DNA from: Methanocaldococcus fervens AG86
GTDB taxonomy: Archaea; AGJL01; Methanococci; Methanococcales; Methanocaldococcaceae
Assembly: GCF_000023985.1 (NCBI RefSeq)
Contig: NC_013156.1
Location: forward strand, 856,363 to 920,362
Direction: 5' to 3'
DNA: 64,000 nucleotides
The position numbers and the translations under genes are program-made. Positions 1 through 64,000 of this stretch are shown in pieces. How positions within the stretch are numbered: the stretch's first letter is position 1; the number at the start of each line of letters is the position of its first letter. Under the pieces are notes generated by a model that was not told the DNA's origin, searched no databases, and worked only from the letters and a program-made list of their open reading frames with translations.

Positions 1-897
1 TGTTAGTTCTCCTTTTTCATTAATTGCCTTTTTAATCTCCAATTTATGCCTATTAACCCATAAAACGTCTGTCTTATCTCCAAAGGTACAAACCATAACC
101 GCCCCAGTTCCAAATTCTTTCTCTACATCCTCATCAGCCAATAACTTAACCTTATGTCCAAACAATGGAACTATAAACTCCTTCCCAATTAGGTGCTTAT
201 ATCTTTCATCCTCTGGATGTACTAAGATAGCTACACATGCAGCCATCAATTCAGGCCTTGTTGTTGCTATCAGTAAATGCCCATCTCCATCAGCAGCTGG
301 GAATTTTATATAATTTAATTTGCTTTCCCTCTCTTTATATTCAACCTCAGCAAATGCAATGGCTGTTTGACATCTTGGACACCAATTTACTGGGAATTTA
401 CCTCTATAAATTAACCCATCCTTATACATCCTAACAAAGGCAGTTTGGGATTTTTTGATATACTCTGGAGTCATTGTTATATATTCCCTGTCCCAATCAA
501 TAGAAATTCCTAAGGATTTTATCTGTTTTCTCATTTTTTCAATGTTTTCTTCTGTTAATTTAATACACAACTCTCTAAATTTATGCCTATCAACATCTGA
601 CTTTGTTATGCCATATATCTCTTCAACTTTAACCTCTGTTGGCAGTCCATGACAATCCCATCCTTGTGGGAAGAGAACGTTAAATCCCTTCATTCTTTTG
701 TATCTTGCTATTATATCCATGTAAGTCCAGTTCAATGCATGCCCTAAGTGTAATCTTCCAGTTGGATATGGTGGAGGAGTATCTATAATATATGGTGGCT
801 TATCGCTTTCTTCATCAAATTTGTAAATTTTACTCTCTTCCCACTTCTTTTGTATCTCCTTTTCAATCCCTATATTATAATCTTTTGGCATCTCCAT
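1..897 (-). CDS. valS: Valyl-tRNA synthetase, N-terminal part (runs off the window)
   Basis: Charges tRNA-Val with valine in the cytoplasm. Only the first 299 codons are present; the rest lies beyond base 1. I read the protein from the sequence: it starts [10 protein letters not shown], carries the class I HIGH-type motif as [14 protein letters not shown] near residue 40, and then [11 protein letters not shown], typical of archaeal Val[11 protein letters not shown] zinc-type segment and the start of the editing domain (ATTRPEL) follow. The ATG at 897 is preceded by TAGGTGAAG, a good ribosome binding site. Leucyl- or isoleucyl-tRNA synthetase is the alternative, but GLPTEV favours ValRS. Confidence 0.9.
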
Positions 898-916
898 TAT
901 GCTTCACCTAAACCTT

Positions 917-931
917 TTTATTTATAAAAAA
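917..931 (-). promoter_or_regulatory. Probable TATA box of valS
   Basis: Read leftward, TTTTTATAAATAAAAA lies about 25 bases before the valS start. This is archaeal TATA spacing for a leader of only a few bases. Inferred from sequence only. Confidence 0.45.
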
Positions 932-997
932 TAGCTTTAGGTTTAAATAAATAACTCCTAAATTTAATTATTAATTTAAATTTATGAATTAATATTT

Positions 998-1016
998 CCA
1001 AAAATAAAAAAAGAGA
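998..1016 (-). terminator. T-rich terminator behind the S-layer gene
   Basis: Directly after the S-layer stop codon the leftward strand reads CTCTC followed by a run of T broken by one A. Such oligo-T tracts without a strong hairpin are typical archaeal terminators, and a highly transcribed gene is expected to have one. Confidence 0.5.
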
Positions 1017-1026
1017 GTTGGGGAAT

Positions 1027-2676
1027 TTAGAGCATCTTGATTAATTCTAAAGCAGCTTCTCTTGTCTTCTCTCTGTCTCCACCAGCAACTACAACAACAT
1101 CATGTCCGTTTGCCTCTCCTGGTAAGACAGCGATTGTTGCTGGGCTGTCGTTGTCTAAAGCTAATTTTCCAGCATCAACTAAAGCTTTTGTTAATTTGTT
1201 TGCAACTGGTCCACCAACTAAGATTAAGTTCTTGTCAGCTGTGTCTAAGCTAACTTCTGTATCTAACTTAGCAATTGGTGCTGTTAATGCAACTGGCTCA
1301 ACTGCATTAGCTTCAATACCCTTCAACTTAACTTCTGCATTCAATGCAGTAACTTTTTCTCCAACGTTTACTGTAGCATCAACAGTCTTGTCCATTGAGA
1401 AGTAGACGTATAATTTATCCTCCTTGTCTTTGTCATCTAATTTGAATGTTACATAATCGAGGATGTCTATTTCGTCTCCGTCATCTAAATCTTCGAATTC
1501 ATCTCCTTCGTATCTTAAAGCGATACCAACAATTTGATCATTATCGCTTAAATCTTTCTTCAATACTATATTAGAGCTATCCTTTTGTACTGCATATATT
1601 ACCCAATCTTCTTCGTATTCTTCGTTAAGCTCTAATGCTTTAACATCCTTTGCAATTAACAACTCTGCATACCCGTAGTTCTCTCCAACATCCATCCAAG
1701 CACTGTGTATAACAACCCCTACATCGTCTCCATAAACTACTTCCATTGTAGTTTCGTTTGTTACTTTATCTGATTCTTCTTTAACAACCTTACCATCTTT
1801 TAATATATCAACAGTTACCTTGTACTCTCCTGCTTTTGTTGATTTCAATACTGATTTTACTTTAACTGTGTAGCCGTTTCCTACATCATAAGTTTCTCCT
1901 TCTTTTAAGATTCCATTGAATACTGGAGTTCCAACGTATATTGTATCTTCATCTGCATCAATATCTACTACAGCTACTTCTTTTCCTAAGAATGGAATTA
2001 CCATACCTTCTTTCAATGTTGTTGTATTTTCAAACTTCTCTTCGTCATTAGTATAAACTAATGACATATAAACTGCATTTTTTTTATCTACCATTAATTC
2101 TCCTGAGTCATTTTGAACTGCAACTGCTACAATCTCTCCAGCATCATCATCGCTGTCATACCAATCTTTTGGGTCGACATCCTCAATCTTTAACATTGTT
2201 GATACATCACCTAAGCTGACGATTTCATTGAGTTCATCATCATCAACACCTAACGCATCAGCTAATCCGTATGGATCTCCAGTATCATTTTCAAATGCAT
2301 CTGCATAGTCGCTGTCTGATGCTGCAACGAATACTGTGTAATTGCCTTCAGGAATTGTCTCCGCATATACATCGACGTCATCTGATTTAGCTTCTGCGTG
2401 AACTGTTATATCAGCACTTCCATCTTCGACTGTTCCTTCTTTGTAGCACAAGCTTCCTATTTTAGCTGCAATGTCAGCTGCTGAGACAACATCCATTGTT
2501 GATGGTGCATCAGCACCAACGACAACGTAGCAGTTTGGCTGTCCATTTTTAACGAATAAGTCTTTTGTAACTTCTCCCTGAACTGTTACCTCAGCAGCAA
2601 CTCCACTTGCTAATGCAGTAGCAACCATTGCACCTCCAACAGCAATAGCACCGATTTTCTTTAAGCTCATAGCCAT
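1027..2676 (-). CDS. sla: S-layer protein
   Basis: Structural protein of the paracrystalline cell wall. The 549-residue product begins with an export signal: MAMSLKK, a hydrophobic Ala/Gly/Val stretch, and probable cleavage after SGVAA near residue 28. The mature part is rich in Asp, Glu, Val and Thr with almost no Cys, as in hyperthermophile S-layer glycoproteins. The C-terminal quarter contains LILVGGPVANKLT and VVVVAGGDREKTREAALELI, the conserved end of methanococcal S-layer proteins. Length is close to the M. jannaschii S-layer protein (MJ0822) as I recall it. The ATG follows GGTGATAATGT. The strong TATA element upstream fits very high expression. Confidence 0.93.
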   Translation of the reverse strand: MAMSLKKIGAIAVGGAMVATALASGVAAEVTVQGEVTKDLFVKNGQPNCYVVVGADAPSTMDVVSAADIAAKIGSLCYKEGTVEDGSADITVHAEAKSDDVDVYAETIPEGNYTVFVAASDSDYADAFENDTGDPYGLADALGVDDDELNEIVSLGDVSTMLKIEDVDPKDWYDSDDDAGEIVAVAVQNDSGELMVDKKNAVYMSLVYTNDEEKFENTTTLKEGMVIPFLGKEVAVVDIDADEDTIYVGTPVFNGILKEGETYDVGNGYTVKVKSVLKSTKAGEYKVTVDILKDGKVVKEESDKVTNETTMEVVYGDDVGVVIHSAWMDVGENYGYAELLIAKDVKALELNEEYEEDWVIYAVQKDSSNIVLKKDLSDNDQIVGIALRYEGDEFEDLDDGDEIDILDYVTFKLDDKDKEDKLYVYFSMDKTVDATVNVGEKVTALNAEVKLKGIEANAVEPVALTAPIAKLDTEVSLDTADKNLILVGGPVANKLTKALVDAGKLALDNDSPATIAVLPGEANGHDVVVVAGGDREKTREAALELIKML

Positions 2677-2735
2677 ACATTATCACCTAAGTTTTTAGTT
2701 TTTGTATTTGACGGTATATACCTTCGACAAACTAC

Positions 2736-2752
2736 TATATAAACCTTACGAT
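2736..2752 (-). promoter_or_regulatory. S-layer gene promoter (BRE plus TATA)
   Basis: Leftward strand ATCGTAAGGTTTATATA: a purine-rich BRE-like GTAAGG directly before a TATA box, 60 bases from the ATG. That gives a leader of about 35 bases. The same 17 bases occur once more at 24117-24133 before mmp10. Confidence 0.7.
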
Positions 2753-2846
2753 ATGAAACGGTTATAACAATAGTTTTAAAATAAGAATTTTTGTTATATC
2801 TTAGATATTCTAAATTTAAGATAATATATTTCTTAATTTTAAAATA

Positions 2847-2876
2847 AAAAAAGTTACAAATGTTTGCAACTTTTTT
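2847..2876. repeat. 30-base inverted repeat between S-layer gene and ATPase gene
   Basis: Left arm AAAAAAGTTaCAAA and right arm TTTGcAACTTTTTT pair over 13 positions with a single mismatch and only two bases between the arms. The short centre suits a protein-bound palindrome better than an RNA hairpin, but a terminator acting in either direction is possible because both strands give a T-run. Confidence 0.4.
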
Positions 2877-2993
2877 AAATGGCTAAAAATTAATTTTAAT
2901 ATATCTAAATATTTAGTAGAAATTTATAAAAATCTCGCAAGAAATAATGTTAAAAAATAAGTAAGATAAAAATTTAAATTTTGGTGAATATTT

Positions 2994-4046
2994 ATGAGAT
3001 TTTTTAATAGAGAAAAAGAGATTAAAGAAATTCTTTCAATCATTGAGTCAGAGCCACAAAGAATTAATTTTATATACGGCTCTATAAATTCAGGAAAAAC
3101 TGCCTTAATTAATGAGATAATAAACAATAGGTTAGATAAAGACAAATACGTTGTATTTTATTTTGATTTGAGGGAGATTTTTATATCAAGATATGATGAC
3201 TTCATTGAAGTATTGTTCGAAGAGTATGAGGGGGATAAAAACCCAACAGAGATAATAAAATCTCTTATTAATGAGTTACCAAGTTTGTATGGCATCCCAA
3301 TACCTAAAAATACTCTAAATGAGATTTTTAAAAAGAAAACGACCAAAAATGTTTTTAGATACATAACTAAGGTATTGATGGATATTAAAAAAGAAGGAAA
3401 GCAGCCAATATTAATTATAGATGAGTTACAAAAAATCGGTGATATGAAGATTAATGGGTTTTTAATTTATGAATTGTTTAATTATTTTGTCTCCTTAACT
3501 AAGCATAAGCATTTATGTCATGTTTTCTGTTTAAGTTCTGATAGTTTATTTATTGAGAGAGTTTATAACGAGGCAATGTTAAAAGGTAGAGTAGATTACA
3601 TTTTAGTGGATGACTTTGATAAAGAGACAGCAATAAAATTTATTGATTTTCTATCAGAAAATATTTTAAATAAAAAATTATCTGATGATGAAAAAGAGTT
3701 AATTTATACCCATGTGGGAGGAAAGCCGGTAGATATAATCTATGTTATTGATAAGTTAAGATATAAGGAGTTAAAAGAGATTTTAGATTATTTACTAATG
3801 GATGAACAACAAAAATTAAAATACTTCTTAGAGGATGTTAAAGAAAAAGATGAAGAGCTTTATAAAAAAGTTGTTGAGACATTAAAAATATTTAAAGAAA
3901 ACTATGAAATTGACGATATAACAATAAATAAAAAAATTAGGGAATTTTTAGTTAAAAGAAACATTTTATTCCTAAATCCTATTGAAGGAACTTTAAAACC
4001 ACAATCATTTTTGGTTTGGAATGCGATAAAGAAAATTATTCAATAA
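2994..4046 (+). CDS. Archaeal AAA-type ATPase (PF01637-like)
   Basis: A 350-residue P-loop ATPase of the family expanded in Methanocaldococcus. It starts [13 protein letters not shown], the usual FxxRexE opening, followed by Walker [12 protein letters not shown] near residue 30 and Walker [12 protein letters not shown] near residue 140. Then come the sensor-like FCLSSDSLF and a C-terminal winged-helix-like part ([14 protein letters not shown]). These proteins are thought to be regulatory or DNA-associated STAND-like ATPases; no substrate is known. The ATG follows GGTGAATATTT. The end overlaps the region just before the CooC-like gene, so the two may be cotranscribed. Confidence 0.8.
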
Positions 4047-4069
4047 CACTAAATAATAATGTGATAAAA

Positions 4070-4846
4070 ATGAAAATAGCAATAACTGGAAAAGGAGGAG
4101 TAGGAAAAACATTTATTGCTTCAACATTAATGAGATTATTTGAGAAAAGAGGATTTAAAGTTATTGGAGTTGATTGCGACCCAAATCCTACGTTGGCTTT
4201 GGCTTTTGGGATTGAAGAAGAGATAATTCCATTATCAAAAAGGCATGATATAATTGAAGAGAGAACTGGGGCTAAACCAGGAACTTATGGAAATGTTTTT
4301 AAAATGAACCCAAAGGTTGATGATTTAATTGACAAAGTTGGATATAAAGTAGGAAACATAACTATCTTGGTTATGGGGACTATAGAAGAGGGAGGAGAAG
4401 GGTGTGTCTGCCCAGCCTCTGTTTTATTGAGGAGGTTGTTAAGGCATTTAATTTTAAAGAGGGATGAAGTTGTTATCTTAGACATGGAAGCAGGTATTGA
4501 GCATTTTGGAAGGAAAACAATAGATACCGTTGATTTAATGCTTATTGTTATAGAACCTACAAAAAAATCGTTGATAACTGCAAAAAGGATGAAGAAATTA
4601 GCCAAAGATTTGGGAATAAAGCATTTGGGTGTGGTTGTCAATAAAGTGAGAGATGAGGATAAAAAATTATTGGAAAGTATTATTAAAGAGGAGCTTGGTT
4701 TAGAAGTTTTAGGATTTATTCCTTATGATGAAGAGGTAGTAAAAAGTGATTTTATGGGAAAACCTATAGATTTAAATTCAAAAGCTGCAAAAGAAGTAGA
4801 GAAGATATTTAACTACATTCTAAAATTAAAAAATTCTATAATTTAA
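4070..4846 (+). CDS. CooC-like nickel-insertion/MinD-type ATPase
   Basis: A 258-residue deviant Walker ATPase of the CooC branch, which uses ATP to help load nickel into carbon monoxide dehydrogenase. It begins MKIAITGKGGVGKTFIAS, the KGGVGKT Walker A at residue 8, then DCDPNPTLALA, the CooC-type GEGCVCPASVLLRRLLRH (the CxC nickel-binding motif of CooC) and VILDMEAGIEHFGR. A longer reading from 4016 adds 18 unconvincing residues inside the previous gene. I chose the ATG after GTGATAAAA. The end overlaps moaA tail to tail by 11 bases. No CODH gene is nearby, so the partner is encoded elsewhere. Confidence 0.85.
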   Translation: MKIAITGKGGVGKTFIASTLMRLFEKRGFKVIGVDCDPNPTLALAFGIEEEIIPLSKRHDIIEERTGAKPGTYGNVFKMNPKVDDLIDKVGYKVGNITILVMGTIEEGGEGCVCPASVLLRRLLRHLILKRDEVVILDMEAGIEHFGRKTIDTVDLMLIVIEPTKKSLITAKRMKKLAKDLGIKHLGVVVNKVRDEDKKLLESIIKEELGLEVLGFIPYDEEVVKSDFMGKPIDLNSKAAKEVEKIFNYILKLKNSII

Positions 4847-5732
4847 AATATGGCTCCCTTCTATTAATACATTCAATAAAATATGGCTCTAAATTCTCTC
4901 CCCTTCTAAGTGGAGTTAAAATATCAACCAAGTTGTCATCTCTCAACAGGCAGGGCTTTAAATAACCGTCGTAAGTTAATCTTATCCTTGTGCAATGCAT
5001 GCAAAACTCGCTGTTATCCATAGGTCTTACAAACTCAACTTCCAATCCATCATCTAATATATATTTCCTCCTATTCTGCATAAATTTTCTTGTAATAACT
5101 TTATCAGCTTTTTCTTTAATTTCATTTTCTATTGATGATATATCATAATAGTATTTTTTAAGACCCTCTTTTAATGGAATAAACTCAATAATTTGTAGTA
5201 TAGCCCCAACATCTCTGCAAAATTCCATAATTTCTGGTAGCTCTTTAATATTAATTGACATAGCTAAAAAATTAACCTTTAAAGGAGTTAATTCCTCTTC
5301 TATAGCCCTTTTAATTCCATTTACAACCTTATTTACATCTCCAAATTTTGTAATCTTTTTATACAATTCAGGATTTAACGTATCTAAGCTCACGTTAACC
5401 CTATCCAATCCAGCATCTTTAAGCTTATCAGCTAAATTTTCTAAGAGGATTCCATTAGTTGTTAATGAGATATCTTTTATCTTTTCATCTTTAATGTTTT
5501 CAATGATTTCACAGATATCTTTTCTTAATAAAGGCTCTCCACCAGAAATTTTTACTTTTCTAACTCCAAATTTCGTTGATGTTTTAGCTATAAGCCCAAT
5601 CTCTTCAGCAGTCATATATCTGCCATTATTGGAATTATGCCCCTCTTTGTGGCAATAAAAACAGTTTAAATTGCATTTATTTGTTATAGAAATCCTAAAA
5701 GACCCAATCTCCCTACCAAATTTATCTCTCAT
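4836..5732 (-). CDS. moaA: GTP 3',8-cyclase (molybdopterin biosynthesis)
   Basis: Radical-SAM enzyme for the first step of molybdopterin synthesis, GTP to cyclic 7,8-dihydro-GTP. The 298-residue protein opens MRDKFGREIGSFRISITN and carries the SAM cluster motif CNLNCFYC, then KISGGEPLLRKD. A second cluster motif near the C-terminus includes CMHCTRIRLTYDGYLKPCLL. A GTG three codons upstream could also be read, but the ATG at 5732 has GTGGATAGT as its ribosome binding site and fits the family start. The cofactor serves tungsten/molybdenum formylmethanofuran and formate dehydrogenases. mobA is present about 41 kb away. Confidence 0.93.
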   Translation of the reverse strand: MRDKFGREIGSFRISITNKCNLNCFYCHKEGHNSNNGRYMTAEEIGLIAKTSTKFGVRKVKISGGEPLLRKDICEIIENIKDEKIKDISLTTNGILLENLADKLKDAGLDRVNVSLDTLNPELYKKITKFGDVNKVVNGIKRAIEEELTPLKVNFLAMSINIKELPEIMEFCRDVGAILQIIEFIPLKEGLKKYYYDISSIENEIKEKADKVITRKFMQNRRKYILDDGLEVEFVRPMDNSEFCMHCTRIRLTYDGYLKPCLLRDDNLVDILTPLRRGENLEPYFIECINRREPYFKL

Positions 5733-5830
5733 ACTATCCACTACTAAAAGTTAAGCTTCTAAAAAATAATATAGGAGATTAATTATAAAAAAGCTACGTA
5801 ATGATTTCAAATTAATCAAAATATATAAAT

Positions 5831-6541
5831 TTATTCACTCTTTTCTTCTTTCTTCTCTTCTTTACTTTCCTTTTTTCTTTCAAATGTTTCAACAAAGTTG
5901 ACTTTTTCAGCATCTTCCAATCTCTTCAATATTTCATTGGCAATAGCCATCTTAGCAGTCTGAATATTTGGCATAAATGGAGCAAACTCTGGCAACTCTA
6001 TTTTAACTGTTCCATTTCTAATGGTTACCTTTACATTATCTAATCTTGGAACGTACATCTTTACAATCTCTTTTACCATCTCTTTTTTATCATCAACAAC
6101 TTCTTCAATTCTTATTCTATACTTTACCTCTTTTCCAGCCAATTCGTGGTTGAAATCAACTAAAACTCTTCCGCTGTTTATACTTACAATTTTTCCTGGC
6201 ACTCCATCTATTGTAATTGGTAATCCTTTTATTGGTTTAATACCTCTCTTTTTAAATTCTGATAATGGAACTAATTTTATCTTTGATGGGTCTCTTTTAC
6301 CAAATGCCTTTTCTGGAGGTAAAACAACTTCTCTTTCTTCTCCAACATCCATCTCCAATATAACTTCGTCTAAACCTGGCAACACCTGCCCCTCTCCTGC
6401 AAAAATAGCTACAGGTCCATAAACCATCGCAGGATTGTAAATTCCTTCTTTTTTAGCCAATTCCTCGTTAGTTGTGTCAAATAATCTATCATCTACGTAT
6501 CCATCATAGCTAATCTTTACCATTTTTCCTTTTTCTACCAT
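5831..6541 (-). CDS. FKBP-type peptidyl-prolyl isomerase (long archaeal form)
   Basis: Folding helper that isomerises Xaa-Pro bonds. The 236-residue protein begins [24 protein letters not shown], followed by the SlyD-like core with [17 protein letters not shown], the [11 protein letters not shown] loop and [10 protein letters not shown]. It then continues into the roughly 90-residue C-terminal domain of the large archaeal FKBPs and ends in a charged Lys/Glu tail. The upstream GTG reading adds three residues, but GATGAGGTGG sits at the right distance for the ATG at 6541. Monocistronic as far as visible. Confidence 0.9.
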
Positions 6542-6706
6542 ATTTTCCACCTCATCTAATTTTAACTAAAAAGCATTATTCAATGAGTTTAAAAATCTTT
6601 CATAAACTTTAATATAATCTATATATAAACATAACTGAAAAAATAAAAAATTTTAAATATTGAATTATAATCAATATTTACTATCATGAGCGGAGGATAG
6701 ATGTAA

Positions 6707-7123
6707 ATGGAGATTGGGTATGCCTTTATATTAGCAGGTTTTTTGATTATGGCGTTAGAGGCTGTTATTCCAGGCTTATATTTCCCCGTATTAGGGGTAG
6801 CTTTATTAATTTATGGAATATTTTTATTGATATTTCCACAATACGCTTTTATTTCCGCAATAATTGCAGGAGTTTTAACTATAATTATCCTACATAAATT
6901 CGTTTATAGTATGGGGAAGGAAATAAAAGTGGGGGCTGAAAGATTTGTTGGTAAAATTGCCAAAGCTATAGAAGACTTTGATGAAAACGGTTATGGGAGG
7001 GTTGAGATAGAGAACCAAATATGGCTGGCAAAATCTAAAGATGAAATAAAAAATGGGGATAAAGTTAAAGTTATTGGTTTTGAAGGAGTTTCGTTAATAG
7101 TTAAAAAAGTTGAAGGTGAATAA
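6707..7123 (+). CDS. NfeD-like membrane protein
   Basis: A 138-residue protein with three to four hydrophobic segments in the first 70 residues ([50 protein letters not shown]). A soluble OB-fold-like C-terminus follows, with [22 protein letters not shown] and [16 protein letters not shown], the typical NfeD end. Such proteins pair with stomatins, and the stomatin gene follows after one base, so they form an operon and probably a membrane complex. GGAGG lies about 10 bases before the ATG. Confidence 0.85.
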
Positions 7124-7124
7124 C

Positions 7125-7937
7125 ATGTTTTGGTTTTGGTTAATATTAGGAATTATTGTTTTATTTATAATTGTAAAATCCATAGTTATTGTTAATCAAT
7201 ATGAAGGGGGTTTAATATTTAGATTGGGAAGAGTTGTAGGAAAATTGAAGCCTGGAATAAATATAATCATCCCATTTTTAGACGTGCCTGTTAAGGTTGA
7301 TATAAGGACGAGAGTTACTGACGTTCCTCCTCAGGAGATGATTACAAAGGATAACGCAGTTGTAAAAGTTGATGCAGTTGTTTACTATAGAGTTATAGAT
7401 GTTGAAAAAGCCATTTTAGAAGTTGAAGACTACGAATATGCCATAATAAACTTAGCCCAAACGACATTAAGGGCAATAATTGGTAGTATGGAGCTGGATG
7501 AAGTTTTAAATAAAAGAGAGTATATAAACTCCAAATTATTGGAAATATTGGATAGAGAAACAGATGCTTGGGGAGTCAGGATTGAAAAGGTTGAAGTTAA
7601 AGAGATAGACCCTCCAGAAGATATAAAAAATGCTATGGCTCAACAGATGAAGGCAGAGAGGTTGAAAAGAGCGGCCATATTAGAGGCAGAGGGAGAGAAG
7701 CAGAGTAGAATTTTAAGAGCAGAGGGAATTGCAGAAAGTTTGAGAATTGAGGCTGAGGGGCAAGCTAAAGCAATACAGATAGTGGCAGAAGCGGCAAGAG
7801 AATACTTCAAAGATGAAGCTCAGCTCTATAAAGCCTTAGAAGTGGCTAATAATGTATTAAAAGACAATACAAAATATGTTATTTCAGAGAACGTATTGGA
7901 TGTGGTTAAAAATTTCATTAAGAAGGATTCAGCTTAA
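7125..7937 (+). CDS. Stomatin/prohibitin-family (SPFH) membrane protein
   Basis: 270 residues starting [10 protein letters not shown], one N-terminal membrane segment (residues 3-22), then the SPFH core ([35 protein letters not shown]). A Glu/Ala/Lys-rich coiled coil ([18 protein letters not shown] onward) mediates assembly into rings. Organises membrane microdomains and is often cleaved by or coupled to its NfeD partner, encoded immediately upstream. The start used here follows GAAGGTGAATAAC; an upstream ATG at 7110 lies inside nfeD and is unlikely. Confidence 0.9.
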
Positions 7938-8080
7938 CCAAAATTATATATATTCTTTTTTTGTAAATATTTTACACCACCACATTTAATCTTATTTTTA
8001 ATAAATCATCACAAAAAACACAATTTACGATTTTAAAAAATGGAAATTAAAATTTAAAATAAAGGATTATGGTGATAGTT

Positions 8081-9346
8081 ATGGCATCAAGTGATTCAAA
8101 ACAATTATATTTATTTAAAAAAATGTTGAAAGAATTAAAAACAAAAAAAGGTAAAGGTACTGAGCTTATTAGCTTATATATACCCGCAGGAAGAAGAATT
8201 TCTGACGTAGCCCAGCATTTAAGAGAAGAAATGTCACAGGCATCAAACATTAAAAGTAAAAGTACAAGAAAAAATGTTCAATCGGCAATAGAAGCAATAT
8301 TGCAGAGGTTAAAATTATTGAAAGAGCCATTAGAAAAGGGAGTTGTTATATTTGCAGGAATGATTCCAAGAAGCGGTCCAGGAACAGAAAAGATGGAAAC
8401 TTATGTTATAGAGCCACCAGAACCTATAAAAACATACATCTATAGATGTGATTCAGAATTCTACTTAGAGCCGTTAGAAGAGTTTTTAGAAGAGAAGGAC
8501 GTTTATGGAATAATATTGGTTGATAGAAACGAGGCTACAATAGCCTTGGTTAAAGGTAGAAACATAAACATCCTAAAAAGGCTAACAAGTGGAGTTCCTG
8601 GAAAGTTCAAAGCAGGAGGGCAGTCAGCAAGGAGATTAGAAAGGCTTATTGATTTAGCTGCCCATGAATTCTTACAGAGAGTTGGACAGAAGGCAAATGA
8701 GCAATTTCTTCCATTATTGCAGGAGAAAAAACTTAAAGGAATTTTAGTTGGAGGACCAGGGCATACTAAAAACGAGTTTGTTGAAGGGGATTATTTACAT
8801 CATGAGCTTAAAAAGATTGTATTGGATACGTTTGATTTATGCTATACAGAGGAGTTTGGTATAAGGGAACTTTTAGAGAAAGCAGCCCCATTATTGAAGG
8901 ATGTTGAATTGATGAAAGAAAGAGAAGCTGTTCAAAGATTCTTAAAAGAGTTAGTTAAAGAGGACGGAGGATTAGCATGTTATGGAGAAAAAGAGGTTTT
9001 AGAGGCTTTAATGATGGGAGCTGTTGATACTCTAATTGTTTCTGAGGAGTTAGAGAAATACAAGGTAAAAATAGCATGTAACAACTGTGATTATTTGGAA
9101 GAAAAGATTGTTACAAAACTCGAGCTTATTAAATTAGAGGAAGAGCTTAAAAATGCCCAATGTCCAAAATGTGGAGGAGCTTTAAGCATTATTGAGGAGA
9201 AAGACTATATTGAATACCTATCAGAGTTGTGTGAGCAGAGTGGAACTAAGCTCATAACCGTTTCATCAGAAACAGAAGAAGGAGCTATGATTTTAAATGC
9301 ATTTAAAGGAATTGCGGCCATATTAAGATACAAGATTCATCAATAA
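8081..9346 (+). CDS. prf1: Peptide chain release factor aRF1
   Basis: Recognises all three stop codons and triggers peptide release. The 421-residue protein has the stop-decoding NIKS motif in ASNIKSKSTRKNV near residue 55 and the catalytic GGQ at residues 179-181 (KAGGQSARRLER). The C-terminal domain has a four-Cys zinc-type site (CNNC ... CPKC). ATG chosen after GGTGATAGTT, four codons inside a longer possible reading. The 3' end overlaps the convergent LarE-like gene by seven bases. Confidence 0.96.
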   Translation: MASSDSKQLYLFKKMLKELKTKKGKGTELISLYIPAGRRISDVAQHLREEMSQASNIKSKSTRKNVQSAIEAILQRLKLLKEPLEKGVVIFAGMIPRSGPGTEKMETYVIEPPEPIKTYIYRCDSEFYLEPLEEFLEEKDVYGIILVDRNEATIALVKGRNINILKRLTSGVPGKFKAGGQSARRLERLIDLAAHEFLQRVGQKANEQFLPLLQEKKLKGILVGGPGHTKNEFVEGDYLHHELKKIVLDTFDLCYTEEFGIRELLEKAAPLLKDVELMKEREAVQRFLKELVKEDGGLACYGEKEVLEALMMGAVDTLIVSEELEKYKVKIACNNCDYLEEKIVTKLELIKLEEELKNAQCPKCGGALSIIEEKDYIEYLSELCEQSGTKLITVSSETEEGAMILNAFKGIAAILRYKIHQ

Positions 9347-10086
9347 GCTTCCAAATTTAAACAAACTTTTTTAAAACCATAATCTTTAAATTTTTTTACA
9401 ATTTTATCTTTTTTTCTGAGTATTTCATCAAATCCACTTTCAATTTCAATAACTGCAATATCTTTATGATCTCTAACTCTTATAGCCCCATTTACATAAT
9501 TTCTTAAAAATTCTTCCAATTCTTCAATCTTTTTTAAATCTTCAATTGAAATTTCTCTATTAAATTCAAATCTCGTCAATAAACATGTTTCCTTTGGAGG
9601 GATGTTGATATTTAGTTCTTTAGCTATATTTAAAATATCTTTTTTACCAATTTTAAAATCCACAAATGGAGAGATTACATTAAATTCTTCTTTAGCTTTT
9701 AATCCAGGCCTATCCTCAAATAAATCATCGTAATTAGTTCCATCTACAACAAAATCGTATTTATATTTTTCTTTCTCTTTATTTAATATATCAAAAAACA
9801 TTTTTTTGCATAAATAACATCTTTCTGGAACATTTTTAATGATTTTATTAACTTCAACAACTTTTAAATTTAAGCCATATTTTTCTGCGTTTGTAATTGC
9901 ATTATTTAAAGCCCATTCTGAAATATAAGGAGTTTTTATAAAAACACATAGAGTTTCAGTGATTTCAGATAACAATATAGATAAAAGTAAGCTGTCTATT
10001 CCTCCAGAATAGGCAACAATAACTCTTTTGTTTTCAAATTTCTTTTTGAGGTTATTTTTCAATTTATTTAATAAAGGCTGTTTCAA
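9340..10086 (-). CDS. LarE-like PP-loop ATPase / sulfur transferase family
   Basis: A 248-residue ATP-pyrophosphatase of the ExsB/LarE type (TIGR00268-like). The PP-loop is VAYSGGIDSLLLS near residue 24, and other family marks are RCYLCKKMFFDIL, GTNYDDLFEDRPG and KETCLLTRFEF. Bacterial LarE gives sulfur from a cysteine to build the nickel-pincer nucleotide; the two Cys of CYLC and the Cys of ETCLL would be the candidates here. No larB, larC or larA lies nearby, so the archaeal role is open. The start is probably the TTG at 10086, four bases after GGTGAT. No ATG fits. Confidence 0.75.
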   Translation of the reverse strand: MKQPLLNKLKNNLKKKFENKRVIVAYSGGIDSLLLSILLSEITETLCVFIKTPYISEWALNNAITNAEKYGLNLKVVEVNKIIKNVPERCYLCKKMFFDILNKEKEKYKYDFVVDGTNYDDLFEDRPGLKAKEEFNVISPFVDFKIGKKDILNIAKELNINIPPKETCLLTRFEFNREISIEDLKKIEELEEFLRNYVNGAIRVRDHKDIAVIEIESGFDEILRKKDKIVKKFKDYGFKKVCLNLEAY

Positions 10087-10173
10087 ATATATCACCAATT
10101 TTATGGTTTAAGTAAAACAAATTTTTTATTACAAAAATATAATAATGTTATCAAAAATTAAAATAGTGAGATT

Positions 10174-11472
10174 ATGATGGAAAAACTTAACGAAATAGAA
10201 AAAGTTACTAAGGCAATTAAAGAGAAAATATTGAACCACACTGGGTATATTAGAGTTATAACTCACCATGATACCGATGGGTTGAGTAGTGGAGGGATAT
10301 TAGCTAAAATGCTAATGAGAACAAACAAGTTGTTTCATTTAACTGTTGTTGAGCATTTATCAAAAGAAGTTATTGAAAAATTGGCTAAAGAAAATGAGGT
10401 AAATAGGCCACTTTTTATATTTGCAGATATGGGGAGTGGGCAGATAGAAGATATAATAAAGCATGACTTTAACGCTATAATATTGGATCATCATCCTCCA
10501 GTTGTAAAAGATAGCTTTGTTAATGAAAATATCATTCAGCTAAATCCTCACATCTTTGGAATAGATGGAGCGAGGGAAATAACAGCTAGTGGAGTTTGTT
10601 ATTTGGTAGCGAGAGAGTTTGGATACTATGATTTAAGCGTCTTAGCAATAGCTGGAATTATTGGGGACATGCAATACAATCCTCTTTTGGGATTAAATAA
10701 GTTTATAGTGAATGAGGCAAGGGAGTATAGATATATCAAAATAATTAGCGATATAATCTATAACATATACAACGTAGAAATTTATAAGGCAATTGCATAT
10801 TGCACTAAACCATATATTCCAGAGTTAGCCTCTGAAGTAAAGGCATTTAAGTTTTTAAAAGAGATTGGCATCGATCCAAATAAAAAAGAATTAGACGAAG
10901 CTGATAGAAAAAAGCTTTTATCTGCAATAATCTTCAAATATCCAAAAATTGAAAATTTAATAATTGATAGGTATTTAATTGAGCATAAGGTTAAAGATGC
11001 GTTTTTATTGTCTGAAATGTTGAATGCAGTTGGCAGAAATGGATTGTTTGCAGTTGGTATTGGGATATGCTTAGAGGATGATGAGTGTATAAAAATTGGT
11101 AATGAGGTCTTATGGGAGTATAAAAAGAATTTAGTTAATGAGCTTAAAAATGTCAAACTAAAAAAATTAAATAATATTTATTACTTTGAAGGTAAAAAAG
11201 GAATGATTGGTGTTATTGCCTCAATATTGGTTGAGGATAAACCAGTTATTGGATACCATATTGAAGGAGATATAGCCAAGTTCTCTGCAAGAGGAAATAA
11301 AGAGCTCGTAAATAGGGGTTTAAATTTAAGTGTGGCTATGGCAGTTGCAAAAGAATTTGGTGGTAACGGAGGAGGGCATAACGTTGCCTCTGGAGCCGTA
11401 GTCCCAAAAGATAAAGTGAAAGAGTTTTTAAAGAGAGTAGATGAGATTATTGGAGAACAATTGAGCAAATAA
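10174..11472 (+). CDS. DHH-family phosphoesterase (RecJ-like)
   Basis: A 432-residue protein of the archaeal RecJ-like family, single-strand exonucleases or nanoRNases. The metal motifs are visible: VITHHDTDGLSSGGI near residue 29, FADMGSG, LDHHPP and IAGIIGDM. The C-terminal DHHA1 domain ends with NGGGHNVASGAVVP, the GGGH motif. M. jannaschii has two such proteins, and this position matches the one upstream of nrdD (MJ0831). The start follows GTGAGATT. Role in DNA repair or RNA turnover is inferred from family knowledge. Confidence 0.87.
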   Translation: MMEKLNEIEKVTKAIKEKILNHTGYIRVITHHDTDGLSSGGILAKMLMRTNKLFHLTVVEHLSKEVIEKLAKENEVNRPLFIFADMGSGQIEDIIKHDFNAIILDHHPPVVKDSFVNENIIQLNPHIFGIDGAREITASGVCYLVAREFGYYDLSVLAIAGIIGDMQYNPLLGLNKFIVNEAREYRYIKIISDIIYNIYNVEIYKAIAYCTKPYIPELASEVKAFKFLKEIGIDPNKKELDEADRKKLLSAIIFKYPKIENLIIDRYLIEHKVKDAFLLSEMLNAVGRNGLFAVGIGICLEDDECIKIGNEVLWEYKKNLVNELKNVKLKKLNNIYYFEGKKGMIGVIASILVEDKPVIGYHIEGDIAKFSARGNKELVNRGLNLSVAMAVAKEFGGNGGGHNVASGAVVPKDKVKEFLKRVDEIIGEQLSK

Positions 11473-11555
11473 AAAATAGATTAACTAAATTAATCGTTAC
11501 TGATATTTCAACATAATAAATCAATATAAATCGTTATTTAGTTTAATAAAGACAT

Positions 11556-11720
11556 CTCTACCATTTATATACTATTTTAAAAGATTATCGCACTTATTTA
11601 AAGTATTTAAAATGAATTCGTTCCGTTATCTTTATATGTTATTACTGAGAAAGTAAATACGATTTCAATGTCAATATGGTAGAGCAAACATAAGCTTATA
11701 TAAACTTCATCTACTCTTTT
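11556..11720 (+). promoter_or_regulatory. nrdD upstream region with several TATA-like boxes
   Basis: The 258-base spacer before nrdD contains TTTATATAC (11564), CTTTATATG (11631) and CTTATATAAAC (11695). The last lies about 35 bases before the start and is the best promoter. A 9-base inverted pair, CTCTACCAT at 11556 and ATGGTAGAG at 11676, brackets the earlier TATA boxes and could be an operator, though it is short enough to be chance. Confidence 0.4.
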
Positions 11721-11730
11721 GGGTGATTAA

Positions 11731-14025
11731 ATGATAAGTATTAAAGATTTTACCGCAAAAGCTACGGAATTCTACGTAATAAAAAGGAATAGGAAAAAGG
11801 AGAAATTTGATATAAACAAATTGGCTAAATCCTTAATAAATAGTGGGGTAAATTATAACGACTTAGATCAAATAATATCTGAAGTTACCACTAAAATTTA
11901 CAATGGAATATCTACTGATGAACTAAAAGACATTGTTTATAATGTTTTGAAAAAAATAGATAAAGATGTGGCTGAAAATTACAGGAGAGGGGTTATATTA
12001 AAAGTTAGAACATCAGAAAAAGAATTTGAACCGTTTAATAAAGAAAAAATAGTAAAAGCATTGATTAGAGAAGCTGGAGCAGATAAAGAAACAGCTCAAA
12101 AGATAGCTGATGAGGTAGAGAGGGAGCTAAAAAAATTGAAGGTTAAATATTTAACTGCACCAATGATTAGAGAGATTGTTAATTACAAACTAATAGAATA
12201 TGGATTTGAAGATTTAAGGCATAAACACACAAGGTTGGGAATGCCCGTCTATGATATAACCAAGCTAATAAAAAGCGGTTCGAGGGAAAACGCCAATCTA
12301 ATGTATAATCCAGAATCAATTCACAAATGGGTTGCTGACGAAACAATGAAACAATATGCATTATTGGCGATATTTCCAAAGCATATAGCCGATGCCCATA
12401 TAAAGGGAGATATACACTTACATGATTTGGAGTATGGAGCAACAAGACCTGTTTGCTTGCAACATGATTTAAGGCCATTCTTTAAATATGGTTTAAAGGT
12501 TGATGGAACTGGGTTGCATACAAGCGTTTCAAAACCAGCAAAGCATCCTGAGGTAGCTATTCAGCATGCAGCAAAGGTAATGATGGCTTCCCAGACAAAT
12601 ATGAGTGGAGGGCAGAGTATAGATGAATTTAACGTTTGGCTTGCTCCTTATGTTAGAGGGTTGAGTTATGAAAGGATAAAACAGTTAATGCAGATGTTCA
12701 TCTATGAATTAAATCAAATGTATGTGGCAAGAGGAGGACAGGTTATATTTAGTAGTATAAACTGCGAATTAGAAATTCCAGAGTTTTTAAAGGATAAACC
12801 AGCTGTAGTAGCAGGAACTACAAGAGGAACTTATGAAGAGTATGAGGAAGAGGCAAGATTGATTTTAGAAGCTTTAGTTGATGTGATGATGGAAGGAGAT
12901 GCAATGGGAAAACCATTCCTATTTCCAAACTTTATAATTAAGTTGAGAGAAAATGCTTTTAAAGATGAAAATAAAGAACTTATGTATAAAATACACAAAT
13001 TATCAGCTAAATTTGGAACTCCTTACTTTATAAACATGCTTCCTGAGTGGCAGGAAGTAAATACAAACGCAATGGGTTGTAGAACAAGATTAACATCCAA
13101 TTGGACAGGAAATCCAGAAATTGATACCTTAAGAACTGGAAACATGCAATGGTATACTTTGAATTTGCCAAGAATTGCCTATGAAGCTGATGGAGATGAC
13201 GATAGATTGTTTGAAATTTTAGAAGAGAGGTTAGAGTTATTAAAAGAGGCTTTATTAATAAAACATGAAATTACCTTAGAAAGGTTGTATGTAGATGGAT
13301 TAATGCCATTCCTAACCCAGAAGTTTGATGGAGAGCCATATTACAGGTATGACAATACTACAAAGACATTTGGTTTTGTTGGTTTGAATGAGATGCTTAA
13401 ATATCATTTAGGTGAGGAGTTGCATGATTCAAAAGAGGCAGTTAAGTTTGGTGAGAGAGTTATTGGATTCATAAGGGAATACGCGGATAAGTTGAAGGAA
13501 GAGACTGGTTTAAGATTTACTGTTACACAAACACCAGCCGAATCTACTGCAGGAAGGTTTGCAAGGCTGGATTACAAATACTACAAAAATCAGGCTGAGA
13601 CTGTTGTTAGAGGAGATTTAAATGATGTTGAAACTTTATATTACACTAACTCATCCCATGTTAGGGTAGATGCTCCAATAACTTTAGGAGAAAAAGTTAA
13701 AATAGAGGAGAAGTTCCACCCTCTCTGTAATGGAGGGCATATAATGCATGTTTGGAATATCGAGAGTGCTGCAGATCCTGATGTGTTAATGAATATAACA
13801 AGGAAAATAACTAAAACAGATATTGGCTTTTGGACTTATACAAAAAATCTGAGTGTATGTAATAAATGTGGAGCTAGTGCTGGAGGGTTAAGAGATAGAT
13901 GTGTAAACTGTGGCTCTGAAGATGTTGCTAAGTTTAGTAGAATAACAGGATATTTACAAAATATTTCAAACTGGAATAAAGCTAAGCAAAAAGAGTTAGA
14001 AGATAGAAGATTGCCAAAAATCTAA
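11731..14025 (+). CDS. nrdD: Anaerobic ribonucleoside-triphosphate reductase, no intein
   Basis: Glycyl-radical enzyme that makes dNTPs under anaerobic conditions. The 764-residue protein has an N-terminal ATP-cone region (FDINKLAKSLINSG; a second one near residue 95) and the barrel core with HIKGDIHLHDLEYG, SGGQSIDEFN and NTNAMGCRTR. The C-terminal zinc site is CNKCGASAGGLRDRCVNCG, followed by the radical loop RITGYLQ with the radical glycine near residue 740. The familiar GK after the loop is AK here. M. jannaschii NrdD is known to hold two inteins; this copy is continuous. ATG follows GGGTGATTAA. The activase NrdG is not next door. Confidence 0.95.
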   Translation: MISIKDFTAKATEFYVIKRNRKKEKFDINKLAKSLINSGVNYNDLDQIISEVTTKIYNGISTDELKDIVYNVLKKIDKDVAENYRRGVILKVRTSEKEFEPFNKEKIVKALIREAGADKETAQKIADEVERELKKLKVKYLTAPMIREIVNYKLIEYGFEDLRHKHTRLGMPVYDITKLIKSGSRENANLMYNPESIHKWVADETMKQYALLAIFPKHIADAHIKGDIHLHDLEYGATRPVCLQHDLRPFFKYGLKVDGTGLHTSVSKPAKHPEVAIQHAAKVMMASQTNMSGGQSIDEFNVWLAPYVRGLSYERIKQLMQMFIYELNQMYVARGGQVIFSSINCELEIPEFLKDKPAVVAGTTRGTYEEYEEEARLILEALVDVMMEGDAMGKPFLFPNFIIKLRENAFKDENKELMYKIHKLSAKFGTPYFINMLPEWQEVNTNAMGCRTRLTSNWTGNPEIDTLRTGNMQWYTLNLPRIAYEADGDDDRLFEILEERLELLKEALLIKHEITLERLYVDGLMPFLTQKFDGEPYYRYDNTTKTFGFVGLNEMLKYHLGEELHDSKEAVKFGERVIGFIREYADKLKEETGLRFTVTQTPAESTAGRFARLDYKYYKNQAETVVRGDLNDVETLYYTNSSHVRVDAPITLGEKVKIEEKFHPLCNGGHIMHVWNIESAADPDVLMNITRKITKTDIGFWTYTKNLSVCNKCGASAGGLRDRCVNCGSEDVAKFSRITGYLQNISNWNKAKQKELEDRRLPKI

Positions 14026-14042
14026 AATCTAACTTATTATTT

Positions 14043-14465
14043 TTATGAGTATATGGTAACGCTTATGATATCTTCACTAACTTTTTCTATTTTTACACCG
14101 ATTATCTTTGCTTCAGAAATCGTTGTATTTCCATTTAAAGCAATATCGGAACTGCAATTTGTTATAATGTTGAATTTAACATCGTCATTACGGTAGAAAC
14201 GTAAGACATTATTATTAGCTTCCCAATGTCCTGGAGGACATTTTATGTAAACAATTTTTGTGGTTCCTTCATCTGCTGCAGCTACTAAATCTATATTTTG
14301 CTTCATCTTAGATACTGCAGCATGTGCTAAACTCATAGAAGATATATCAACTGTTTTTTTTAAACCAAACATTCCTGGATAACCAACGGCAATAATAATC
14401 GCAAGTAAAACCGCTAAAAATAGTAAAGAAAATTCTAAGGATATCTGACCTTTTTTTCTAAGCAT
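14043..14465 (-). CDS. Class III signal-peptide pilin
   Basis: A 140-residue minor or major pilin. It starts MLRKKGQISLEFSLLFLAVLL: basic residues, then QISLEFSLL, the QxSxExxxL hallmark of archaeal type IV-like pilins cut before the Gln by the peptidase EppA. A 20-residue hydrophobic stretch that forms the filament core follows. The rest is a small beta-rich head with two Cys (IKCPPGHW, ITNCSSD). The ATG at 14465 is preferred over a longer reading that puts the motif too far inside. Last gene of the pilin operon whose peptidase lies at 17229-18251. Confidence 0.85.
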   Translation of the reverse strand: MLRKKGQISLEFSLLFLAVLLAIIIAVGYPGMFGLKKTVDISSMSLAHAAVSKMKQNIDLVAAADEGTTKIVYIKCPPGHWEANNNVLRFYRNDDVKFNIITNCSSDIALNGNTTISEAKIIGVKIEKVSEDIISVTIYS

Positions 14466-14488
14466 AAATATCCCCAAAATAATTATTG

Positions 14489-15631
14489 TTAGTTTTTCCA
14501 ATAAACCACATAGCCAAATTCTAAAGGCTTATCTGAGCTTGTTGTGAATACCATTGCTGGAACATCAACTTTTGTAAATAATTCAGAGTTATCTTCAACA
14601 TCCCAACCTAATTTTGGCATTAAAGGATCGTCAGGCGATAATTCAGCAGAGGTGTAAGATGTGTCTTTCATTTCATTATAATACATATTCTCATTACTCT
14701 CAGCTAATTTTTCATGTTTTTCAACCCATTTTGCATATGAATCAACCCATATATCTGTGTTGTATTCATCATATTTTAATTTTGAAAATCCATAGTAATT
14801 TTCCAAAATTATTGGAGCAGGTATTACCAAAGTTGTTGAACCACCTTCTTTTTTTTCCACATATCCAGTTACGTACAATTTAAAGTTATCAATTTCTATC
14901 CCCTCCCCAATCGCCCCTTTAAATATTTTCTTAAGATCTATTACTTTTATCTCGTTCAACACTGCTGGTTTATAAACCTCAAAACTCTCAGGTTCTTTAT
15001 CATTTTCAATGTAAGATTCAAAATCTCCTTCTATCTTTATTTTAACTGTAGCATATGGGGGTATCCAAAAACCTTTAACCCCATTTAGCGTTGTAATTTC
15101 TGTTTCAGGATATACTACCCTCCAACTTCCAGTGCTAAATGTATATGACTTTGTAGTTTTTTCACCATCACCCGTGATATTCGAAGATAGTGTAATATCT
15201 ACACTAGGAATTTTGTAATCAATTTTTGTTGTGTATGGTGATATTTCTAATGGCAAATCATAACTAATTTTGTCTAAAGTTCTGGGATTATTTATTATCC
15301 ACAATCTATCATCCCTTATCCACATATAATTTTCATACCCATAATAGTCGATTTTGTAGTCAATTGTCTCTTCCCTATTATCACAAATTGTATATGCGTC
15401 ACATTCCAACTCATCATCAGGAAACGCCACAAATATGGAGTAAGGGTAGCCATTAGTTAACTCTCCAGTGAGTTCGAATTTATATTTTATTTTAGCAAAA
15501 CCTTCTACATCTTCAGGATCGATGTCATAAGCATATTTGTCATCAATAAAATTAACTTCATAACAAGTAACAGCATTAAGACTATATAATATTATTAAAA
15601 TACAAATAAAGGGGGAATTAAATCTATTCAT
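14489..15631 (-). CDS. Exported protein of unknown function in the pilin operon
   Basis: I do not recognise the family. The 380-residue product begins MNRFNSPFICILIILYSLNAVTC, a Sec-type signal with likely cleavage near residue 23. The remainder is soluble, acidic and rich in Tyr and aromatic residues, with many short beta-type strands and no C-terminal membrane anchor. It starts eight bases inside the upstream gene (GGTGGTAATT before the ATG), so the two are translationally coupled. Position between two pilins suggests a pilus-associated or cell-surface component, which is inference. Confidence 0.75.
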   Translation of the reverse strand: MNRFNSPFICILIILYSLNAVTCYEVNFIDDKYAYDIDPEDVEGFAKIKYKFELTGELTNGYPYSIFVAFPDDELECDAYTICDNREETIDYKIDYYGYENYMWIRDDRLWIINNPRTLDKISYDLPLEISPYTTKIDYKIPSVDITLSSNITGDGEKTTKSYTFSTGSWRVVYPETEITTLNGVKGFWIPPYATVKIKIEGDFESYIENDKEPESFEVYKPAVLNEIKVIDLKKIFKGAIGEGIEIDNFKLYVTGYVEKKEGGSTTLVIPAPIILENYYGFSKLKYDEYNTDIWVDSYAKWVEKHEKLAESNENMYYNEMKDTSYTSAELSPDDPLMPKLGWDVEDNSELFTKVDVPAMVFTTSSDKPLEFGYVVYWKN

Positions 15632-16793
15632 AATTACCACCGTATTTTACCACAGATATAAACAGATTTTCTGTTTTTTCTTTAGCAAGGTTCTCTACAG
15701 AGTCTTCTGGAGCACGAATCACTACCAAATATTTAATACTATTATCCAATATCTGAGTTTCTTTTTCTAACTTATACAATCTAAATCCATAGTCACCAAA
15801 CATATTCACAATATCGTTATAGTCCAATCTTCCTATAACAGTCGCATGCAATACTCCTGGAAGGTTGTTTAATGAGTAATCAATATTTGAAGTTGCGGAT
15901 TTATCGATTTCATTTCCATATCTCGAAACACTGCTTTCAACGTTCTTACTTTCAGAATACTTCACATCTTTTATTATTAAATAAGCTGAATCTACTATTG
16001 CTGAGGTAATTAGAGTACCATTATTTTTATTGTAAATATTTATGATATTTCCACTTTTTGGGAATTCTGGCATTTGCTCTGGCGATAAAACCACTGAAAC
16101 TGCACTAAGTTCAGCTACTCTTTCAATTTTCAAGTCTTTTAGCTCGTTAATATTTGCAGTTTTTATATATCTCAAAATATAATCTCTGGTAACAAATTTC
16201 TTTTCTGATTTTAGATAGTAGTATTTGTCACCACTACTAAGGGTTCTTTCAATATTTTTTACTATGGTATTTCTCAAATCTGATTCTATATCAAGGCTAT
16301 TTATGATGCTATTTATCTCATCAATACTCTCTGCTGACTCTATTTTTAATACGGCATTTTGAGCATTTAAGCTCTGAATGTAATAATCTCCATAAGTATT
16401 TTTAATACTGTTAATAACTTCCTCCTTGTATGTTTTTAATTTTATGTACTCGTGAGCACTATCTAAAATTTTATCTATTTCTTCAGAACTCGTTGCACTA
16501 TTTATTTTTGAAATATAAAGGAGTTTTTCTTTGTCGTTTGGATAATCTTTGAATAACTCGTTAATCGTATTTTTAGCATTGGCTTTTTTGTCTTCCAATA
16601 ATTTTTTCTGCAATTCATACTCTTTTATCTTTTGCAATTGCATGTCTTTGTATATGTTGTACAATAAAAATCCGGAAGCTACAGTCAAAATTGCAATCAA
16701 CACAATCAACATAGCTCGTTTAAATTTCATTGTTTCTCCAATGGTTTTTTTACTTTTTTGTTTTAACGATTTAATTTTTGAAGCATCCACCAT
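15624..16793 (-). CDS. Membrane-anchored coiled-coil protein of unknown function in the pilin operon
   Basis: A 389-residue protein: about 27 basic cytoplasmic residues, one membrane segment (AMLIVLIAILTVASGFLLY, residues 28-46), then a Lys/Glu/Leu-rich coiled coil (residues 50-75). A long outer domain with repeated helix-type patterns (SINSATSSEEIDKIL, IESAESIDEINSII) follows, and the C-terminal part is beta-rich. No pilin motif is present. ATG follows GGTGATTAT. Sits between two pilin genes and overlaps the next gene by eight bases. It could be an assembly or anchoring factor; I cannot assign it. Confidence 0.75.
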   Translation of the reverse strand: MVDASKIKSLKQKSKKTIGETMKFKRAMLIVLIAILTVASGFLLYNIYKDMQLQKIKEYELQKKLLEDKKANAKNTINELFKDYPNDKEKLLYISKINSATSSEEIDKILDSAHEYIKLKTYKEEVINSIKNTYGDYYIQSLNAQNAVLKIESAESIDEINSIINSLDIESDLRNTIVKNIERTLSSGDKYYYLKSEKKFVTRDYILRYIKTANINELKDLKIERVAELSAVSVVLSPEQMPEFPKSGNIINIYNKNNGTLITSAIVDSAYLIIKDVKYSESKNVESSVSRYGNEIDKSATSNIDYSLNNLPGVLHATVIGRLDYNDIVNMFGDYGFRLYKLEKETQILDNSIKYLVVIRAPEDSVENLAKEKTENLFISVVKYGGNYE

Positions 16794-16826
16794 ATAATCA
16801 CCTTAATTGATAATAAAGAACAAATT

Positions 16827-17216
16827 TTAAGGGTTTATTATTATGTTGTATTTGTCTTTATTTGTATTTGTGGTGTTGTAGATATAGCCTATAACAAAAT
16901 TTTTTATCTCTTGAGTAATATAAGGCTTTGGAGAAAGGTAGATATATATAGTTTTTTTATCGTCTGACCACGAAATTCCCCCATATATTATAGTTATATT
17001 TGGATTCATTCCATTGTATCCAGAATTTGCCAAAATTATGGCATTTTTTGCTGCATTTTCTACATCATTTATAACTAGATCATCTTCCGATAGATTCTGT
17101 GAGAGATAGAGACTAATTGTCACGAGGGATGTTAAAAGTATTGCAAAGAATAAAAATGAGAATTCTAAAGATATTTGAGCTTTTTTTAAACCTATTAGTT
17201 TAGTCTTAAGTTTCAT
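16827..17216 (-). CDS. Class III signal-peptide pilin
   Basis: A 129-residue pilin starting MKLKTKLIGLKKAQISLEFS: basic leader, cut site before Gln, QISLEFSFL motif and a hydrophobic stretch (LFFAILLTSLVTISLYL). The leader is longer (13 residues) than in the pilin at 14043-14465. The head domain is about 90 residues without Cys. The ATG after GTGATTGTT is used. Immediately downstream (12 bases) of the peptidase gene expected to process it. Confidence 0.85.
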   Translation of the reverse strand: MKLKTKLIGLKKAQISLEFSFLFFAILLTSLVTISLYLSQNLSEDDLVINDVENAAKNAIILANSGYNGMNPNITIIYGGISWSDDKKTIYIYLSPKPYITQEIKNFVIGYIYNTTNTNKDKYNIIINP

Positions 17217-17228
17217 AACAATCACATT

Positions 17229-18251
17229 TTATATTATAGAGAATGATATCAACATCAATGTTATCAAATAACCAACAACAACAAATGGAACAAACGGATA
17301 TGTCTTTATAACATTTAAACTATCAGGAATTTTCCCCTCCCTGTGAAGTCTTTTTATTTTTTCGATATCTTCTTTGGAAAGCCCTTCACCATCGGTTAAT
17401 ATTATTTCTTTTTCATCTTTTTTAATTTCATGTTCTAATAGAAATTTTATCCTTTTCATAATATTTAAATTTTTTACTTCAACATTATTATCCTTACCTA
17501 TAATTATTACATCCCTTAGAATATCCCCCTCCTCTAACTCTTCAACAGATTTTTTATCTGAGGTTTCCACTCCCGTAAGGGCGTAAATCACTACAGATAT
17601 TAGTATTATCTCGCAAAGGTATATTATTGAGGTTACCAATATATTGTAATTAATAAAGTAAGATGTATCAAAGATATAAAGGAATATCAAATAAACTGGG
17701 AAGAGATACCCTAATTTTTTTGTATAATCCTTATACTTTGGAAACTTTCTTGAAATAAATATGGAAATTATAATATAAGTCCACACAACTATTGAAGCGT
17801 ATGGAATTTTGTAGATATTTATGAAATAGTATAAAATGCCAATAATCATAGTTAAATAACATGCTGAAGGTAGTATATCTCTCCAATACCTGATTAAAAT
17901 CTTAAACATTGGAAAAATTGCAGCAATAAACATACTTATTGCTATTAAGTAAAGGATGTATTTTGGAATATAAAATACAAAAGAATTTGGATATGCAAAA
18001 ATAGGAGCTAAGGCTGTGAATAGCTTAACATCTCCTCCCCCCATCCCTATACTTAATATTAAGCATAAAATAAAAGTGGAGAAGAATGCAACAATAGCAT
18101 CAAATCCAAAATAATAATAGCCAACAGCTAAATTCATTATAATCATGGCGATTGTATATTTATGTGGAATAATCCTCTCTCCAATATCCGTGATAGATGC
18201 CAAAATAAGTAAAATAAAATTAACAATATAAACTATGCCCAATAAATCCAC
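17229..18251 (-). CDS. eppA: Prepilin peptidase EppA-like
   Basis: Aspartic protease of the type IV prepilin peptidase family that removes the class III leader from QxSxExxxL pilins. The 340-residue protein has at least eight hydrophobic segments. The first catalytic Asp lies in SITDIGERIIPHK near residue 22, and the second in the GxGD motif as LSIGMGGGDVKLFTALAP near residue 71. A cytoplasmic insert of about 70 charged residues (SDKKSVEELEEGDILRD onward) precedes the last membrane segment. Starts with GTG after GGTGAAATT. EppA of Methanococcus maripaludis does this job for pilins but not archaellins. First gene of the five-gene pilin operon. Confidence 0.85.
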   Translation of the reverse strand: MDLLGIVYIVNFILLILASITDIGERIIPHKYTIAMIIMNLAVGYYYFGFDAIVAFFSTFILCLILSIGMGGGDVKLFTALAPIFAYPNSFVFYIPKYILYLIAISMFIAAIFPMFKILIRYWRDILPSACYLTMIIGILYYFINIYKIPYASIVVWTYIIISIFISRKFPKYKDYTKKLGYLFPVYLIFLYIFDTSYFINYNILVTSIIYLCEIILISVVIYALTGVETSDKKSVEELEEGDILRDVIIIGKDNNVEVKNLNIMKRIKFLLEHEIKKDEKEIILTDGEGLSKEDIEKIKRLHREGKIPDSLNVIKTYPFVPFVVVGYLITLMLISFSII

Positions 18252-18255
18252 AATT

Positions 18256-18615
18256 TCACCTATTTGGATACTTATCTTTAACTTTTTCCTTTATTTCTAA
18301 CATCAACTCATGATTATCCAAAAATTCTATAGCCTCATCAATACTTTTGTCTTTAGTTAATTCCAAAATCTCTTTTAAAATTTCAGTTGCCACTTCTTCC
18401 CTATGAACCCAAAAACAATTCATACAACTCCAAACTTTAGTTCCATCTTTTCTTTCAACATACTCCCCTAACTCCTCATCCTCACATGGATAAAAAGGGC
18501 AAAAACACCATAAGCAAACTTGACCATCAAAATGGCATGGATAATATTCACAATTTCTATTTGCTCCACAAACTTCTAAAACCTTCTTTAAGTGGTTTTT
18601 GGCGAGTTCAATCAT
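18256..18615 (-). CDS. Cysteine-rich small-domain protein (PF04071-like)
   Basis: 119 residues with ten Cys, clustered as CGANRNCEYYPCHFDGQVC, CFCPFYPC and CMNCFWVHR, the pattern of the archaeal cysteine-rich small domain. It probably binds metal or an Fe-S cluster; the biochemical role is not known to me. ATG at 18615 follows GGTGTTGTTT. It ends five bases before the eppA start, so it may be transcribed with the pilin operon, although the function looks unrelated. Confidence 0.75.
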   Translation of the reverse strand: MIELAKNHLKKVLEVCGANRNCEYYPCHFDGQVCLWCFCPFYPCEDEELGEYVERKDGTKVWSCMNCFWVHREEVATEILKEILELTKDKSIDEAIEFLDNHELMLEIKEKVKDKYPNR

Positions 18616-18689
18616 AAACAACACCTTTAAATAGAGATAATTATTATTTTATCTTTTAAGATGTATTTAAAAGTTTAGGAGGGACTTTG

Positions 18690-19418
18690 ATGGAAAGGTT
18701 GATAAAACTTGCAGAGCAGATAAAAGATGAAGAATTAAGAAGAAAGGTTATTGAATTTCTAAAAAATCCCAAAGCAACACATCCTGGGGTTGTAGATACA
18801 GGGATTAGTGTTGAAGAGTCTCCAGCAAGTATAAATTGGCATCATAGATATGAGGGTGGGCTAATAGAGCATACGCTATCTGTAACAAAAATTTCCCTAA
18901 AAATGGCTGATGTTTTAGAGGAAGTTTATGGGGTTAAGGTTAACAGAGATTATATAATTGCTGGAGCTCTATTACACGATATAATGAAACCATACAACTA
19001 TATAAGAAAAGAGGATGGTACTTTTGATCACTACGATATGTTTAATTTAGACCATTTAACATTAGCTGTTGCTGAACTCTACAAAAGAGAGTTTCCAATT
19101 GAAGTTATTAAAATAGTAGCCTCACACCATGGAGAACACTCCCCAACAAGACCAAACTCTATAGAGGCATATATAGTGCATTATGCAGATGAAGCAGATT
19201 CAAAAATTAACGACGTTGCCGTTAGGGTTTGCCAGGCAAGAAGTAGGGATTTAGGAGTTTCTGAACAGGAGATTTATAAAGCAGTTAATCCCCTAAAGGT
19301 TTATGAAGTGAGAAGCAGGGAAGGGAAGCTAAAAACCATAGAATTTTTAAAAGATATTTTAAAGTCAATTGGTATTATTGATGAAGATGAGAAAAAAGAA
19401 GAAAACAAAGAAATTTAA
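18690..19418 (+). CDS. HD-domain phosphohydrolase-like protein
   Basis: 242 residues with the HD metal ligands spread as usual: HRYEGGLIEHTLSV, GALLHDIMKPY (the HD pair) and VASHHGEHSPTRPN, then YIVHYADEADSKIND. Family members hydrolyse nucleotides or RNA ends, sometimes fused to an OB domain; the substrate here is unknown. The ATG at 18690 is preceded by GGAGGGACTTTG. Acidic/basic tail DEDEKKEENKEI. Confidence 0.8.
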   Translation: MERLIKLAEQIKDEELRRKVIEFLKNPKATHPGVVDTGISVEESPASINWHHRYEGGLIEHTLSVTKISLKMADVLEEVYGVKVNRDYIIAGALLHDIMKPYNYIRKEDGTFDHYDMFNLDHLTLAVAELYKREFPIEVIKIVASHHGEHSPTRPNSIEAYIVHYADEADSKINDVAVRVCQARSRDLGVSEQEIYKAVNPLKVYEVRSREGKLKTIEFLKDILKSIGIIDEDEKKEENKEI

Positions 19419-19507
19419 TGAATTTATATTTAATTTTACTAATTAAATCGCCTAAAATAAAAATGAAACTTTTGTTTTGTGATTAAATAAAATCGCATAT
19501 TAATTTA

Positions 19508-19612
19508 CACCTCCTCGCTACGCTCGGAGGTGTTAGCTTTGATAAAATGGAAAGCTCTGCTTTCCAGCTATGAAAATCACTGATTTCCATTAAACTTTCT
19601 TAAAGTTTCAAA
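19508..19612 (-). repeat. Four-hairpin intergenic repeat, copy A
   Basis: Reading leftward from the tRNA-Thr 3' end there are four consecutive hairpins. They are AAACTTT/AAAGTTT (19592-19608), TGGAAATC/GATTTTCA (19571-19589), TGGAAAGC/GCTTTCCA (19548-19566) and CACCTCC/GGAGGTG (19508-19532). The first three recur in the same order at 40584-40650. It begins four bases after the encoded CCA of the tRNA, so it may act as a 3' processing or termination element. Confidence 0.7.
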
Positions 19613-19689
19613 TGGAGCCTCGGGCGGGGTTTGAACCCGCGACCTCCTGCTTACCAAGCAGGCGCTCCGCCAGGCTGAGCTACCGAGGC
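19613..19689 (-). tRNA. tRNA-Thr (anticodon GGT), CCA encoded
   Basis: Full cloverleaf on the leftward strand: acceptor GCCTCGG pairs with CCGAGGC, D arm with AGCTCAG, anticodon stem CCTGC/GCAGG around loop TTGGTAA (anticodon GGT), and T arm GGTTCAAACC. The discriminator is T, as expected for archaeal tRNA-Thr, and CCA is encoded directly after it. Confidence 0.95.
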
Positions 19690-19702
19690 ACTTTCCATAG
19701 TT

Positions 19703-19755
19703 AAATTACCATCTCCTATATATAAACATTACGCCGAAAAATATATATACCCCTT
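19703..19755. promoter_or_regulatory. Divergent tRNA promoters
   Basis: Between the two tRNA genes lie two TATA boxes facing opposite ways. TTTATATATA on the leftward strand (about 19714-19725) serves tRNA-Thr, and AAATATATATAC on the rightward strand (about 19738-19750) serves tRNA-Gln. Each is placed to start transcription shortly before its tRNA. Confidence 0.6.
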
Positions 19756-19788
19756 ATTATTATTTACTAAATTGCTTACGTTTGATGT

Positions 19789-19864
19789 AGCCCGGTGGTG
19801 TAGTGGCCTATCATCCGGGGCTTTGGACCCCGGGACCGCGGTTCGAATCCGCGCCGGGCTACCA
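19789..19864 (+). tRNA. tRNA-Gln (anticodon TTG), CCA encoded
   Basis: Acceptor AGCCCGG pairs with CCGGGCT; anticodon stem CGGGG/CCCCG carries loop CTTTGGA (anticodon TTG); T arm CGCGGTTCGAATCCGCG. The discriminator A is followed by encoded CCA. In methanogens this tRNA is first charged with Glu and then amidated by GatDE. Confidence 0.95.
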
Positions 19865-19914
19865 TTTTATATTATAGCAACATATATTTATTAATTTAAA
19901 TGTATGGTGAAAAA

Positions 19915-20580
19915 GTGAAAGTAGCTATTTTGAGTGATGGAGCTTATGGGGAAAGAGCTTACAAAACAATTAAATCAAAATTCCCCTGCGAGTTTATAGT
20001 AGTTAAATACCATGGAGATTTTGATGAAATAACAATAAGCGAAGAAATACTTAAAAATTTAAAAAATTATAATCTATTTTTATGCTATACCTTAAACCCT
20101 GATTTAACTTATGAACTCGTTAAAAAGATAAAAGAGCTTAACAGTAAAGCCTTTATACTTATTGGAGCATGGAAAGGAGAAGGATTCAAAAAACAGTTGG
20201 AAAGTTTTGGAAATGCCTTCTGCCCACATATAATGTGTGATATTGATGAAAATGAATTGAAAGATTATTTAAATAAATATCCTCAACTAAAGAAATTTTT
20301 AAAATACTTTGGAAAGCCAAAGGTTAAACTTTACATTAAAAATAAAAAAATTAAAAATATTGAGGTTTTTAGGGAAGCTCCGTGTGGTTCAACATCTGAA
20401 ACATTAAAAGAGTTCATTGGAAAAGAATTTAATGATAAAACTCTAACAGATATTGGTTTGAGAGTTCAACACTTTTGCAGGGCTGGAAAAATAAGGATTT
20501 TTGTAGAAAAGGAAGGAAAGAAAACAAAAGCTGGAAGGATTTTAGTTAATGGTATTCAAATAGTCAATGAAACTTTTTGA
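19915..20580 (+). CDS. DUF166-family protein
   Basis: A 221-residue archaeal protein of the DUF166 family, sometimes listed as a putative thymidylate-synthase-like protein without firm proof. Visible features: a Rossmann-like start (KVAILSDGAYGERAYKTI), FCPHIMCDIDEN and the conserved REAPCGSTSETLKEFIG, then VQHFCRAGKIRIF with paired Cys. A start at the ATG at 19900 is possible. I prefer the GTG at 19915 because GGTGAAAAA lies exactly before it and KVAILSDG is the usual beginning. Its last codons and stop lie inside hairpin repeat copy C. Confidence 0.7.
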   Translation: MKVAILSDGAYGERAYKTIKSKFPCEFIVVKYHGDFDEITISEEILKNLKNYNLFLCYTLNPDLTYELVKKIKELNSKAFILIGAWKGEGFKKQLESFGNAFCPHIMCDIDENELKDYLNKYPQLKKFLKYFGKPKVKLYIKNKKIKNIEVFREAPCGSTSETLKEFIGKEFNDKTLTDIGLRVQHFCRAGKIRIFVEKEGKKTKAGRILVNGIQIVNETF

Positions 20581-20622
20581 AAAAGTTTCATCAAACTAAT
20601 TTTCCCCAGGCTTTATTAAAGG
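20569..20622 (+). repeat. Intergenic hairpin repeat, copy C (short form)
   Basis: A 21-base hairpin GAAACTTTT..AAAAGTTTC (20569-20589) is followed by ATCAAAC and AATTTTCCCCAGGCTTTATT. The same two modules are found at 40584-40690, where two more hairpins stand between them. The stop codon of the DUF166 gene lies in the hairpin loop. Confidence 0.65.
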
Positions 20623-20625
20623 CTG

Positions 20626-21672
20626 TCATAGTAATTCAAATTTGATATTATGCCCAAATAAGAACAATAAAGCTGAAGCTGTTATTTTTTTACTTTTGTT
20701 ATTGTATTTTTTTCCACATATTTCAATTTCGAATTTTCTATTGTCCAATATCTCAATTTCATAATACTTATTTTCAAAATGTTTGAAGATAGCATCTTCC
20801 AATGGATTGAATTTTTTTAAGTCTTTTAAATCGCTCAACTGCTTAACAATGAATCCAGTATATCCGTGCAAGGAATTTATAACTCTCAAAAGCCTTATAT
20901 CATCGTCCATAACCTTTTCATCCAATTCAAGTTTGTTTTTAGTCTCTTCAACAATATTATAAATTTTATTTTTACTCTTCAAATTCTCAATGATTTTCCT
21001 CCAATTATTTTCCTTTTCAAGTTTTTTTGTAGATATTCTCTTATCTTTTTCTTTAATAGCTTTTATTAATCTCCTTCTCCAACTTTTACCAATATAATTT
21101 AAATTTAAATTCTTTCCCAATACATAATCCATCAAAAACCCTCTATCCTCTTTTGAATAATTTTCAATAATCTCTCTAATGTTTTCATCCTTTGGTTTTA
21201 TGTAGATGTGGTAACCTCTATTCCCACTAAACACAATCCTTAAATCTTCCTCATCTAAACCAAAATCTGGAATTAAGAATTCTTCAATTAAATAAATAGT
21301 TTGTTTTTTTGCTTCTTCTAAACAATGTTCACAAATCCAATCCTCATCATGCTTACATTTTGTTGTTTTATGCACATCTATATCAAATGCCAACTCTCTC
21401 CTAAAAATGCCTTTTTTAGAAGCTCCTCCAGATTTGTTTGGGTAGAGCATATAAGCTAAGGACTTATAGAGATGCATTGGAGCGTTTTTTAATACCCAAT
21501 CTTTATACTCTCTCTCATTTTTAAAAGAAAGATTTCTATTATCAACTTTTTTTAAATATCCATATCCAAATTCTCTATATTCAATACCTTCAGGAACCTC
21601 AAGGATATCGTTTTTTATTGCAAAGTTGTAATATTCTTTGTATAATTTTTGAACCTCGGCAAAAGTATTCAT
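20626..21672 (-). CDS. priS: DNA primase small (catalytic) subunit
   Basis: Makes primers for DNA replication together with PriL. The 348-residue protein has the catalytic acidic pair in ELAFDIDVHKT near residue 95, the zinc-binding CKHDEDWICEHC just after it, and the SGNRGYHIYIKP motif that holds the nucleotide. The third acidic residue is probably in the DDIRLLRV segment. Length matches archaeal PriS. ATG follows GGTAGGGAT. priL is not in the window. Confidence 0.95.
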   Translation of the reverse strand: MNTFAEVQKLYKEYYNFAIKNDILEVPEGIEYREFGYGYLKKVDNRNLSFKNEREYKDWVLKNAPMHLYKSLAYMLYPNKSGGASKKGIFRRELAFDIDVHKTTKCKHDEDWICEHCLEEAKKQTIYLIEEFLIPDFGLDEEDLRIVFSGNRGYHIYIKPKDENIREIIENYSKEDRGFLMDYVLGKNLNLNYIGKSWRRRLIKAIKEKDKRISTKKLEKENNWRKIIENLKSKNKIYNIVEETKNKLELDEKVMDDDIRLLRVINSLHGYTGFIVKQLSDLKDLKKFNPLEDAIFKHFENKYYEIEILDNRKFEIEICGKKYNNKSKKITASALLFLFGHNIKFELL

Positions 21673-21741
21673 ATCCCTACCCTCAACTTTTAGTATTCAT
21701 AGAAATTATATTCAGGCTATAAAATTTTTCTGGTGAAAATG

Positions 21742-22734
21742 ATGATTTTGGGCATAGATATTGGTGGAGCAAATACAAAAATTACAGAGATTGATGGAGA
21801 TAATTACAAAATACATCACATATATTTCCCTATGTGGAAGAAAAAGGATGAATTAGAGGATTTATTAAAAAATTATGCTGATAATGTTGATTACGTTGCC
21901 TTAGTTATGACTGCAGAATTGGCGGACTGCTATAAAACAAAAAAAGAAGGAGTTGAGGATATAATAAATAAAGTTGAAAACGCCTTTAACTGCCCAATAT
22001 ATGTGTTCGATGTTAATGGAAACTTTTTAACATCAGAGGAAGCTAAAAAGAATTATTTGGATGTTTCAGCATCAAATTGGAATGCCACAGCTAAATTTGT
22101 TTCAGAATTTATAAAAGATAGCTGTATTTTGGTTGATATGGGCTCTACAACAACTGACATAATTCCAATAAAAAATAAAAATATTTTAGCTGAAAAAACT
22201 GATTTAGATAGATTGATGAATAACCAGCTGGTTTATGTAGGAACTTTAAGAACTCCAGTTAGTTTTTTAACAAATAAAATAGATTTTAGAGGAAAATTAA
22301 CTAATTTATCTTCAGAGTATTTTGCCATTACAGCAGATATTTCAATAGTGTTAAATAAAATTAAAGAAGAAGATTACAGCTGTGACACTCCAGACAATGC
22401 TGGAAAAGATTTTGAAAGCTGTTTAACAAGATTGGCAAGGGTTTTATGTGCTGATAGAGAAATTGTTAAAGATGATGAGCTAATAGATTTCGCAAATAAA
22501 CTTTACAATAAGCTTTTAGAGTTAATTAGGGAAAATGTTGACGCCATTTCAAATAAATACAATTTAAACGATGTTGTTATAACTGGTTTAGGAGAGGAGA
22601 TTTTAAAAGATGCTTTAAACGGATATAACATAATATCAATAAAAGATATTTATGGAAAAGATGTTTCTTTAGCAACGCCAAGTTTTGCTGTAGCCAAATT
22701 ATTACAAAAACAATTGAATATTATTAAAAAATAA
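21742..22734 (+). CDS. mfnF: Methanofuran biosynthesis enzyme MfnF
   Basis: Joins gamma-glutamyltyramine to the furan phosphate in methanofuran synthesis (established for the M. jannaschii orthologue MJ0840). The 330-residue protein has an ASKHA-like fold: MILGIDIGGANTKI at the start and CILVDMGSTTTDIIPI near residue 133, then VITGLGEEIL. Three possible starts lie close together; the ATG at 21742 has GGTGAA at the best distance. Ends five bases before the convergent mmp10. Confidence 0.85.
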   Translation: MILGIDIGGANTKITEIDGDNYKIHHIYFPMWKKKDELEDLLKNYADNVDYVALVMTAELADCYKTKKEGVEDIINKVENAFNCPIYVFDVNGNFLTSEEAKKNYLDVSASNWNATAKFVSEFIKDSCILVDMGSTTTDIIPIKNKNILAEKTDLDRLMNNQLVYVGTLRTPVSFLTNKIDFRGKLTNLSSEYFAITADISIVLNKIKEEDYSCDTPDNAGKDFESCLTRLARVLCADREIVKDDELIDFANKLYNKLLELIRENVDAISNKYNLNDVVITGLGEEILKDALNGYNIISIKDIYGKDVSLATPSFAVAKLLQKQLNIIKK

Positions 22735-22739
22735 ATTAT

Positions 22740-23987
22740 TTATTGTTTTTTCATTCCAAAGAAGTTAATCATCCCAATCAACTCTTCAAATGCTTCAATT
22801 TCAAATTTTAATGCCTCCTCTTTCGTATAAATCCCACTAACCTCTCCATCCAAAGTTAACTGCTCAACTCCTCTAACCACTATCCTATCTACCCCATCCC
22901 TACTTAAAATCTCTTCAGCAACTTTATCATGCACAAACGCCTTTGGAGGGATAAATACTGTTTCTTTAACGTTCTTTAAATCCAATTTCTCTAAATCTTT
23001 AGCAGTTATTAAATCTGCAATATCTTTATTTACTTTAACAACATTTACCGACGTTTCATCAAAAATTTTCTTTAAAAAAGGATAAGCTACATTTCCAGTA
23101 ATTATAGTTGCCTCCCCATTTATTTTATCTTTTAATCTCTCTAAAATATTTTTATTTTCCTCTTTAGCTAGTGCAAATGGAGTTCCTGCTACGGGATCGT
23201 GTAAAGGTGTTCCAGTAACTCTTACGTAATCTCCAAACTCATTATGAATCTCATCAACTATATTTTTGAATTCTTCAACTGAATGTGTTTTTATTCCTTC
23301 AATTATAGGAGTGTTTCCTAAAATTAGCCCCTGCTCCTCGCTATTTGCAAACCTCATTAATATAACTGCCTTAGCTCCCCAATCAACCAAATCAGAAACT
23401 GTCTTTTTTAATTTTTCACCATCATTCACTCCCGGAATGACAATTATTGCACAATGAACCTCACAATTTTCACAGAAATATTCTAAGCATTTTAAAGCAG
23501 TTTCAGCATTTTTATCATTCATCCATTCCTTTCTAAGCTTAGGATCGGTCGAAAAAACTGAAAATGTAACCTCATCAACACCATAATCAACCAAATTTTT
23601 TGCAACCTCTACATTATCAAATCCCTTTCCTGAAGTGTAGCCAAGGTGAATCTTTAATCCCATGTTACTTATATTCCTACATAATTCTTCCAATTGGGGG
23701 TAACAGCTAACATCTCCTCCAGCGGTGATATTCACCTTGTTATATCTTTTAAATAATAAACTACTCTGCAGTTCCATTAATGCCAATGGCAATGGAATGA
23801 AATCCCCATTTATTTCTCTAACTGAGTATGTACAGTAGTCACAACCAACTGTAAATTGGCAATATCTGCAACCAAATGGTGTAGGGCTTTTTTTATCAAC
23901 TTTTCTAAAATAGCAGAATTTACAATATCCATTACAATTAATTCCCGGCTCTCCTTTTAAATCTATTAATAAATTGGCCTCTTTCAT
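22740..23987 (-). CDS. mmp10: McrA arginine C-methyltransferase Mmp10
   Basis: Radical-SAM, cobalamin-dependent enzyme that methylates one arginine of McrA. The 415-residue protein has CNGYCKFC (CxxxCxxC cluster motif) near residue 18, followed by the unusual Cys-rich [17 protein letters not shown], then [11 protein letters not shown] and IVIPGVND. It lies divergent to mcrB, whose operon encodes its target. The promoter gives a leader of about 100 bases. Starts at ATG after GTGTGAAGTT. Confidence 0.92.
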
Positions 23988-24104
23988 AACTTCACACCAT
24001 ATTTATAATTTTTATTAAAAATTTTCAAATAGAAAACTTAATATCTAAACAATTCTGCAACAACTAAGGTATAAATTAATTTCTAAAACTTTCTTGTAAA
24101 TTCC

Positions 24105-24190
24105 AAATCTACTCCATATATAAACCTTACGATTTTATTCAAATGAAAAACTGGATATATATAAAAATGCAATAACTAATATCGAACCAA
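24105..24190. promoter_or_regulatory. Divergent mmp10 / mcr promoters
   Basis: On the leftward strand 24117-24133 reads ATCGTAAGGTTTATATA, identical to the S-layer promoter; transcription would start near 24092, about 105 bases before mmp10. On the rightward strand GGATATATATAAAAATG (24153-24169) is a strong TATA box. It is placed to give mcrB a leader of about 20 bases. Confidence 0.7.
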
Positions 24191-24208
24191 TATGTGGGAG
24201 TGATTCCT

Positions 24209-25543
24209 ATGGCAAAGTATACAGACACAATAAACTTGTACGACGAAAAAGGTAACTTAGTAGAAGAAAATGTTCCATTAGAGGCTGTTAGCCCATTGTA
24301 CAACCCAACAATCCAGAAGTTAGTAAAAGACGTTAAGAGAACAGTAGCAGTTAACTTAGCAGGTATAGAAAACGCTTTAAGAACTGGGCAAGTTGGTGGA
24401 AAAGGTTGCATGATTAAAGGAAGAGAGTTAGATTTACCAATTGTTGAAAACGCTGAAACAATTGCTGAATACGTTGAAAAAGTTGTTAGAGTTTCAGAAG
24501 ATGACGACACATCAATTAAATTAATCAACGACGGAAAGCAAATGGCTGTCCAAATTCCAACAAGAAGATTAGATGTTGCAGCAGAATACTCTGTCTCTGT
24601 TTTAGTTACAGGTCAGGCATTAAAAGAAGCTATTATCAGAACATTTGATGTTGACATGTTCGATGCTCCAATGGTTCATGCAGCTGTTTTAGGTGGATAT
24701 CCACACGAAGTTACAATGAAAGGTTCAAACATTGCTGCTTTATTAGGTAGCCCATTATCATTAGAAGGTCCAGGATACGCTTTAAGAAACATTATGGCAA
24801 ACCACTTTGCTGCATGTACAAAGAAAAATGTTATGAACGCAGTTGCATTCGCTTCAATTATGGAACAAACAGCAATGTTTGAAATGGGAGATGCTGTCGG
24901 GTTATTTGAAAGACTACACTTGTTAGGTTTAGCATATGAAGGATTAAACGCAGACAATTTGGTAATTGACTTAGTAAAAGCAAACGGTAAGAATGGAACT
25001 GTTGGTACAGTAGTAGCTTCAGTTGTTGAAAGAGCTTTAGAAGATGGAGTCATCAAAGAAGATAAGAAATTACCATCAGGATTCACATTATACAAACCAG
25101 TTGACGTTGCTAAGTGGAACGCTTACGCAGCTGCTGGTTTAGTTGCTGCAGTTATCGTTAACGTAGGGGCTGCAAGAGCTGCACAAGGTGTCGCATCAAC
25201 AATCTTATACTACAACGACATCTTAGAGTACGAAACTGGATTACCAGGAGTTGACTTCGGTAGAGCAGAAGGTACAGCAGTTGGTTTCTCATTCTTCAGC
25301 CACTCAATCTATGGAGGAGGGGGGCCGGGTATCTTCAACGGAAACCACATCGTTACAAGACACTCAAAAGGATTCGCTATCCCACCAGTTGCAGCTGCAA
25401 TGTGTTTAGATGCTGGAACCCAGATGTTCTCAGTTGAGAAGACATCAGCATTAGTCGGAACTGTGTATAGTGCAATTGATGAATTCAGAGAACCATTGAA
25501 GTATGTCATACAAGGAGCATTAGAAGTTAAAGACAAAATCTAA
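24209..25543 (+). CDS. mcrB: Methyl-coenzyme M reductase beta subunit
   Basis: Subunit of the enzyme that releases methane from methyl-CoM and CoB. The 444-residue protein starts [16 protein letters not shown], and the ATG at 24209 follows GGGAGTGATTCCT; the longer GTG reading is unlikely. Conserved blocks include [37 protein letters not shown], which helps bind the coenzymes, and [17 protein letters not shown]. Codon use is biased toward C-ending codons (AAC, TAC, ATC), as in the other mcr and mtr genes, a sign of high expression. Operon order mcrBDCGA marks isoenzyme I. Confidence 0.97.
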
Positions 25544-25557
25544 ATTATGTGATTGTA

Positions 25558-26046
25558 ATGATTGAAGTTGAAGTCTTCCCACATAGATATTTGAAAGCTT
25601 CTACAACCGAAAAATTCCTCAACAAAATATATGACCTAAAGACCGTGGAGAGAGTTGTAATCCACGGTCAGCCCCTCCCCAAAGTTATCACTTATGGACC
25701 GGCAAGAGGTCTGCCAGTAAACCACACAGAGAGGAAAATAATACATGTTAAAGGAGTTCCAATGGAGCTAACAGTGATGGCAGGGAGATTCTGGATAACC
25801 CTCAGTGATGATAGTGAGTTAGATAAATTAGATGCCATATGCAAAGAAATGTTTCCATTTGGATACAACTTAAAAGTTGGTAAATTCCTAAAAGATAGGC
25901 CAACAGTTACTGATTACCTAAAATATGGGGAAGATGGGGTCTTCCTAATAAATGAAATGGATAGAAGATTAATAGGGATGGTTGATCCAAGAAGTAGAAT
26001 GGCAAACTCCCTTACAGTTGTAGAAAAAGAAGAAAAAGATGAGTAA
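25558..26046 (+). CDS. mcrD: Methyl-coenzyme M reductase operon protein D
   Basis: A 162-residue accessory protein of MCR, not part of the purified enzyme, thought to help assembly or F430 insertion. Recognised from [34 protein letters not shown] and [15 protein letters not shown] at 25558 follows GTGATTGTA. Overlaps the start of mcrC by eight bases. Confidence 0.93.
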
Positions 26047-26650
26047 TATGCCAGTAGGAAGAAGAGAGCAAATCGTTGATTGTAGGTCAGTAATGGGATT
26101 AGGAGAAGGAGGAGGATTAGCACAGAGAGGGACGTTTGCAGAGGCTTTGAGGAATGATGTAGTAGTAGTAGCGATGTCACCAGGAAGGAGGCACATAACA
26201 AAACCCGTATGTGAAATAACCTATGGAATAAGAGAAGCAGGGATTCAAACAAGCGTTCTTGTATTAAATGCTGGGTCAGGAATTCCACACGATGCTCCAA
26301 GAGGAGCTTTAGGATCCACCTTTGGTATCAAGCCAGAAGAGGCTGAACAAATAAATAGGCACAAACTTTGTGTTGTACATTTCGGAAACGTTATTAGCCA
26401 TATCGTCTATAAAGCTGAGCTCCTCTTAAAATATGTAAAAATTCCAACAATCATTGTCTGTCAAGCTCCTGTAGACATGGAGGATCTTGCCAAATATGGA
26501 ATAAAGACAAGAAACGTTATGCCTTTGGAGCCTAAAACTGAAGGAATGGTTGTTGATATTGTAACAGGAGTGATTAGAGGAGAATCATGTCCTCAAAGTA
26601 AAATTGATGAGATAATAAGAAAAATAAAACTTCACTTAAACTCAAATTGA
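26039..26650 (+). CDS. mcrC: Methyl-coenzyme M reductase operon protein C
   Basis: A 203-residue protein that belongs to the ATP-dependent activation complex of MCR together with A2 (AtwA). Typical blocks: [27 protein letters not shown] in the first 30 residues, then [13 protein letters not shown] and [17 protein letters not shown]. The second ATG (26048, MPVGRREQ) may be the true start, as it lies after the mcrD stop. The presence of mcrC identifies this as mcr rather than mrt. Confidence 0.93.
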
Positions 26651-26659
26651 GGTGATTGT

Positions 26660-27442
26660 ATGGCATACAAGCCACAGTTCTACCCAGGTCAGACAAAAAT
26701 TGCCCAAAATAGAAGAGACCACATGAACCCAGATGTTCAGTTGGAAAAGTTAAGAGACATCCCAGATGATGATGTCGTTAAAATAATGGGACACAGACAA
26801 CCAGGAGAAGATTACAAGACAGTTCACCCACCATTAGAAGAAATGGACTTACCAGAAGACTACGTAAGAGATTTAGTTGAGCCAATTAACGGAGCTAAAG
26901 AAGGACACAGAATTAGATACATCCAGTTTGCTGACTCAATGTACTTCGCTCCAGCTCAGCCATACGATAGAGCAAGAACATACATGTGGAGATTTAGAGG
27001 AGTAGATACTGGAACATTATCAGGAAGACAAGTTATCGAGATGAGAGAAAGTGACTTAGAAGCATTATCAAAGAACTTCTTGCTCGATACAGCATTCTTT
27101 GACCCAGCAAGAGTTGGTATCAGAGGGGCTACCGTTCACGGGCACTCATTAAGATTGGATGAAAACGGTTTAATGTTTGACGCATTGCAGAGATACGTCT
27201 ATGACGAAAAAACAGGACACGTCGTTTACGTTAAAGACCAGGTTGGAAGACCATTAGACGAGCCAGTAGACGTTGGAGAACCATTGCCAGAAGAAAAATT
27301 AAAAGAAATCACAACAATCTACAGAATTGACGGAGTTCCAATGAGAGAAGACGAAGAGTTATTAACAGTCGTTAAGAGAATCCACAGAGCAAGAACATTA
27401 GGTGGATTCTTACCAGTTGAAGATGTCTTTGAGAAACTCTAA
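26660..27442 (+). CDS. mcrG: Methyl-coenzyme M reductase gamma subunit
   Basis: 260-residue MCR subunit, starting MAYKPQFYPGQTKIAQNRR with GAGGTGATT before the ATG. Conserved IMGHRQPGEDYKTVHPPLEE and RIRYIQFADSMYFAPAQPYDRAR, then GIRGATVHGHSLRLDENG, part of the F430 pocket. A 103-base untranslated gap with an oligopyrimidine stretch follows before mcrA, the longest gap in the operon. Confidence 0.96.
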   Translation: MAYKPQFYPGQTKIAQNRRDHMNPDVQLEKLRDIPDDDVVKIMGHRQPGEDYKTVHPPLEEMDLPEDYVRDLVEPINGAKEGHRIRYIQFADSMYFAPAQPYDRARTYMWRFRGVDTGTLSGRQVIEMRESDLEALSKNFLLDTAFFDPARVGIRGATVHGHSLRLDENGLMFDALQRYVYDEKTGHVVYVKDQVGRPLDEPVDVGEPLPEEKLKEITTIYRIDGVPMREDEELLTVVKRIHRARTLGGFLPVEDVFEKL

Positions 27443-27545
27443 ATGGGCTAAGCCTTAAACCTTAAAACTCTTTCCAACAACCTGCTGCTATCAAATTAAA
27501 ACTTAAAATAAACAAAAATAAAACGTCCTCACAGAGGTGAGCCTG

Positions 27546-29207
27546 ATGGAAGCTGAAAAAAGATTATTCTTAAAAGCATTGAAGGAGAAGTTTGAAGAAG
27601 ATCCAAAGGAAAAATACACTAAGTTCTACATCTTCGGTGGATGGAGACAGTCAGCAAGAAAAAGAGAATTCGTTGAAGTTGCTCAAAAATTGATTGAGAA
27701 GAGAGGAGGAATTCCATTCTACAACCCAGACATTGGGGTTCCATTAGGGCAAAGAAAATTAATGCCTTACAAAGTTTCAAATACAGATGCAATTGTCGAA
27801 GGAGACGACTTACACTTCATGAACAACGCTGCAATGCAGCAATTCTGGGATGACATAAGAAGAACAGTTATCGTTGGTATGGATACAGCTCACGCTGTAT
27901 TAGAGAAGAGGTTAGGGGTTGAAGTTACCCCAGAAACAATCAACGAATACATGGAGACAATTAACCACGCTTTACCAGGAGGGGCTGTTGTTCAGGAGCA
28001 CATGGTTGAGGTCCACCCAGGATTAGTTTGGGACTGTTACGCTAAGATATTCACAGGAGACGATGAGTTAGCTGATGAAATCGATAAAAGATTCTTAATC
28101 GATATCAATAAGTTATTCCCAGAAGAACAAGCTGAACAAATAAAACAGGCAATTGGTAAGAGAACATACCAAGTTTCAAGAGTTCCAACATTAGTTGGTA
28201 GAGTTTGTGATGGAGGTACAATAGCAAGATGGAGTGCAATGCAGATTGGAATGTCATTCATTACAGCATACAAGCTCTGTGCTGGGGAGGCTGCTATCGC
28301 TGACTTCTCGTACGCAGCTAAGCACGCTGATGTCATTCAAATGGCTTCATTCTTACCAGCAAGAAGAGCAAGAGGGCCAAATGAACCAGGAGGTATCTTT
28401 TTCGGAGTCTTGGCAGATATCGTTCAAACATCAAGAGTTTCAGATGACCCAGTTGAGCAGTCATTAGAGGTTGTTGCTTCAGGAGCAATGTTGTATGACC
28501 AAATCTGGTTAGGAGGATACATGTCTGGAGGAGTAGGATTTACTCAGTATGCTACAGCAACCTATACAGATGACATCTTGGATGACTTCTCATACTATGG
28601 ATATGACTACATAACCAAAAAATATGGTGGATGCAACAGCGTAAAACCAACAATGGATGTTGTTGAAGATATAGCAACAGAAGTTACCTTATACGGTTTA
28701 GAGCAGTATGATAGCTTCCCAGCTTTATTAGAAGACCACTTTGGAGGTTCGCAAAGAGCAGGGGTTACAGCAGCTGCAGCAGGTATTACAACAGCATTAG
28801 CTACTGGAAACTCAAACGCTGGACTTAACGGATGGTATTTAAGCCAGATATTACATAAAGAATACCACAGCAGATTAGGATTCTATGGATACGACTTGCA
28901 AGATCAGTGTGGAGCTGCAAACTCTTTATCCTTCAGAAACGATGAAGGTTCGCCATTAGAATTGAGAGGACCTAACTATCCAAACTACGCAATGAACGTC
29001 GGTCACCAAGGAGAATATGCAGGAATTACACAGGCAGCTCACTCAGCAAGAGGGGATGCGTTTGCATTGAACCCATTAATTAAAGTTGCATTCGCAGACC
29101 CATCATTAGTCTTCGACTTCAGATACCCAAGAAAAGAATTCGCAAGAGGTGCATTAAGAGAATTCGAACCTGCTGGAGAAAGAGACCCAATCATTCCAGC
29201 TCACTAA
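27546..29207 (+). CDS. mcrA: Methyl-coenzyme M reductase alpha subunit
   Basis: Catalytic subunit (553 residues) of the methane-forming step; binds nickel factor F430. ATG at 27546 follows GAGGTGAGCCTG. Modification sites known from the family are visible: the histidine of [12 protein letters not shown], the [13 protein letters not shown] loop near residue 275 carrying the Mmp10-methylated arginine, and the thioglycine in [12 protein letters not shown] near residue 448 with the following Cys. [17 protein letters not shown] is the usual diagnostic block. Ends at a T-rich terminator before the mtr operon. Confidence 0.97.
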
Positions 29208-29213
29208 ATCCTA

Positions 29214-29230
29214 AATTTTTATTTTTTTAT
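29214..29230 (+). terminator. T-rich terminator behind mcrA
   Basis: ATTTTTATTTTTTTATG follows the mcrA stop by a few bases, an oligo-T terminator. It separates mcr from mtr, which has its own promoter. Confidence 0.55.
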
Positions 29231-29321
29231 GTTGGTATTGTTAAGAACATTAAAACGTAGGAAAACGTAACTAAAAGAAAGTTAAATAATAATTAAGGGA
29301 ATTTTACCAGAATCAAATAGA

Positions 29322-29340
29322 AAACCTTATATATTAACCT
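29322..29340 (+). promoter_or_regulatory. mtr operon promoter
   Basis: AAAACCTTATATATTAACC: a TATA box about 45 bases before mtrE, followed by a second weaker one (CCTATAAAAAACT). The mtrE start has GAGGTGATAGG as ribosome binding site. Confidence 0.6.
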
Positions 29341-29377
29341 ATAAAAAACTAACTTTTATGTAAAATGAGGTGATAGG

Positions 29378-30280
29378 ATGGATGCAACACTAATAGCCCT
29401 TGGGGCTTTAGCGTTAAGTGGTGCATTAGCTACAATTGCCGGATGTGCAGAAGATTTAGAATCTGATGTAGGTTCCCAGTCAAACCCAAACTCACAGGTT
29501 CAGTTAGCCCCACAGATGGGGAATATTCACAGATACTTTAACAAAGCTATATCTGGAGAGCCTGTAGCTTATGGTTTATATGTCGCAGTAGCTGGATCAG
29601 TTGCTTACGCTATTATGCAGTTGGGAGTAACTCCACTTTTAGCAATGGTCTTAGGAGCTGGTGTTGCTGCCCTTGTTCATGGAGCTTACGCTATTTCAGC
29701 ATACCTCGGAAGAATTGTAGGGCAGTCAAAGAACTTCGGTCAACCAGTTTACTGGGATATTGTAATGAGCCACATAGGACCAATTGTTGGACATGGTTTT
29801 ATCGCTGTCTTTTGTATGGTTTTAATGGCTTACTTAGCTAACACTGTATTAGGAAACCCATTCCCATTGCCATTGATTGCATTGATATTTGGAATTACTG
29901 TTGGGGCAATTGGTTCATCAACTGGAGACGTTCACTATGGTGCTGAAAGAGAATACCAGAAATATCCATTTGGAGGAGGAGTTCCTGTTGCTAACCATGG
30001 AGATATAGATGTTAAAGCAGAATATGGTTTAAGAAACGGAATGGATTCATCATACTTCTGTTCAAGATTGGGAGGTCCATTAACTGGATTATGTTTTGGT
30101 CTAATCGTCTTCTTAGACGGTTGGAGAGGAGTTATTGGAGACGTATTACAGGGAGGAAATGTTATTTCAGCATCAACCATCTCAGTGGTTATAGGTTTAA
30201 TAATCGTAGCCCTCTTAGCTATAGCAAACAGAAAAGTTGAGGTCTTTGCAAGAAACAAATACGGTCCATATACAAAGTAA
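29378..30280 (+). CDS. mtrE: Tetrahydromethanopterin S-methyltransferase subunit E
   Basis: 300-residue membrane subunit of the sodium-pumping methyltransferase that moves the methyl group from tetrahydromethanopterin to coenzyme M. About six hydrophobic helices. Recognised from ALSGALATIAGCAEDLESDVGSQ at the N-terminus, SQSNPNSQVQLAPQMGNIHRY, and GDVHYGAEREYQKYPFGGGVP on the cytoplasmic loop. MtrCDE form the Na+ channel part. First gene of the eight-gene operon. Confidence 0.96.
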   Translation: MDATLIALGALALSGALATIAGCAEDLESDVGSQSNPNSQVQLAPQMGNIHRYFNKAISGEPVAYGLYVAVAGSVAYAIMQLGVTPLLAMVLGAGVAALVHGAYAISAYLGRIVGQSKNFGQPVYWDIVMSHIGPIVGHGFIAVFCMVLMAYLANTVLGNPFPLPLIALIFGITVGAIGSSTGDVHYGAEREYQKYPFGGGVPVANHGDIDVKAEYGLRNGMDSSYFCSRLGGPLTGLCFGLIVFLDGWRGVIGDVLQGGNVISASTISVVIGLIIVALLAIANRKVEVFARNKYGPYTK

Positions 30281-30292
30281 GGGTGATATTTT

Positions 30293-30982
30293 ATGGATGC
30301 AAGTTTGTTAATTTCATTAGCTGAAATAACTATTGCAGGAGCAATAATTAACGCAAGTGTTCACTTTGTCCCTGTCGGAGGGGCTCCAGCAGCGATGGCA
30401 ACATCTACTGGGGTAGGTACCGGTACAACCCAGTTAGCAGCAGGGGCAGGTTTCACAGGATTAATGGCTGCTGCAGTAATGGCATCAAAAGTAGGAATTG
30501 ATGGTTTAGGATTCTTGTTAATCTTATTATCAGGGGCTGTTGGTTCAATGATCATGCTTGGAGTAACAATGTTAGTTGGGCAGTTAATTTATGTGTTTGG
30601 AGTTGGTGTAGTTCCAGCTGCAGATAAATGTGAAGTTGATCCAATAACAAAAGATCCTCAAAAACCTTATGTTACACCAGGAACTACAGGACACGGAGTT
30701 CCAACCGTTTGTTACGTTAGTGGTTTAATAGGAGCTGCTTTAGGAGGAATTGGAGGAGCTTTAGCTTACATTGCATTGATAACCCTTGGATTCTCTGCAG
30801 GAATTGCAGGAATGTTAGCAATTGGTTTCTTCTTTATTAACGCAGTTCTTGCATCATACAACATCGGAGGTACCATTGAAGGTTTCCACGATCCAAAATT
30901 CAAGAAAATGCCAAATGGAGTCATTGCAGCATTCGTAGCTTCACTACTTTGTGGAATAGTTGCAGTAGCAATGGCATTATAA
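30293..30982 (+). CDS. mtrD: Tetrahydromethanopterin S-methyltransferase subunit D
   Basis: 229-residue hydrophobic subunit with about six helices, rich in Gly and Ala. Typical [31 protein letters not shown] near residue 25 and [34 protein letters not shown]. Pore-forming together with MtrC and MtrE. Starts 12 bases after mtrE with GGGTGATATTTT before the ATG. Confidence 0.95.
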
Positions 30983-31001
30983 AAAATTTTTTGGTGATAG
31001 T

Positions 31002-31799
31002 ATGGCACACGGTGGAGGAGGTCATGCAACTGAACTTTATCCTGAAAACCAGATATTTACGGCTGGTGTAGTTTTATCATTGATCGGTATTTATGCAGCA
31101 CATTTCTTAGCAGATTATGGTTTGTCAATGTTAATAGGAGGTTTGTTAGTTTCATCAGCATGTGTTGCAGGAGCTAACACTGTTAGAAAAGTAGCAGCAT
31201 ATGGTTTAGGTACTGGGGTCCCATCAATTGGTATGATCAGTTTAGGTATGGGAACATTAGCTGCAATAGCAGGAGTTTTAATTCCAAAGGCATTGGGAGT
31301 TAGCTATTTAGTAGCTCCAATATTAACATTGGTAATTGCATTAGTTGTTGGATTCATAGTTGGTAAGTTAACAGTTAAACCTGTTGGAATGAAAATCCCA
31401 ATTATGGTTAGAAGTATGACTTACTTATCAGTTGCAGGGGCTTTAGCTCTATTAGGATTTACAACAGCATACGTTGGAAGCTTAGAACCAGCAACATTTG
31501 TTGACGGAGCTTTAAACTCAGGAATCATGGCTTTAGCATTTATAGTAGCAGGTATGGCTATATTACACCCATTCAACGCATGTTTAGGGCCAAATGAAAG
31601 CCATAAGAGAACATTAACATTGGCAGTTGCTTGTGGTTTACTAAGCTGGTTTATATTCTCAGTAGTTAAGTTAGATATTGTCTCAATGGTTGTTTCAATA
31701 ATATTGTGGGCAATTGTATATGTTAAATTCGTCAAGATGTCATTTAAAGACGCATGTGCAGTTTTATACGTCCCAGAAATTCCTAAGAAAGAGGAATAA
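31002..31799 (+). CDS. mtrC: Tetrahydromethanopterin S-methyltransferase subunit C
   Basis: 265-residue membrane subunit, about seven helices, starting [19 protein letters not shown]. Conserved [19 protein letters not shown] and [15 protein letters not shown] near the end. Completes the MtrCDE sodium channel. ATG follows GGTGATAGT. Confidence 0.95.
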
Positions 31800-31808
31800 G
31801 GTGGAAAG

Positions 31809-32132
31809 ATGGAAATTGTTAAGATATGTCCTGAACTTGACATTGTTATGGAGGTTGATTCTGGTTTAGTAGCAGAGATGAGAAAAGATGTACTCGTCGT
31901 TGATTTAATTCATGTAGAAGAAAGAATTCAAAAATTAGAGAAGTTAGTCAATGCATTAGAGGGAGCATTAGACCCAAGAAACCCACCATTACTCTCATAT
32001 CCAAACAGAGATGGGGTTTACGAGATATCAGGTTACTTCAAAGGAATATTCTTTGGATTTTGGATAACATTAGCAATTATGACACTTGCAATATTTACAA
32101 TAATCAAACTATTCCCAGGTTTAATTCAATAA
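31809..32132 (+). CDS. mtrB: Tetrahydromethanopterin S-methyltransferase subunit B
   Basis: 107-residue subunit: a soluble N-terminal part (VKICPELDIVMEVDSGLVAEMRKD), a short coiled coil (RIQKLEKLVNALEGALDP) and one C-terminal membrane helix (FFGFWITLAIMTLAIFTII). Its last four codons, TTAATTCAATAA, recur after the mtrA stop codon and mark the left edge of the mtrA duplication. Confidence 0.93.
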   Translation: MEIVKICPELDIVMEVDSGLVAEMRKDVLVVDLIHVEERIQKLEKLVNALEGALDPRNPPLLSYPNRDGVYEISGYFKGIFFGFWITLAIMTLAIFTIIKLFPGLIQ

Positions 32133-32663
32133 GGAGGTGCTAAAACATGGCTAACAAAAAATCCCCAGCACCAGGATGGCCTATCGTCTCTGGGGAATAC
32201 GTTGTCGGTAACCCAGAGAGCTGTGTTGGAGTCGTAACATTAGGTTCACACGGTTTAGAACAGGCTTGCATTGATGCTGGAGCTGCTATCGTAGGACCTT
32301 GCCACACAGAAAACTTAGGTATCGAAAAAATCATAGCAAACTACATATCAAACCCAAACATCAGATTCATGGTTCTCTGCGGTTCAGAAGTCCAAGGACA
32401 CTTAACAGGACAATGTCTCAAAGCATTATGGGAAAACGGTATCGGAGACGACGGAGGAATCATCGGAGCTAAAGGAGCTATCCCATTCTTAGAAAATGTC
32501 AACAAAGAAGCTGTTGAAAGATTCAGAAGACAAATAGTCGAAGTCGTTGATTTAATCGACTGCGAAGACGTCAACAAAATAACACAAGCAATCAAAGAAT
32601 GCATAAGCAAAGACCCAGGAGCAATCGACGAAGAACCAATAGTCCTCGAATTAGAAAGTGGAG
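32120..32663 (+). repeat. 544-bp perfect direct repeat, copy 1
   Basis: Identical base for base to 32868-33411 (offset 748). I compared the two copies line by line and saw no difference. The unit starts in the last codons of mtrB, includes the AAGGAGGTGC ribosome binding site, and covers the first 172 codons of mtrA. Bases 32119 and 32664 are the first mismatches. Confidence 0.97.
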
Positions 32664-32872
32664 GAGAAGGGACAGAAGAAGAAGGAGCTACTGTAAAACC
32701 AACCTCTCCAGAGATTGCATTACTAGAAGCAAGAATGAGAATATTATCTGAAAAAATAAACAGTTCTGCATTACTTGCAAAATATAATTCAGGATATTAC
32801 AACGGAAAAATCCAAGGAATAGCAATAGGATTGTTTGTTTCAATATTGCTATTCTCTCTCTTAGGTATTTAA
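32147..32872 (+). CDS. mtrA: Tetrahydromethanopterin S-methyltransferase subunit A (cobamide carrier)
   Basis: 241-residue subunit carrying the corrinoid that shuttles the methyl group. The soluble cobamide-binding domain (residues 1-168) has [39 protein letters not shown] and [20 protein letters not shown], then [13 protein letters not shown]. After an acidic linker ([15 protein letters not shown]) the C-terminus has one coiled-coil piece and one membrane helix ([17 protein letters not shown]). Ribosome binding site AAGGAGGTG, stronger than its neighbours. The first 172 codons are repeated exactly in the next gene. Confidence 0.95.
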
Positions 32873-33411
32873 TTCAATAAGGAGGTGCTAAAACATGGCT
32901 AACAAAAAATCCCCAGCACCAGGATGGCCTATCGTCTCTGGGGAATACGTTGTCGGTAACCCAGAGAGCTGTGTTGGAGTCGTAACATTAGGTTCACACG
33001 GTTTAGAACAGGCTTGCATTGATGCTGGAGCTGCTATCGTAGGACCTTGCCACACAGAAAACTTAGGTATCGAAAAAATCATAGCAAACTACATATCAAA
33101 CCCAAACATCAGATTCATGGTTCTCTGCGGTTCAGAAGTCCAAGGACACTTAACAGGACAATGTCTCAAAGCATTATGGGAAAACGGTATCGGAGACGAC
33201 GGAGGAATCATCGGAGCTAAAGGAGCTATCCCATTCTTAGAAAATGTCAACAAAGAAGCTGTTGAAAGATTCAGAAGACAAATAGTCGAAGTCGTTGATT
33301 TAATCGACTGCGAAGACGTCAACAAAATAACACAAGCAATCAAAGAATGCATAAGCAAAGACCCAGGAGCAATCGACGAAGAACCAATAGTCCTCGAATT
33401 AGAAAGTGGAG
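32868..33411 (+). repeat. 544-bp perfect direct repeat, copy 2
   Basis: Second copy of the tract at 32120-32663, beginning inside the mtrA stop region with the mtrB-derived TTTAATTCAATAAGGAGG and ending in codon 173 of the fusion gene. Downstream the two genes have nothing in common. Confidence 0.97.
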
Positions 33412-33656
33412 AAGCTAAAGAAGGTGGAGAAGAGGAAGGTTTTGAAATCGAAGGAATTCCAAAAGTTGTCGAGCCAGATTTAGAATACTGCGATAAATTG
33501 TTGGAAAAATTAGAATACAAAGTTGGATTGATGACAAGAGATATTGAATTAGCATCAGGGGTCTTTGCAAAATCCACCCAAGGTGTTATAATCGGTTCGG
33601 CTATGGCATTTGTGTTGGTAATTATCCCAGTTATATTAAAAATGTTGATAGGGTGA
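32895..33656 (+). CDS. mtrF: MtrA-MtrF fusion protein (second MtrA cobamide domain plus MtrF)
   Basis: A 253-residue protein at the usual place of mtrF. Residues 1-172 are identical to MtrA, with the full corrinoid-binding domain. After an acidic linker ([15 protein letters not shown]) comes a domain of about 65 residues that looks like Mtr[39 protein letters not shown] and one membrane helix ([18 protein letters not shown]). MtrF elsewhere is about 70 residues. So the complex may hold two corrinoid domains per unit. Whether a fusion of this kind is standard in Methanocaldococcus I cannot check here. Confidence 0.85.
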
Positions 33657-33660
33657 TTAA

Positions 33661-33897
33661 ATGAGTGAAATTCCTACTGTTGTTACTCCTACAAAGGATT
33701 TTAAAAGGTTAATGGAAAAGCTTGAAGAACTTGAAGAAAAAGTAGAAAACACAAATGCTGAAATATTCCAAAGAGCTGGAAAAAAAGTTGGTAGAGATGT
33801 AGGAATTGCCTACGGTTTAATTATTGGGACCTTAGTGGCAATTGTATTGCCTAACTTACTAAATGTAATGCAATTAGTAGTTAAAATGGCACAATAA
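33661..33897 (+). CDS. mtrG: Tetrahydromethanopterin S-methyltransferase subunit G
   Basis: 78-residue subunit: coiled-coil N-terminus (FKRLMEKLEELEEKVENTNAE), the conserved RAGKKVGRDVGIAYG and one membrane helix (LIIGTLVAIVLPNLL). Four bases after the fusion gene, with GGGTGATTAA before the ATG, so translation is coupled. Confidence 0.93.
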   Translation: MSEIPTVVTPTKDFKRLMEKLEELEEKVENTNAEIFQRAGKKVGRDVGIAYGLIIGTLVAIVLPNLLNVMQLVVKMAQ

Positions 33898-33918
33898 TTA
33901 TGATGAGGTGATGTGATT

Positions 33919-34878
33919 ATGTTCAAATTTGAAAAAGAACAGATGGTTGTAGAAATTGGAGGAAGAAAAATTGGTGGACAGCCAGGAGAATACCCAACAG
34001 CTTTAGCAGGAACCATTTTCTACGCAAGACACAAGATTGTTGAAGATGAAAGAAAAGGTATCTTCGACAAAGCAGCAGCGGAGGATTTAATTAACAAACA
34101 GGCAGAGATGGAAGACATAACTGGAAACCCTGCAATGGTTCAGGTATTTGGAGCTACACCTGAAGCTATAATTAATTACATTGATTTCGTTGCTGAAATT
34201 TGGGACGGTCCAATGTTGTTGGACTCTACATCTAGAGAAGCAAGAATGGCTGCTGCAAAAAGAGCTACTGAAGCTGGATTTGCCAATCAGTGTATTTACA
34301 ACTCTATCAACGTTTCCATTGATGAAGAAGAGTTTAAAAACTTAGTAGAAAGTGATATTGAGGCTTCAATTGTCTTATGTTTTGACCCAATGGATCCAAG
34401 TGTTGAAGGTAAAATTAACGTTCTCTTAAATGGTGGTAAGACAGCAGATACAGGAATGTTAGAATTAGCTGAAAAAGCTGGAATTAAATACCCATTAGTT
34501 GACGTTGCTGTTACACCATTAGGAGCTGGAGCAGGTAATGCAGTTAGAGCATCATTCGCTGTTAAGGCAAAATTAGGTTTACCTGTTGGTAGTGGTATTC
34601 ACAACGTTCCATCAGCATGGGACTGGTTAAGAACATTTAGAAAACAGTTGAGAGAAAGCGGTAAAACTCAATTAGCTAAGGATATCCACCACGTATGTGA
34701 TATTGGAGCAAACATAGTCCAAGTTATGGCATCAGGAGACTTTGTTCTCTACGGTCCAATTGACAACGCTCAATTAGCATTCCCAGCAGTTGCTATGACA
34801 GACATGATGATTGCAGAAGCTGCAAAAGATATGGGAATCACACCAGTTGAGAACCACCCAATCCACAGATTAGTATAA
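33919..34878 (+). CDS. mtrH: Tetrahydromethanopterin S-methyltransferase subunit H
   Basis: 319-residue soluble subunit that transfers the methyl group from methyl-tetrahydromethanopterin to the corrinoid of MtrA. It starts MFKFEKEQMVVEIGGRKIGGQPGEY and contains the TIM-barrel marks MLLDSTSREARMAAAKRATE, ASIVLCFDPMDPSVEGK and VASGDFVLYGPIDNA-type residues near the end. The ATG at 33919 is six bases after GAGGTGAT; an upstream GTG lacks spacing. Last gene of mtr, followed by a T-run. Confidence 0.95.
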   Translation: MFKFEKEQMVVEIGGRKIGGQPGEYPTALAGTIFYARHKIVEDERKGIFDKAAAEDLINKQAEMEDITGNPAMVQVFGATPEAIINYIDFVAEIWDGPMLLDSTSREARMAAAKRATEAGFANQCIYNSINVSIDEEEFKNLVESDIEASIVLCFDPMDPSVEGKINVLLNGGKTADTGMLELAEKAGIKYPLVDVAVTPLGAGAGNAVRASFAVKAKLGLPVGSGIHNVPSAWDWLRTFRKQLRESGKTQLAKDIHHVCDIGANIVQVMASGDFVLYGPIDNAQLAFPAVAMTDMMIAEAAKDMGITPVENHPIHRLV

Positions 34879-34886
34879 ATCCCATA

Positions 34887-34913
34887 ATTCTTTTTTAATA
34901 CAAATTTTTATTA
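34887..34913 (+). terminator. T-rich terminator behind mtrH
   Basis: ATTCTTTTTTAAT and then ATTTTTATT follow the mtrH stop within 35 bases, two successive oligo-T tracts. The rest of the 257-base spacer is AT-rich and holds a TATA-like AAGGTTTAAATAC at about 34990 for the ribosomal gene. Confidence 0.5.
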
Positions 34914-35135
34914 AAATAAAAAATCAATTTTAGTTTTTAAGTTAATTTTAGATTAAAAAGTTAATTTAACCAGCTCTTTTATTAACCAAAAGGTTTAAAT
35001 ACTAATTCTTATGGTATAATGATATTAAATTTTTATATGTCAATGACGTTAAATTTGATAAATAAAAATTTTAGCCAAACATGCCAAAATGAATAGTTTT
35101 CTTTAATCAATCAAACATATTGAAGGTGAGTTAAA

Positions 35136-35405
35136 ATGCCAGCACCAAGATACAGGTCAAGATCATACAGAAGAATATACAGAAGAACCCCAGGAGGGAG
35201 AATAGTTATCCACTACAAGAGAAGAAAACCAAACAAAGCAAAATGTGCTGTATGTGGAGCTGAATTACACGGAGTTCCAAGAGGAAGACCAGCTCAAATA
35301 AGAAAATTGCCAAAATCACAGAGAAGACCTGAGAGGCCTTACGGAGGCTACTTATGTCCAAGATGCTTAAAGAGATTGATGATTCAAAAAGCAAGAAACC
35401 TCTAA
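35136..35405 (+). CDS. rpl34e: Ribosomal protein L34e
   Basis: 89-residue large-subunit protein starting [20 protein letters not shown], with the zinc ribbon CAVCGAEL ... [22 protein letters not shown] precedes the ATG. First of a ribosomal/cytidylate kinase group (L34e, cmk, L14e) common in methanogens. Confidence 0.97.
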
Positions 35406-35473
35406 ACAATTTTCAAAAAATTTATATATAACAAAATTGTATAATTGTTAATCCATTTTGGATGGGTGAATAA

Positions 35474-36010
35474 ATGATAATCACCATTGGGGGGCTACCA
35501 GGGACTGGCACCACTACAATTGCAAAGATGGTTGCAGAGAAATACGGCCTGAGATACGTATGTGCAGGATTTATATTCAGAGAGATGGCAAAAGAGATGG
35601 GAATGGACTTACAGGAATTTAGCAGATATGCTGAGCAACACAAAGAGATTGATGAAGAAGTTGATAGAAGACAGGTAGAGATGGCAAAGCAGGGGAATAT
35701 TGTATTAGAGGGAAGATTGGCAGCGTGGATGTTATTAAAGAATGGAGTTAAACCAGATTTAACAATTTGGTTTAAAGCCCCCCTAGAGGTTAGAGCTGAA
35801 AGAATCAGTAAAAGAGAAAATATAGATAAAGAAGAAGCTTTAAAAAAGATGGTTGAAAGAGAATGTAGTGAGAAAAAAAGATATAAAGAAATTTATAACA
35901 TAGATTTAGACGACTTATCTATTTACGATTTAATTATTGATAGCTCAAAATGGGACGTGGAGGGAGTGTTTAATATTGTCTCCTCTGCAATCGATAATTT
36001 AAAGAGGTAG
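35474..36010 (+). CDS. cmk: Cytidylate kinase
   Basis: Phosphorylates CMP/dCMP. 178 residues: P-loop [16 protein letters not shown] at residue 3, [17 protein letters not shown] for the CMP site, [23 protein letters not shown] and the lid [12 protein letters not shown]. The gene lies between two ribosomal protein genes, a conserved archaeal arrangement. ATG follows GGGTGAATAA. Confidence 0.95.
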
Positions 36011-36012
36011 GC

Positions 36013-36074
36013 AATATTAAACCTCCCTCATTGGAGGATGAGTTGTGATTCGCGAGAGTCACAACAACAAAAAT
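36013..36074 (+). promoter_or_regulatory. Structured leader before rpl14e, possible switch
   Basis: Unusually GC-rich for a spacer here. CCTCC (36022) can pair with GGAGG (36033); alternatively CTCAT (36027) can pair with ATGAG (36038), which would put GGAGG in the loop, so the two folds exclude each other. A 7-bp hairpin GTTGTGA/TCACAAC (36042-36065) follows. An ATG at 36038 opens a 12-codon reading frame ending at the L14e ribosome binding site. Confidence 0.4.
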
Positions 36075-36086
36075 GAGGTGAGGTAA

Positions 36087-36329
36087 ATGCCAGCTATTGA
36101 AGTAGGAAGAGTTTGTATAAAAACAGCAGGAAGAGAAGCAGGTAAAGTTTGTGTTATTGTAGATATATTAGACAAAAACTTTGTTGTAGTTGATGGATTA
36201 GTTAAAAGAAGAAGATGTAACATAAAACACTTAGAACCAACAGAAAAGAAAGTTGATATTCAGAAAGGAGCTTCAACAGAAGAAGTTAAATTAGCATTAG
36301 ATGCTGCTGGATTATTAAAAGAGGAATAA
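36087..36329 (+). CDS. rpl14e: Ribosomal protein L14e
   Basis: 80-residue large-subunit protein with a KOW-type fold: [20 protein letters not shown] and [20 protein letters not shown]. Ribosome binding site GAGGTGAGGTAA. The leader is structured (36013-36074). Followed by a T-rich terminator (CCTTTTTTATTTTTC). Confidence 0.95.
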
Positions 36330-36445
36330 ATCCTTTTTCCTTTTTTATTTTTCAATCTTACATTTGTTATTTTAAATTTATAGATATAAAAACCTTAAAT
36401 AACAATTTAAACAAAAATAATATTAAAAACAATTTTGGTGAGCTT

Positions 36446-37402
36446 ATGCTATTTAACATCTTCAAAAAATCAAATAAAAAGAAATTGAACGAGTTTTTAG
36501 ATGAAAATAAAGATAAAGTCTTAGTTTTAGAGTTGGATAAGCCAATAGATTGTTTGTGTGATTTTACCTACAACTTTATATGGCAGAGTAAATTTAATCC
36601 AGAAACTAAAATAAAAGATGAAATAACTTTCAAAACCCTTGTAGAGCATCTGAAAAATAACGGAATAATTTATATAAAAGGAAATGTTGGGAAGAGATTT
36701 TGCTCTTCAATGGGTGTTGATTTAAAGTATTTTGGTGGAAGTGGAGGAAGGATAAAGGTTGGGGCTGTTATAGTTGATGGAGATGTGGATACAAGATTTG
36801 GAATAAGCATGCTGTCTGGAACTGTCTATATTAACGAAAAAAACAACATAAAGGAGCCAATGGGTAATGTTATAGAGGTTGAGAGCGATATAAAAGGTTA
36901 TAGAAAATTTATATCGATAACAGAATTCGTTGAATATAGGTATAAGGAAGAAAAAGTTTTAAAACCAAATAAATTTGATGAAAAAAGAGGAGTTTTGGAG
37001 ATTAACGATAAGATAAAAAGAGATACTGTTGGAGCGAGGTTGAATGAAGAAAAAACCATTATAGTTAATGGGGATGTTGATTTATCCACTGGAATTTTGA
37101 TGAAGAAGGGAAGAGTTGTTGTTAACGGGAATGCTGGGAAAAACACTGGAGCTGTTTTAAATGGAGGATTGGTTATAATTAATGGAAATACAAATGATTT
37201 CACTGGTTTTGAAATGAAAGATGGTGTAATAGTTGTTGATGGAAATGCAGGAAAGTATTTGGGAGCTAAAAAGAAAGGTGGGGTTATATACGCAAGAGAA
37301 GGTAAAGAAGTTCCTCCAACAAAAAAGTATAACTTGGATAAGAATGATATGGAATTTCTAAAATCCCTTGGATATTCTGGCAAATTCTACAAATTTTTAT
37401 AA
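36446..37402 (+). CDS. GXGXG-domain (GltB-alpha / FwdC-like beta-helix) protein
   Basis: A 318-residue protein built mainly of a right-handed beta-helix with repeating G-rich turns: [39 protein letters not shown] and [17 protein letters not shown], then [17 protein letters not shown]. This is the GXGXG motif of glutamate synthase alpha domains and formylmethanofuran dehydrogenase subunit C. The first 80 residues are not clearly related to either. No catalytic residues visible; a structural or assembly role is possible. ATG follows GGTGAGCTT. Confidence 0.75.
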
Positions 37403-37436
37403 TTCTTTAAATTATTTTAAAAGTAAAAAAGTATTA

Positions 37437-37454
37437 AAGGTTTAGCTAAACCTT
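37437..37454. repeat. Perfect 18-base palindrome between convergent genes
   Basis: AAGGTTTAGCTAAACCTT lies between the GXGXG gene and the convergent TRAM gene. Both genes end here, so it could be a shared hairpin terminator; T-rich stretches stand on either side. Confidence 0.45.
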
Positions 37455-37465
37455 ATGAAGAGATT

Positions 37466-37699
37466 TTAAATTTTTTCTGCAAATGCAAACTTATTTTTAA
37501 CTGCTGTTATTTTTACATCTACTGTATCTCCTTTTTGTGTTTCAGGTACGAAGACTACGAATCCTTCAATTCTTGCTATTCCGTCTCCGCCTCTTCCCAT
37601 ATCTTCAATTGTAACTGTGTAGGTTTCGCCTTCTTTAACAGGAACATTTCTTCTAACTTCATTATTTCTTACATTTCTTCTTCCTTTATTATTAAACAT
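37466..37699 (-). CDS. TRAM-domain RNA-binding protein
   Basis: 77 residues, a single TRAM domain ([39 protein letters not shown]) behind a basic Asn/Arg-rich tail. In cold-adapted methanogens such stand-alone TRAM proteins work as RNA chaperones. Promoter probably GGGGTATAAATAC (leftward, about 37768-37781). ATG follows GGTGAATTAA. Confidence 0.9.
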
Positions 37700-37811
37700 T
37701 TAATTCACCAAATTTCAAAGTAGTATCAAATATTTCATCGCATTTCGCTCAACAATAACCTTGTCAAAAGGGGTATAAATACTTATGGATGTGCAAATAT
37801 TTCTATATTTT

Positions 37812-38342
37812 TTACTCAACCGTAACTCTCCTAAACTTTAAAGATTCTTCCAATAACCTCTCCTTAGCTTTTTTAAACTCCTCTTCCTCAACACATTCCT
37901 CAAATCCCAAATACTTCAAAACAAGTTCAGCATATTTAAAATATTCATCTCTAACTTTGTCATTTCCCAAATAAAGCCCCCTACAATATCTTAAAAACCA
38001 TATATCGTAAGTTAAAGTTAACTTTCCATCTCTAAGCTGAACTGAGTAAGGTCTAAGCCTACAAATTAAAGGTCTGGCCTTATAAATCTTACATTTTTTG
38101 GTTTTTCTATCTAAAAATATGCATTTTCCGCCGACTTCTTTAAGTTCTCCTATACGACCATTGAAAAATCCAACGTATTTTTCAAGAACTTCAGAAAGTG
38201 GAATTTTTAAATACCCTGCTATCTTTGCCAAATCCTTTTTTGTGACTGTTGGAGCATCGCAACAAAACCCACATTTTATACAATGGTAAGCTATCCCACC
38301 CAAATAAACATCAAATTTTATTTTATTTTCTTTGTTTTTCAT
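37812..38342 (-). CDS. YkgJ-family cysteine-cluster protein
   Basis: 176 residues with the YkgJ (PF03692) pattern: FHCIKCGFCC-like cluster (HCIKCGFCCDAPTV near residue 24), KCIFLDRKTKKCKIY and KARPLICRLRPY, eight Cys that probably bind zinc or an Fe-S cluster. Function of the family is poorly known. The reading frame is open further upstream, but GGGAGGGCT is placed for the ATG at 38342, giving a 20-base overlap with the preceding PAP2 gene. Confidence 0.8.
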   Translation of the reverse strand: MKNKENKIKFDVYLGGIAYHCIKCGFCCDAPTVTKKDLAKIAGYLKIPLSEVLEKYVGFFNGRIGELKEVGGKCIFLDRKTKKCKIYKARPLICRLRPYSVQLRDGKLTLTYDIWFLRYCRGLYLGNDKVRDEYFKYAELVLKYLGFEECVEEEEFKKAKERLLEESLKFRRVTVE

Positions 38343-39057
38343 AGCCCTCCCTTTCACTAATTTTGCAGTTTCCACACAAAATGCATGGCTTTATATGCCC
38401 AGCTAAAAAATCTAACGCCTTATTAATCTTTAAGTGTAGAGTTTTAGGGAATTTATATATAGCATAACCATAAAAAATTCCTGTAATAACATCAACAACC
38501 CAGTGCATTCCCATAATTAAAGTTGATATTGGGATTAATACTGCTAAAGTAAAGTAAATATAATTTAAATATTTTTCATCTTTGAAATGCAATGCCAACA
38601 AAAACGAATACGCTGTATGCAATGATGGAATTTCATAGGTGGGCTTTGTAAATATCCAAAAATAATCACTATTTATCAAATCTTTAGCAACTCCAACCTG
38701 GAATGGAGATTGAACAACAACAATAGTATATATTAAGCCAGCAATGAGCCAACCTAAAGCCAAATCAATCAAGATAATATCGCTCTTTAAAAAATCTTTC
38801 TTTATAAATAAATAATAGGCAATGCCTCCAACAATCATAAGAGAAAACCCGTATAAATAAATAATTTTAAAAAATTCAATAACAATATTTGGCAAGGTCT
38901 GCAAAATCAGATAAAATTCTTTATTACATAAGGGCAAATTTAATAACAAATTTGTTGCATCAATAGGCTCTACAATTTGGGAATACCACATCAACCCTCC
39001 CCACATTATATAAGCTATAGGATATGTTACCAATCTAACTAAAATTCTCTTATCCAT
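38323..39057 (-). CDS. PAP2-type membrane phosphatase
   Basis: 244 residues with about six membrane helices and the PAP2 signature split as IPSLHTAYSFLLALH (PSxH) and GMHWVVDVITGI (the catalytic His). Likely acts on a lipid phosphate or polyprenyl diphosphate outside the membrane. The C-terminal tail is odd: PCILCGNCKI, a CxxCxxC cluster beyond the last helix. The following YkgJ gene is also Cys-rich and overlaps it, so the two may work together (inference). Confidence 0.85.
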   Translation of the reverse strand: MDKRILVRLVTYPIAYIMWGGLMWYSQIVEPIDATNLLLNLPLCNKEFYLILQTLPNIVIEFFKIIYLYGFSLMIVGGIAYYLFIKKDFLKSDIILIDLALGWLIAGLIYTIVVVQSPFQVGVAKDLINSDYFWIFTKPTYEIPSLHTAYSFLLALHFKDEKYLNYIYFTLAVLIPISTLIMGMHWVVDVITGIFYGYAIYKFPKTLHLKINKALDFLAGHIKPCILCGNCKISEREGYEKQRK

Positions 39058-39106
39058 GAAATACCACCATGTAAATTAGCTATCTATAAAATATTAAGGT
39101 GAGATT

Positions 39107-40582
39107 ATTAGATTTTTAGATGCCATAGTAGATTTTTTAGAAAAAAATGTGAAAACGGTATTTTCTTACCCTGGAGAGCAGATAGCTGAATTATATAATG
39201 AAATTGAAGGCAGTGGTATAAAAAATGTTATGGTTAGGGATGAAAGAGGAGCTGGCTTTATGGCGGATGGCTATGCAAGAATAACAAACTATTTGGGAGT
39301 TTGTTTAGCAACTGCAGGTCCTGGAAGCACAAATTTAACTACACCAATAGCCAACGCATATAAAGACAACTCATCCGTTTTGGCAATAACAGGAAGGTGT
39401 CAGAGAAAGTATATTGGTAAAAATTATTTCCAAGAGATAAATATGGATTTTTTAAATTTTTATAAAGGATATTTTGTTGATAAGGCAGATATAAATTATG
39501 TTGTTAATGCATTCAACGACTGCTTAACAAACAAAAAGCCAGTTCAGCTAAACATCCCTGCTGATTTGTATAAAGAGGAGGTAAAAGATATAAATATAGA
39601 TGCATATATAAATATAAGTGATGATGTTGGATATGATGTAAATAATGTTGATGTAGCTGCTAAAAAACCACTGTTTTTAATTGGACAGGGGATATTTGGA
39701 ACTTTAAGCTATAAAGATATGTTAAAAATATCAAAAATACTAAAGGAATTAAATTGCCCCATAGCTACAACATTTCCAGCGAGAGGAGTTATTAGCGAAG
39801 AGGTTGATAACTGCATAGGCTTAGTTGGTAGGAGGGGGGATTTAAAATCTTTATTAGAAGCTGATAAAATAATAAACATTGGTTCATCATTATCTTACAA
39901 CACATATGTGGAAAGTGTTAGGGAAAAGCTTTTAAATAAAACTGAAAATATACATTTAAAACCAAAAAATATCAAAGAGTTAAAAGAATTTTTTGAAAAT
40001 TTGGATTTAAAAAATAACAATTGGATAAATAAAAATAAAAATAATAAAAAATTTTCACCTTCTGGAGATTATTCAAATAAAATAAATGAGATCATTGAAA
40101 ATGTCCCAAAAGATGCAATAATTGTTACAGATGCTGGAAAGCATACGGTATTTACATGCCTATTAAAAACCTGCGTTGTCCCAAGAAATATTATTTCCTC
40201 ACATTCATTTGGAAGTATGGGGTTTGGTTTGCCTGCATCTATTGGCGTGAAATTTGGAACTATTGATTTCAACATAGATAAGGAGGTTGTATTAATCAGT
40301 GGGGATGGAGGATTTTTGATGAATATTGAAGAACTACAGGTGGTTTCTGAATATGGTTTAAAAATCTTAATGGTTGTTATGAAAAACAATGGCTTAGCTG
40401 AGTTTTGTAAGATAAAAAACCCCAACTTTAACAAAATAGCCGATGCTTTTGGAATAGACAACTGTTACATTGAAAAAGCTGATGAAATTAGCTCTGAAAT
40501 TAAAAACTATCTAAAGAAAAATAAACCTTTATTAATGGTTGTTGAAACAGAAAACGAACCATTACCGAAACCAAATATGTAA
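39107..40582 (+). CDS. Acetolactate-synthase-like thiamine diphosphate enzyme, probable AUU start
   Basis: A ThDP-dependent decarboxylase/lyase of the IlvB superfamily. Seen: the Pyr domain with YPGEQIAELYNEI and the catalytic Glu in RDERGAGFMADGYARI; a central domain; the PP domain with SFGSMGFGLPASIGVKF and the ThDP/Mg motif SGDGGFLMNIEE. Close to known IlvB-like genes of unknown substrate, shorter than true acetolactate synthase. No ATG, GTG or TTG exists before codon 15 of the conserved N-terminus, whereas ATT at 39107 lies three bases after GGTGAG and gives the expected RFLDAIVDFLEKNVKTVFS. A GTG at 39149 would cut into the domain. Confidence 0.8.
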   Translation: MRFLDAIVDFLEKNVKTVFSYPGEQIAELYNEIEGSGIKNVMVRDERGAGFMADGYARITNYLGVCLATAGPGSTNLTTPIANAYKDNSSVLAITGRCQRKYIGKNYFQEINMDFLNFYKGYFVDKADINYVVNAFNDCLTNKKPVQLNIPADLYKEEVKDINIDAYINISDDVGYDVNNVDVAAKKPLFLIGQGIFGTLSYKDMLKISKILKELNCPIATTFPARGVISEEVDNCIGLVGRRGDLKSLLEADKIINIGSSLSYNTYVESVREKLLNKTENIHLKPKNIKELKEFFENLDLKNNNWINKNKNNKKFSPSGDYSNKINEIIENVPKDAIIVTDAGKHTVFTCLLKTCVVPRNIISSHSFGSMGFGLPASIGVKFGTIDFNIDKEVVLISGDGGFLMNIEELQVVSEYGLKILMVVMKNNGLAEFCKIKNPNFNKIADAFGIDNCYIEKADEISSEIKNYLKKNKPLLMVVETENEPLPKPNM

Positions 40583-40583
40583 A

Positions 40584-40692
40584 TGAAACTTTTAGAAAAA
40601 GTTAAATGAAAATCATATAGATTTTCATAACTGGAAAGCAAAGCTTTCCATTTCATCAAAACAAAAATAATTTTCCCGGATTTTATTAAAAA
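40584..40692 (+). repeat. Intergenic hairpin repeat, copy B (long form)
   Basis: Directly after the ThDP enzyme stop: GAAACTTTT/AAAAGTT hairpin, TGAAAATC/GATTTTCA (40607-40627), TGGAAAGC/GCTTTCCA (40632-40650), then ATCAAAAC and AATTTTCCCGGATTTTATTA. Hairpins 1-3 match copy A (leftward), and hairpin 1 plus the tail match copy C. Confidence 0.7.
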
Positions 40693-40731
40693 TTGTTGTT
40701 TTAGAAATTTTAAATTTTACGGAGGGATAGC

Positions 40732-41604
40732 ATGGGAGAAACATTAAATGAGCTATTTGAAATTCTATCAAAAGATTTACACTTTAATGTTACTAAATTA
40801 AACCCTGAAACTTATGAACAAAGTTGGAAAGTCCCTGAAGGATTTATTTCAATAATAGGATTAGAAAATGCCAAAATGCCCGTTTTTTATTATGGAGTAA
40901 CAAATTCCTATCAAAAAGATTTTGAACTTAAAAAAGTTGTTTCTCCAAAAGGACAAAAGCAGGTTTTTGCAAGGATTTATTACATTTTTGATAGGAGAGA
41001 TATTATTGAGAAGGAAAAATACGTTGTTGCAAATGCATTTAACGGACTCTTATTATTAATAAAATTTGATAAAGCAGAGTTCATTGAAAAAGCCACTGAA
41101 ATGCTAACAAAAGGTTACGAAGAGGATGAGTTTATTAAAGAAGTTCTGGATAATGTAAAAGAGAGGAATATGTTCGATAATATCGAAGAAACAATAAGAT
41201 TCATGGCAAATAGGGATTATAATTGGCTAATTGGGAGAATAAAATACAACATGGGAATTTTAGAATACTCTGGGCAGGGCTATTATTTAATTCCAATAAA
41301 AACAAACATGCAAATAACTCCTGGAATAAGGGTTGAAAATGGGAAAATCATAATTGACTTAGAAAACTCCTATCTATTTAAAAACTTCATAGTTTATGTT
41401 GATACAATAAACAACAAAATAATTTACAACAAAGAAAGGTTATGTAACAAAAATCCTGCTATATTGGATATAATGTCAAAGATAGATGATAACACATGCC
41501 CATGGTGTGGGGCTAAGTTGAGGGTAGTTAAAACAAGAAAAGGAGAGTTTTTAGGATGTACAAATTATCCAAATTGCCTATATAGAAGATTCCCAAAGAA
41601 ATAA
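40732..41604 (+). CDS. Unknown protein with C-terminal topoisomerase-type zinc finger
   Basis: 290 residues. I do not recognise the first 240. The C-terminus is a clear C4 zinc finger of the DNA topoisomerase IA type: CPWCGAKLRVVKTRKGEFLGC then CTNYPNC. Such fingers bind single-stranded nucleic acid. The body includes a mixed alpha/beta region with KIIIDLENSYLFKNFIVYVD. GGAGGGATAGC precedes the ATG. Tail to tail with the UPF0104 gene (no gap). Confidence 0.7.
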   Translation: MGETLNELFEILSKDLHFNVTKLNPETYEQSWKVPEGFISIIGLENAKMPVFYYGVTNSYQKDFELKKVVSPKGQKQVFARIYYIFDRRDIIEKEKYVVANAFNGLLLLIKFDKAEFIEKATEMLTKGYEEDEFIKEVLDNVKERNMFDNIEETIRFMANRDYNWLIGRIKYNMGILEYSGQGYYLIPIKTNMQITPGIRVENGKIIIDLENSYLFKNFIVYVDTINNKIIYNKERLCNKNPAILDIMSKIDDNTCPWCGAKLRVVKTRKGEFLGCTNYPNCLYRRFPKK

Positions 41605-42606
41605 TTATTTTTCAAGTTCTTTCTTTATGATTAACATTGAGATATAGCCAAAAATTGTTGGAATTATGTAAGATACAAACCTATCCAGCAAGGTAACTGC
41701 TGCAGCAACTGAAGGGGAAATCCTGAAAGCAGAAAAAGAAAGAATCATTATCGTATCCGCAGTTCCAAAACCACTGGGAGTTATAGATAAAACACCAGAC
41801 AAAAGAGTTATCAAATATACAGTAGCTACGCTTACAATAGAAACGATATAGGAGAGGGATAAGAATAACAGCCAAACCTTTAATATATCAAGAGCATACC
41901 AGCCAATGGATAAAAATACTGCTACAAAAACCTCGCTAGCTTTTCTATTTTTTAAAAATTTCATGCTGTTGTAAAATTCATCAATAGACTTTAATATCTT
42001 TTCCTCATCGTAATTGTAAGAGCAGTATTTACAAATAAATCTCGAAGCCTTAGTAACTATTTTAATTAGGAGTTTTTTATTTATTATCAAATAAATGGTT
42101 ATTGCAGTTAAAAGAAACAGAAAAACCCATGCTAAAATTAAATATTCAAGATACTTAAACCCTTTAATTACAAAGTATCCGATTACAAACAATGTGAAAA
42201 ATAAAAATATACCTGTATCTAAAACCCTCTCAACCACAACTGTAGAGAATGTTAAACCTTTTGGAATTTTTTCAAGTTTTGATAGATAATAAGCCCTAAA
42301 CGCCTCCCCTCCCCCCTTCATAGAGGGAGTTATGTTATTAATAAATTGCCCCATTAAAACGAGTAAAAGAAGATTTTTTATCGATACTTTATACCCCAAA
42401 ATCTTTGTTATATACCTCCACCTCATAGCCAACATCAAAGAAACAATAATTTGCAAAATAACAGCCAATATTATGTACATTGGGTCCGCACTAATCAGTG
42501 TTTGAAATATCTCGTATATTCCAATATATATCAGCAAAAGCAGTATAAAGGCAATACTTATGATAAAAAGTATAGAAGATTTTGTAATTCTAATTCTCAT
42601 CCTCAT
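41605..42606 (-). CDS. UPF0104 / flippase-like integral membrane protein
   Basis: 333 residues, about eight membrane helices, of the lysylphosphatidylglycerol-synthase-TM-like (UPF0104) family: GQFINNITPSMKGGGEAFRAYYL near residue 95, TVVVERVLDTGIFLFF, and PSGFGTADTIMILSF near the end. Members are thought to move or modify lipid-linked molecules. Its ATG overlaps the aksF stop (ATGA), so it is co-translated with aksF. The same pair is adjacent in M. jannaschii. Confidence 0.8.
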   Translation of the reverse strand: MRMRIRITKSSILFIISIAFILLLLIYIGIYEIFQTLISADPMYIILAVILQIIVSLMLAMRWRYITKILGYKVSIKNLLLLVLMGQFINNITPSMKGGGEAFRAYYLSKLEKIPKGLTFSTVVVERVLDTGIFLFFTLFVIGYFVIKGFKYLEYLILAWVFLFLLTAITIYLIINKKLLIKIVTKASRFICKYCSYNYDEEKILKSIDEFYNSMKFLKNRKASEVFVAVFLSIGWYALDILKVWLLFLSLSYIVSIVSVATVYLITLLSGVLSITPSGFGTADTIMILSFSAFRISPSVAAAVTLLDRFVSYIIPTIFGYISMLIIKKELEK

Positions 42607-43643
42607 CCCTTTAATTTACTTCTAATGTAGTTTAAAATCTCATTTCCAACATCTTCTGTCTTTAAATTTCCTCCTAAGTCAGGAGTAACCTTTTTATTAA
42701 TTAGGCAGTGTTTAACAGCCTCTCTAATTAAATCTCCTTTCTCCTTCTCCCCAATATAGTCAAAGAGCATGGCAACACTTAATATAGATGCCATAGGATT
42801 TGCTATTTTCTTCCCTGCTATATCTGGAGCTGAACCATGAACTGGCTCAAATAACGCTTTACTATCACCAATATTTGCTGAAGGAGATAAGCCAAGCCCT
42901 CCAATCAAAGCTGATGCCTCGTCTGATAAAATATCTCCAAACATGTTTGTTGTAACAATAACATCAAACTTTTCAGGGTTTTTTATCAAGTTCATAGCTG
43001 TTGAATCAACTAAATAATCATCAGCCTCTATGTTGTAATGCTTTTTTATGTTGTTAAATACTTCCAAGAAGAGACCGTCAGTAACCCTTAAAACGTTTGC
43101 TTTATGTATGCAAGATACCTTTTTTCTGTTATTTTTTACTGCGTATTCAAATGCAAATCCTATTATCCTCTCACTACCCTTTTTTGTTATAACCCTCTCA
43201 GCTATCGCCATCTCATCATTTAATTTTTCCCTACCAACATATAAATCTTCTGTGTTTTCCCTAATAATCACAATATCAATATTTTTAATATTTAAGAATT
43301 CATAATCAGCAATTTTCCCTATCAAACGCCCAATTCCAAAGTTATTTATTGGCCTTACATTTGCATACAAATCAAACAACTTCCTCAAAGTTATTATTGG
43401 GCTTTTGTAATTTTTAACCTCTCCAGGCTTTGGTGACGTTATAGCCCCAAATAAAATAACATCAGCCTCTTTAGCCTTCTCTATAGTTTCTTCTGGCAAT
43501 GCATTACCATACTTTTTTAGGCATTCTAATCCTGCCTCTCCCTCTATTATTTCAAAATCACCAAGTTCATTTAATATCTTAACAGCTTCTGGAACTACTT
43601 CTTTTCCAATTCCATCTCCTTCAATAACACATACCTTTACCAT
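42603..43643 (-). CDS. aksF: Homoisocitrate dehydrogenase (coenzyme B / 2-oxosuberate pathway)
   Basis: Oxidative decarboxylation steps that lengthen 2-oxo acids for coenzyme B. 346 residues of the isopropylmalate/isocitrate dehydrogenase family: VIEGDGIGKEVVPEA, FGAITSPKPG, SPIITLRKLFDLYANVRP and ENTEDLYVGRE, then the Lys/Asp site VDSTAMNLIKNP and DILSDEASALIGGLGLSPSANIG. LeuB is the alternative; context (same neighbours as the characterised M. jannaschii AksF, MJ1596) favours AksF. Confidence 0.85.
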   Translation of the reverse strand: MVKVCVIEGDGIGKEVVPEAVKILNELGDFEIIEGEAGLECLKKYGNALPEETIEKAKEADVILFGAITSPKPGEVKNYKSPIITLRKLFDLYANVRPINNFGIGRLIGKIADYEFLNIKNIDIVIIRENTEDLYVGREKLNDEMAIAERVITKKGSERIIGFAFEYAVKNNRKKVSCIHKANVLRVTDGLFLEVFNNIKKHYNIEADDYLVDSTAMNLIKNPEKFDVIVTTNMFGDILSDEASALIGGLGLSPSANIGDSKALFEPVHGSAPDIAGKKIANPMASILSVAMLFDYIGEKEKGDLIREAVKHCLINKKVTPDLGGNLKTEDVGNEILNYIRSKLKG

Positions 43644-43747
43644 GATAGCACCAAAAACTTTTATACTTTTATAGATTGTAGATAATTTTTAACCAATTAC
43701 AAAAGTATTATTTATAAAGCATTAAAAGATTATCAGGAGGAGGTAAA

Positions 43748-45037
43748 ATGAAATATTCAGATGTTCCAAAATTTATTAGAGAAATTTCTATGAAGCAACA
43801 TGAGTGGATGAGAAATTCCATAAAATTGATTGCAAGTGAAAACATAACAAGTTTAGCTGTCAGAGAGGCGTGTGCGACTGATTTCATGCATAGATACGCT
43901 GAGGGATTACCAGGAAAGAGATTGTATCAAGGATGCAAATACATTGATGAGGTTGAAACACTCTGTATAGAATTGGCTAAAGAGTTATTTAATGCAGAAC
44001 ATGCAAACGTTCAGCCAACAAGTGGGGTTGTGGCAAACTTAGCTGTTTTCTTTGCAGAAACTAAACCGGGAGATAAATTAATGGCTTTAAGTGTTCCAGA
44101 TGGAGGACATATAAGTCATTGGAAAGTTAGTGCTGCTGGAATTAGAGGGCTAAATGTTATAAATCATCCATTTGACCCAGAGGAAATGAATATAGATCCT
44201 GACGCAATGGTTAAAAAGATATTGGAGGAGAAGCCAAAGTTAATATTGTTTGGAGGTTCTTTATTCCCATTCCCTCATCCAGTAGCTGATGCCTATGAAG
44301 CTGCTCAAGAAGTTGGAGCTAAAATTGCCTACGATGGAGCCCATGTTTTGGGATTAATAGCTGGAAAACAATTCCAAGACCCATTAAGAGAGGGAGCTGA
44401 GTATTTAATGGGAAGTACTCATAAAACATTATTTGGACCTCAGGGAGGGATTATATTAACTACAAAAGAAAATGCTGAAAAAATAGATAACCATGTATTC
44501 CCTGGAGTTGTCAGCAACCACCACTTACATCACAAAGCTGGTTTAGCTATTGCTTTAGCTGAAACATTGGAGTTTGGAGAAGATTACGCTAAACAAGTAA
44601 TTAAAAACGCTAAAGCGTTAGCTCAGGCGTTGTATGAAAGAGGATTTAACGTTTTATGTGAACACAAGGGCTTTACAGAAAGCCACCAAGTAATTATTGA
44701 CATAGCAAGCTCTCCAGACATAGAATTTTCAGCAAGTGAATTGGCTAAGATGTATGAAGAGGCAAACATAATTTTAAATAAAAACTTATTGCCGTGGGAT
44801 GACGTTAACGATTCAGACAACCCAAGCGGTATTAGGTTAGGAACACAAGAATGTACAAGGTTAGGTATGAAAGAAAAAGAGATGGAAGAAATAGCTGAAT
44901 TTATGAAAAGAATTGCTATAGACAAAGAAAAACCTGAGAAAGTTAGAAAGGATGTTATAGAGTTTGCTAAAGAATATAGCACAATACACTACAGCTTTGA
45001 CGATGGCGATGGGTTTAAGTATTTGAAATTCTACTAA
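43748..45037 (+). CDS. glyA: Serine hydroxymethyltransferase
   Basis: Interconverts serine and glycine using tetrahydromethanopterin in these archaea. 429 residues: [16 protein letters not shown] near residue 27, [29 protein letters not shown] and the PLP lysine in [14 protein letters not shown] near residue 227. Typical length for the archaeal form. ATG follows GGAGGAGGTAAA, a strong site. Divergent from aksF. Confidence 0.95.
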
Positions 45038-45166
45038 ATTTACTTTTTTATTTATTTATAAGTTAAAATCAGACCAGAAGGTATAAGTAAAATCATAGAC
45101 CTTAAAATAAAACTTTAAAGTTTTAATTATAATCTTAACATACAATTAAAAAAGAGTTTTAAAAGG

Positions 45167-46834
45167 TTATTCAACTCCACAACCTTCTTCCCTCAAAAAT
45201 CTCGCATTACTCCTCTTTATAAACTCTTCACATACTTCTTCTGGATCTCCTTCCATAATCAACCTGTTTTCATCTAACAGTATAGCTCTATCGCTAATCT
45301 CTTTAATGAACTCTACACAGTGAGAAACTAAAACTATTGTAGTTCCAAACCTCTCATTAACTATTTTTAAATAATTAGCTACATCCCTCAAAGTTATCGG
45401 GTCTAAATCACCAAACGGCTCATCCAAAAACAAAATCTTCGGCTTTGTTATCAACTGCAACGCCATAGCTACCCTAACCTTCTGCCCCCCACTTAGCTCA
45501 ATAACTTTTTTATTTAAGATATCTTCACCTAAATCCAAAGCTTCCAAAATCTCCTCTGGCTCAAAGTCCTCAACAACTGGTGGGAAGAGCTTATAAATTA
45601 TATCCTCTGTCAATCCCATCTTTTGGAGCTTTGAAATTCTCTCAGACTCTGGAACATCTATTAATTGGTAGATTGCATCGATAATCTTTGGAGATAATCC
45701 AAGCTCTTCAGCCATTGCCTTTGCGTGAGCTATAGCTTTCTCCCCTTTAAGTCCCAACCTATACTTCAATAGATTTTCAACTGTTTGGTAGTATGGGAGA
45801 GAAAATTCCTGATGCATAATACCAATTCTCTTTCTAAGCTCTATCCTCTCCCATCCGTAGTTAGTTATATCAACGCCATCAACTATTATCTTCCCTTCAT
45901 TAGGCAATTCTAAACCAGCCATTAATCTCATAATAACTGTTTTTCCTACTCCACTCGGCCCTATTATTGATAAAATCTCCCCCTCTCTAACATCAAATGA
46001 GACATCCCTTAGGTTTAATGTTTCTCCTCCTTTAACAACGTAGTATCTTTTAGCAACATTTCTAACCTTTATTATTGCATTATCTTTTATATTTGGTGTT
46101 CTTTTATATGGTGGCTTCATCTCTTTTAAAAATTCATTTAAAACTTCCTCAACATCTCCTTCCATCTTTATTCTTCCATTCTCTAATAAAATCAATCTAT
46201 CACAAAGATATCTATGTATTTCTGGTAAATGGGAGGTTATTATTACAGTTATTCCCAACTTATCCCTAATGTTTTTAATCACATCTAACAACTTCTGCTT
46301 TGAAGCTGGACACGCCATTGTTGCCGGCTCATCCAACAATAAAACCCCTTCTCCTTTTTCATAGATTTTAGCTATCTGCCTTCCTAAAATTAGCCTTTGT
46401 TTCTCCCCACCACTCAATATATTTGCAAATGCATCCTTTTTATGCTCTAAACCAACTAATTTTAAAATCTCCAATGCTGTTTTCTCATAATCCGCCCACT
46501 CTTCCTCCAATGGAAGTAATTCATCAGATTTATTCCTTATTGCGTAAAGCTTTCTAATTATGTTGTTTATAACTGGCTCCGCCCATAATGCAAAGTTTCT
46601 TTGTAAGTGTATAGCAGTAATCTCTTTAAAGTTATTTTTTCTACCTAAAATCTCAACTTCTCCCTCATCGTAATCTAAACTACCTCTCAAAATTCTTATT
46701 AATGTGGATTTCCCAGCTCCACTCTTTCCCACAATTCCTAAAATTTCTCTTTTTTTTGCTTCAAAAGATATATTATCTAATGCTTTAAAATCCCCGTATC
46801 TTTTTGTAAGATTTTTAACTTTAACTGTAATCAT
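45167..46834 (-). CDS. atwA: Methyl-coenzyme M reductase activation component A2 (twin ABC ATPase)
   Basis: Uses ATP to activate the nickel centre of MCR by reduction. 555 residues with two nucleotide-binding domains: Walker A GKSGAGKSTLIR near residue 37 and GPSGVGKTVIMR near residue 298; signature motifs LSGGEKQRLILG and LSGGQKVRVAMA; Walker B LLLDEP and LFLDEP. No membrane segment. An insert between domains contains a CPASKQK segment. ATG at 46834 chosen after GGTGATAATC. It acts on the mcrBDCGA product encoded about 20 kb away. Confidence 0.92.
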   Translation of the reverse strand: MITVKVKNLTKRYGDFKALDNISFEAKKREILGIVGKSGAGKSTLIRILRGSLDYDEGEVEILGRKNNFKEITAIHLQRNFALWAEPVINNIIRKLYAIRNKSDELLPLEEEWADYEKTALEILKLVGLEHKKDAFANILSGGEKQRLILGRQIAKIYEKGEGVLLLDEPATMACPASKQKLLDVIKNIRDKLGITVIITSHLPEIHRYLCDRLILLENGRIKMEGDVEEVLNEFLKEMKPPYKRTPNIKDNAIIKVRNVAKRYYVVKGGETLNLRDVSFDVREGEILSIIGPSGVGKTVIMRLMAGLELPNEGKIIVDGVDITNYGWERIELRKRIGIMHQEFSLPYYQTVENLLKYRLGLKGEKAIAHAKAMAEELGLSPKIIDAIYQLIDVPESERISKLQKMGLTEDIIYKLFPPVVEDFEPEEILEALDLGEDILNKKVIELSGGQKVRVAMALQLITKPKILFLDEPFGDLDPITLRDVANYLKIVNERFGTTIVLVSHCVEFIKEISDRAILLDENRLIMEGDPEEVCEEFIKRSNARFLREEGCGVE

Positions 46835-46921
46835 GATTATCACCAAATAATAATAATTAGTTAAATTATAAATACCATATTAGCTTATAAATTTGCAGAG
46901 GTTTTTAAATTGGTGATACAT

Positions 46922-47527
46922 ATTATTGGGGGCATAATTTTATCCGGTGGTAAGGGGAAGAGAATTGGCGGAAAGAAGCCATTTAGAATTTTTAATGGAA
47001 AATATTTGATAGAATATCCATCAGATGTTTTAAAAAGTTTGAATATACCTTTTGTTACTGTATTTGCAAAAAATTCTATTGATTTATTTAAAGAGAAAGA
47101 ATACTTAATTAAATACAAATGCATAATATCGTTTGATTTAATTGAAGATAAAGGACCTTTAATGGGAATTTTATGTGGTATGAGGGCTTTAAATACTAAG
47201 TGGTTTGTTGTTTTGCCATGTGATTGCCCATACATAAGTATAGAAGCTTTAAAAAACTTAATATCAAAGATAGATACAGCTGAAAAAAATAACAATTTAT
47301 GCATAATCCCAAAACATGAAAATGGATATATTGAGCCGTTATTTGCCTTATATAAGAGAGACTCTTTACATATATTAAATAACATTATTATGGAGGATAA
47401 AAACTTATCGATTAGGTATTTTATATCGCATTTAAATCCTTTATATGTAAAAGCGGAAGAATTAGATGAAACTAAAAGAATTTTCAAAAATATAAACACG
47501 ATTGAGGAGTTGAAAAATGTTGAGTAA
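46922..47527 (+). CDS. mobA: Molybdenum cofactor guanylyltransferase, probable AUU start
   Basis: Links GMP to molybdopterin. About 201 residues: IIGGIILSGGKGKRIGGKKPF (nucleotide loop) at the N-terminus, VLPCDCPYISIEAL near residue 100, and EPLFALYKRDSL. The family normally begins only a few residues before the LSGGKG loop. Upstream TTG (46910) or GTG (46913) would place the start inside the GGTGAT ribosome binding site. ATT at 46922 is four bases after it, the spacing used by other genes here. Works in the same pathway as moaA (4836-5732). Confidence 0.8.
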   Translation: MIGGIILSGGKGKRIGGKKPFRIFNGKYLIEYPSDVLKSLNIPFVTVFAKNSIDLFKEKEYLIKYKCIISFDLIEDKGPLMGILCGMRALNTKWFVVLPCDCPYISIEALKNLISKIDTAEKNNNLCIIPKHENGYIEPLFALYKRDSLHILNNIIMEDKNLSIRYFISHLNPLYVKAEELDETKRIFKNINTIEELKNVE

Positions 47528-48200
47528 TTTAAAGCTAAAAAATGAAGAAGAATTTAAAATTAAAATAGATGCTTACGTTTTGAAAGGATTTATTTATAAG
47601 GATGATGAAGATAACATCCACAAGCTCTTTAGTATGGCATTATCAAAGATAAGGTATAGAAAGGCAGTTTTTAACAACTTTAATCTGCCAAAAATTAAGG
47701 AAAGTTATAAAAATAAGAAAATTACTGAAAAAATTAAAGAAAATGATAACTACTTTTTAGAATTGGTAAATAAAATAAAGAAAGATTTTGATTGCTTTTG
47801 TTATTTATGCCCAGGAACTTTATTCGAGTTTTTAGTTTATTATGCGGTAGTGGAGTTTTTTAAAGAGAACAGTTTGGATGCAAAAATTGTTAGAAACTTA
47901 GATGTTAGCTACAAAGGTAATAGCTTCACAGAAATAGATTTGTTTGTTGAGGTTAACAATAAAAGGATAATATTTGAGTGTAAAAATAGATGCATTAGCT
48001 CAAATACAATTCTAAAGCTTTACGGAGTTATGAAAATTTTAAATATAAACTATGGAATTTTAGCTTCAACAAGAGAATTTAATGGAAATTTGACAAAAGA
48101 AGATATTTTTAAAGAATACAACATCTACATACTTGACAATTTACTGGAAAAGGATAAAAACAAAATTTTTAAAGAACTTAAAGAGGTTTTAATTGGTTAA
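47517..48200 (+). CDS. PD-(D/E)XK nuclease-like protein of unknown function
   Basis: 227 residues. The C-terminal half has a restriction-endonuclease-like core: a helix with [14 protein letters not shown], then TEIDLFVEV with Asp141, followed by IIFECKN with Glu154 and Lys156, and a later [17 protein letters not shown] strand. The N-terminal 90 residues are Lys/Glu-rich and unassigned, with CFCYLC in between. ATG overlaps the mobA end by 11 bases, so it is cotranslated with it. It may be a DNA- or RNA-acting enzyme. The nearby type III CRISPR operon reads from the other strand and need not be related. Confidence 0.65.
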
Positions 48201-49565
48201 TGCTTGCAATGGAGCTGGGATTCTTCCTCCTCTTTTAATAAACTTTTCAGATGAGTATTTATTAACCTCCATAATTGGAGCTTTTCCTAACAACCCACCA
48301 TAATCAACATATTCCCCAGCTTTTTTACCTGGAACTGGGATTATCCTAACAGCAGTTGTTTTATTGTTTATAACTCCAATGGCCATCTCATCCGCTATTA
48401 TAGCAGATATTGTTGATGCTGGCGTATCTCCAGGAATTGCAACCATATCTATACCAACAGAGCAAACGCAGGTCATTGCCTCCAACTTTTCTAAACTTAA
48501 AGCTCCTGCTTCAACTGCCTCAACCATTCCGCTATCTTCACTAACTGGAATAAACGCCCCGCTCAACCCTCCAACGTAAGATGTAGCCATAGCCCCTCCT
48601 TTTTTAACTGCATCATTTAATAAAGCCAAAGCCGCTGTAGAGCCATGAGTTCCACACTTCTCCAATCCCATGGCTTCCAATATATTGGCAATACTATCTC
48701 CTCTCGCCGGTGTAGGAGCCAATGATAAATCTACAACCCCAAACTTAACTCCCAACTCTTTAGAGACCTCTCTACCAATCAACTCTCCAACTCTTGTAAT
48801 TTTGAAGGCAACTTTTTTAATTTCATTTGCCAAAGTTCCAAAGTCAGCATCTGGAAGTTTTTCAATAACTGCCCTAACAACTCCCGGCCCTGAAACTCCA
48901 ACGTTTATAACCTTATCTCCCTCACCAACTCCATGAAATGCCCCAGCCATAAATGGATTGTCTTCTGGAGCATTAGCAAACACAACCAGTTTAGCACATC
49001 CGATAGCCTTTTCTGTCCTAAATGCTGTTTCTTTAATAACTTCTCCCATTCTTTTAACGGCATCCATGTTAATGCCCGTCTTTGTTGAAGCAACGTTTAC
49101 AGATGAGCAAACTCTTTCAGTTTTTTCCATCATAAATGGTATTGAGTCAATTAAAGCCATATCTTCCTTTGTTGCATCTTTATGAACTAAGGCAGAATAT
49201 CCTCCTAAAAAATCAACTTTAACTTTCTTAGCAGCTTTATCTAAAACTTCTCCAACCTCTACACAGGCATTTATCTTTCCTTCTTTATCTAAATCCTTTA
49301 TAGCTCCTCCAACAACTAAAGAGATTGGTGTAACAGCTATCCTCTTATTAACTATTGGAATGCCATACTTCTCTGAAACTCTTTCAGCTGTTTCAACCAA
49401 ATTCTCAGCTGAAGTTGTTATTTTGTTGTATATGTTTTCTTTCAACTCATCTAAATCTTTTGAAACGCAATCTCTTAAGCTTATACCTAAGGTTACAGTT
49501 CTCAAATCTAAGTTTTCCATCTTAATCATTTTGATTGTTTCTATGATTTCTTCTGGTCTGAACAT
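48189..49565 (-). CDS. PFL-family protein (UPF0210/DUF711)
   Basis: 458 residues of the conserved UPF0210 family, related in fold to glycyl-radical-like barrel proteins but without a known reaction. Typical blocks: [22 protein letters not shown]-type start, [30 protein letters not shown] and [22 protein letters not shown], then [14 protein letters not shown]. Tail to tail with the nuclease-like gene (12-base overlap). Start 21 bases after the end of the CRISPR operon, on the same strand. Confidence 0.88.
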
Positions 49566-49586
49566 GATTTATCCCCTTGGAGTGTT

Positions 49587-50465
49587 CTATAAACTAAGAA
49601 TCTCTTCTATCGAAATCCATAAAGTTATCTGTGTTATGTCTTTTGAGCTTAATATCTCTTTGCATCTATTGTATAAACCAACGACCTCATCCTTGTTTAA
49701 TTTAAATCTCTTAGAGTTTAATTTATAATAAATATCTCCTAATGTATCTAACAAAGAGTATCTTGATGTCAATGCTTTACGTCTAATTAATTTCTCAATG
49801 TATTTTAAATCATAGCTCCTGAGATTAAATATCTTCCCAAGTTCAATTATAATTATGGCCTTTAAAATTCTTTTCATGTTAATATCATCTCCATCCTCTG
49901 ATACATACTCAAATAATTTATCTAAGTCTAATTTTGTTGGTAGTTCTTGTATTTCACTGCTATTTAAGAGATTTTCAACCTCAATAATTAAATTTCTTAT
50001 TCTATCTTCAAAGTTTGTTATATCTATTTCAGAATACATATCTGAATGGGCAATTAAATTTCTTATCTCTCTAATTTTTAGATATGTATCATTCAATCTC
50101 TTTAATTCTTGATAATTTTCAGTTAAAATCCTTTTATTTATCATCATTCTGGCAATCTCTTTACTTTCTGGAATTCCTTCTATTCCATAGATTTCAGTTA
50201 GCATAGTCAATATGCTCTCCAAAAGACATGAAACACTTTGAGTTAATTTTTTATGTTCTAAATTCCATTTTGAGATGTTTAATAAAAACTGATAGTTGTA
50301 TTTGCAGTTTTCAAACATTGATAAAAATTCAAATAAACTTGGAATAAAGTATTTTAGAAACCTTCCTTTGTTTTTATCATTTAATCGCTTTTTAATTTCT
50401 TCTATACTTTCTCTTAATCCTCTCATATAATTTAAATCAATGCAAAAAGATAATTTATCCAACAA
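49587..50465 (-). pseudogene. HEPN-containing C-terminal part of a frameshifted Csx1/Csm6-like nuclease
   Basis: Open frame of 292 residues, all helical, with the RNase motif RNLIAH (RxxxxH) in IREIRNLIAHSDMYSEI near residue 135. It has no good start of its own (a TTG without a ribosome binding site). In this frame the sequence just upstream reads KEDKDISELLDKLSFC, which continues naturally from the CARF gene's YLISKLLEK. One extra A in the run GAAAAG near 50490 would fuse both into one protein of about 545 residues. So it is either a disrupted gene, a programmed frameshift or a sequencing error. Confidence 0.7.
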
Positions 50466-50470
50466 TTCAC

Positions 50471-51214
50471 TTATATCTTTATCTTCTTTTCTAAAAGTTT
50501 TGAAATTAAATAGTTATTTCCATAATTTGTAAAGTCATACATTCCCTTTATCCAGTAGGAAATTTCAAATAAAGGGCTCAAATCAACTATTGTGGCATAA
50601 TTTCTTTTATAGGCATCTAACATACCATAGTATAACCCCTTTAATCTCACATCCTTTTTTAAATACTGAACAAATTCAAGCATAAGATACATAAATAAAG
50701 GTATTGAACGGAAAGAATGAGTTATATCTAAATAAATCTCATCTCCTTCATTTATTTCTTCAATCATTCCCATAAAAATGTCAAAATTTTCCAAGATTTC
50801 ATTTTCATTACTCCCATACTTAATAATTTTACATTTTGAGCCACCAGTGGCATTTGGGTTAATTTTCTTTAAATATTTGTCAATAACTTCTTCAATCTTC
50901 TTTAAGTCATCTTCTGAGATATAGCAACTCTCGTTCTCAGATTTTCCAACTTTTTCTCCAATATTTCTCCAGTATTCTTCATCAAACTCATTTACAAGCT
51001 CTGCATAGTGTTTATAGAGATTTTCCCACATAGAACGAGAAGTTCCTACGATTATTACCTTATCTACCTTCAGATAATCAATTAGAACTGAAATAATAAA
51101 TCGGTCTTCAATTTCTTTATTTCCAATCCTATATTTTATAGGTATGTATGTTCTTTTATAGATGTTTTCATTAGTATCTCCAACCCCTAAAGGGAAAATT
51201 AGTATTTTAGCCAT
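50471..51214 (-). CDS. CARF-domain part of a second Csx1/Csm6-like protein (frame broken at its 3' end)
   Basis: 247 residues: MAKILIFPLGVGDTNENIYK, a Rossmann-like CARF sensor for cyclic oligoadenylate with VIIVGTSRSMWENLY and the family motif YLDITHSFRSIPLFMYL near residue 160 (DxTHxxR). It stops five bases before the HEPN frame starts. Starts with ATG after GGTGGAAAT, 73 bases behind the small gene. If the split is real it would be a sensor without nuclease, encoded beside the intact Csx1. Confidence 0.75.
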   Translation of the reverse strand: MAKILIFPLGVGDTNENIYKRTYIPIKYRIGNKEIEDRFIISVLIDYLKVDKVIIVGTSRSMWENLYKHYAELVNEFDEEYWRNIGEKVGKSENESCYISEDDLKKIEEVIDKYLKKINPNATGGSKCKIIKYGSNENEILENFDIFMGMIEEINEGDEIYLDITHSFRSIPLFMYLMLEFVQYLKKDVRLKGLYYGMLDAYKRNYATIVDLSPLFEISYWIKGMYDFTNYGNNYLISKLLEKKIKI

Positions 51215-51287
51215 ATTTCCACCAAAATAAAGTTACTTCCCATATTTTCCAAATTTGTAGTGAGAAAACTCTCTTATGGCTATTATT

Positions 51288-51416
51288 TTAACCATTATCT
51301 CTTTGTAAATCTTTTAGAAGATAAATAAAATTCTCACGTTCAAATTTCCTTGCATCTCTTATCTGCCTCTCTGTAAATCTATGATATAACAATAAATAAG
51401 TAACATCCTTTAGCAT
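51288..51416 (-). CDS. Small 42-residue protein in the CRISPR operon
   Basis: Reading MLKDVTYLLLYHRFTERQIR and then DARKFERENFIYLLKDLQRD plus NG. The ATG overlaps the csx1 stop as TAATG, exactly the junction used between csm5 and csx1. The peptide is strongly charged and helical, without long runs typical of random AT-rich frames. No family recognised. It could be a real small component or a relic of a longer HEPN-type gene. Confidence 0.45.
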   Translation of the reverse strand: MLKDVTYLLLYHRFTERQIRDARKFERENFIYLLKDLQRDNG

Positions 51417-52774
51417 TATTTACAAAACTCTTTTTCAATCTGTTTTAGTAGTTCAATCTCATTGGTATAACTTTTATTGTATCTAAGGAGGGTTTTTTCT
51501 TTTATATATTTATTAACTTCCTTGTTTTTGTTATTATTATTTTTTATTTCTTCTATCTTGTCATCCTCAATATCTATGTATATTTCCACAATATTCCGTT
51601 CTAACCCTCCATGGGCTAAAAAGTTTCTAATTTTGAATTCACTTAACTCATCATTTTCAAATAATTCATACAGAGGTATCCATTCTCTTAGTTTCTCTTT
51701 TTTTCTAACATAATTCTTAATGCTTTTGCATATGCTATTAACTTCATTTTTAATAAACAGAGAATTTAACTTAAATAAAATTTCACTCATATCTTCGATT
51801 TCCTTTAAAGACAGTTCATCTTTGATAAATTCCCTATTTTCGCTAATCTTTGATGTAAAATATGCTTTAACCAATGCATTAAAACCATTTTCAAATTTTA
51901 CAAGCCTTTTTAGTTCTCTATTTTTGCTATCTATCACTATATTTGACATGAAGATATTCATAATTTCATTTACTTTATCTTCAATAACTTCCTTTTTAAC
52001 AGAGAATGTAGAGTAAATTAATGGTAGAGCATAAACGAAAGATGCTAAAAATACGTTTATATTCTGTTTCATATTTTTTAGTTCAATTATTTTATTATTT
52101 TGATTTATTTCTTTTCCTAATTTTCCTCGTTCATTTTTATCTACAAAGGCATTTATTCCCAAAAATTTGGGTGTAATTTTATCCAATGAAGGTCGTGCAG
52201 GGATATGACTATTTTCAACGATGTTAATATTTAATGTTGTTTTTATGTTACCATATGGATCCGAATTATAAACGACTAACTTAGCTCTATACTTTATTGC
52301 TAAAATCTCCAAGAGTTCTCTTACCGCCTTATATGTTAATACTGGCATGTAATTTACTCCATGAGTTAAATCCAGATGAACTTCTAAATCCCCATTTAGC
52401 TTTTTTGCTAATTTATAGAGAACAAAAGAATAGTAATCTATCAAATTACCTAAGAATTTATATGTCTTCTTTGTGTTTTTATCAAAAAATGTTCCAACTC
52501 CGGGACATACGATTACTTCATAATTATCAATTTCTAAGTTTTCTTTTATAAAATTCTCTGTCTTTTCTTTAACTTCTTTTATAATATCTCCATAATTTTC
52601 TGATTCTAAATGAGATAAAGTGTCTAAAACCAATATAAAAACTTTATCTGGTTTTATTTTATCATAAATTGCAGATATTGAGCTTATAGATTCTTTTTCA
52701 ACTCCATCAAACGAATATATAACATCACTCCAGCTATCGAATTTTCCCCATGGAGCAATTAATATTTTCTGCAT
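51416..52774 (-). CDS. csx1: CARF-HEPN ribonuclease Csx1
   Basis: Ancillary RNase of type III CRISPR, switched on by cyclic oligoadenylate from Cas10. 452 residues: CARF part with MQKILIAPWGKFDSWSDVIY, VIVCPGVGTFF and VHLDLTHGVNYMPVLTYKA (DLTHG motif near residue 148). The HEPN part has the catalytic RNFLAHGG near residue 398. ATG overlaps the csm5 stop (TAATG). Intact, unlike the second copy downstream. Confidence 0.88.
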   Translation of the reverse strand: MQKILIAPWGKFDSWSDVIYSFDGVEKESISSISAIYDKIKPDKVFILVLDTLSHLESENYGDIIKEVKEKTENFIKENLEIDNYEVIVCPGVGTFFDKNTKKTYKFLGNLIDYYSFVLYKLAKKLNGDLEVHLDLTHGVNYMPVLTYKAVRELLEILAIKYRAKLVVYNSDPYGNIKTTLNINIVENSHIPARPSLDKITPKFLGINAFVDKNERGKLGKEINQNNKIIELKNMKQNINVFLASFVYALPLIYSTFSVKKEVIEDKVNEIMNIFMSNIVIDSKNRELKRLVKFENGFNALVKAYFTSKISENREFIKDELSLKEIEDMSEILFKLNSLFIKNEVNSICKSIKNYVRKKEKLREWIPLYELFENDELSEFKIRNFLAHGGLERNIVEIYIDIEDDKIEEIKNNNNKNKEVNKYIKEKTLLRYNKSYTNEIELLKQIEKEFCK

Positions 52775-53907
52775 TATTTCACCATTTCCATTCTAATCCA
52801 TCCCATTGGAGCTACAGCTGAGTCATTTTTGAAATAAACTGTTTTTGTTGTTGGGAAATCTAAATAACTATTTGCCTTTAACCAAGCATTTTTCAAATTC
52901 TTATTTCTTCCACTTAAAGCTAAGAAGATGCTTTTAATCATTCTAAAGTTTTTATTGCCTTTATCATACTTCCATAGTAATGGATAGATTGTTTTTGTTA
53001 AAAATCCTCCCCCAAATCCTAAATTTAAATAGATAGCATCATTTTTGTTTATATCAGCTAATAATCTTTCATAAAATCCTTCAACGTAGACTGGGTTGTT
53101 TCTCTTTAATTCAAATTCAACTACAGCCTTAGAGAAATTGTTACAAATTTCTTTTAACTTTTCAAATTTCTCTTCTTCATCTTTTATTTTATAGCTAATT
53201 TTTAATTTCTTTCCAATTTCTTCAAAGAATTTATCATCAATCTTTATTTTTATATTGAAAGTCCCTTTTGTCATTGCTTCTACATCAACCTTAACTCCAA
53301 ATCTTTTAGTCCTAAAATTCCATCTTTTAGTGTTTATGAATTTAAACTCTTCTCCATCTAAAGAGATGCTGTCAGAAACTATTAAATATTTAAAGAAATC
53401 TTCAGAAATCTTTTTTGATATTGCATTCTCAACAATAACTTTTCCTTTTTCATCGAAGCTAATTTCTCTATTGGCTAAAATATTTAACAACTCCTTAATT
53501 CTCCCATTATAATAGTAGTTAAATACATAAGCTGTCCGTATAGCTCCTTTTATAGAACTTCCTGGAATATAATACATATTATTTTGGTTAATAAATTTTT
53601 TAACCCTTGTTCTGCTATCACTTTTTATCTCACATTCAATTTCCCTTATAATATAATTTTTATCTTCTGGATTTAAGCCAACACTCTCCAATAACTCTTT
53701 TACATTAATCTCTGACCGATTTCCAGAGATATTTGACATTATTAGTTGTGATATGTAGTTTATCTTCTCTATATCTTTTAAGTTAGCTATGACTTTTTCC
53801 AAATTAACAATCTTTGCCTTTCCATCTTCAATAAAGTAATCTAAGGGAGTGTATTCATCCCCACAACCAATAAATAGAGGAGTTAGAATTTCACATTTAA
53901 CTTCCAT
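52774..53907 (-). CDS. csm5: Type III-A CRISPR protein Csm5
   Basis: RAMP protein at the 3' (head) end of the Csm complex that caps crRNA. 377 residues starting MEVKCEILTPLFIGCGDEY, with the RAMP glycine loop IPGSSIKGAIRTAY near residue 120 and GGGFLTKTIYPLLW near residue 315. The ATG at 53907 follows GGGGATGAAA and overlaps the csm4 end by 11 bases. Longer readings upstream are inside csm4. Confidence 0.88.
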   Translation of the reverse strand: MEVKCEILTPLFIGCGDEYTPLDYFIEDGKAKIVNLEKVIANLKDIEKINYISQLIMSNISGNRSEINVKELLESVGLNPEDKNYIIREIECEIKSDSRTRVKKFINQNNMYYIPGSSIKGAIRTAYVFNYYYNGRIKELLNILANREISFDEKGKVIVENAISKKISEDFFKYLIVSDSISLDGEEFKFINTKRWNFRTKRFGVKVDVEAMTKGTFNIKIKIDDKFFEEIGKKLKISYKIKDEEEKFEKLKEICNNFSKAVVEFELKRNNPVYVEGFYERLLADINKNDAIYLNLGFGGGFLTKTIYPLLWKYDKGNKNFRMIKSIFLALSGRNKNLKNAWLKANSYLDFPTTKTVYFKNDSAVAPMGWIRMEMVK

Positions 53908-55030
53908 TTTCATCCCCCTTAAATGTAAATGGGAGCAATATTGGTTTTCCATGGGCATACACTTCATGTTTAAAGTTCTTTGGAGCTATATTTTCAGTTT
54001 TTCCTTCAAAGTTTCTTTTAACAATAGAACCCTCAGTTAAAGCTAAAATATTTCTTTTTGGTGTTGTTAGAGCTTTTTTACCTTTTTCTGAATCATTTGA
54101 TGGCCTTATTAAAATACTTGCTGAGTGTATATATCCACCAATTTCCATTAATTTATAGTATTCAATTTTCCCAATGTCGTTTTTATTTGGAATTCCCACG
54201 CCCAATGTCATAGAGTAATCTAAATTATTGTAATTACTAAAGATATCTTTAAAATCTTTAGGCAATTCCAATATCTCAACTTTTTCAAAGAATCCAGCCC
54301 CAGAACTCCTTTCTCCCCCTAAACCTTCATCTTCTATCAACCTAATTGAGGCTTCAACTCTTTCAATGAATTCTTTGTCATCAGTTTGATAGTCAATTAA
54401 AAAGTAAAATTCAACATTTGGATGAAGTTTTATAAATTCAACATTATATAACTGCCCTTTTCCTTCTATTTCCAAGCTTGTATTTTTTATTCTGTCTATT
54501 ACTACTTTTTGTTCAACAATTTTTGAAAATAAATTTACTTTTGCATCTTTTAAGCTTTCATTTTCCTTAATTTTAAATGTCTCCCTTATGATTTCGGTTT
54601 CATCATCAGAGATTAATATCTTTCTGCTTATTAACTGTTTATCAATAATCTCTTTCAATTTATCCTCATTCCATTCTAATCTCCCTTCTAAAAACTCTTT
54701 ATATGCCTTTATTGAGAAAAATTGAATCTTTTTAATGTCTTTAGGTTTAATTCCCTCAACAATCTTTTTTAGAATGTAGAATCTTGGATATTCAGGTTTT
54801 GGTATCAAGTAAATATCTTTTATTTTAAAGAATAAAGATGACAACCTAATATTTTTTAGTTTTTTTAAATCTTTCCTAAATTTCTCTTCTCCATAGAGTT
54901 TAATATAGTTATTTACGATTGCAGAGAATAAGCTATTTGAATGAAAAATATAATTGCTCTCTTCTAAGCTACCCTCCCCAAAATGAAATTTACTATTTGG
55001 TTTTGGTATTAAAACTACCATTTTCATCAT
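53897..55030 (-). CDS. csm4: Type III-A CRISPR protein Csm4
   Basis: RAMP protein that holds the 5' handle of crRNA and contacts Cas10. 377 residues: MVVLIPKPNSKFHFGEGSLEES at the start with SNSLFSAIVNNYIKLYG, and a glycine-rich loop EDEGLGGERSSGAGFFEKVEI near residue 240. Starts MMKM; either ATG could be used after GGTGGATA. Confidence 0.88.
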   Translation of the reverse strand: MMKMVVLIPKPNSKFHFGEGSLEESNYIFHSNSLFSAIVNNYIKLYGEEKFRKDLKKLKNIRLSSLFFKIKDIYLIPKPEYPRFYILKKIVEGIKPKDIKKIQFFSIKAYKEFLEGRLEWNEDKLKEIIDKQLISRKILISDDETEIIRETFKIKENESLKDAKVNLFSKIVEQKVVIDRIKNTSLEIEGKGQLYNVEFIKLHPNVEFYFLIDYQTDDKEFIERVEASIRLIEDEGLGGERSSGAGFFEKVEILELPKDFKDIFSNYNNLDYSMTLGVGIPNKNDIGKIEYYKLMEIGGYIHSASILIRPSNDSEKGKKALTTPKRNILALTEGSIVKRNFEGKTENIAPKNFKHEVYAHGKPILLPFTFKGDENGS

Positions 55031-55054
55031 TATCCACCATTAAAAAAGATTTAT

Positions 55055-55948
55055 TTAATAATTCCAAATTTCATCTAATTTTACTGTTAAGTCATCCAAA
55101 TCATTAGCTTCTTTTTTAGATAGAGCATTAGTATTTCCTTTATAATAGTCAATTGGCTTATTTATTATCTTTAACTCTTCAAACTTTATCTTTCCATAAC
55201 CTCTACTTCCAGAACCCCCTAAATAGTCATCTTCTAACAACTTCATTCCTTCAATGAATTTTTCAATCAAATCTTTATCATTTTCTTTATATACGTTGAA
55301 TACAATTTCAAATTTAAATTTACTTCCTGCAACAACTCTTTCTATGAATCTTGGATGTTGAGCTGTTCCTTTTACTCTATCAATGACGTTCTCTGGTTTT
55401 ATTTCTAAATGTTCATAATATTCGTCTTTATCTTCTTTTTTATCAATTATTTTGTATCCTCCATCTATTTTTTTTACAAGGTATGAATCTCTGACTATTA
55501 TCCTAACGGGTTCTTTAATATTTTTTGAATTATGTGGCCCAAATATCTTACAAATATAACATATTCCACAATCACAGGGCATTGCACTTATTTCATAGCC
55601 TTGTTCGTCACCTTCTAATTTTAATTTATCATCAGTTAATTCATTTAATTTACATTCAATTTCTCTTGTATATTCTTTTTTTTCCTTGTTATCTTTTTTA
55701 ACAATTTTGTAAAATTTAATTTTAACTTTAGCTTTCCCTTCTTTTTTCTCTAATAAACTTCTAATTTTTCCTTTTAATGAACTTCCTGGAATGAATATCC
55801 TTCCATAAGAATCTTTTATTACTGGTAAGTCAGTCCCACCAATTTTTAAGGTATCACTCAAACCACCAATATGCAGTCCAGTTTGAGCTTCAATAACCCC
55901 TTCAATTATTATTTTTCCTTTTAAAGTGTAACTACTTTTAATCTCCAT
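55055..55948 (-). CDS. csm3: Type III-A CRISPR backbone nuclease Csm3
   Basis: Backbone RAMP that cuts target RNA every six bases. 297 residues: TGLHIGGLSDTLKIGGTD with the likely catalytic Asp in LSDT near residue 32, FIPGSSLKGKIRSLLE near residue 52, the Cys cluster CDCGICYICKIFGP (zinc site typical of Csm3) and GGSGSRGYGKIKF. ATG follows GGGGGTGTAGATT. Confidence 0.93.
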   Translation of the reverse strand: MEIKSSYTLKGKIIIEGVIEAQTGLHIGGLSDTLKIGGTDLPVIKDSYGRIFIPGSSLKGKIRSLLEKKEGKAKVKIKFYKIVKKDNKEKKEYTREIECKLNELTDDKLKLEGDEQGYEISAMPCDCGICYICKIFGPHNSKNIKEPVRIIVRDSYLVKKIDGGYKIIDKKEDKDEYYEHLEIKPENVIDRVKGTAQHPRFIERVVAGSKFKFEIVFNVYKENDKDLIEKFIEGMKLLEDDYLGGSGSRGYGKIKFEELKIINKPIDYYKGNTNALSKKEANDLDDLTVKLDEIWNY

Positions 55949-55987
55949 AATCTACACCCCCACAATTTTTAAAAGTAATTTTTAATA

Positions 55988-56398
55988 TTATTTACCTTCA
56001 ATAGCTCTTCTATATGCAACTACTGCCTCAAAGAACTCTTTGAAATTTAAAAATTTTGTTTTTTTCTTATCTTCATCTTTTTCATTACCTAACTCATTAA
56101 ACACACTATTTACAAGCTTTTCAAGTTCCATTAATGCCCTATTTCTCTTTTCTTTACCTATATGGTAGGCAATCTTTGGTTTTAAAAGTCCAAATTTGAT
56201 AAACCATTCTTTATCATTCACATCGATTCTATCTACATAATCATAGAATTTTCTTAATTTAGTGAATGTTATTCCACTTAAATTATTTTTAGCGAAATTT
56301 TCAGCTAAATTTAAAAAATCTACAATTTTAGAATCATCTAATTCTAAAATTGTGGTTACTGTATTCTTATCTATTATTACATTTTTAGATTTTGCCAT
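55988..56398 (-). CDS. csm2: Type III-A CRISPR small subunit Csm2
   Basis: 136-residue helical small subunit lining the crRNA-target duplex. Recognised from LNLAENFAKNNLSGITFTKLRKFYDYV, KPKIAYHIGKEKRN and the C-terminal FKEFFEAVVAYRRAIEGK. Four bases after cas10, with GGTGAGAGT before the ATG. Confidence 0.9.
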   Translation of the reverse strand: MAKSKNVIIDKNTVTTILELDDSKIVDFLNLAENFAKNNLSGITFTKLRKFYDYVDRIDVNDKEWFIKFGLLKPKIAYHIGKEKRNRALMELEKLVNSVFNELGNEKDEDKKKTKFLNFKEFFEAVVAYRRAIEGK

Positions 56399-56402
56399 AC
56401 TC

Positions 56403-59111
56403 TCACCCTTTCCTATTTTTCAACTCAACAATTTTTGCAGAAACCTTTAAATCATTATAACTAAGTTTTATTTGTGAGCTAAATGACCGTTTAACTTTCT
56501 TTTTCATATAATCTTCTAAGAATTGGACGTAAGGTTTATCTTTATCACTATAATTCTTATGGATATAGTAGATAATTCTCCAGTAGTATGGAAGATTAAT
56601 AATTAAACTGCCATCTTTATCTTTTTTAATTACATTTTCCAATCTCTCTCCAACTATTTGGGCAATATGCAATATTCTTTTTCTTTCAGTTTTTTCAATA
56701 GCTTTTTCAAAACATTTTTCTAATTTATCCTCATTAAAGTCTTCAACTAATTTTTCCAGTTTTTCTAACTCTTTATACTTATCTTTCAATTTTTCCCAAC
56801 AATCTTTATCATATAAAACCTCAATATCCCAGTTCATTGGACAATCGAATATGGTTAATGCATTCTTTTCAAGTTCTAATTCATTAATTATTAATTTGTG
56901 GGATTTTCCAGATTCTAATTCTTCTTCAGCTATATTAACTGCCTTTTTAAACTCAAATTTCGGATTAACTATAACTATTCCAGCACTTAGCGTTATATCT
57001 GGATTATAGCAAACGAATCTCTTAAAATCTTTTCTAATCCTTTTGGCTAAATCCCACACTACGTCCCAAGTACCAAATATCAGAGTGTCATCTCCTCCTG
57101 AATACACTAAATATACTTCCTCCCTATATTCTACTGGATTTCCACGTTCATCAAATACTTTTTCTGCTTTCCCAGTTTTAATTAAGTATGGAATATATCC
57201 AGTGAAAAACAAAGTTAGCATAGAGCTTAGTGTGCTTAATCTTGATATGGAGGCCATTTCTCCAAGACCATCGGTAAATATTTGACCAAGATTATCAACA
57301 TCCATTTTTAATATGGCAATTTTATTTGTTCCAGTTCTTTTCATCGCCTGTTCTGCTAAGGTATCGGCATCTTTAATTCCTCCATCATTATTTAATGGAA
57401 ATGCAATACTCCAAATTTTATATGGGATTTCTAATTCTCCATTTTTTCCTTTTGGTAAATTGTATTGTGTTGAGAAATATTCTCCATCAAATTCAATATT
57501 CAATTCTTTAAACAATTTTTCTATTACTGGTATCTCATATATTGGTATATCCTTCGGTTTTTCTTCAGATTTTAAACTTGTTGATGATTTTTTTAATAAA
57601 TTAAAGTTTATTTTTTCGTTATGGCCATATTTTTTTAAGAAATCTGTTAATTCCTTAAATGAATAACAATTTGGACATACATAGATCTCTTCTTCATAAA
57701 GCTTGATTTTTTCTTTTTCTTTTAACTCCTTTCTACAAATTCTGCATCTATCTCCTACTCCTCTCCCCCTAATTTCAAATAATTTTTTAAATCCTTCATC
57801 TTCTTTTAACTTATAACCAAACTTTTTCAGCTTCTTTTCAATTGTTTTATCAGCAACTTCTTTCCATTTTCTCGAAAAGTTTGAAATCTCTTGAGCTAAG
57901 AATTCACTTGGCTTTATATCTACCTTTGCAATTGTTATATATAAATCAGTCCCAAACATATTAAATAGGGCATCATTAATCTCTTTTTCAAATTTATCAA
58001 TTGTGTCGTCCTTTATTTTGTAACTCAGAATATAGAAATGACCCCCTCCATAGAATAGGATGTTTGTTATTGGTAATCCCAATTCTCTGCAGATGTATTT
58101 TGCAGTAATTTCAGTTAAAAAATCCAAGTAAAAGCTTTTACCTTTTAATGACTTAGTAGCATATTTTGAAGCTATCTTGAATATAAATTTCTGAATTCCA
58201 GAAATATCCCCATGAATTAATGAGAAAAACTTACATTCCTCACTATCCCAATAAGGATAATTGTTTTTATCATAAATTCCTTTTTCGTTGAGAGGAAGGC
58301 CTTTCTCTAGCAATTTTTTTAGTTTTTCGTCCGTTAAATGAGCGTCTACATATTCTTTTCTATTTTTGTTTCCATCGTATATATTGTATAAACAGCAAGC
58401 AATAGCACAAGTTGTTTTTAAATGATCAAACAAGGAAATATCGGGAAGATAACCTCCATATTTTTTCCAATTTGTTACTGAAGGGATACACCAAAAATAT
58501 TTCTGTACAAGTTGAAAGAGTTTCTCAAATGAGTCAATATTTATTGAATTAAGTTCATTTTCAAATTTCTCATATAGAGAGTTATAGTCATGATTTGGCT
58601 TATTATATGGGAAAATTGTATGTTCATTTATTGCCAAAGGTTTTAAGTCATATTTTTGACCATTACCATAAATTTTATCCTTTTTACTCATTATTTTCTT
58701 TTTTTCGTCCTCTTTTAACTCATACCAATCTAATCTTATTAATTCAAATATTGATAGCAATCTCTGTTCTTCTTTTTTAATTGTATTATCCCATTCTTCA
58801 ACATTCTCCCTTTCAGCACTACTAAGCCAATCAGCCAATCTTAATATTCCTACCAATCCCTCCTTTTTATTTGAATGGTGTTCTTTTATCAACTTAACAA
58901 CTAAATCTTTAATATCATCTTTTATTCCAAATTTTTTATAATTTTTTTCTATAAACAATGCCCCAAGAGACTGATGCTTAGTATTTCCATACTTAGCTTT
59001 TGATTCTTTACTTAATTCTTTGATATTTGGAGTTTCAACCCTTTGCAAAAACTTCCCAATATCATGCAACAATGCCCCAACCTTTAAAGCTTCATACTCC
59101 ATATTAGTCAT
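56403..59111 (-). CDS. cas10: Type III-A CRISPR signature protein Cas10/Csm1
   Basis: 902 residues, at the long end for Csm1. It has an N-terminal HD nuclease (GALLHDIGKF, His16-Asp17, then KHQSLGALF and KEHHSNKKEG) and first Palm domain from about residue 295. A zinc module follows (CRICRKEL near 455 and CPNC near 477). The second Palm carries the active GGDD (YSGGDDTLIFG, residues 672-675), which makes cyclic oligoadenylate for Csx1. Both active sites look intact. Promoter at 59169-59179; start ATG after AGGGGGTCTTA. Confidence 0.93.
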   Translation of the reverse strand: MTNMEYEALKVGALLHDIGKFLQRVETPNIKELSKESKAKYGNTKHQSLGALFIEKNYKKFGIKDDIKDLVVKLIKEHHSNKKEGLVGILRLADWLSSAERENVEEWDNTIKKEEQRLLSIFELIRLDWYELKEDEKKKIMSKKDKIYGNGQKYDLKPLAINEHTIFPYNKPNHDYNSLYEKFENELNSINIDSFEKLFQLVQKYFWCIPSVTNWKKYGGYLPDISLFDHLKTTCAIACCLYNIYDGNKNRKEYVDAHLTDEKLKKLLEKGLPLNEKGIYDKNNYPYWDSEECKFFSLIHGDISGIQKFIFKIASKYATKSLKGKSFYLDFLTEITAKYICRELGLPITNILFYGGGHFYILSYKIKDDTIDKFEKEINDALFNMFGTDLYITIAKVDIKPSEFLAQEISNFSRKWKEVADKTIEKKLKKFGYKLKEDEGFKKLFEIRGRGVGDRCRICRKELKEKEKIKLYEEEIYVCPNCYSFKELTDFLKKYGHNEKINFNLLKKSSTSLKSEEKPKDIPIYEIPVIEKLFKELNIEFDGEYFSTQYNLPKGKNGELEIPYKIWSIAFPLNNDGGIKDADTLAEQAMKRTGTNKIAILKMDVDNLGQIFTDGLGEMASISRLSTLSSMLTLFFTGYIPYLIKTGKAEKVFDERGNPVEYREEVYLVYSGGDDTLIFGTWDVVWDLAKRIRKDFKRFVCYNPDITLSAGIVIVNPKFEFKKAVNIAEEELESGKSHKLIINELELEKNALTIFDCPMNWDIEVLYDKDCWEKLKDKYKELEKLEKLVEDFNEDKLEKCFEKAIEKTERKRILHIAQIVGERLENVIKKDKDGSLIINLPYYWRIIYYIHKNYSDKDKPYVQFLEDYMKKKVKRSFSSQIKLSYNDLKVSAKIVELKNRKG

Positions 59112-59166
59112 TAAGACCCCCTAAATCACTATATTTTTTAAAAACCACTATAAAATTTGGCAATAA

Positions 59167-59181
59167 CACTTATATAAAGAT
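59167..59181. promoter_or_regulatory. Shared TATA box of the cas operon and truA
   Basis: ACTTATATAAAG is almost its own reverse complement and is the only good TATA box in the 118-base spacer. It lies about 58 bases from both starts, cas10 leftward and truA rightward. It may direct transcription both ways, orientation being set by weak BRE elements. Confidence 0.5.
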
Positions 59182-59229
59182 TTCTAAGTAATTCTGCTTT
59201 ACAATATTAAAGTAAGTTGGTGATAATCC

Positions 59230-60009
59230 ATGTATATTCTAAAAATCGCCTATGACGGAAGATACAGCTTTCAACAACAGCCACATAAACAAACAGTTTG
59301 TGATATATTATTAGATACATTAGAAAATACTGATTTTTTAGCTAAAAAGAAAATAATTTATAGTGGGGGAAGGACTGACAAAGGCGTCTCTGCATTGGGA
59401 AATTTTGTTGTTTTAGAATTAAAAAAAGAGCCAATATTATCATATATAAATGCAAAGTTGAAAAGTAAAGGCATTTGGGTTTTAGGTTATAGGGAGATTG
59501 ATGAAATTCCTAAGGTGAAGTATAGGTATTATAGGTATATACTTCCAAACATCAACTATAACGTAGATGCAATAAAAGAAGGGGCTAAGAAGATGATTGG
59601 CACTCACTCATTCCATAATTTATCAAAAAGAGATAGAACAAAGGAAAAAAGCCCTATAAGAACAATCTATGACATAAAAATCTCTGAAAATGAGTTTTAT
59701 TTAACTATAGACATTATTGGAGAGAGCTTTTTATGGAATATGGTCAGAAAGATAGTAGGAGCTTTAGATTTAATTGGTAGAGGAAAAAAACCAGTTGAAT
59801 GGATTGACAAATTGTTAGATGAAAATTATAGAGAAGGAGTTCCTACATTTCCACCAGATGGATTAATTTTGGTTGAAGCAAAGGTTGATGTTGATTACAT
59901 ATATGACAAATATTCCATAAAAAAATTTAAGGAATATTGGGAAGAATTCTTTAAATTGTGTGTTATGAAATTAGGCATTGCTAAAACAGTTTTAGATTAT
60001 ACGCCATAA
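59230..60009 (+). CDS. truA: tRNA pseudouridine synthase TruA
   Basis: Forms pseudouridine at tRNA positions 38-40. 259 residues: MYILKIAYDGRYSFQQQPHKQT, catalytic Asp in YSGGRTDKGVSALGN near residue 50, HSFHNLSKRDR and SFLWNMVRKIVGAL. ATG follows GGTGATAATCC. An H/ACA guide RNA for rRNA pseudouridylation follows on the other strand. Confidence 0.95.
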   Translation: MYILKIAYDGRYSFQQQPHKQTVCDILLDTLENTDFLAKKKIIYSGGRTDKGVSALGNFVVLELKKEPILSYINAKLKSKGIWVLGYREIDEIPKVKYRYYRYILPNINYNVDAIKEGAKKMIGTHSFHNLSKRDRTKEKSPIRTIYDIKISENEFYLTIDIIGESFLWNMVRKIVGALDLIGRGKKPVEWIDKLLDENYREGVPTFPPDGLILVEAKVDVDYIYDKYSIKKFKEYWEEFFKLCVMKLGIAKTVLDYTP

Positions 60010-60010
60010 C

Positions 60011-60081
60011 TGTGCCCCGGGGGAGCAAAGGGGATTCACAGCTTGCCGGCTAATGCTCATCCCCCGCGGTTTCCCGGGGCA
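60011..60081 (-). ncRNA. H/ACA guide RNA (single hairpin with K-turn)
   Basis: A very GC-rich 71-base island. Leftward strand: lower stem TGCCCCGGG with CCCGGGGCA, then an internal pocket (left AAACCGC, right TTTGCTC) and upper stem GGGGAT/ATCCCC. Next is a kink-turn made of GA on the 5' side and TGTGA on the 3' side (three-base bulge plus GA), closed by GC/GC and a terminal loop. ACA follows the lower stem at once (60011-60013). These are all parts of an archaeal H/ACA RNA bound by Cbf5-Nop10-Gar1-L7Ae. The rightward strand lacks ACA and the K-turn. Confidence 0.8.
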
Positions 60082-60163
60082 TTTTTATATTTGTAGTAAG
60101 ATAACTATATCATTACCTCAAATTTAAACCTTTTGCTGATATAGCTATTAATAGGCTGATAGA

Positions 60164-60880
60164 ATGAAAAAATATATCGTGAGTATTGGAGTCGATATAT
60201 CAGATAACGATGTAAAAACAAATCCTAAGATTAATGAATTGGTTAATAAGGAGGTTAAGAAAAGATTGTCTAAATTAGGGACAAAAGCATGTATCTCAAA
60301 CATAACTGGTGATGATATAGTTATAACATCCTTTGTTCCAGAGGATTTAGTTGAAGAGAGCAATAAAATAATTTTTGAAATTTTAAATAAATATGCTGAA
60401 GGATTTGATGATTTAAGTGGCATATCTAAAGAAAAAGAAAAAGCTGGAGAAGGTTTATCCTATGCAATAGCTGAAGCGGCATCAGAGTATGGGGATGCCA
60501 TAATAGTAGCTTTTGATACCTATGGAGGAGAGGGTTTTGTTGATGAAATGGCGTTATTTGTAAAAGAAATTGGGGAGAAGTTTGGATACGATGTAGGATG
60601 CTCTGTTTCCGATGAAGCTGTTGAAATTCCTGGAGTTGGTTATACAGGAGCTGAGAGTGATGACCCAGTTGTTGTTATAACAGTTGAAGAGCTTGATGAC
60701 ATTAAAAAATTAGCTGGATTAATTTATGGAGGTTTATTAAGCTTTGATAAACTGTATTTTGTTGAAAATGGGGAAGAAATAAGTATAATTCCTCCAGGAG
60801 TTATATACACCATGACTGCATTTTTAAATGGGAATATTATAGATTTATATGAAGGGATTAAAAAAAGAGTTAAGTTTTAA
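60164..60880 (+). CDS. Conserved archaeal protein of unknown function
   Basis: 238 residues, acidic, no membrane segment. Visible: MKKYIVSIGVDISDNDVKTNP, LGTKACISNITGDDIVITSF, IIVAFDTYGGEGFVDEMALFVKEIG and VEIPGVGYTGAESDDPVVVITV. I do not know a function. It sits ten bases before the MarC gene and is probably cotranscribed with it and SepCysS. Glycine-rich GYTGAESDD could be a ligand loop. Confidence 0.7.
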   Translation: MKKYIVSIGVDISDNDVKTNPKINELVNKEVKKRLSKLGTKACISNITGDDIVITSFVPEDLVEESNKIIFEILNKYAEGFDDLSGISKEKEKAGEGLSYAIAEAASEYGDAIIVAFDTYGGEGFVDEMALFVKEIGEKFGYDVGCSVSDEAVEIPGVGYTGAESDDPVVVITVEELDDIKKLAGLIYGGLLSFDKLYFVENGEEISIIPPGVIYTMTAFLNGNIIDLYEGIKKRVKF

Positions 60881-60889
60881 TGTGAGAGT

Positions 60890-61507
60890 ATGGACTTGCA
60901 ATATTTTATATTGGCTTTTACATCAATATTCTCAATTTTGAACCCATTCGGTGCTGTTCCTGTATTTATAGCATTAACAGAGTCCTATCCAAAAAAAGAG
61001 ATGGATTTGGTCGCTAAAAAAATGGTAATTTATGCATTGGTAATATTATTGGCTTTTGCACTTTTTGGAGAATGGATATTAAAGTTTTTTGGTATATCAT
61101 TAGATGCGTTTAAAATTGCTGGAGGAATTTTGTTATTGTTAATATCATTAGACATGGTTAGGGGTAAGCAAGAAGCAAAAATCCATAAAAAAGATGTTGA
61201 AGCCGCTTATGAAATTGATGAAATTGCATTAATGCCTTTAGCAACTCCACTATTGGCTGGCCCTGGTTCAATAACCGCTTGTATGGTGGCAATGGCGGAA
61301 GCTCCAACAATTGATGATAAATTTCTGGTTATACTGGCGATATTAGTGTCTTTGGGGATAACTTATTTAACCTTATTATCAGCTGAGAGTATCTTAGGTA
61401 AAATTGGAAAACTGGGGATTAGAATATTAACAAGAATGATGGGTTTTATACTTACTGCCATTGCTGTTCAGATGATAGTTAGTGGAATTAAAGGAGCTTT
61501 ATTATAA
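60890..61507 (+). CDS. MarC-family membrane protein
   Basis: 205 residues, six membrane helices, of the MarC/UPF0056 family: SIFSILNPFGAVPVFIALTES at the start, then AGGILLLLISLDMVRG, and LMPLATPLLAGPGSITACMVAM near residue 112. Transport role uncertain despite the name. ATG follows GTGAGAGT; GAGGTGATT of the next gene follows after six bases. Confidence 0.88.
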   Translation: MDLQYFILAFTSIFSILNPFGAVPVFIALTESYPKKEMDLVAKKMVIYALVILLAFALFGEWILKFFGISLDAFKIAGGILLLLISLDMVRGKQEAKIHKKDVEAAYEIDEIALMPLATPLLAGPGSITACMVAMAEAPTIDDKFLVILAILVSLGITYLTLLSAESILGKIGKLGIRILTRMMGFILTAIAVQMIVSGIKGALL

Positions 61508-61522
61508 AAAGAGGTGATTACT

Positions 61523-62671
61523 TTGAATATAAACTTAGATAAATATAAAAACTTAACAAGAAATTTAGCAAGGGAATTTATTAATTTAAATCCAATACAA
61601 AGAGGAGGAATTCTACCAAAAGAAGCTAAAAAGGCAGTTTATGAGTATTGGGATGGTTACAGTGTATGTGATTATTGCCATGGAAGGTTAGATGAAGTTA
61701 CTAACCCACCAATAAAGGACTTTTTAGAAGATATTGCCAAGTTTTTAAATATGGATTACACAAGACCAACACATGGAGCAAGGGAAGGAAAGTTTATTGT
61801 CATGCACTCAATCTGTGATGAAGGGGATTATGTTGTCTTAGATAAAAATGCCCACTATACAAGTTATGTCTCTGCTGAAAGGGCTAAGCTAAATATAGCA
61901 GAGGTTGGCTATGAAGAAGAATATCCAACCTACAAAATAAACTTAGATGGCTATAAGGAGGTTATAGACAACTTAGAAGATAAGGGAAAAACCGTTGGTT
62001 TAATATTATTAACTCATGTAGATGGGGAGTATGGAAACTTAAATGATGCAAAAAAAGTTGGTAAAATAGCCAAAGAAAGAGGAATCCCATTCTTGTTGAA
62101 TTGTGCATATACAGTTGGAAGGATGCCAGTTGATGGAAAGGAAGTTAAAGCTGACTTTATAGTTGCGTCTGGACATAAGAGTATGGCGGCATCGGCTCCA
62201 TGCGGTATCTTAGCTTTTAATGAAGAATTTGCAGATAAAATAACAAAAACCTCACAAAGATTCCCAGTTAAAGAGGTTGAGATGCTTGGATGCACAAGTA
62301 GAGGGCTACCAATAGTTACCCTAATGGCGAGCTTTCCTCATGTTGTTGAGAGGGTTAAAAGATGGGATGAAGAACTCAAAAAAACAAGGTATGTTGTTGA
62401 TGAGCTTGAAAAGATTGGTTTTAAACAATTAGGGATTAAGCCAAAAGAGCATGATTTAATTAAATTTGAAACACCAGTATTGGATGAGATTGCTAAGAAA
62501 GATAAGAGGAAGGGCTTTTTCTTCTACGATGAGTTGAAGAAGAGAGGTATTGGAGGAATTAGGGCAGGAGTTACTAAGGAGATCAAGATGAGCGTCTATG
62601 GCTTGGAATGGGAGCAGGTTGAATATGTTGTTGATGCAATAAAGGAGATTGTTGAGAAATATGGAGAATAA
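61523..62671 (+). CDS. pscS: Sep-tRNA:Cys-tRNA synthase (SepCysS)
   Basis: Turns O-phosphoseryl-tRNA(Cys) into Cys-tRNA(Cys), the methanogen route to cysteine. 382 residues, PLP enzyme: NLNPIQRGGILPKEAKKAVYE-type start, the essential Cys pair CDYCHGR near residue 38, PTHGAREGKFIVMH and HVDGEYGN, then the PLP lysine in ASGHKSMAAS near residue 213 and a third functional Cys in EMLGCTSRG. The start is most likely TTG at 61523, four bases after GAGGTGAT. The COG1900 gene downstream is also part of sulfur amino acid metabolism. Confidence 0.94.
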   Translation: MNINLDKYKNLTRNLAREFINLNPIQRGGILPKEAKKAVYEYWDGYSVCDYCHGRLDEVTNPPIKDFLEDIAKFLNMDYTRPTHGAREGKFIVMHSICDEGDYVVLDKNAHYTSYVSAERAKLNIAEVGYEEEYPTYKINLDGYKEVIDNLEDKGKTVGLILLTHVDGEYGNLNDAKKVGKIAKERGIPFLLNCAYTVGRMPVDGKEVKADFIVASGHKSMAASAPCGILAFNEEFADKITKTSQRFPVKEVEMLGCTSRGLPIVTLMASFPHVVERVKRWDEELKKTRYVVDELEKIGFKQLGIKPKEHDLIKFETPVLDEIAKKDKRKGFFFYDELKKRGIGGIRAGVTKEIKMSVYGLEWEQVEYVVDAIKEIVEKYGE

Positions 62672-62685
62672 TAAAAAATAAATTT

Positions 62686-63828
62686 TTATATCTTAAACTC
62701 TCCTCTCTCTATTTTCTTCTTTAACTCTTTAGCCAATTTTAAAGCTCTCTTTCTATCTGACTGCCTACATGTTATTGGAATGCCACATATAGAGCCAAGC
62801 TTTGTTTTAAACACTCCATAGGGGCAAATATTGCAGACACCGCAACCAAAACAATCCTCAGTTATTTTTATTTTTCCATTCTCTCTTTTTATGGAAAAAG
62901 TTGGGCAGTATTTTTCAGCTAAGCACTCTTTACAGTTTTTACACCTATCTAAATTAATTCTTGGTCTTAAATCAACATCTTCCCAGACCTCTGCATAATT
63001 TCCAACGTCTATAATTTCTCTACCAAATATATTAACCAAAGGCAGGGCTATATCTTTATCAAGCTTTTTTAATGCTTCTTTATGCTCATCAACTTTAATT
63101 GGAACTGCCACTGTATTGTAAATCTCTATTCCATTTGACGTTATAAATCCTCCCAAGTAATAAGCATCCATATCCTTCATATCCGCAGAAATCATTAAAT
63201 TTGGCTTCTCTATTGATGACCTTGTTCCAAAACCTAATATAATAGATTCAGCTCCATTTAATAGAGCTTTTTTTCCAATAACATATTTTTCATCTTTAAT
63301 AACCATATTTTCTAATGGGTTAAACATCCCACAGCCAGAGAATGATGCTTCTCCTTTCTTTAAAGGTAATCTATGAAATATGGTTTTAACCTCTCTATTG
63401 GATAAATTTGTTATTGCAGAGTAGTTTTTAAATGCCATTCTTGTTCCAATCATCTTAGCTGTTGGCAAATCATTTATAGTTATTTCATTTTTGTAAATTT
63501 TCCCTTCACTTACTGCTTTTGCCTCTATAACTTTCCCTTTAACTAAATCTTTAAATAAAAATCCTACTTCTCCATAAAATATTGCATCTACTTTGCCTAA
63601 AAATTCATTTGGGCAGATTCCAACAACTCCCTTAACATCATTTAAATAAATCTCCTCCGCCCTCTTAAAGATATCATTAAAAGGTATGTGAAAGATTCCA
63701 GCAGTTCCAGACATTATTCCGCAAGTTGCTGAGGTAACTATATCAACCTCATCTATTTTATCCTCTTCATTGTTCCTAATGTATTTTTTTAATTCGTCTA
63801 TTGTTATTACCTTTAATTCCTTTTCCAC
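62686..63828 (-). CDS. COG1900 (DUF39) homocysteine biosynthesis protein with ferredoxin domain
   Basis: 380 residues. The DUF39 domain (residues 1-290) has the family TSATCGIMSGTAGIFH near residue 31 and the Cys in FSGCGMFNPLENM. The C-terminal part has two 4Fe-4S motifs, CKNCKECLAEKYCP and CFGCGVCNICPYGVF. Related proteins convert aspartate semialdehyde to homocysteine using sulfide. The extra ferredoxin part supports electron transfer in that reaction. Converges on SepCysS, with 14 bases between stops. Confidence 0.85.
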   Translation of the reverse strand: MEKELKVITIDELKKYIRNNEEDKIDEVDIVTSATCGIMSGTAGIFHIPFNDIFKRAEEIYLNDVKGVVGICPNEFLGKVDAIFYGEVGFLFKDLVKGKVIEAKAVSEGKIYKNEITINDLPTAKMIGTRMAFKNYSAITNLSNREVKTIFHRLPLKKGEASFSGCGMFNPLENMVIKDEKYVIGKKALLNGAESIILGFGTRSSIEKPNLMISADMKDMDAYYLGGFITSNGIEIYNTVAVPIKVDEHKEALKKLDKDIALPLVNIFGREIIDVGNYAEVWEDVDLRPRINLDRCKNCKECLAEKYCPTFSIKRENGKIKITEDCFGCGVCNICPYGVFKTKLGSICGIPITCRQSDRKRALKLAKELKKKIERGEFKI

Positions 63829-63840
63829 AATGCCACCTTT

Positions 63841-64000
63841 TTATCTCCTAACTCTTTTACACATCTCTAACAGCCTTTCTATCCTCTCTTCAGTTGGAGG
63901 GTGTGTTGAAAACAACTTCATAATAAAATCTCCTTTAAATGGATTTACTATAAACATGTGTGCTGTTGCAGGATTTCCTTTTTCTAATGGATACATCTCA
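63841..64000 (-). CDS. htpX: HtpX-like membrane metalloprotease, C-terminal end (runs off the window)
   Basis: Only the last 52 residues are in the window: [20 protein letters not shown], then [19 protein letters not shown] and CKRVRR. The [14 protein letters not shown] block is the conserved end of HtpX, which degrades damaged membrane proteins. The zinc motif lies beyond base 64000. Confidence 0.85.

Follow-up and report, generated by a model that had tools for sequence, protein, structure and literature searches.

Two identical MtrA corrinoid domains, one of them fused to MtrF, in the mtr operon of Methanocaldococcus fervens

The mtr operon and its repeated tract

The window analysed here is a stretch of 64,000 nucleotides from the chromosome of M. 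fervens AG86, and it contains an mtr operon with the gene order mtrE-D-C-B-A-(A-F)-G-H. All features described below lie on the forward strand. The gene mtrB (31809-32132, PF05440) is followed by mtrA-1 (32147-32872, PF04208 and TIGR01111), whose product of 241 amino acids consists of the MtrA corrinoid domain and its own C-terminal stalk or membrane helix. Directly downstream lies a second mtrA (32895-33656), which has no MtrA anchor and is instead joined in frame to MtrF. This single open reading frame encodes 253 amino acids with both domains (PF04208 at residues 4-176, PF09472 at residues 187-248; TIGR02507), and we found no separate start codon ahead of its MtrF region. The two genes thus form a pair of mtrA-1 and the mtrA-mtrF fusion gene mtrA-2a. 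They are followed by mtrG (33661-33897, PF04210) and mtrH (33922-34878, PF02007). The cobalt-ligating histidine, which is His84 in the MtrA of M. marburgensis (PMC4915002), is kept in both copies as His85 within the motif GSEVQGH. The subunits and their order are the same as in the canonical mtrEDCBAFGH operon (e.g. that of G003, and the operon of the cryo-EM structures, PMC10998594, PMC12774963); however, the canonical operon has only one corrinoid domain and its MtrF is a free protein of 70-80 amino acids.

The two mtrA genes share a tract of 544 bp, located at 32120-32663 and 32868-33411, without a single difference. Its first 13 bases are the end of mtrB (32120-32132); the ribosome binding site GGAGGTG (32133-32139) and the complete corrinoid domain follow, up to the start of the linker. 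What remains unique to each gene is, for mtrA-1, the rest of the linker and the MtrA anchor helix (32664-32872) and, for the fusion, a linker and the MtrF stalk or membrane helix (33412-33656). The match extends no base further on either side, and the adjoining 20-base blocks agree at only 3-9 of 20 positions, which is the level of chance. Chance as the source of the identity itself is excluded. Thus, the identity and the unrelated flanks reported in a first-pass annotation of this DNA are borne out. The same annotation described the tract as a unit placed before mtrF and missed the fusion: the second copy does adjoin the MtrF region, but it is part of the 253-residue reading frame and not a standalone unit. 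It also described the 13-base scrap behind mtrA as having no coding role. The 3' end of mtrA-1 reads GGT ATT TAA, of which ATT TAA falls within TTTAATTCAATAA; the first five bases of the scrap, TTTAA, therefore complete an isoleucine codon and provide the mtrA stop. The direct repeats are spaced 748 bp from start to start. In a genome-wide search, these two were the MtrA domains of M. fervens, and no third copy of the tract was found.

The base composition of the domain is a separate observation. Between 32147 and 32653, third positions strongly favour C over T (0.66, compared to 0.30 in the flanking mtr genes). This preference is present in M. fervens and more weakly in its nearest relative, and it is not general to genomes with two copies. 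The third-position GC content of the domain is likewise raised in M. fervens (0.37 vs 0.25 in flanking genes). GC-biased conversion was considered and dropped, as the two-copy genomes as a group do not differ from the others (p 0.95).

Homogenisation of the two copies across genomes

To compare the two copies across species, the mtr operon was extracted from 31 genomes of the Methanococci, 11 of which carry both copies. In 10 of these 11, the paralogous domains differ by only 0-4 of 507 nucleotides, whereas the orthologue in the nearest genome shows 85-95% identity, leaving aside the trio G018-G020, whose members are near-identical. For M. fervens (G000), the domains are 100% identical within the genome compared to 89.3% identity to the nearest orthologue. 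The copies pair by genome in a tree of the DNA sequences, except inside the same trio, and a single clade of mtrA-2 is rejected (AU test, p 3.4e-7; lnL difference 773). The first-pass annotation had suggested ongoing gene conversion, with the prediction that paralogues within a genome are closer than orthologues. Run across the 11 two-copy genomes, this test nearly always gives the predicted result and the tree agrees with it, so that ongoing conversion is supported.

The time of the last homogenisation can be approximated from silent sites. Between M. fervens and its nearest relative, G001, the dS of the corrinoid domain is 0.44, similar to that of the neighbouring genes (0.41-0.56); thus, about 37 silent differences between the M. 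fervens paralogues are expected to have accumulated since that split. None is observed; by the 95% bound, the copies would have been homogenised most recently within about the final 6% of the divergence between the two genomes. The edges of the tract vary by lineage: the upstream edge lies 3 to 27 bases before the start codon, the downstream edge anywhere from about codon 159 to the linker. Such lineage-specific edges fit with repeated, separate conversion events. Conversion is not universal, since in one two-copy genome (G015, locus L099) the copies have drifted apart by 59 of 507 nucleotides (12%) and 31 residues. It is the only two-copy genome that has escaped homogenisation. The differences between its paralogues crowd in the 3' part of the domain.

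The homogenised mtrA-1/mtrA-2a pair of M. fervens is already known, a fact of which the first-pass annotation was unaware. The pair of mtrA-1 and mtrA-2a, the latter an mtrA-F fusion, was described for Methanococcales by Wang et al. (2015, G3). M. fervens AG86 is one of their species (PMC4632066, Figure 2), the mean paralogue identity is 99.7%, and recurrent, long-lasting gene conversion is supported with trees and with GENECONV in the same species. A study from 2018 recovered mtrA in a genome-wide search for long-lasting concerted evolution (PMC6053082). In PMC4632066, the operon, the fusion, the gene order, the species name and the inference of recurrent conversion are all as found here, and nothing essential differs. 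The same source describes a further fusion, mtrA-2b of Methanomicrobiales, which resembles the present case in that a second corrinoid domain sits on another stalk helix and is also homogenised; unlike mtrA-2a, it is joined to MtrG, lies between mtrF and mtrH and is, according to its authors, of independent origin. When genome contigs were scanned with the fusion protein, matches were found only to relatives in Methanomicrobiales, with no useful neighbours.

The locus holds two MtrA corrinoid domains, in mtrA-1 and in an mtrA duplicate fused to mtrF. Taken together with the comparison above, we consider it very likely that this duplicate is ancient and that recurrent gene conversion keeps the two domains identical. 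Recombination between the direct repeats, 748 bp apart, would repeatedly overwrite one copy with the other. The latest conversion tract would have had its left end within mtrB, 13 bases before the end of that gene, and its right end in the linker, with the ribosome binding site and the corrinoid domain in between. Because the left edge of the tract derives from mtrB, the latest copying most likely went from mtrA-1 to mtrA-2; this agrees with the earlier proposal that the mtrB-mtrA junction was the source of the copy.

Age and spread of the fusion

The first-pass annotation regarded the placement before mtrF as possibly very recent. However, G001, which is about 10% diverged from M. fervens, carries the fusion with the same linker and the same joint between linker and MtrF, and in the sister family the genomes with two copies or with the fusion show the same arrangement with a homologous joint. 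On this comparison of sequences, the duplication and the fusion are old and only the homogenisation is recent. Wherever the locus is assembled in other Methanocaldococcus genomes, mtrA and mtrF are separate genes. The whole mtrC-mtrG region is absent from three draft genomes (G007, G010 and G011; 81-89% complete).

At least some of the forms with separate genes are probably secondary. In G029 (L112), a member of the sister family, the free mtrF starts with the mtrA ribosome-binding stretch TTGGAGGTGCTAATA followed by the linker residues GEEG. We interpret this leader as the scar of a corrinoid domain that was deleted from a former fusion, i.e. a reverse loss. Furthermore, the leaders of mtrF and mtrA are alike at 12 of 14 bases in G004, G005 and G009, compared to at most 8 for other mtr genes, which is suggestive of the same kind of scar.

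A different history, which we consider possible but unlikely, is that the fusion and the shared corrinoid domain reached this lineage horizontally, with a Methanotorris-like relative as the donor, and were homogenised afterwards. The mtrA anchor and the MtrF tail of M. fervens are indeed closer to G035 (81% and 75%) than to G004 (75% and 71%), whereas its mtrB and mtrG are closer to G004. Yet the trees group anchor plus MtrF of all F-type Methanocaldococcus (88/81), and mtrB plus mtrG firmly so (100/99). The probable loss scars in G004, G005 and G009 also fit with ancestral presence of the fusion. An AU test of the import of the mtrA-mtrF segment from such a donor did not reject it (p 0.16) and lent it no support. 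Independently of the fusion, we observed that mtrB, the MtrA anchor, mtrF and mtrG occur in two strongly different sets (G023 = L107; L030, L034, L035, L036 and L038), which is not the case for mtrE, mtrD, mtrC and mtrH. The four stalk parts seem to have been exchanged as a block, because G023, although a member of the sister family, has the same set as the M. jannaschii-like group.

If the gene had been duplicated and fused just once, recently and only in M. fervens, the 544 positions without a difference and the separate genes in most Methanocaldococcus genomes would be explained without any conversion; however, the same joint and linker in the diverged G001 and the homologous joint in the sister family mean that every species would need its own fusion, and this very improbable scenario is largely refuted. 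That the segment was wrongly doubled during assembly has a negligible probability: repeats of this size do mislead assemblers, as in the draft G034, where mtrB-N-F is split from the end and anchor of the other copy on a tiny contig, but the chromosome of the window is one contig of 1,485,061 bp (assembly total 1,507,251 bp), the copies have different, intact and homologous tails and clean reading frames, and the same layout is present in other single-contig chromosomes (e.g. G014, G022, G033 and G035).

The assembly of G001 needs more caution. Its locus reads mtrB-(A-F), and a whole-genome search revealed no MtrA anchor anywhere in the genome. L029 of this genome (reverse complement 4317-6112) contains a perfect tandem repeat with a length of 898 bp, made up of mtrB and the 3' part of mtrC. 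The repeat breaks in mtrB immediately behind CCCAGG, at the same base as the start of the tract in the window. Since the MtrA helices lie at the centre of the stalk in the structures known so far (PMC10998594, PMC12774963), we take G001 to be probably misassembled at the repeat; alternatively, the anchor may really have been lost, or the same spot may have been rearranged twice. The draft G034 is visibly misassembled at its mtr repeat. Thus, support for the fusion within the genus is thin, as G001 is the only Methanocaldococcus genome besides M. fervens that carries it.

A corrinoid domain carried on MtrF

Lastly, we describe a lineage in which the corrinoid domain is present only on MtrF. In seven genomes of one sister lineage, namely G021 (L105), G024 (L108), G025 (L109), G026 (L110), G028 (L111; complete, one contig), G030 (L113) and G032 (L114), the gene after mtrB is a remnant of 106-127 amino acids with a degenerate N-terminus and an intact linker and anchor helix. 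The N-terminus is still legible in G026 and G030 (MIDKRTPESG...GEYLLKN). The next gene is the MtrA-MtrF fusion, which holds the sole MtrA domain of the genome, and the seven genomes form one clade (99*). As only the fusion-borne domain is kept, the corrinoid domain has moved from MtrA to MtrF in this lineage. It is likely that such a shift after the duplication can be permanent, that mtrA-1 lost its domain by internal deletion, that MtrF alone now bears the B12 carrier of the sodium pump Mtr, and that the homogenised pair of M. fervens represents an intermediate stage that can lead to the loss of either carrier. We found no report of this stub form in a literature search that covered few subscription journals; nor did we find, in PMC4632066, PMC6053082 or the other papers searched, the loss scars, the exception of G015 or tract edges given to the base.

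In solved Mtr complexes, the helices of MtrA, MtrB, MtrF and MtrG build a stalk of threefold symmetry, at whose cytoplasmic tip their N-termini lie, and the corrinoid domain of MtrA swings on a flexible linker (PMC10998594, PMC12774963). A domain borne by MtrF would start from nearly the same place as that of MtrA. This makes it plausible that the fusion attaches another corrinoid domain to the stalk helix of MtrF and probably provides a second set of carriers, i.e. six instead of three per complex. The lineage that has no corrinoid domain other than that on MtrF lends indirect support to this role.

The locus in M. fervens is a clean, published case of an essential domain whose two copies stay identical through gene conversion although they sit on different membrane anchors. 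The comparison across genomes matters more: the domain that carries the methyl group in the methanogenic sodium pump can ride on a different stalk helix, and in some lineages it does so exclusively. Lineages with the MtrF-only arrangement thus offer a direct test of whether the anchor of MtrA must itself move in Na+ pumping.
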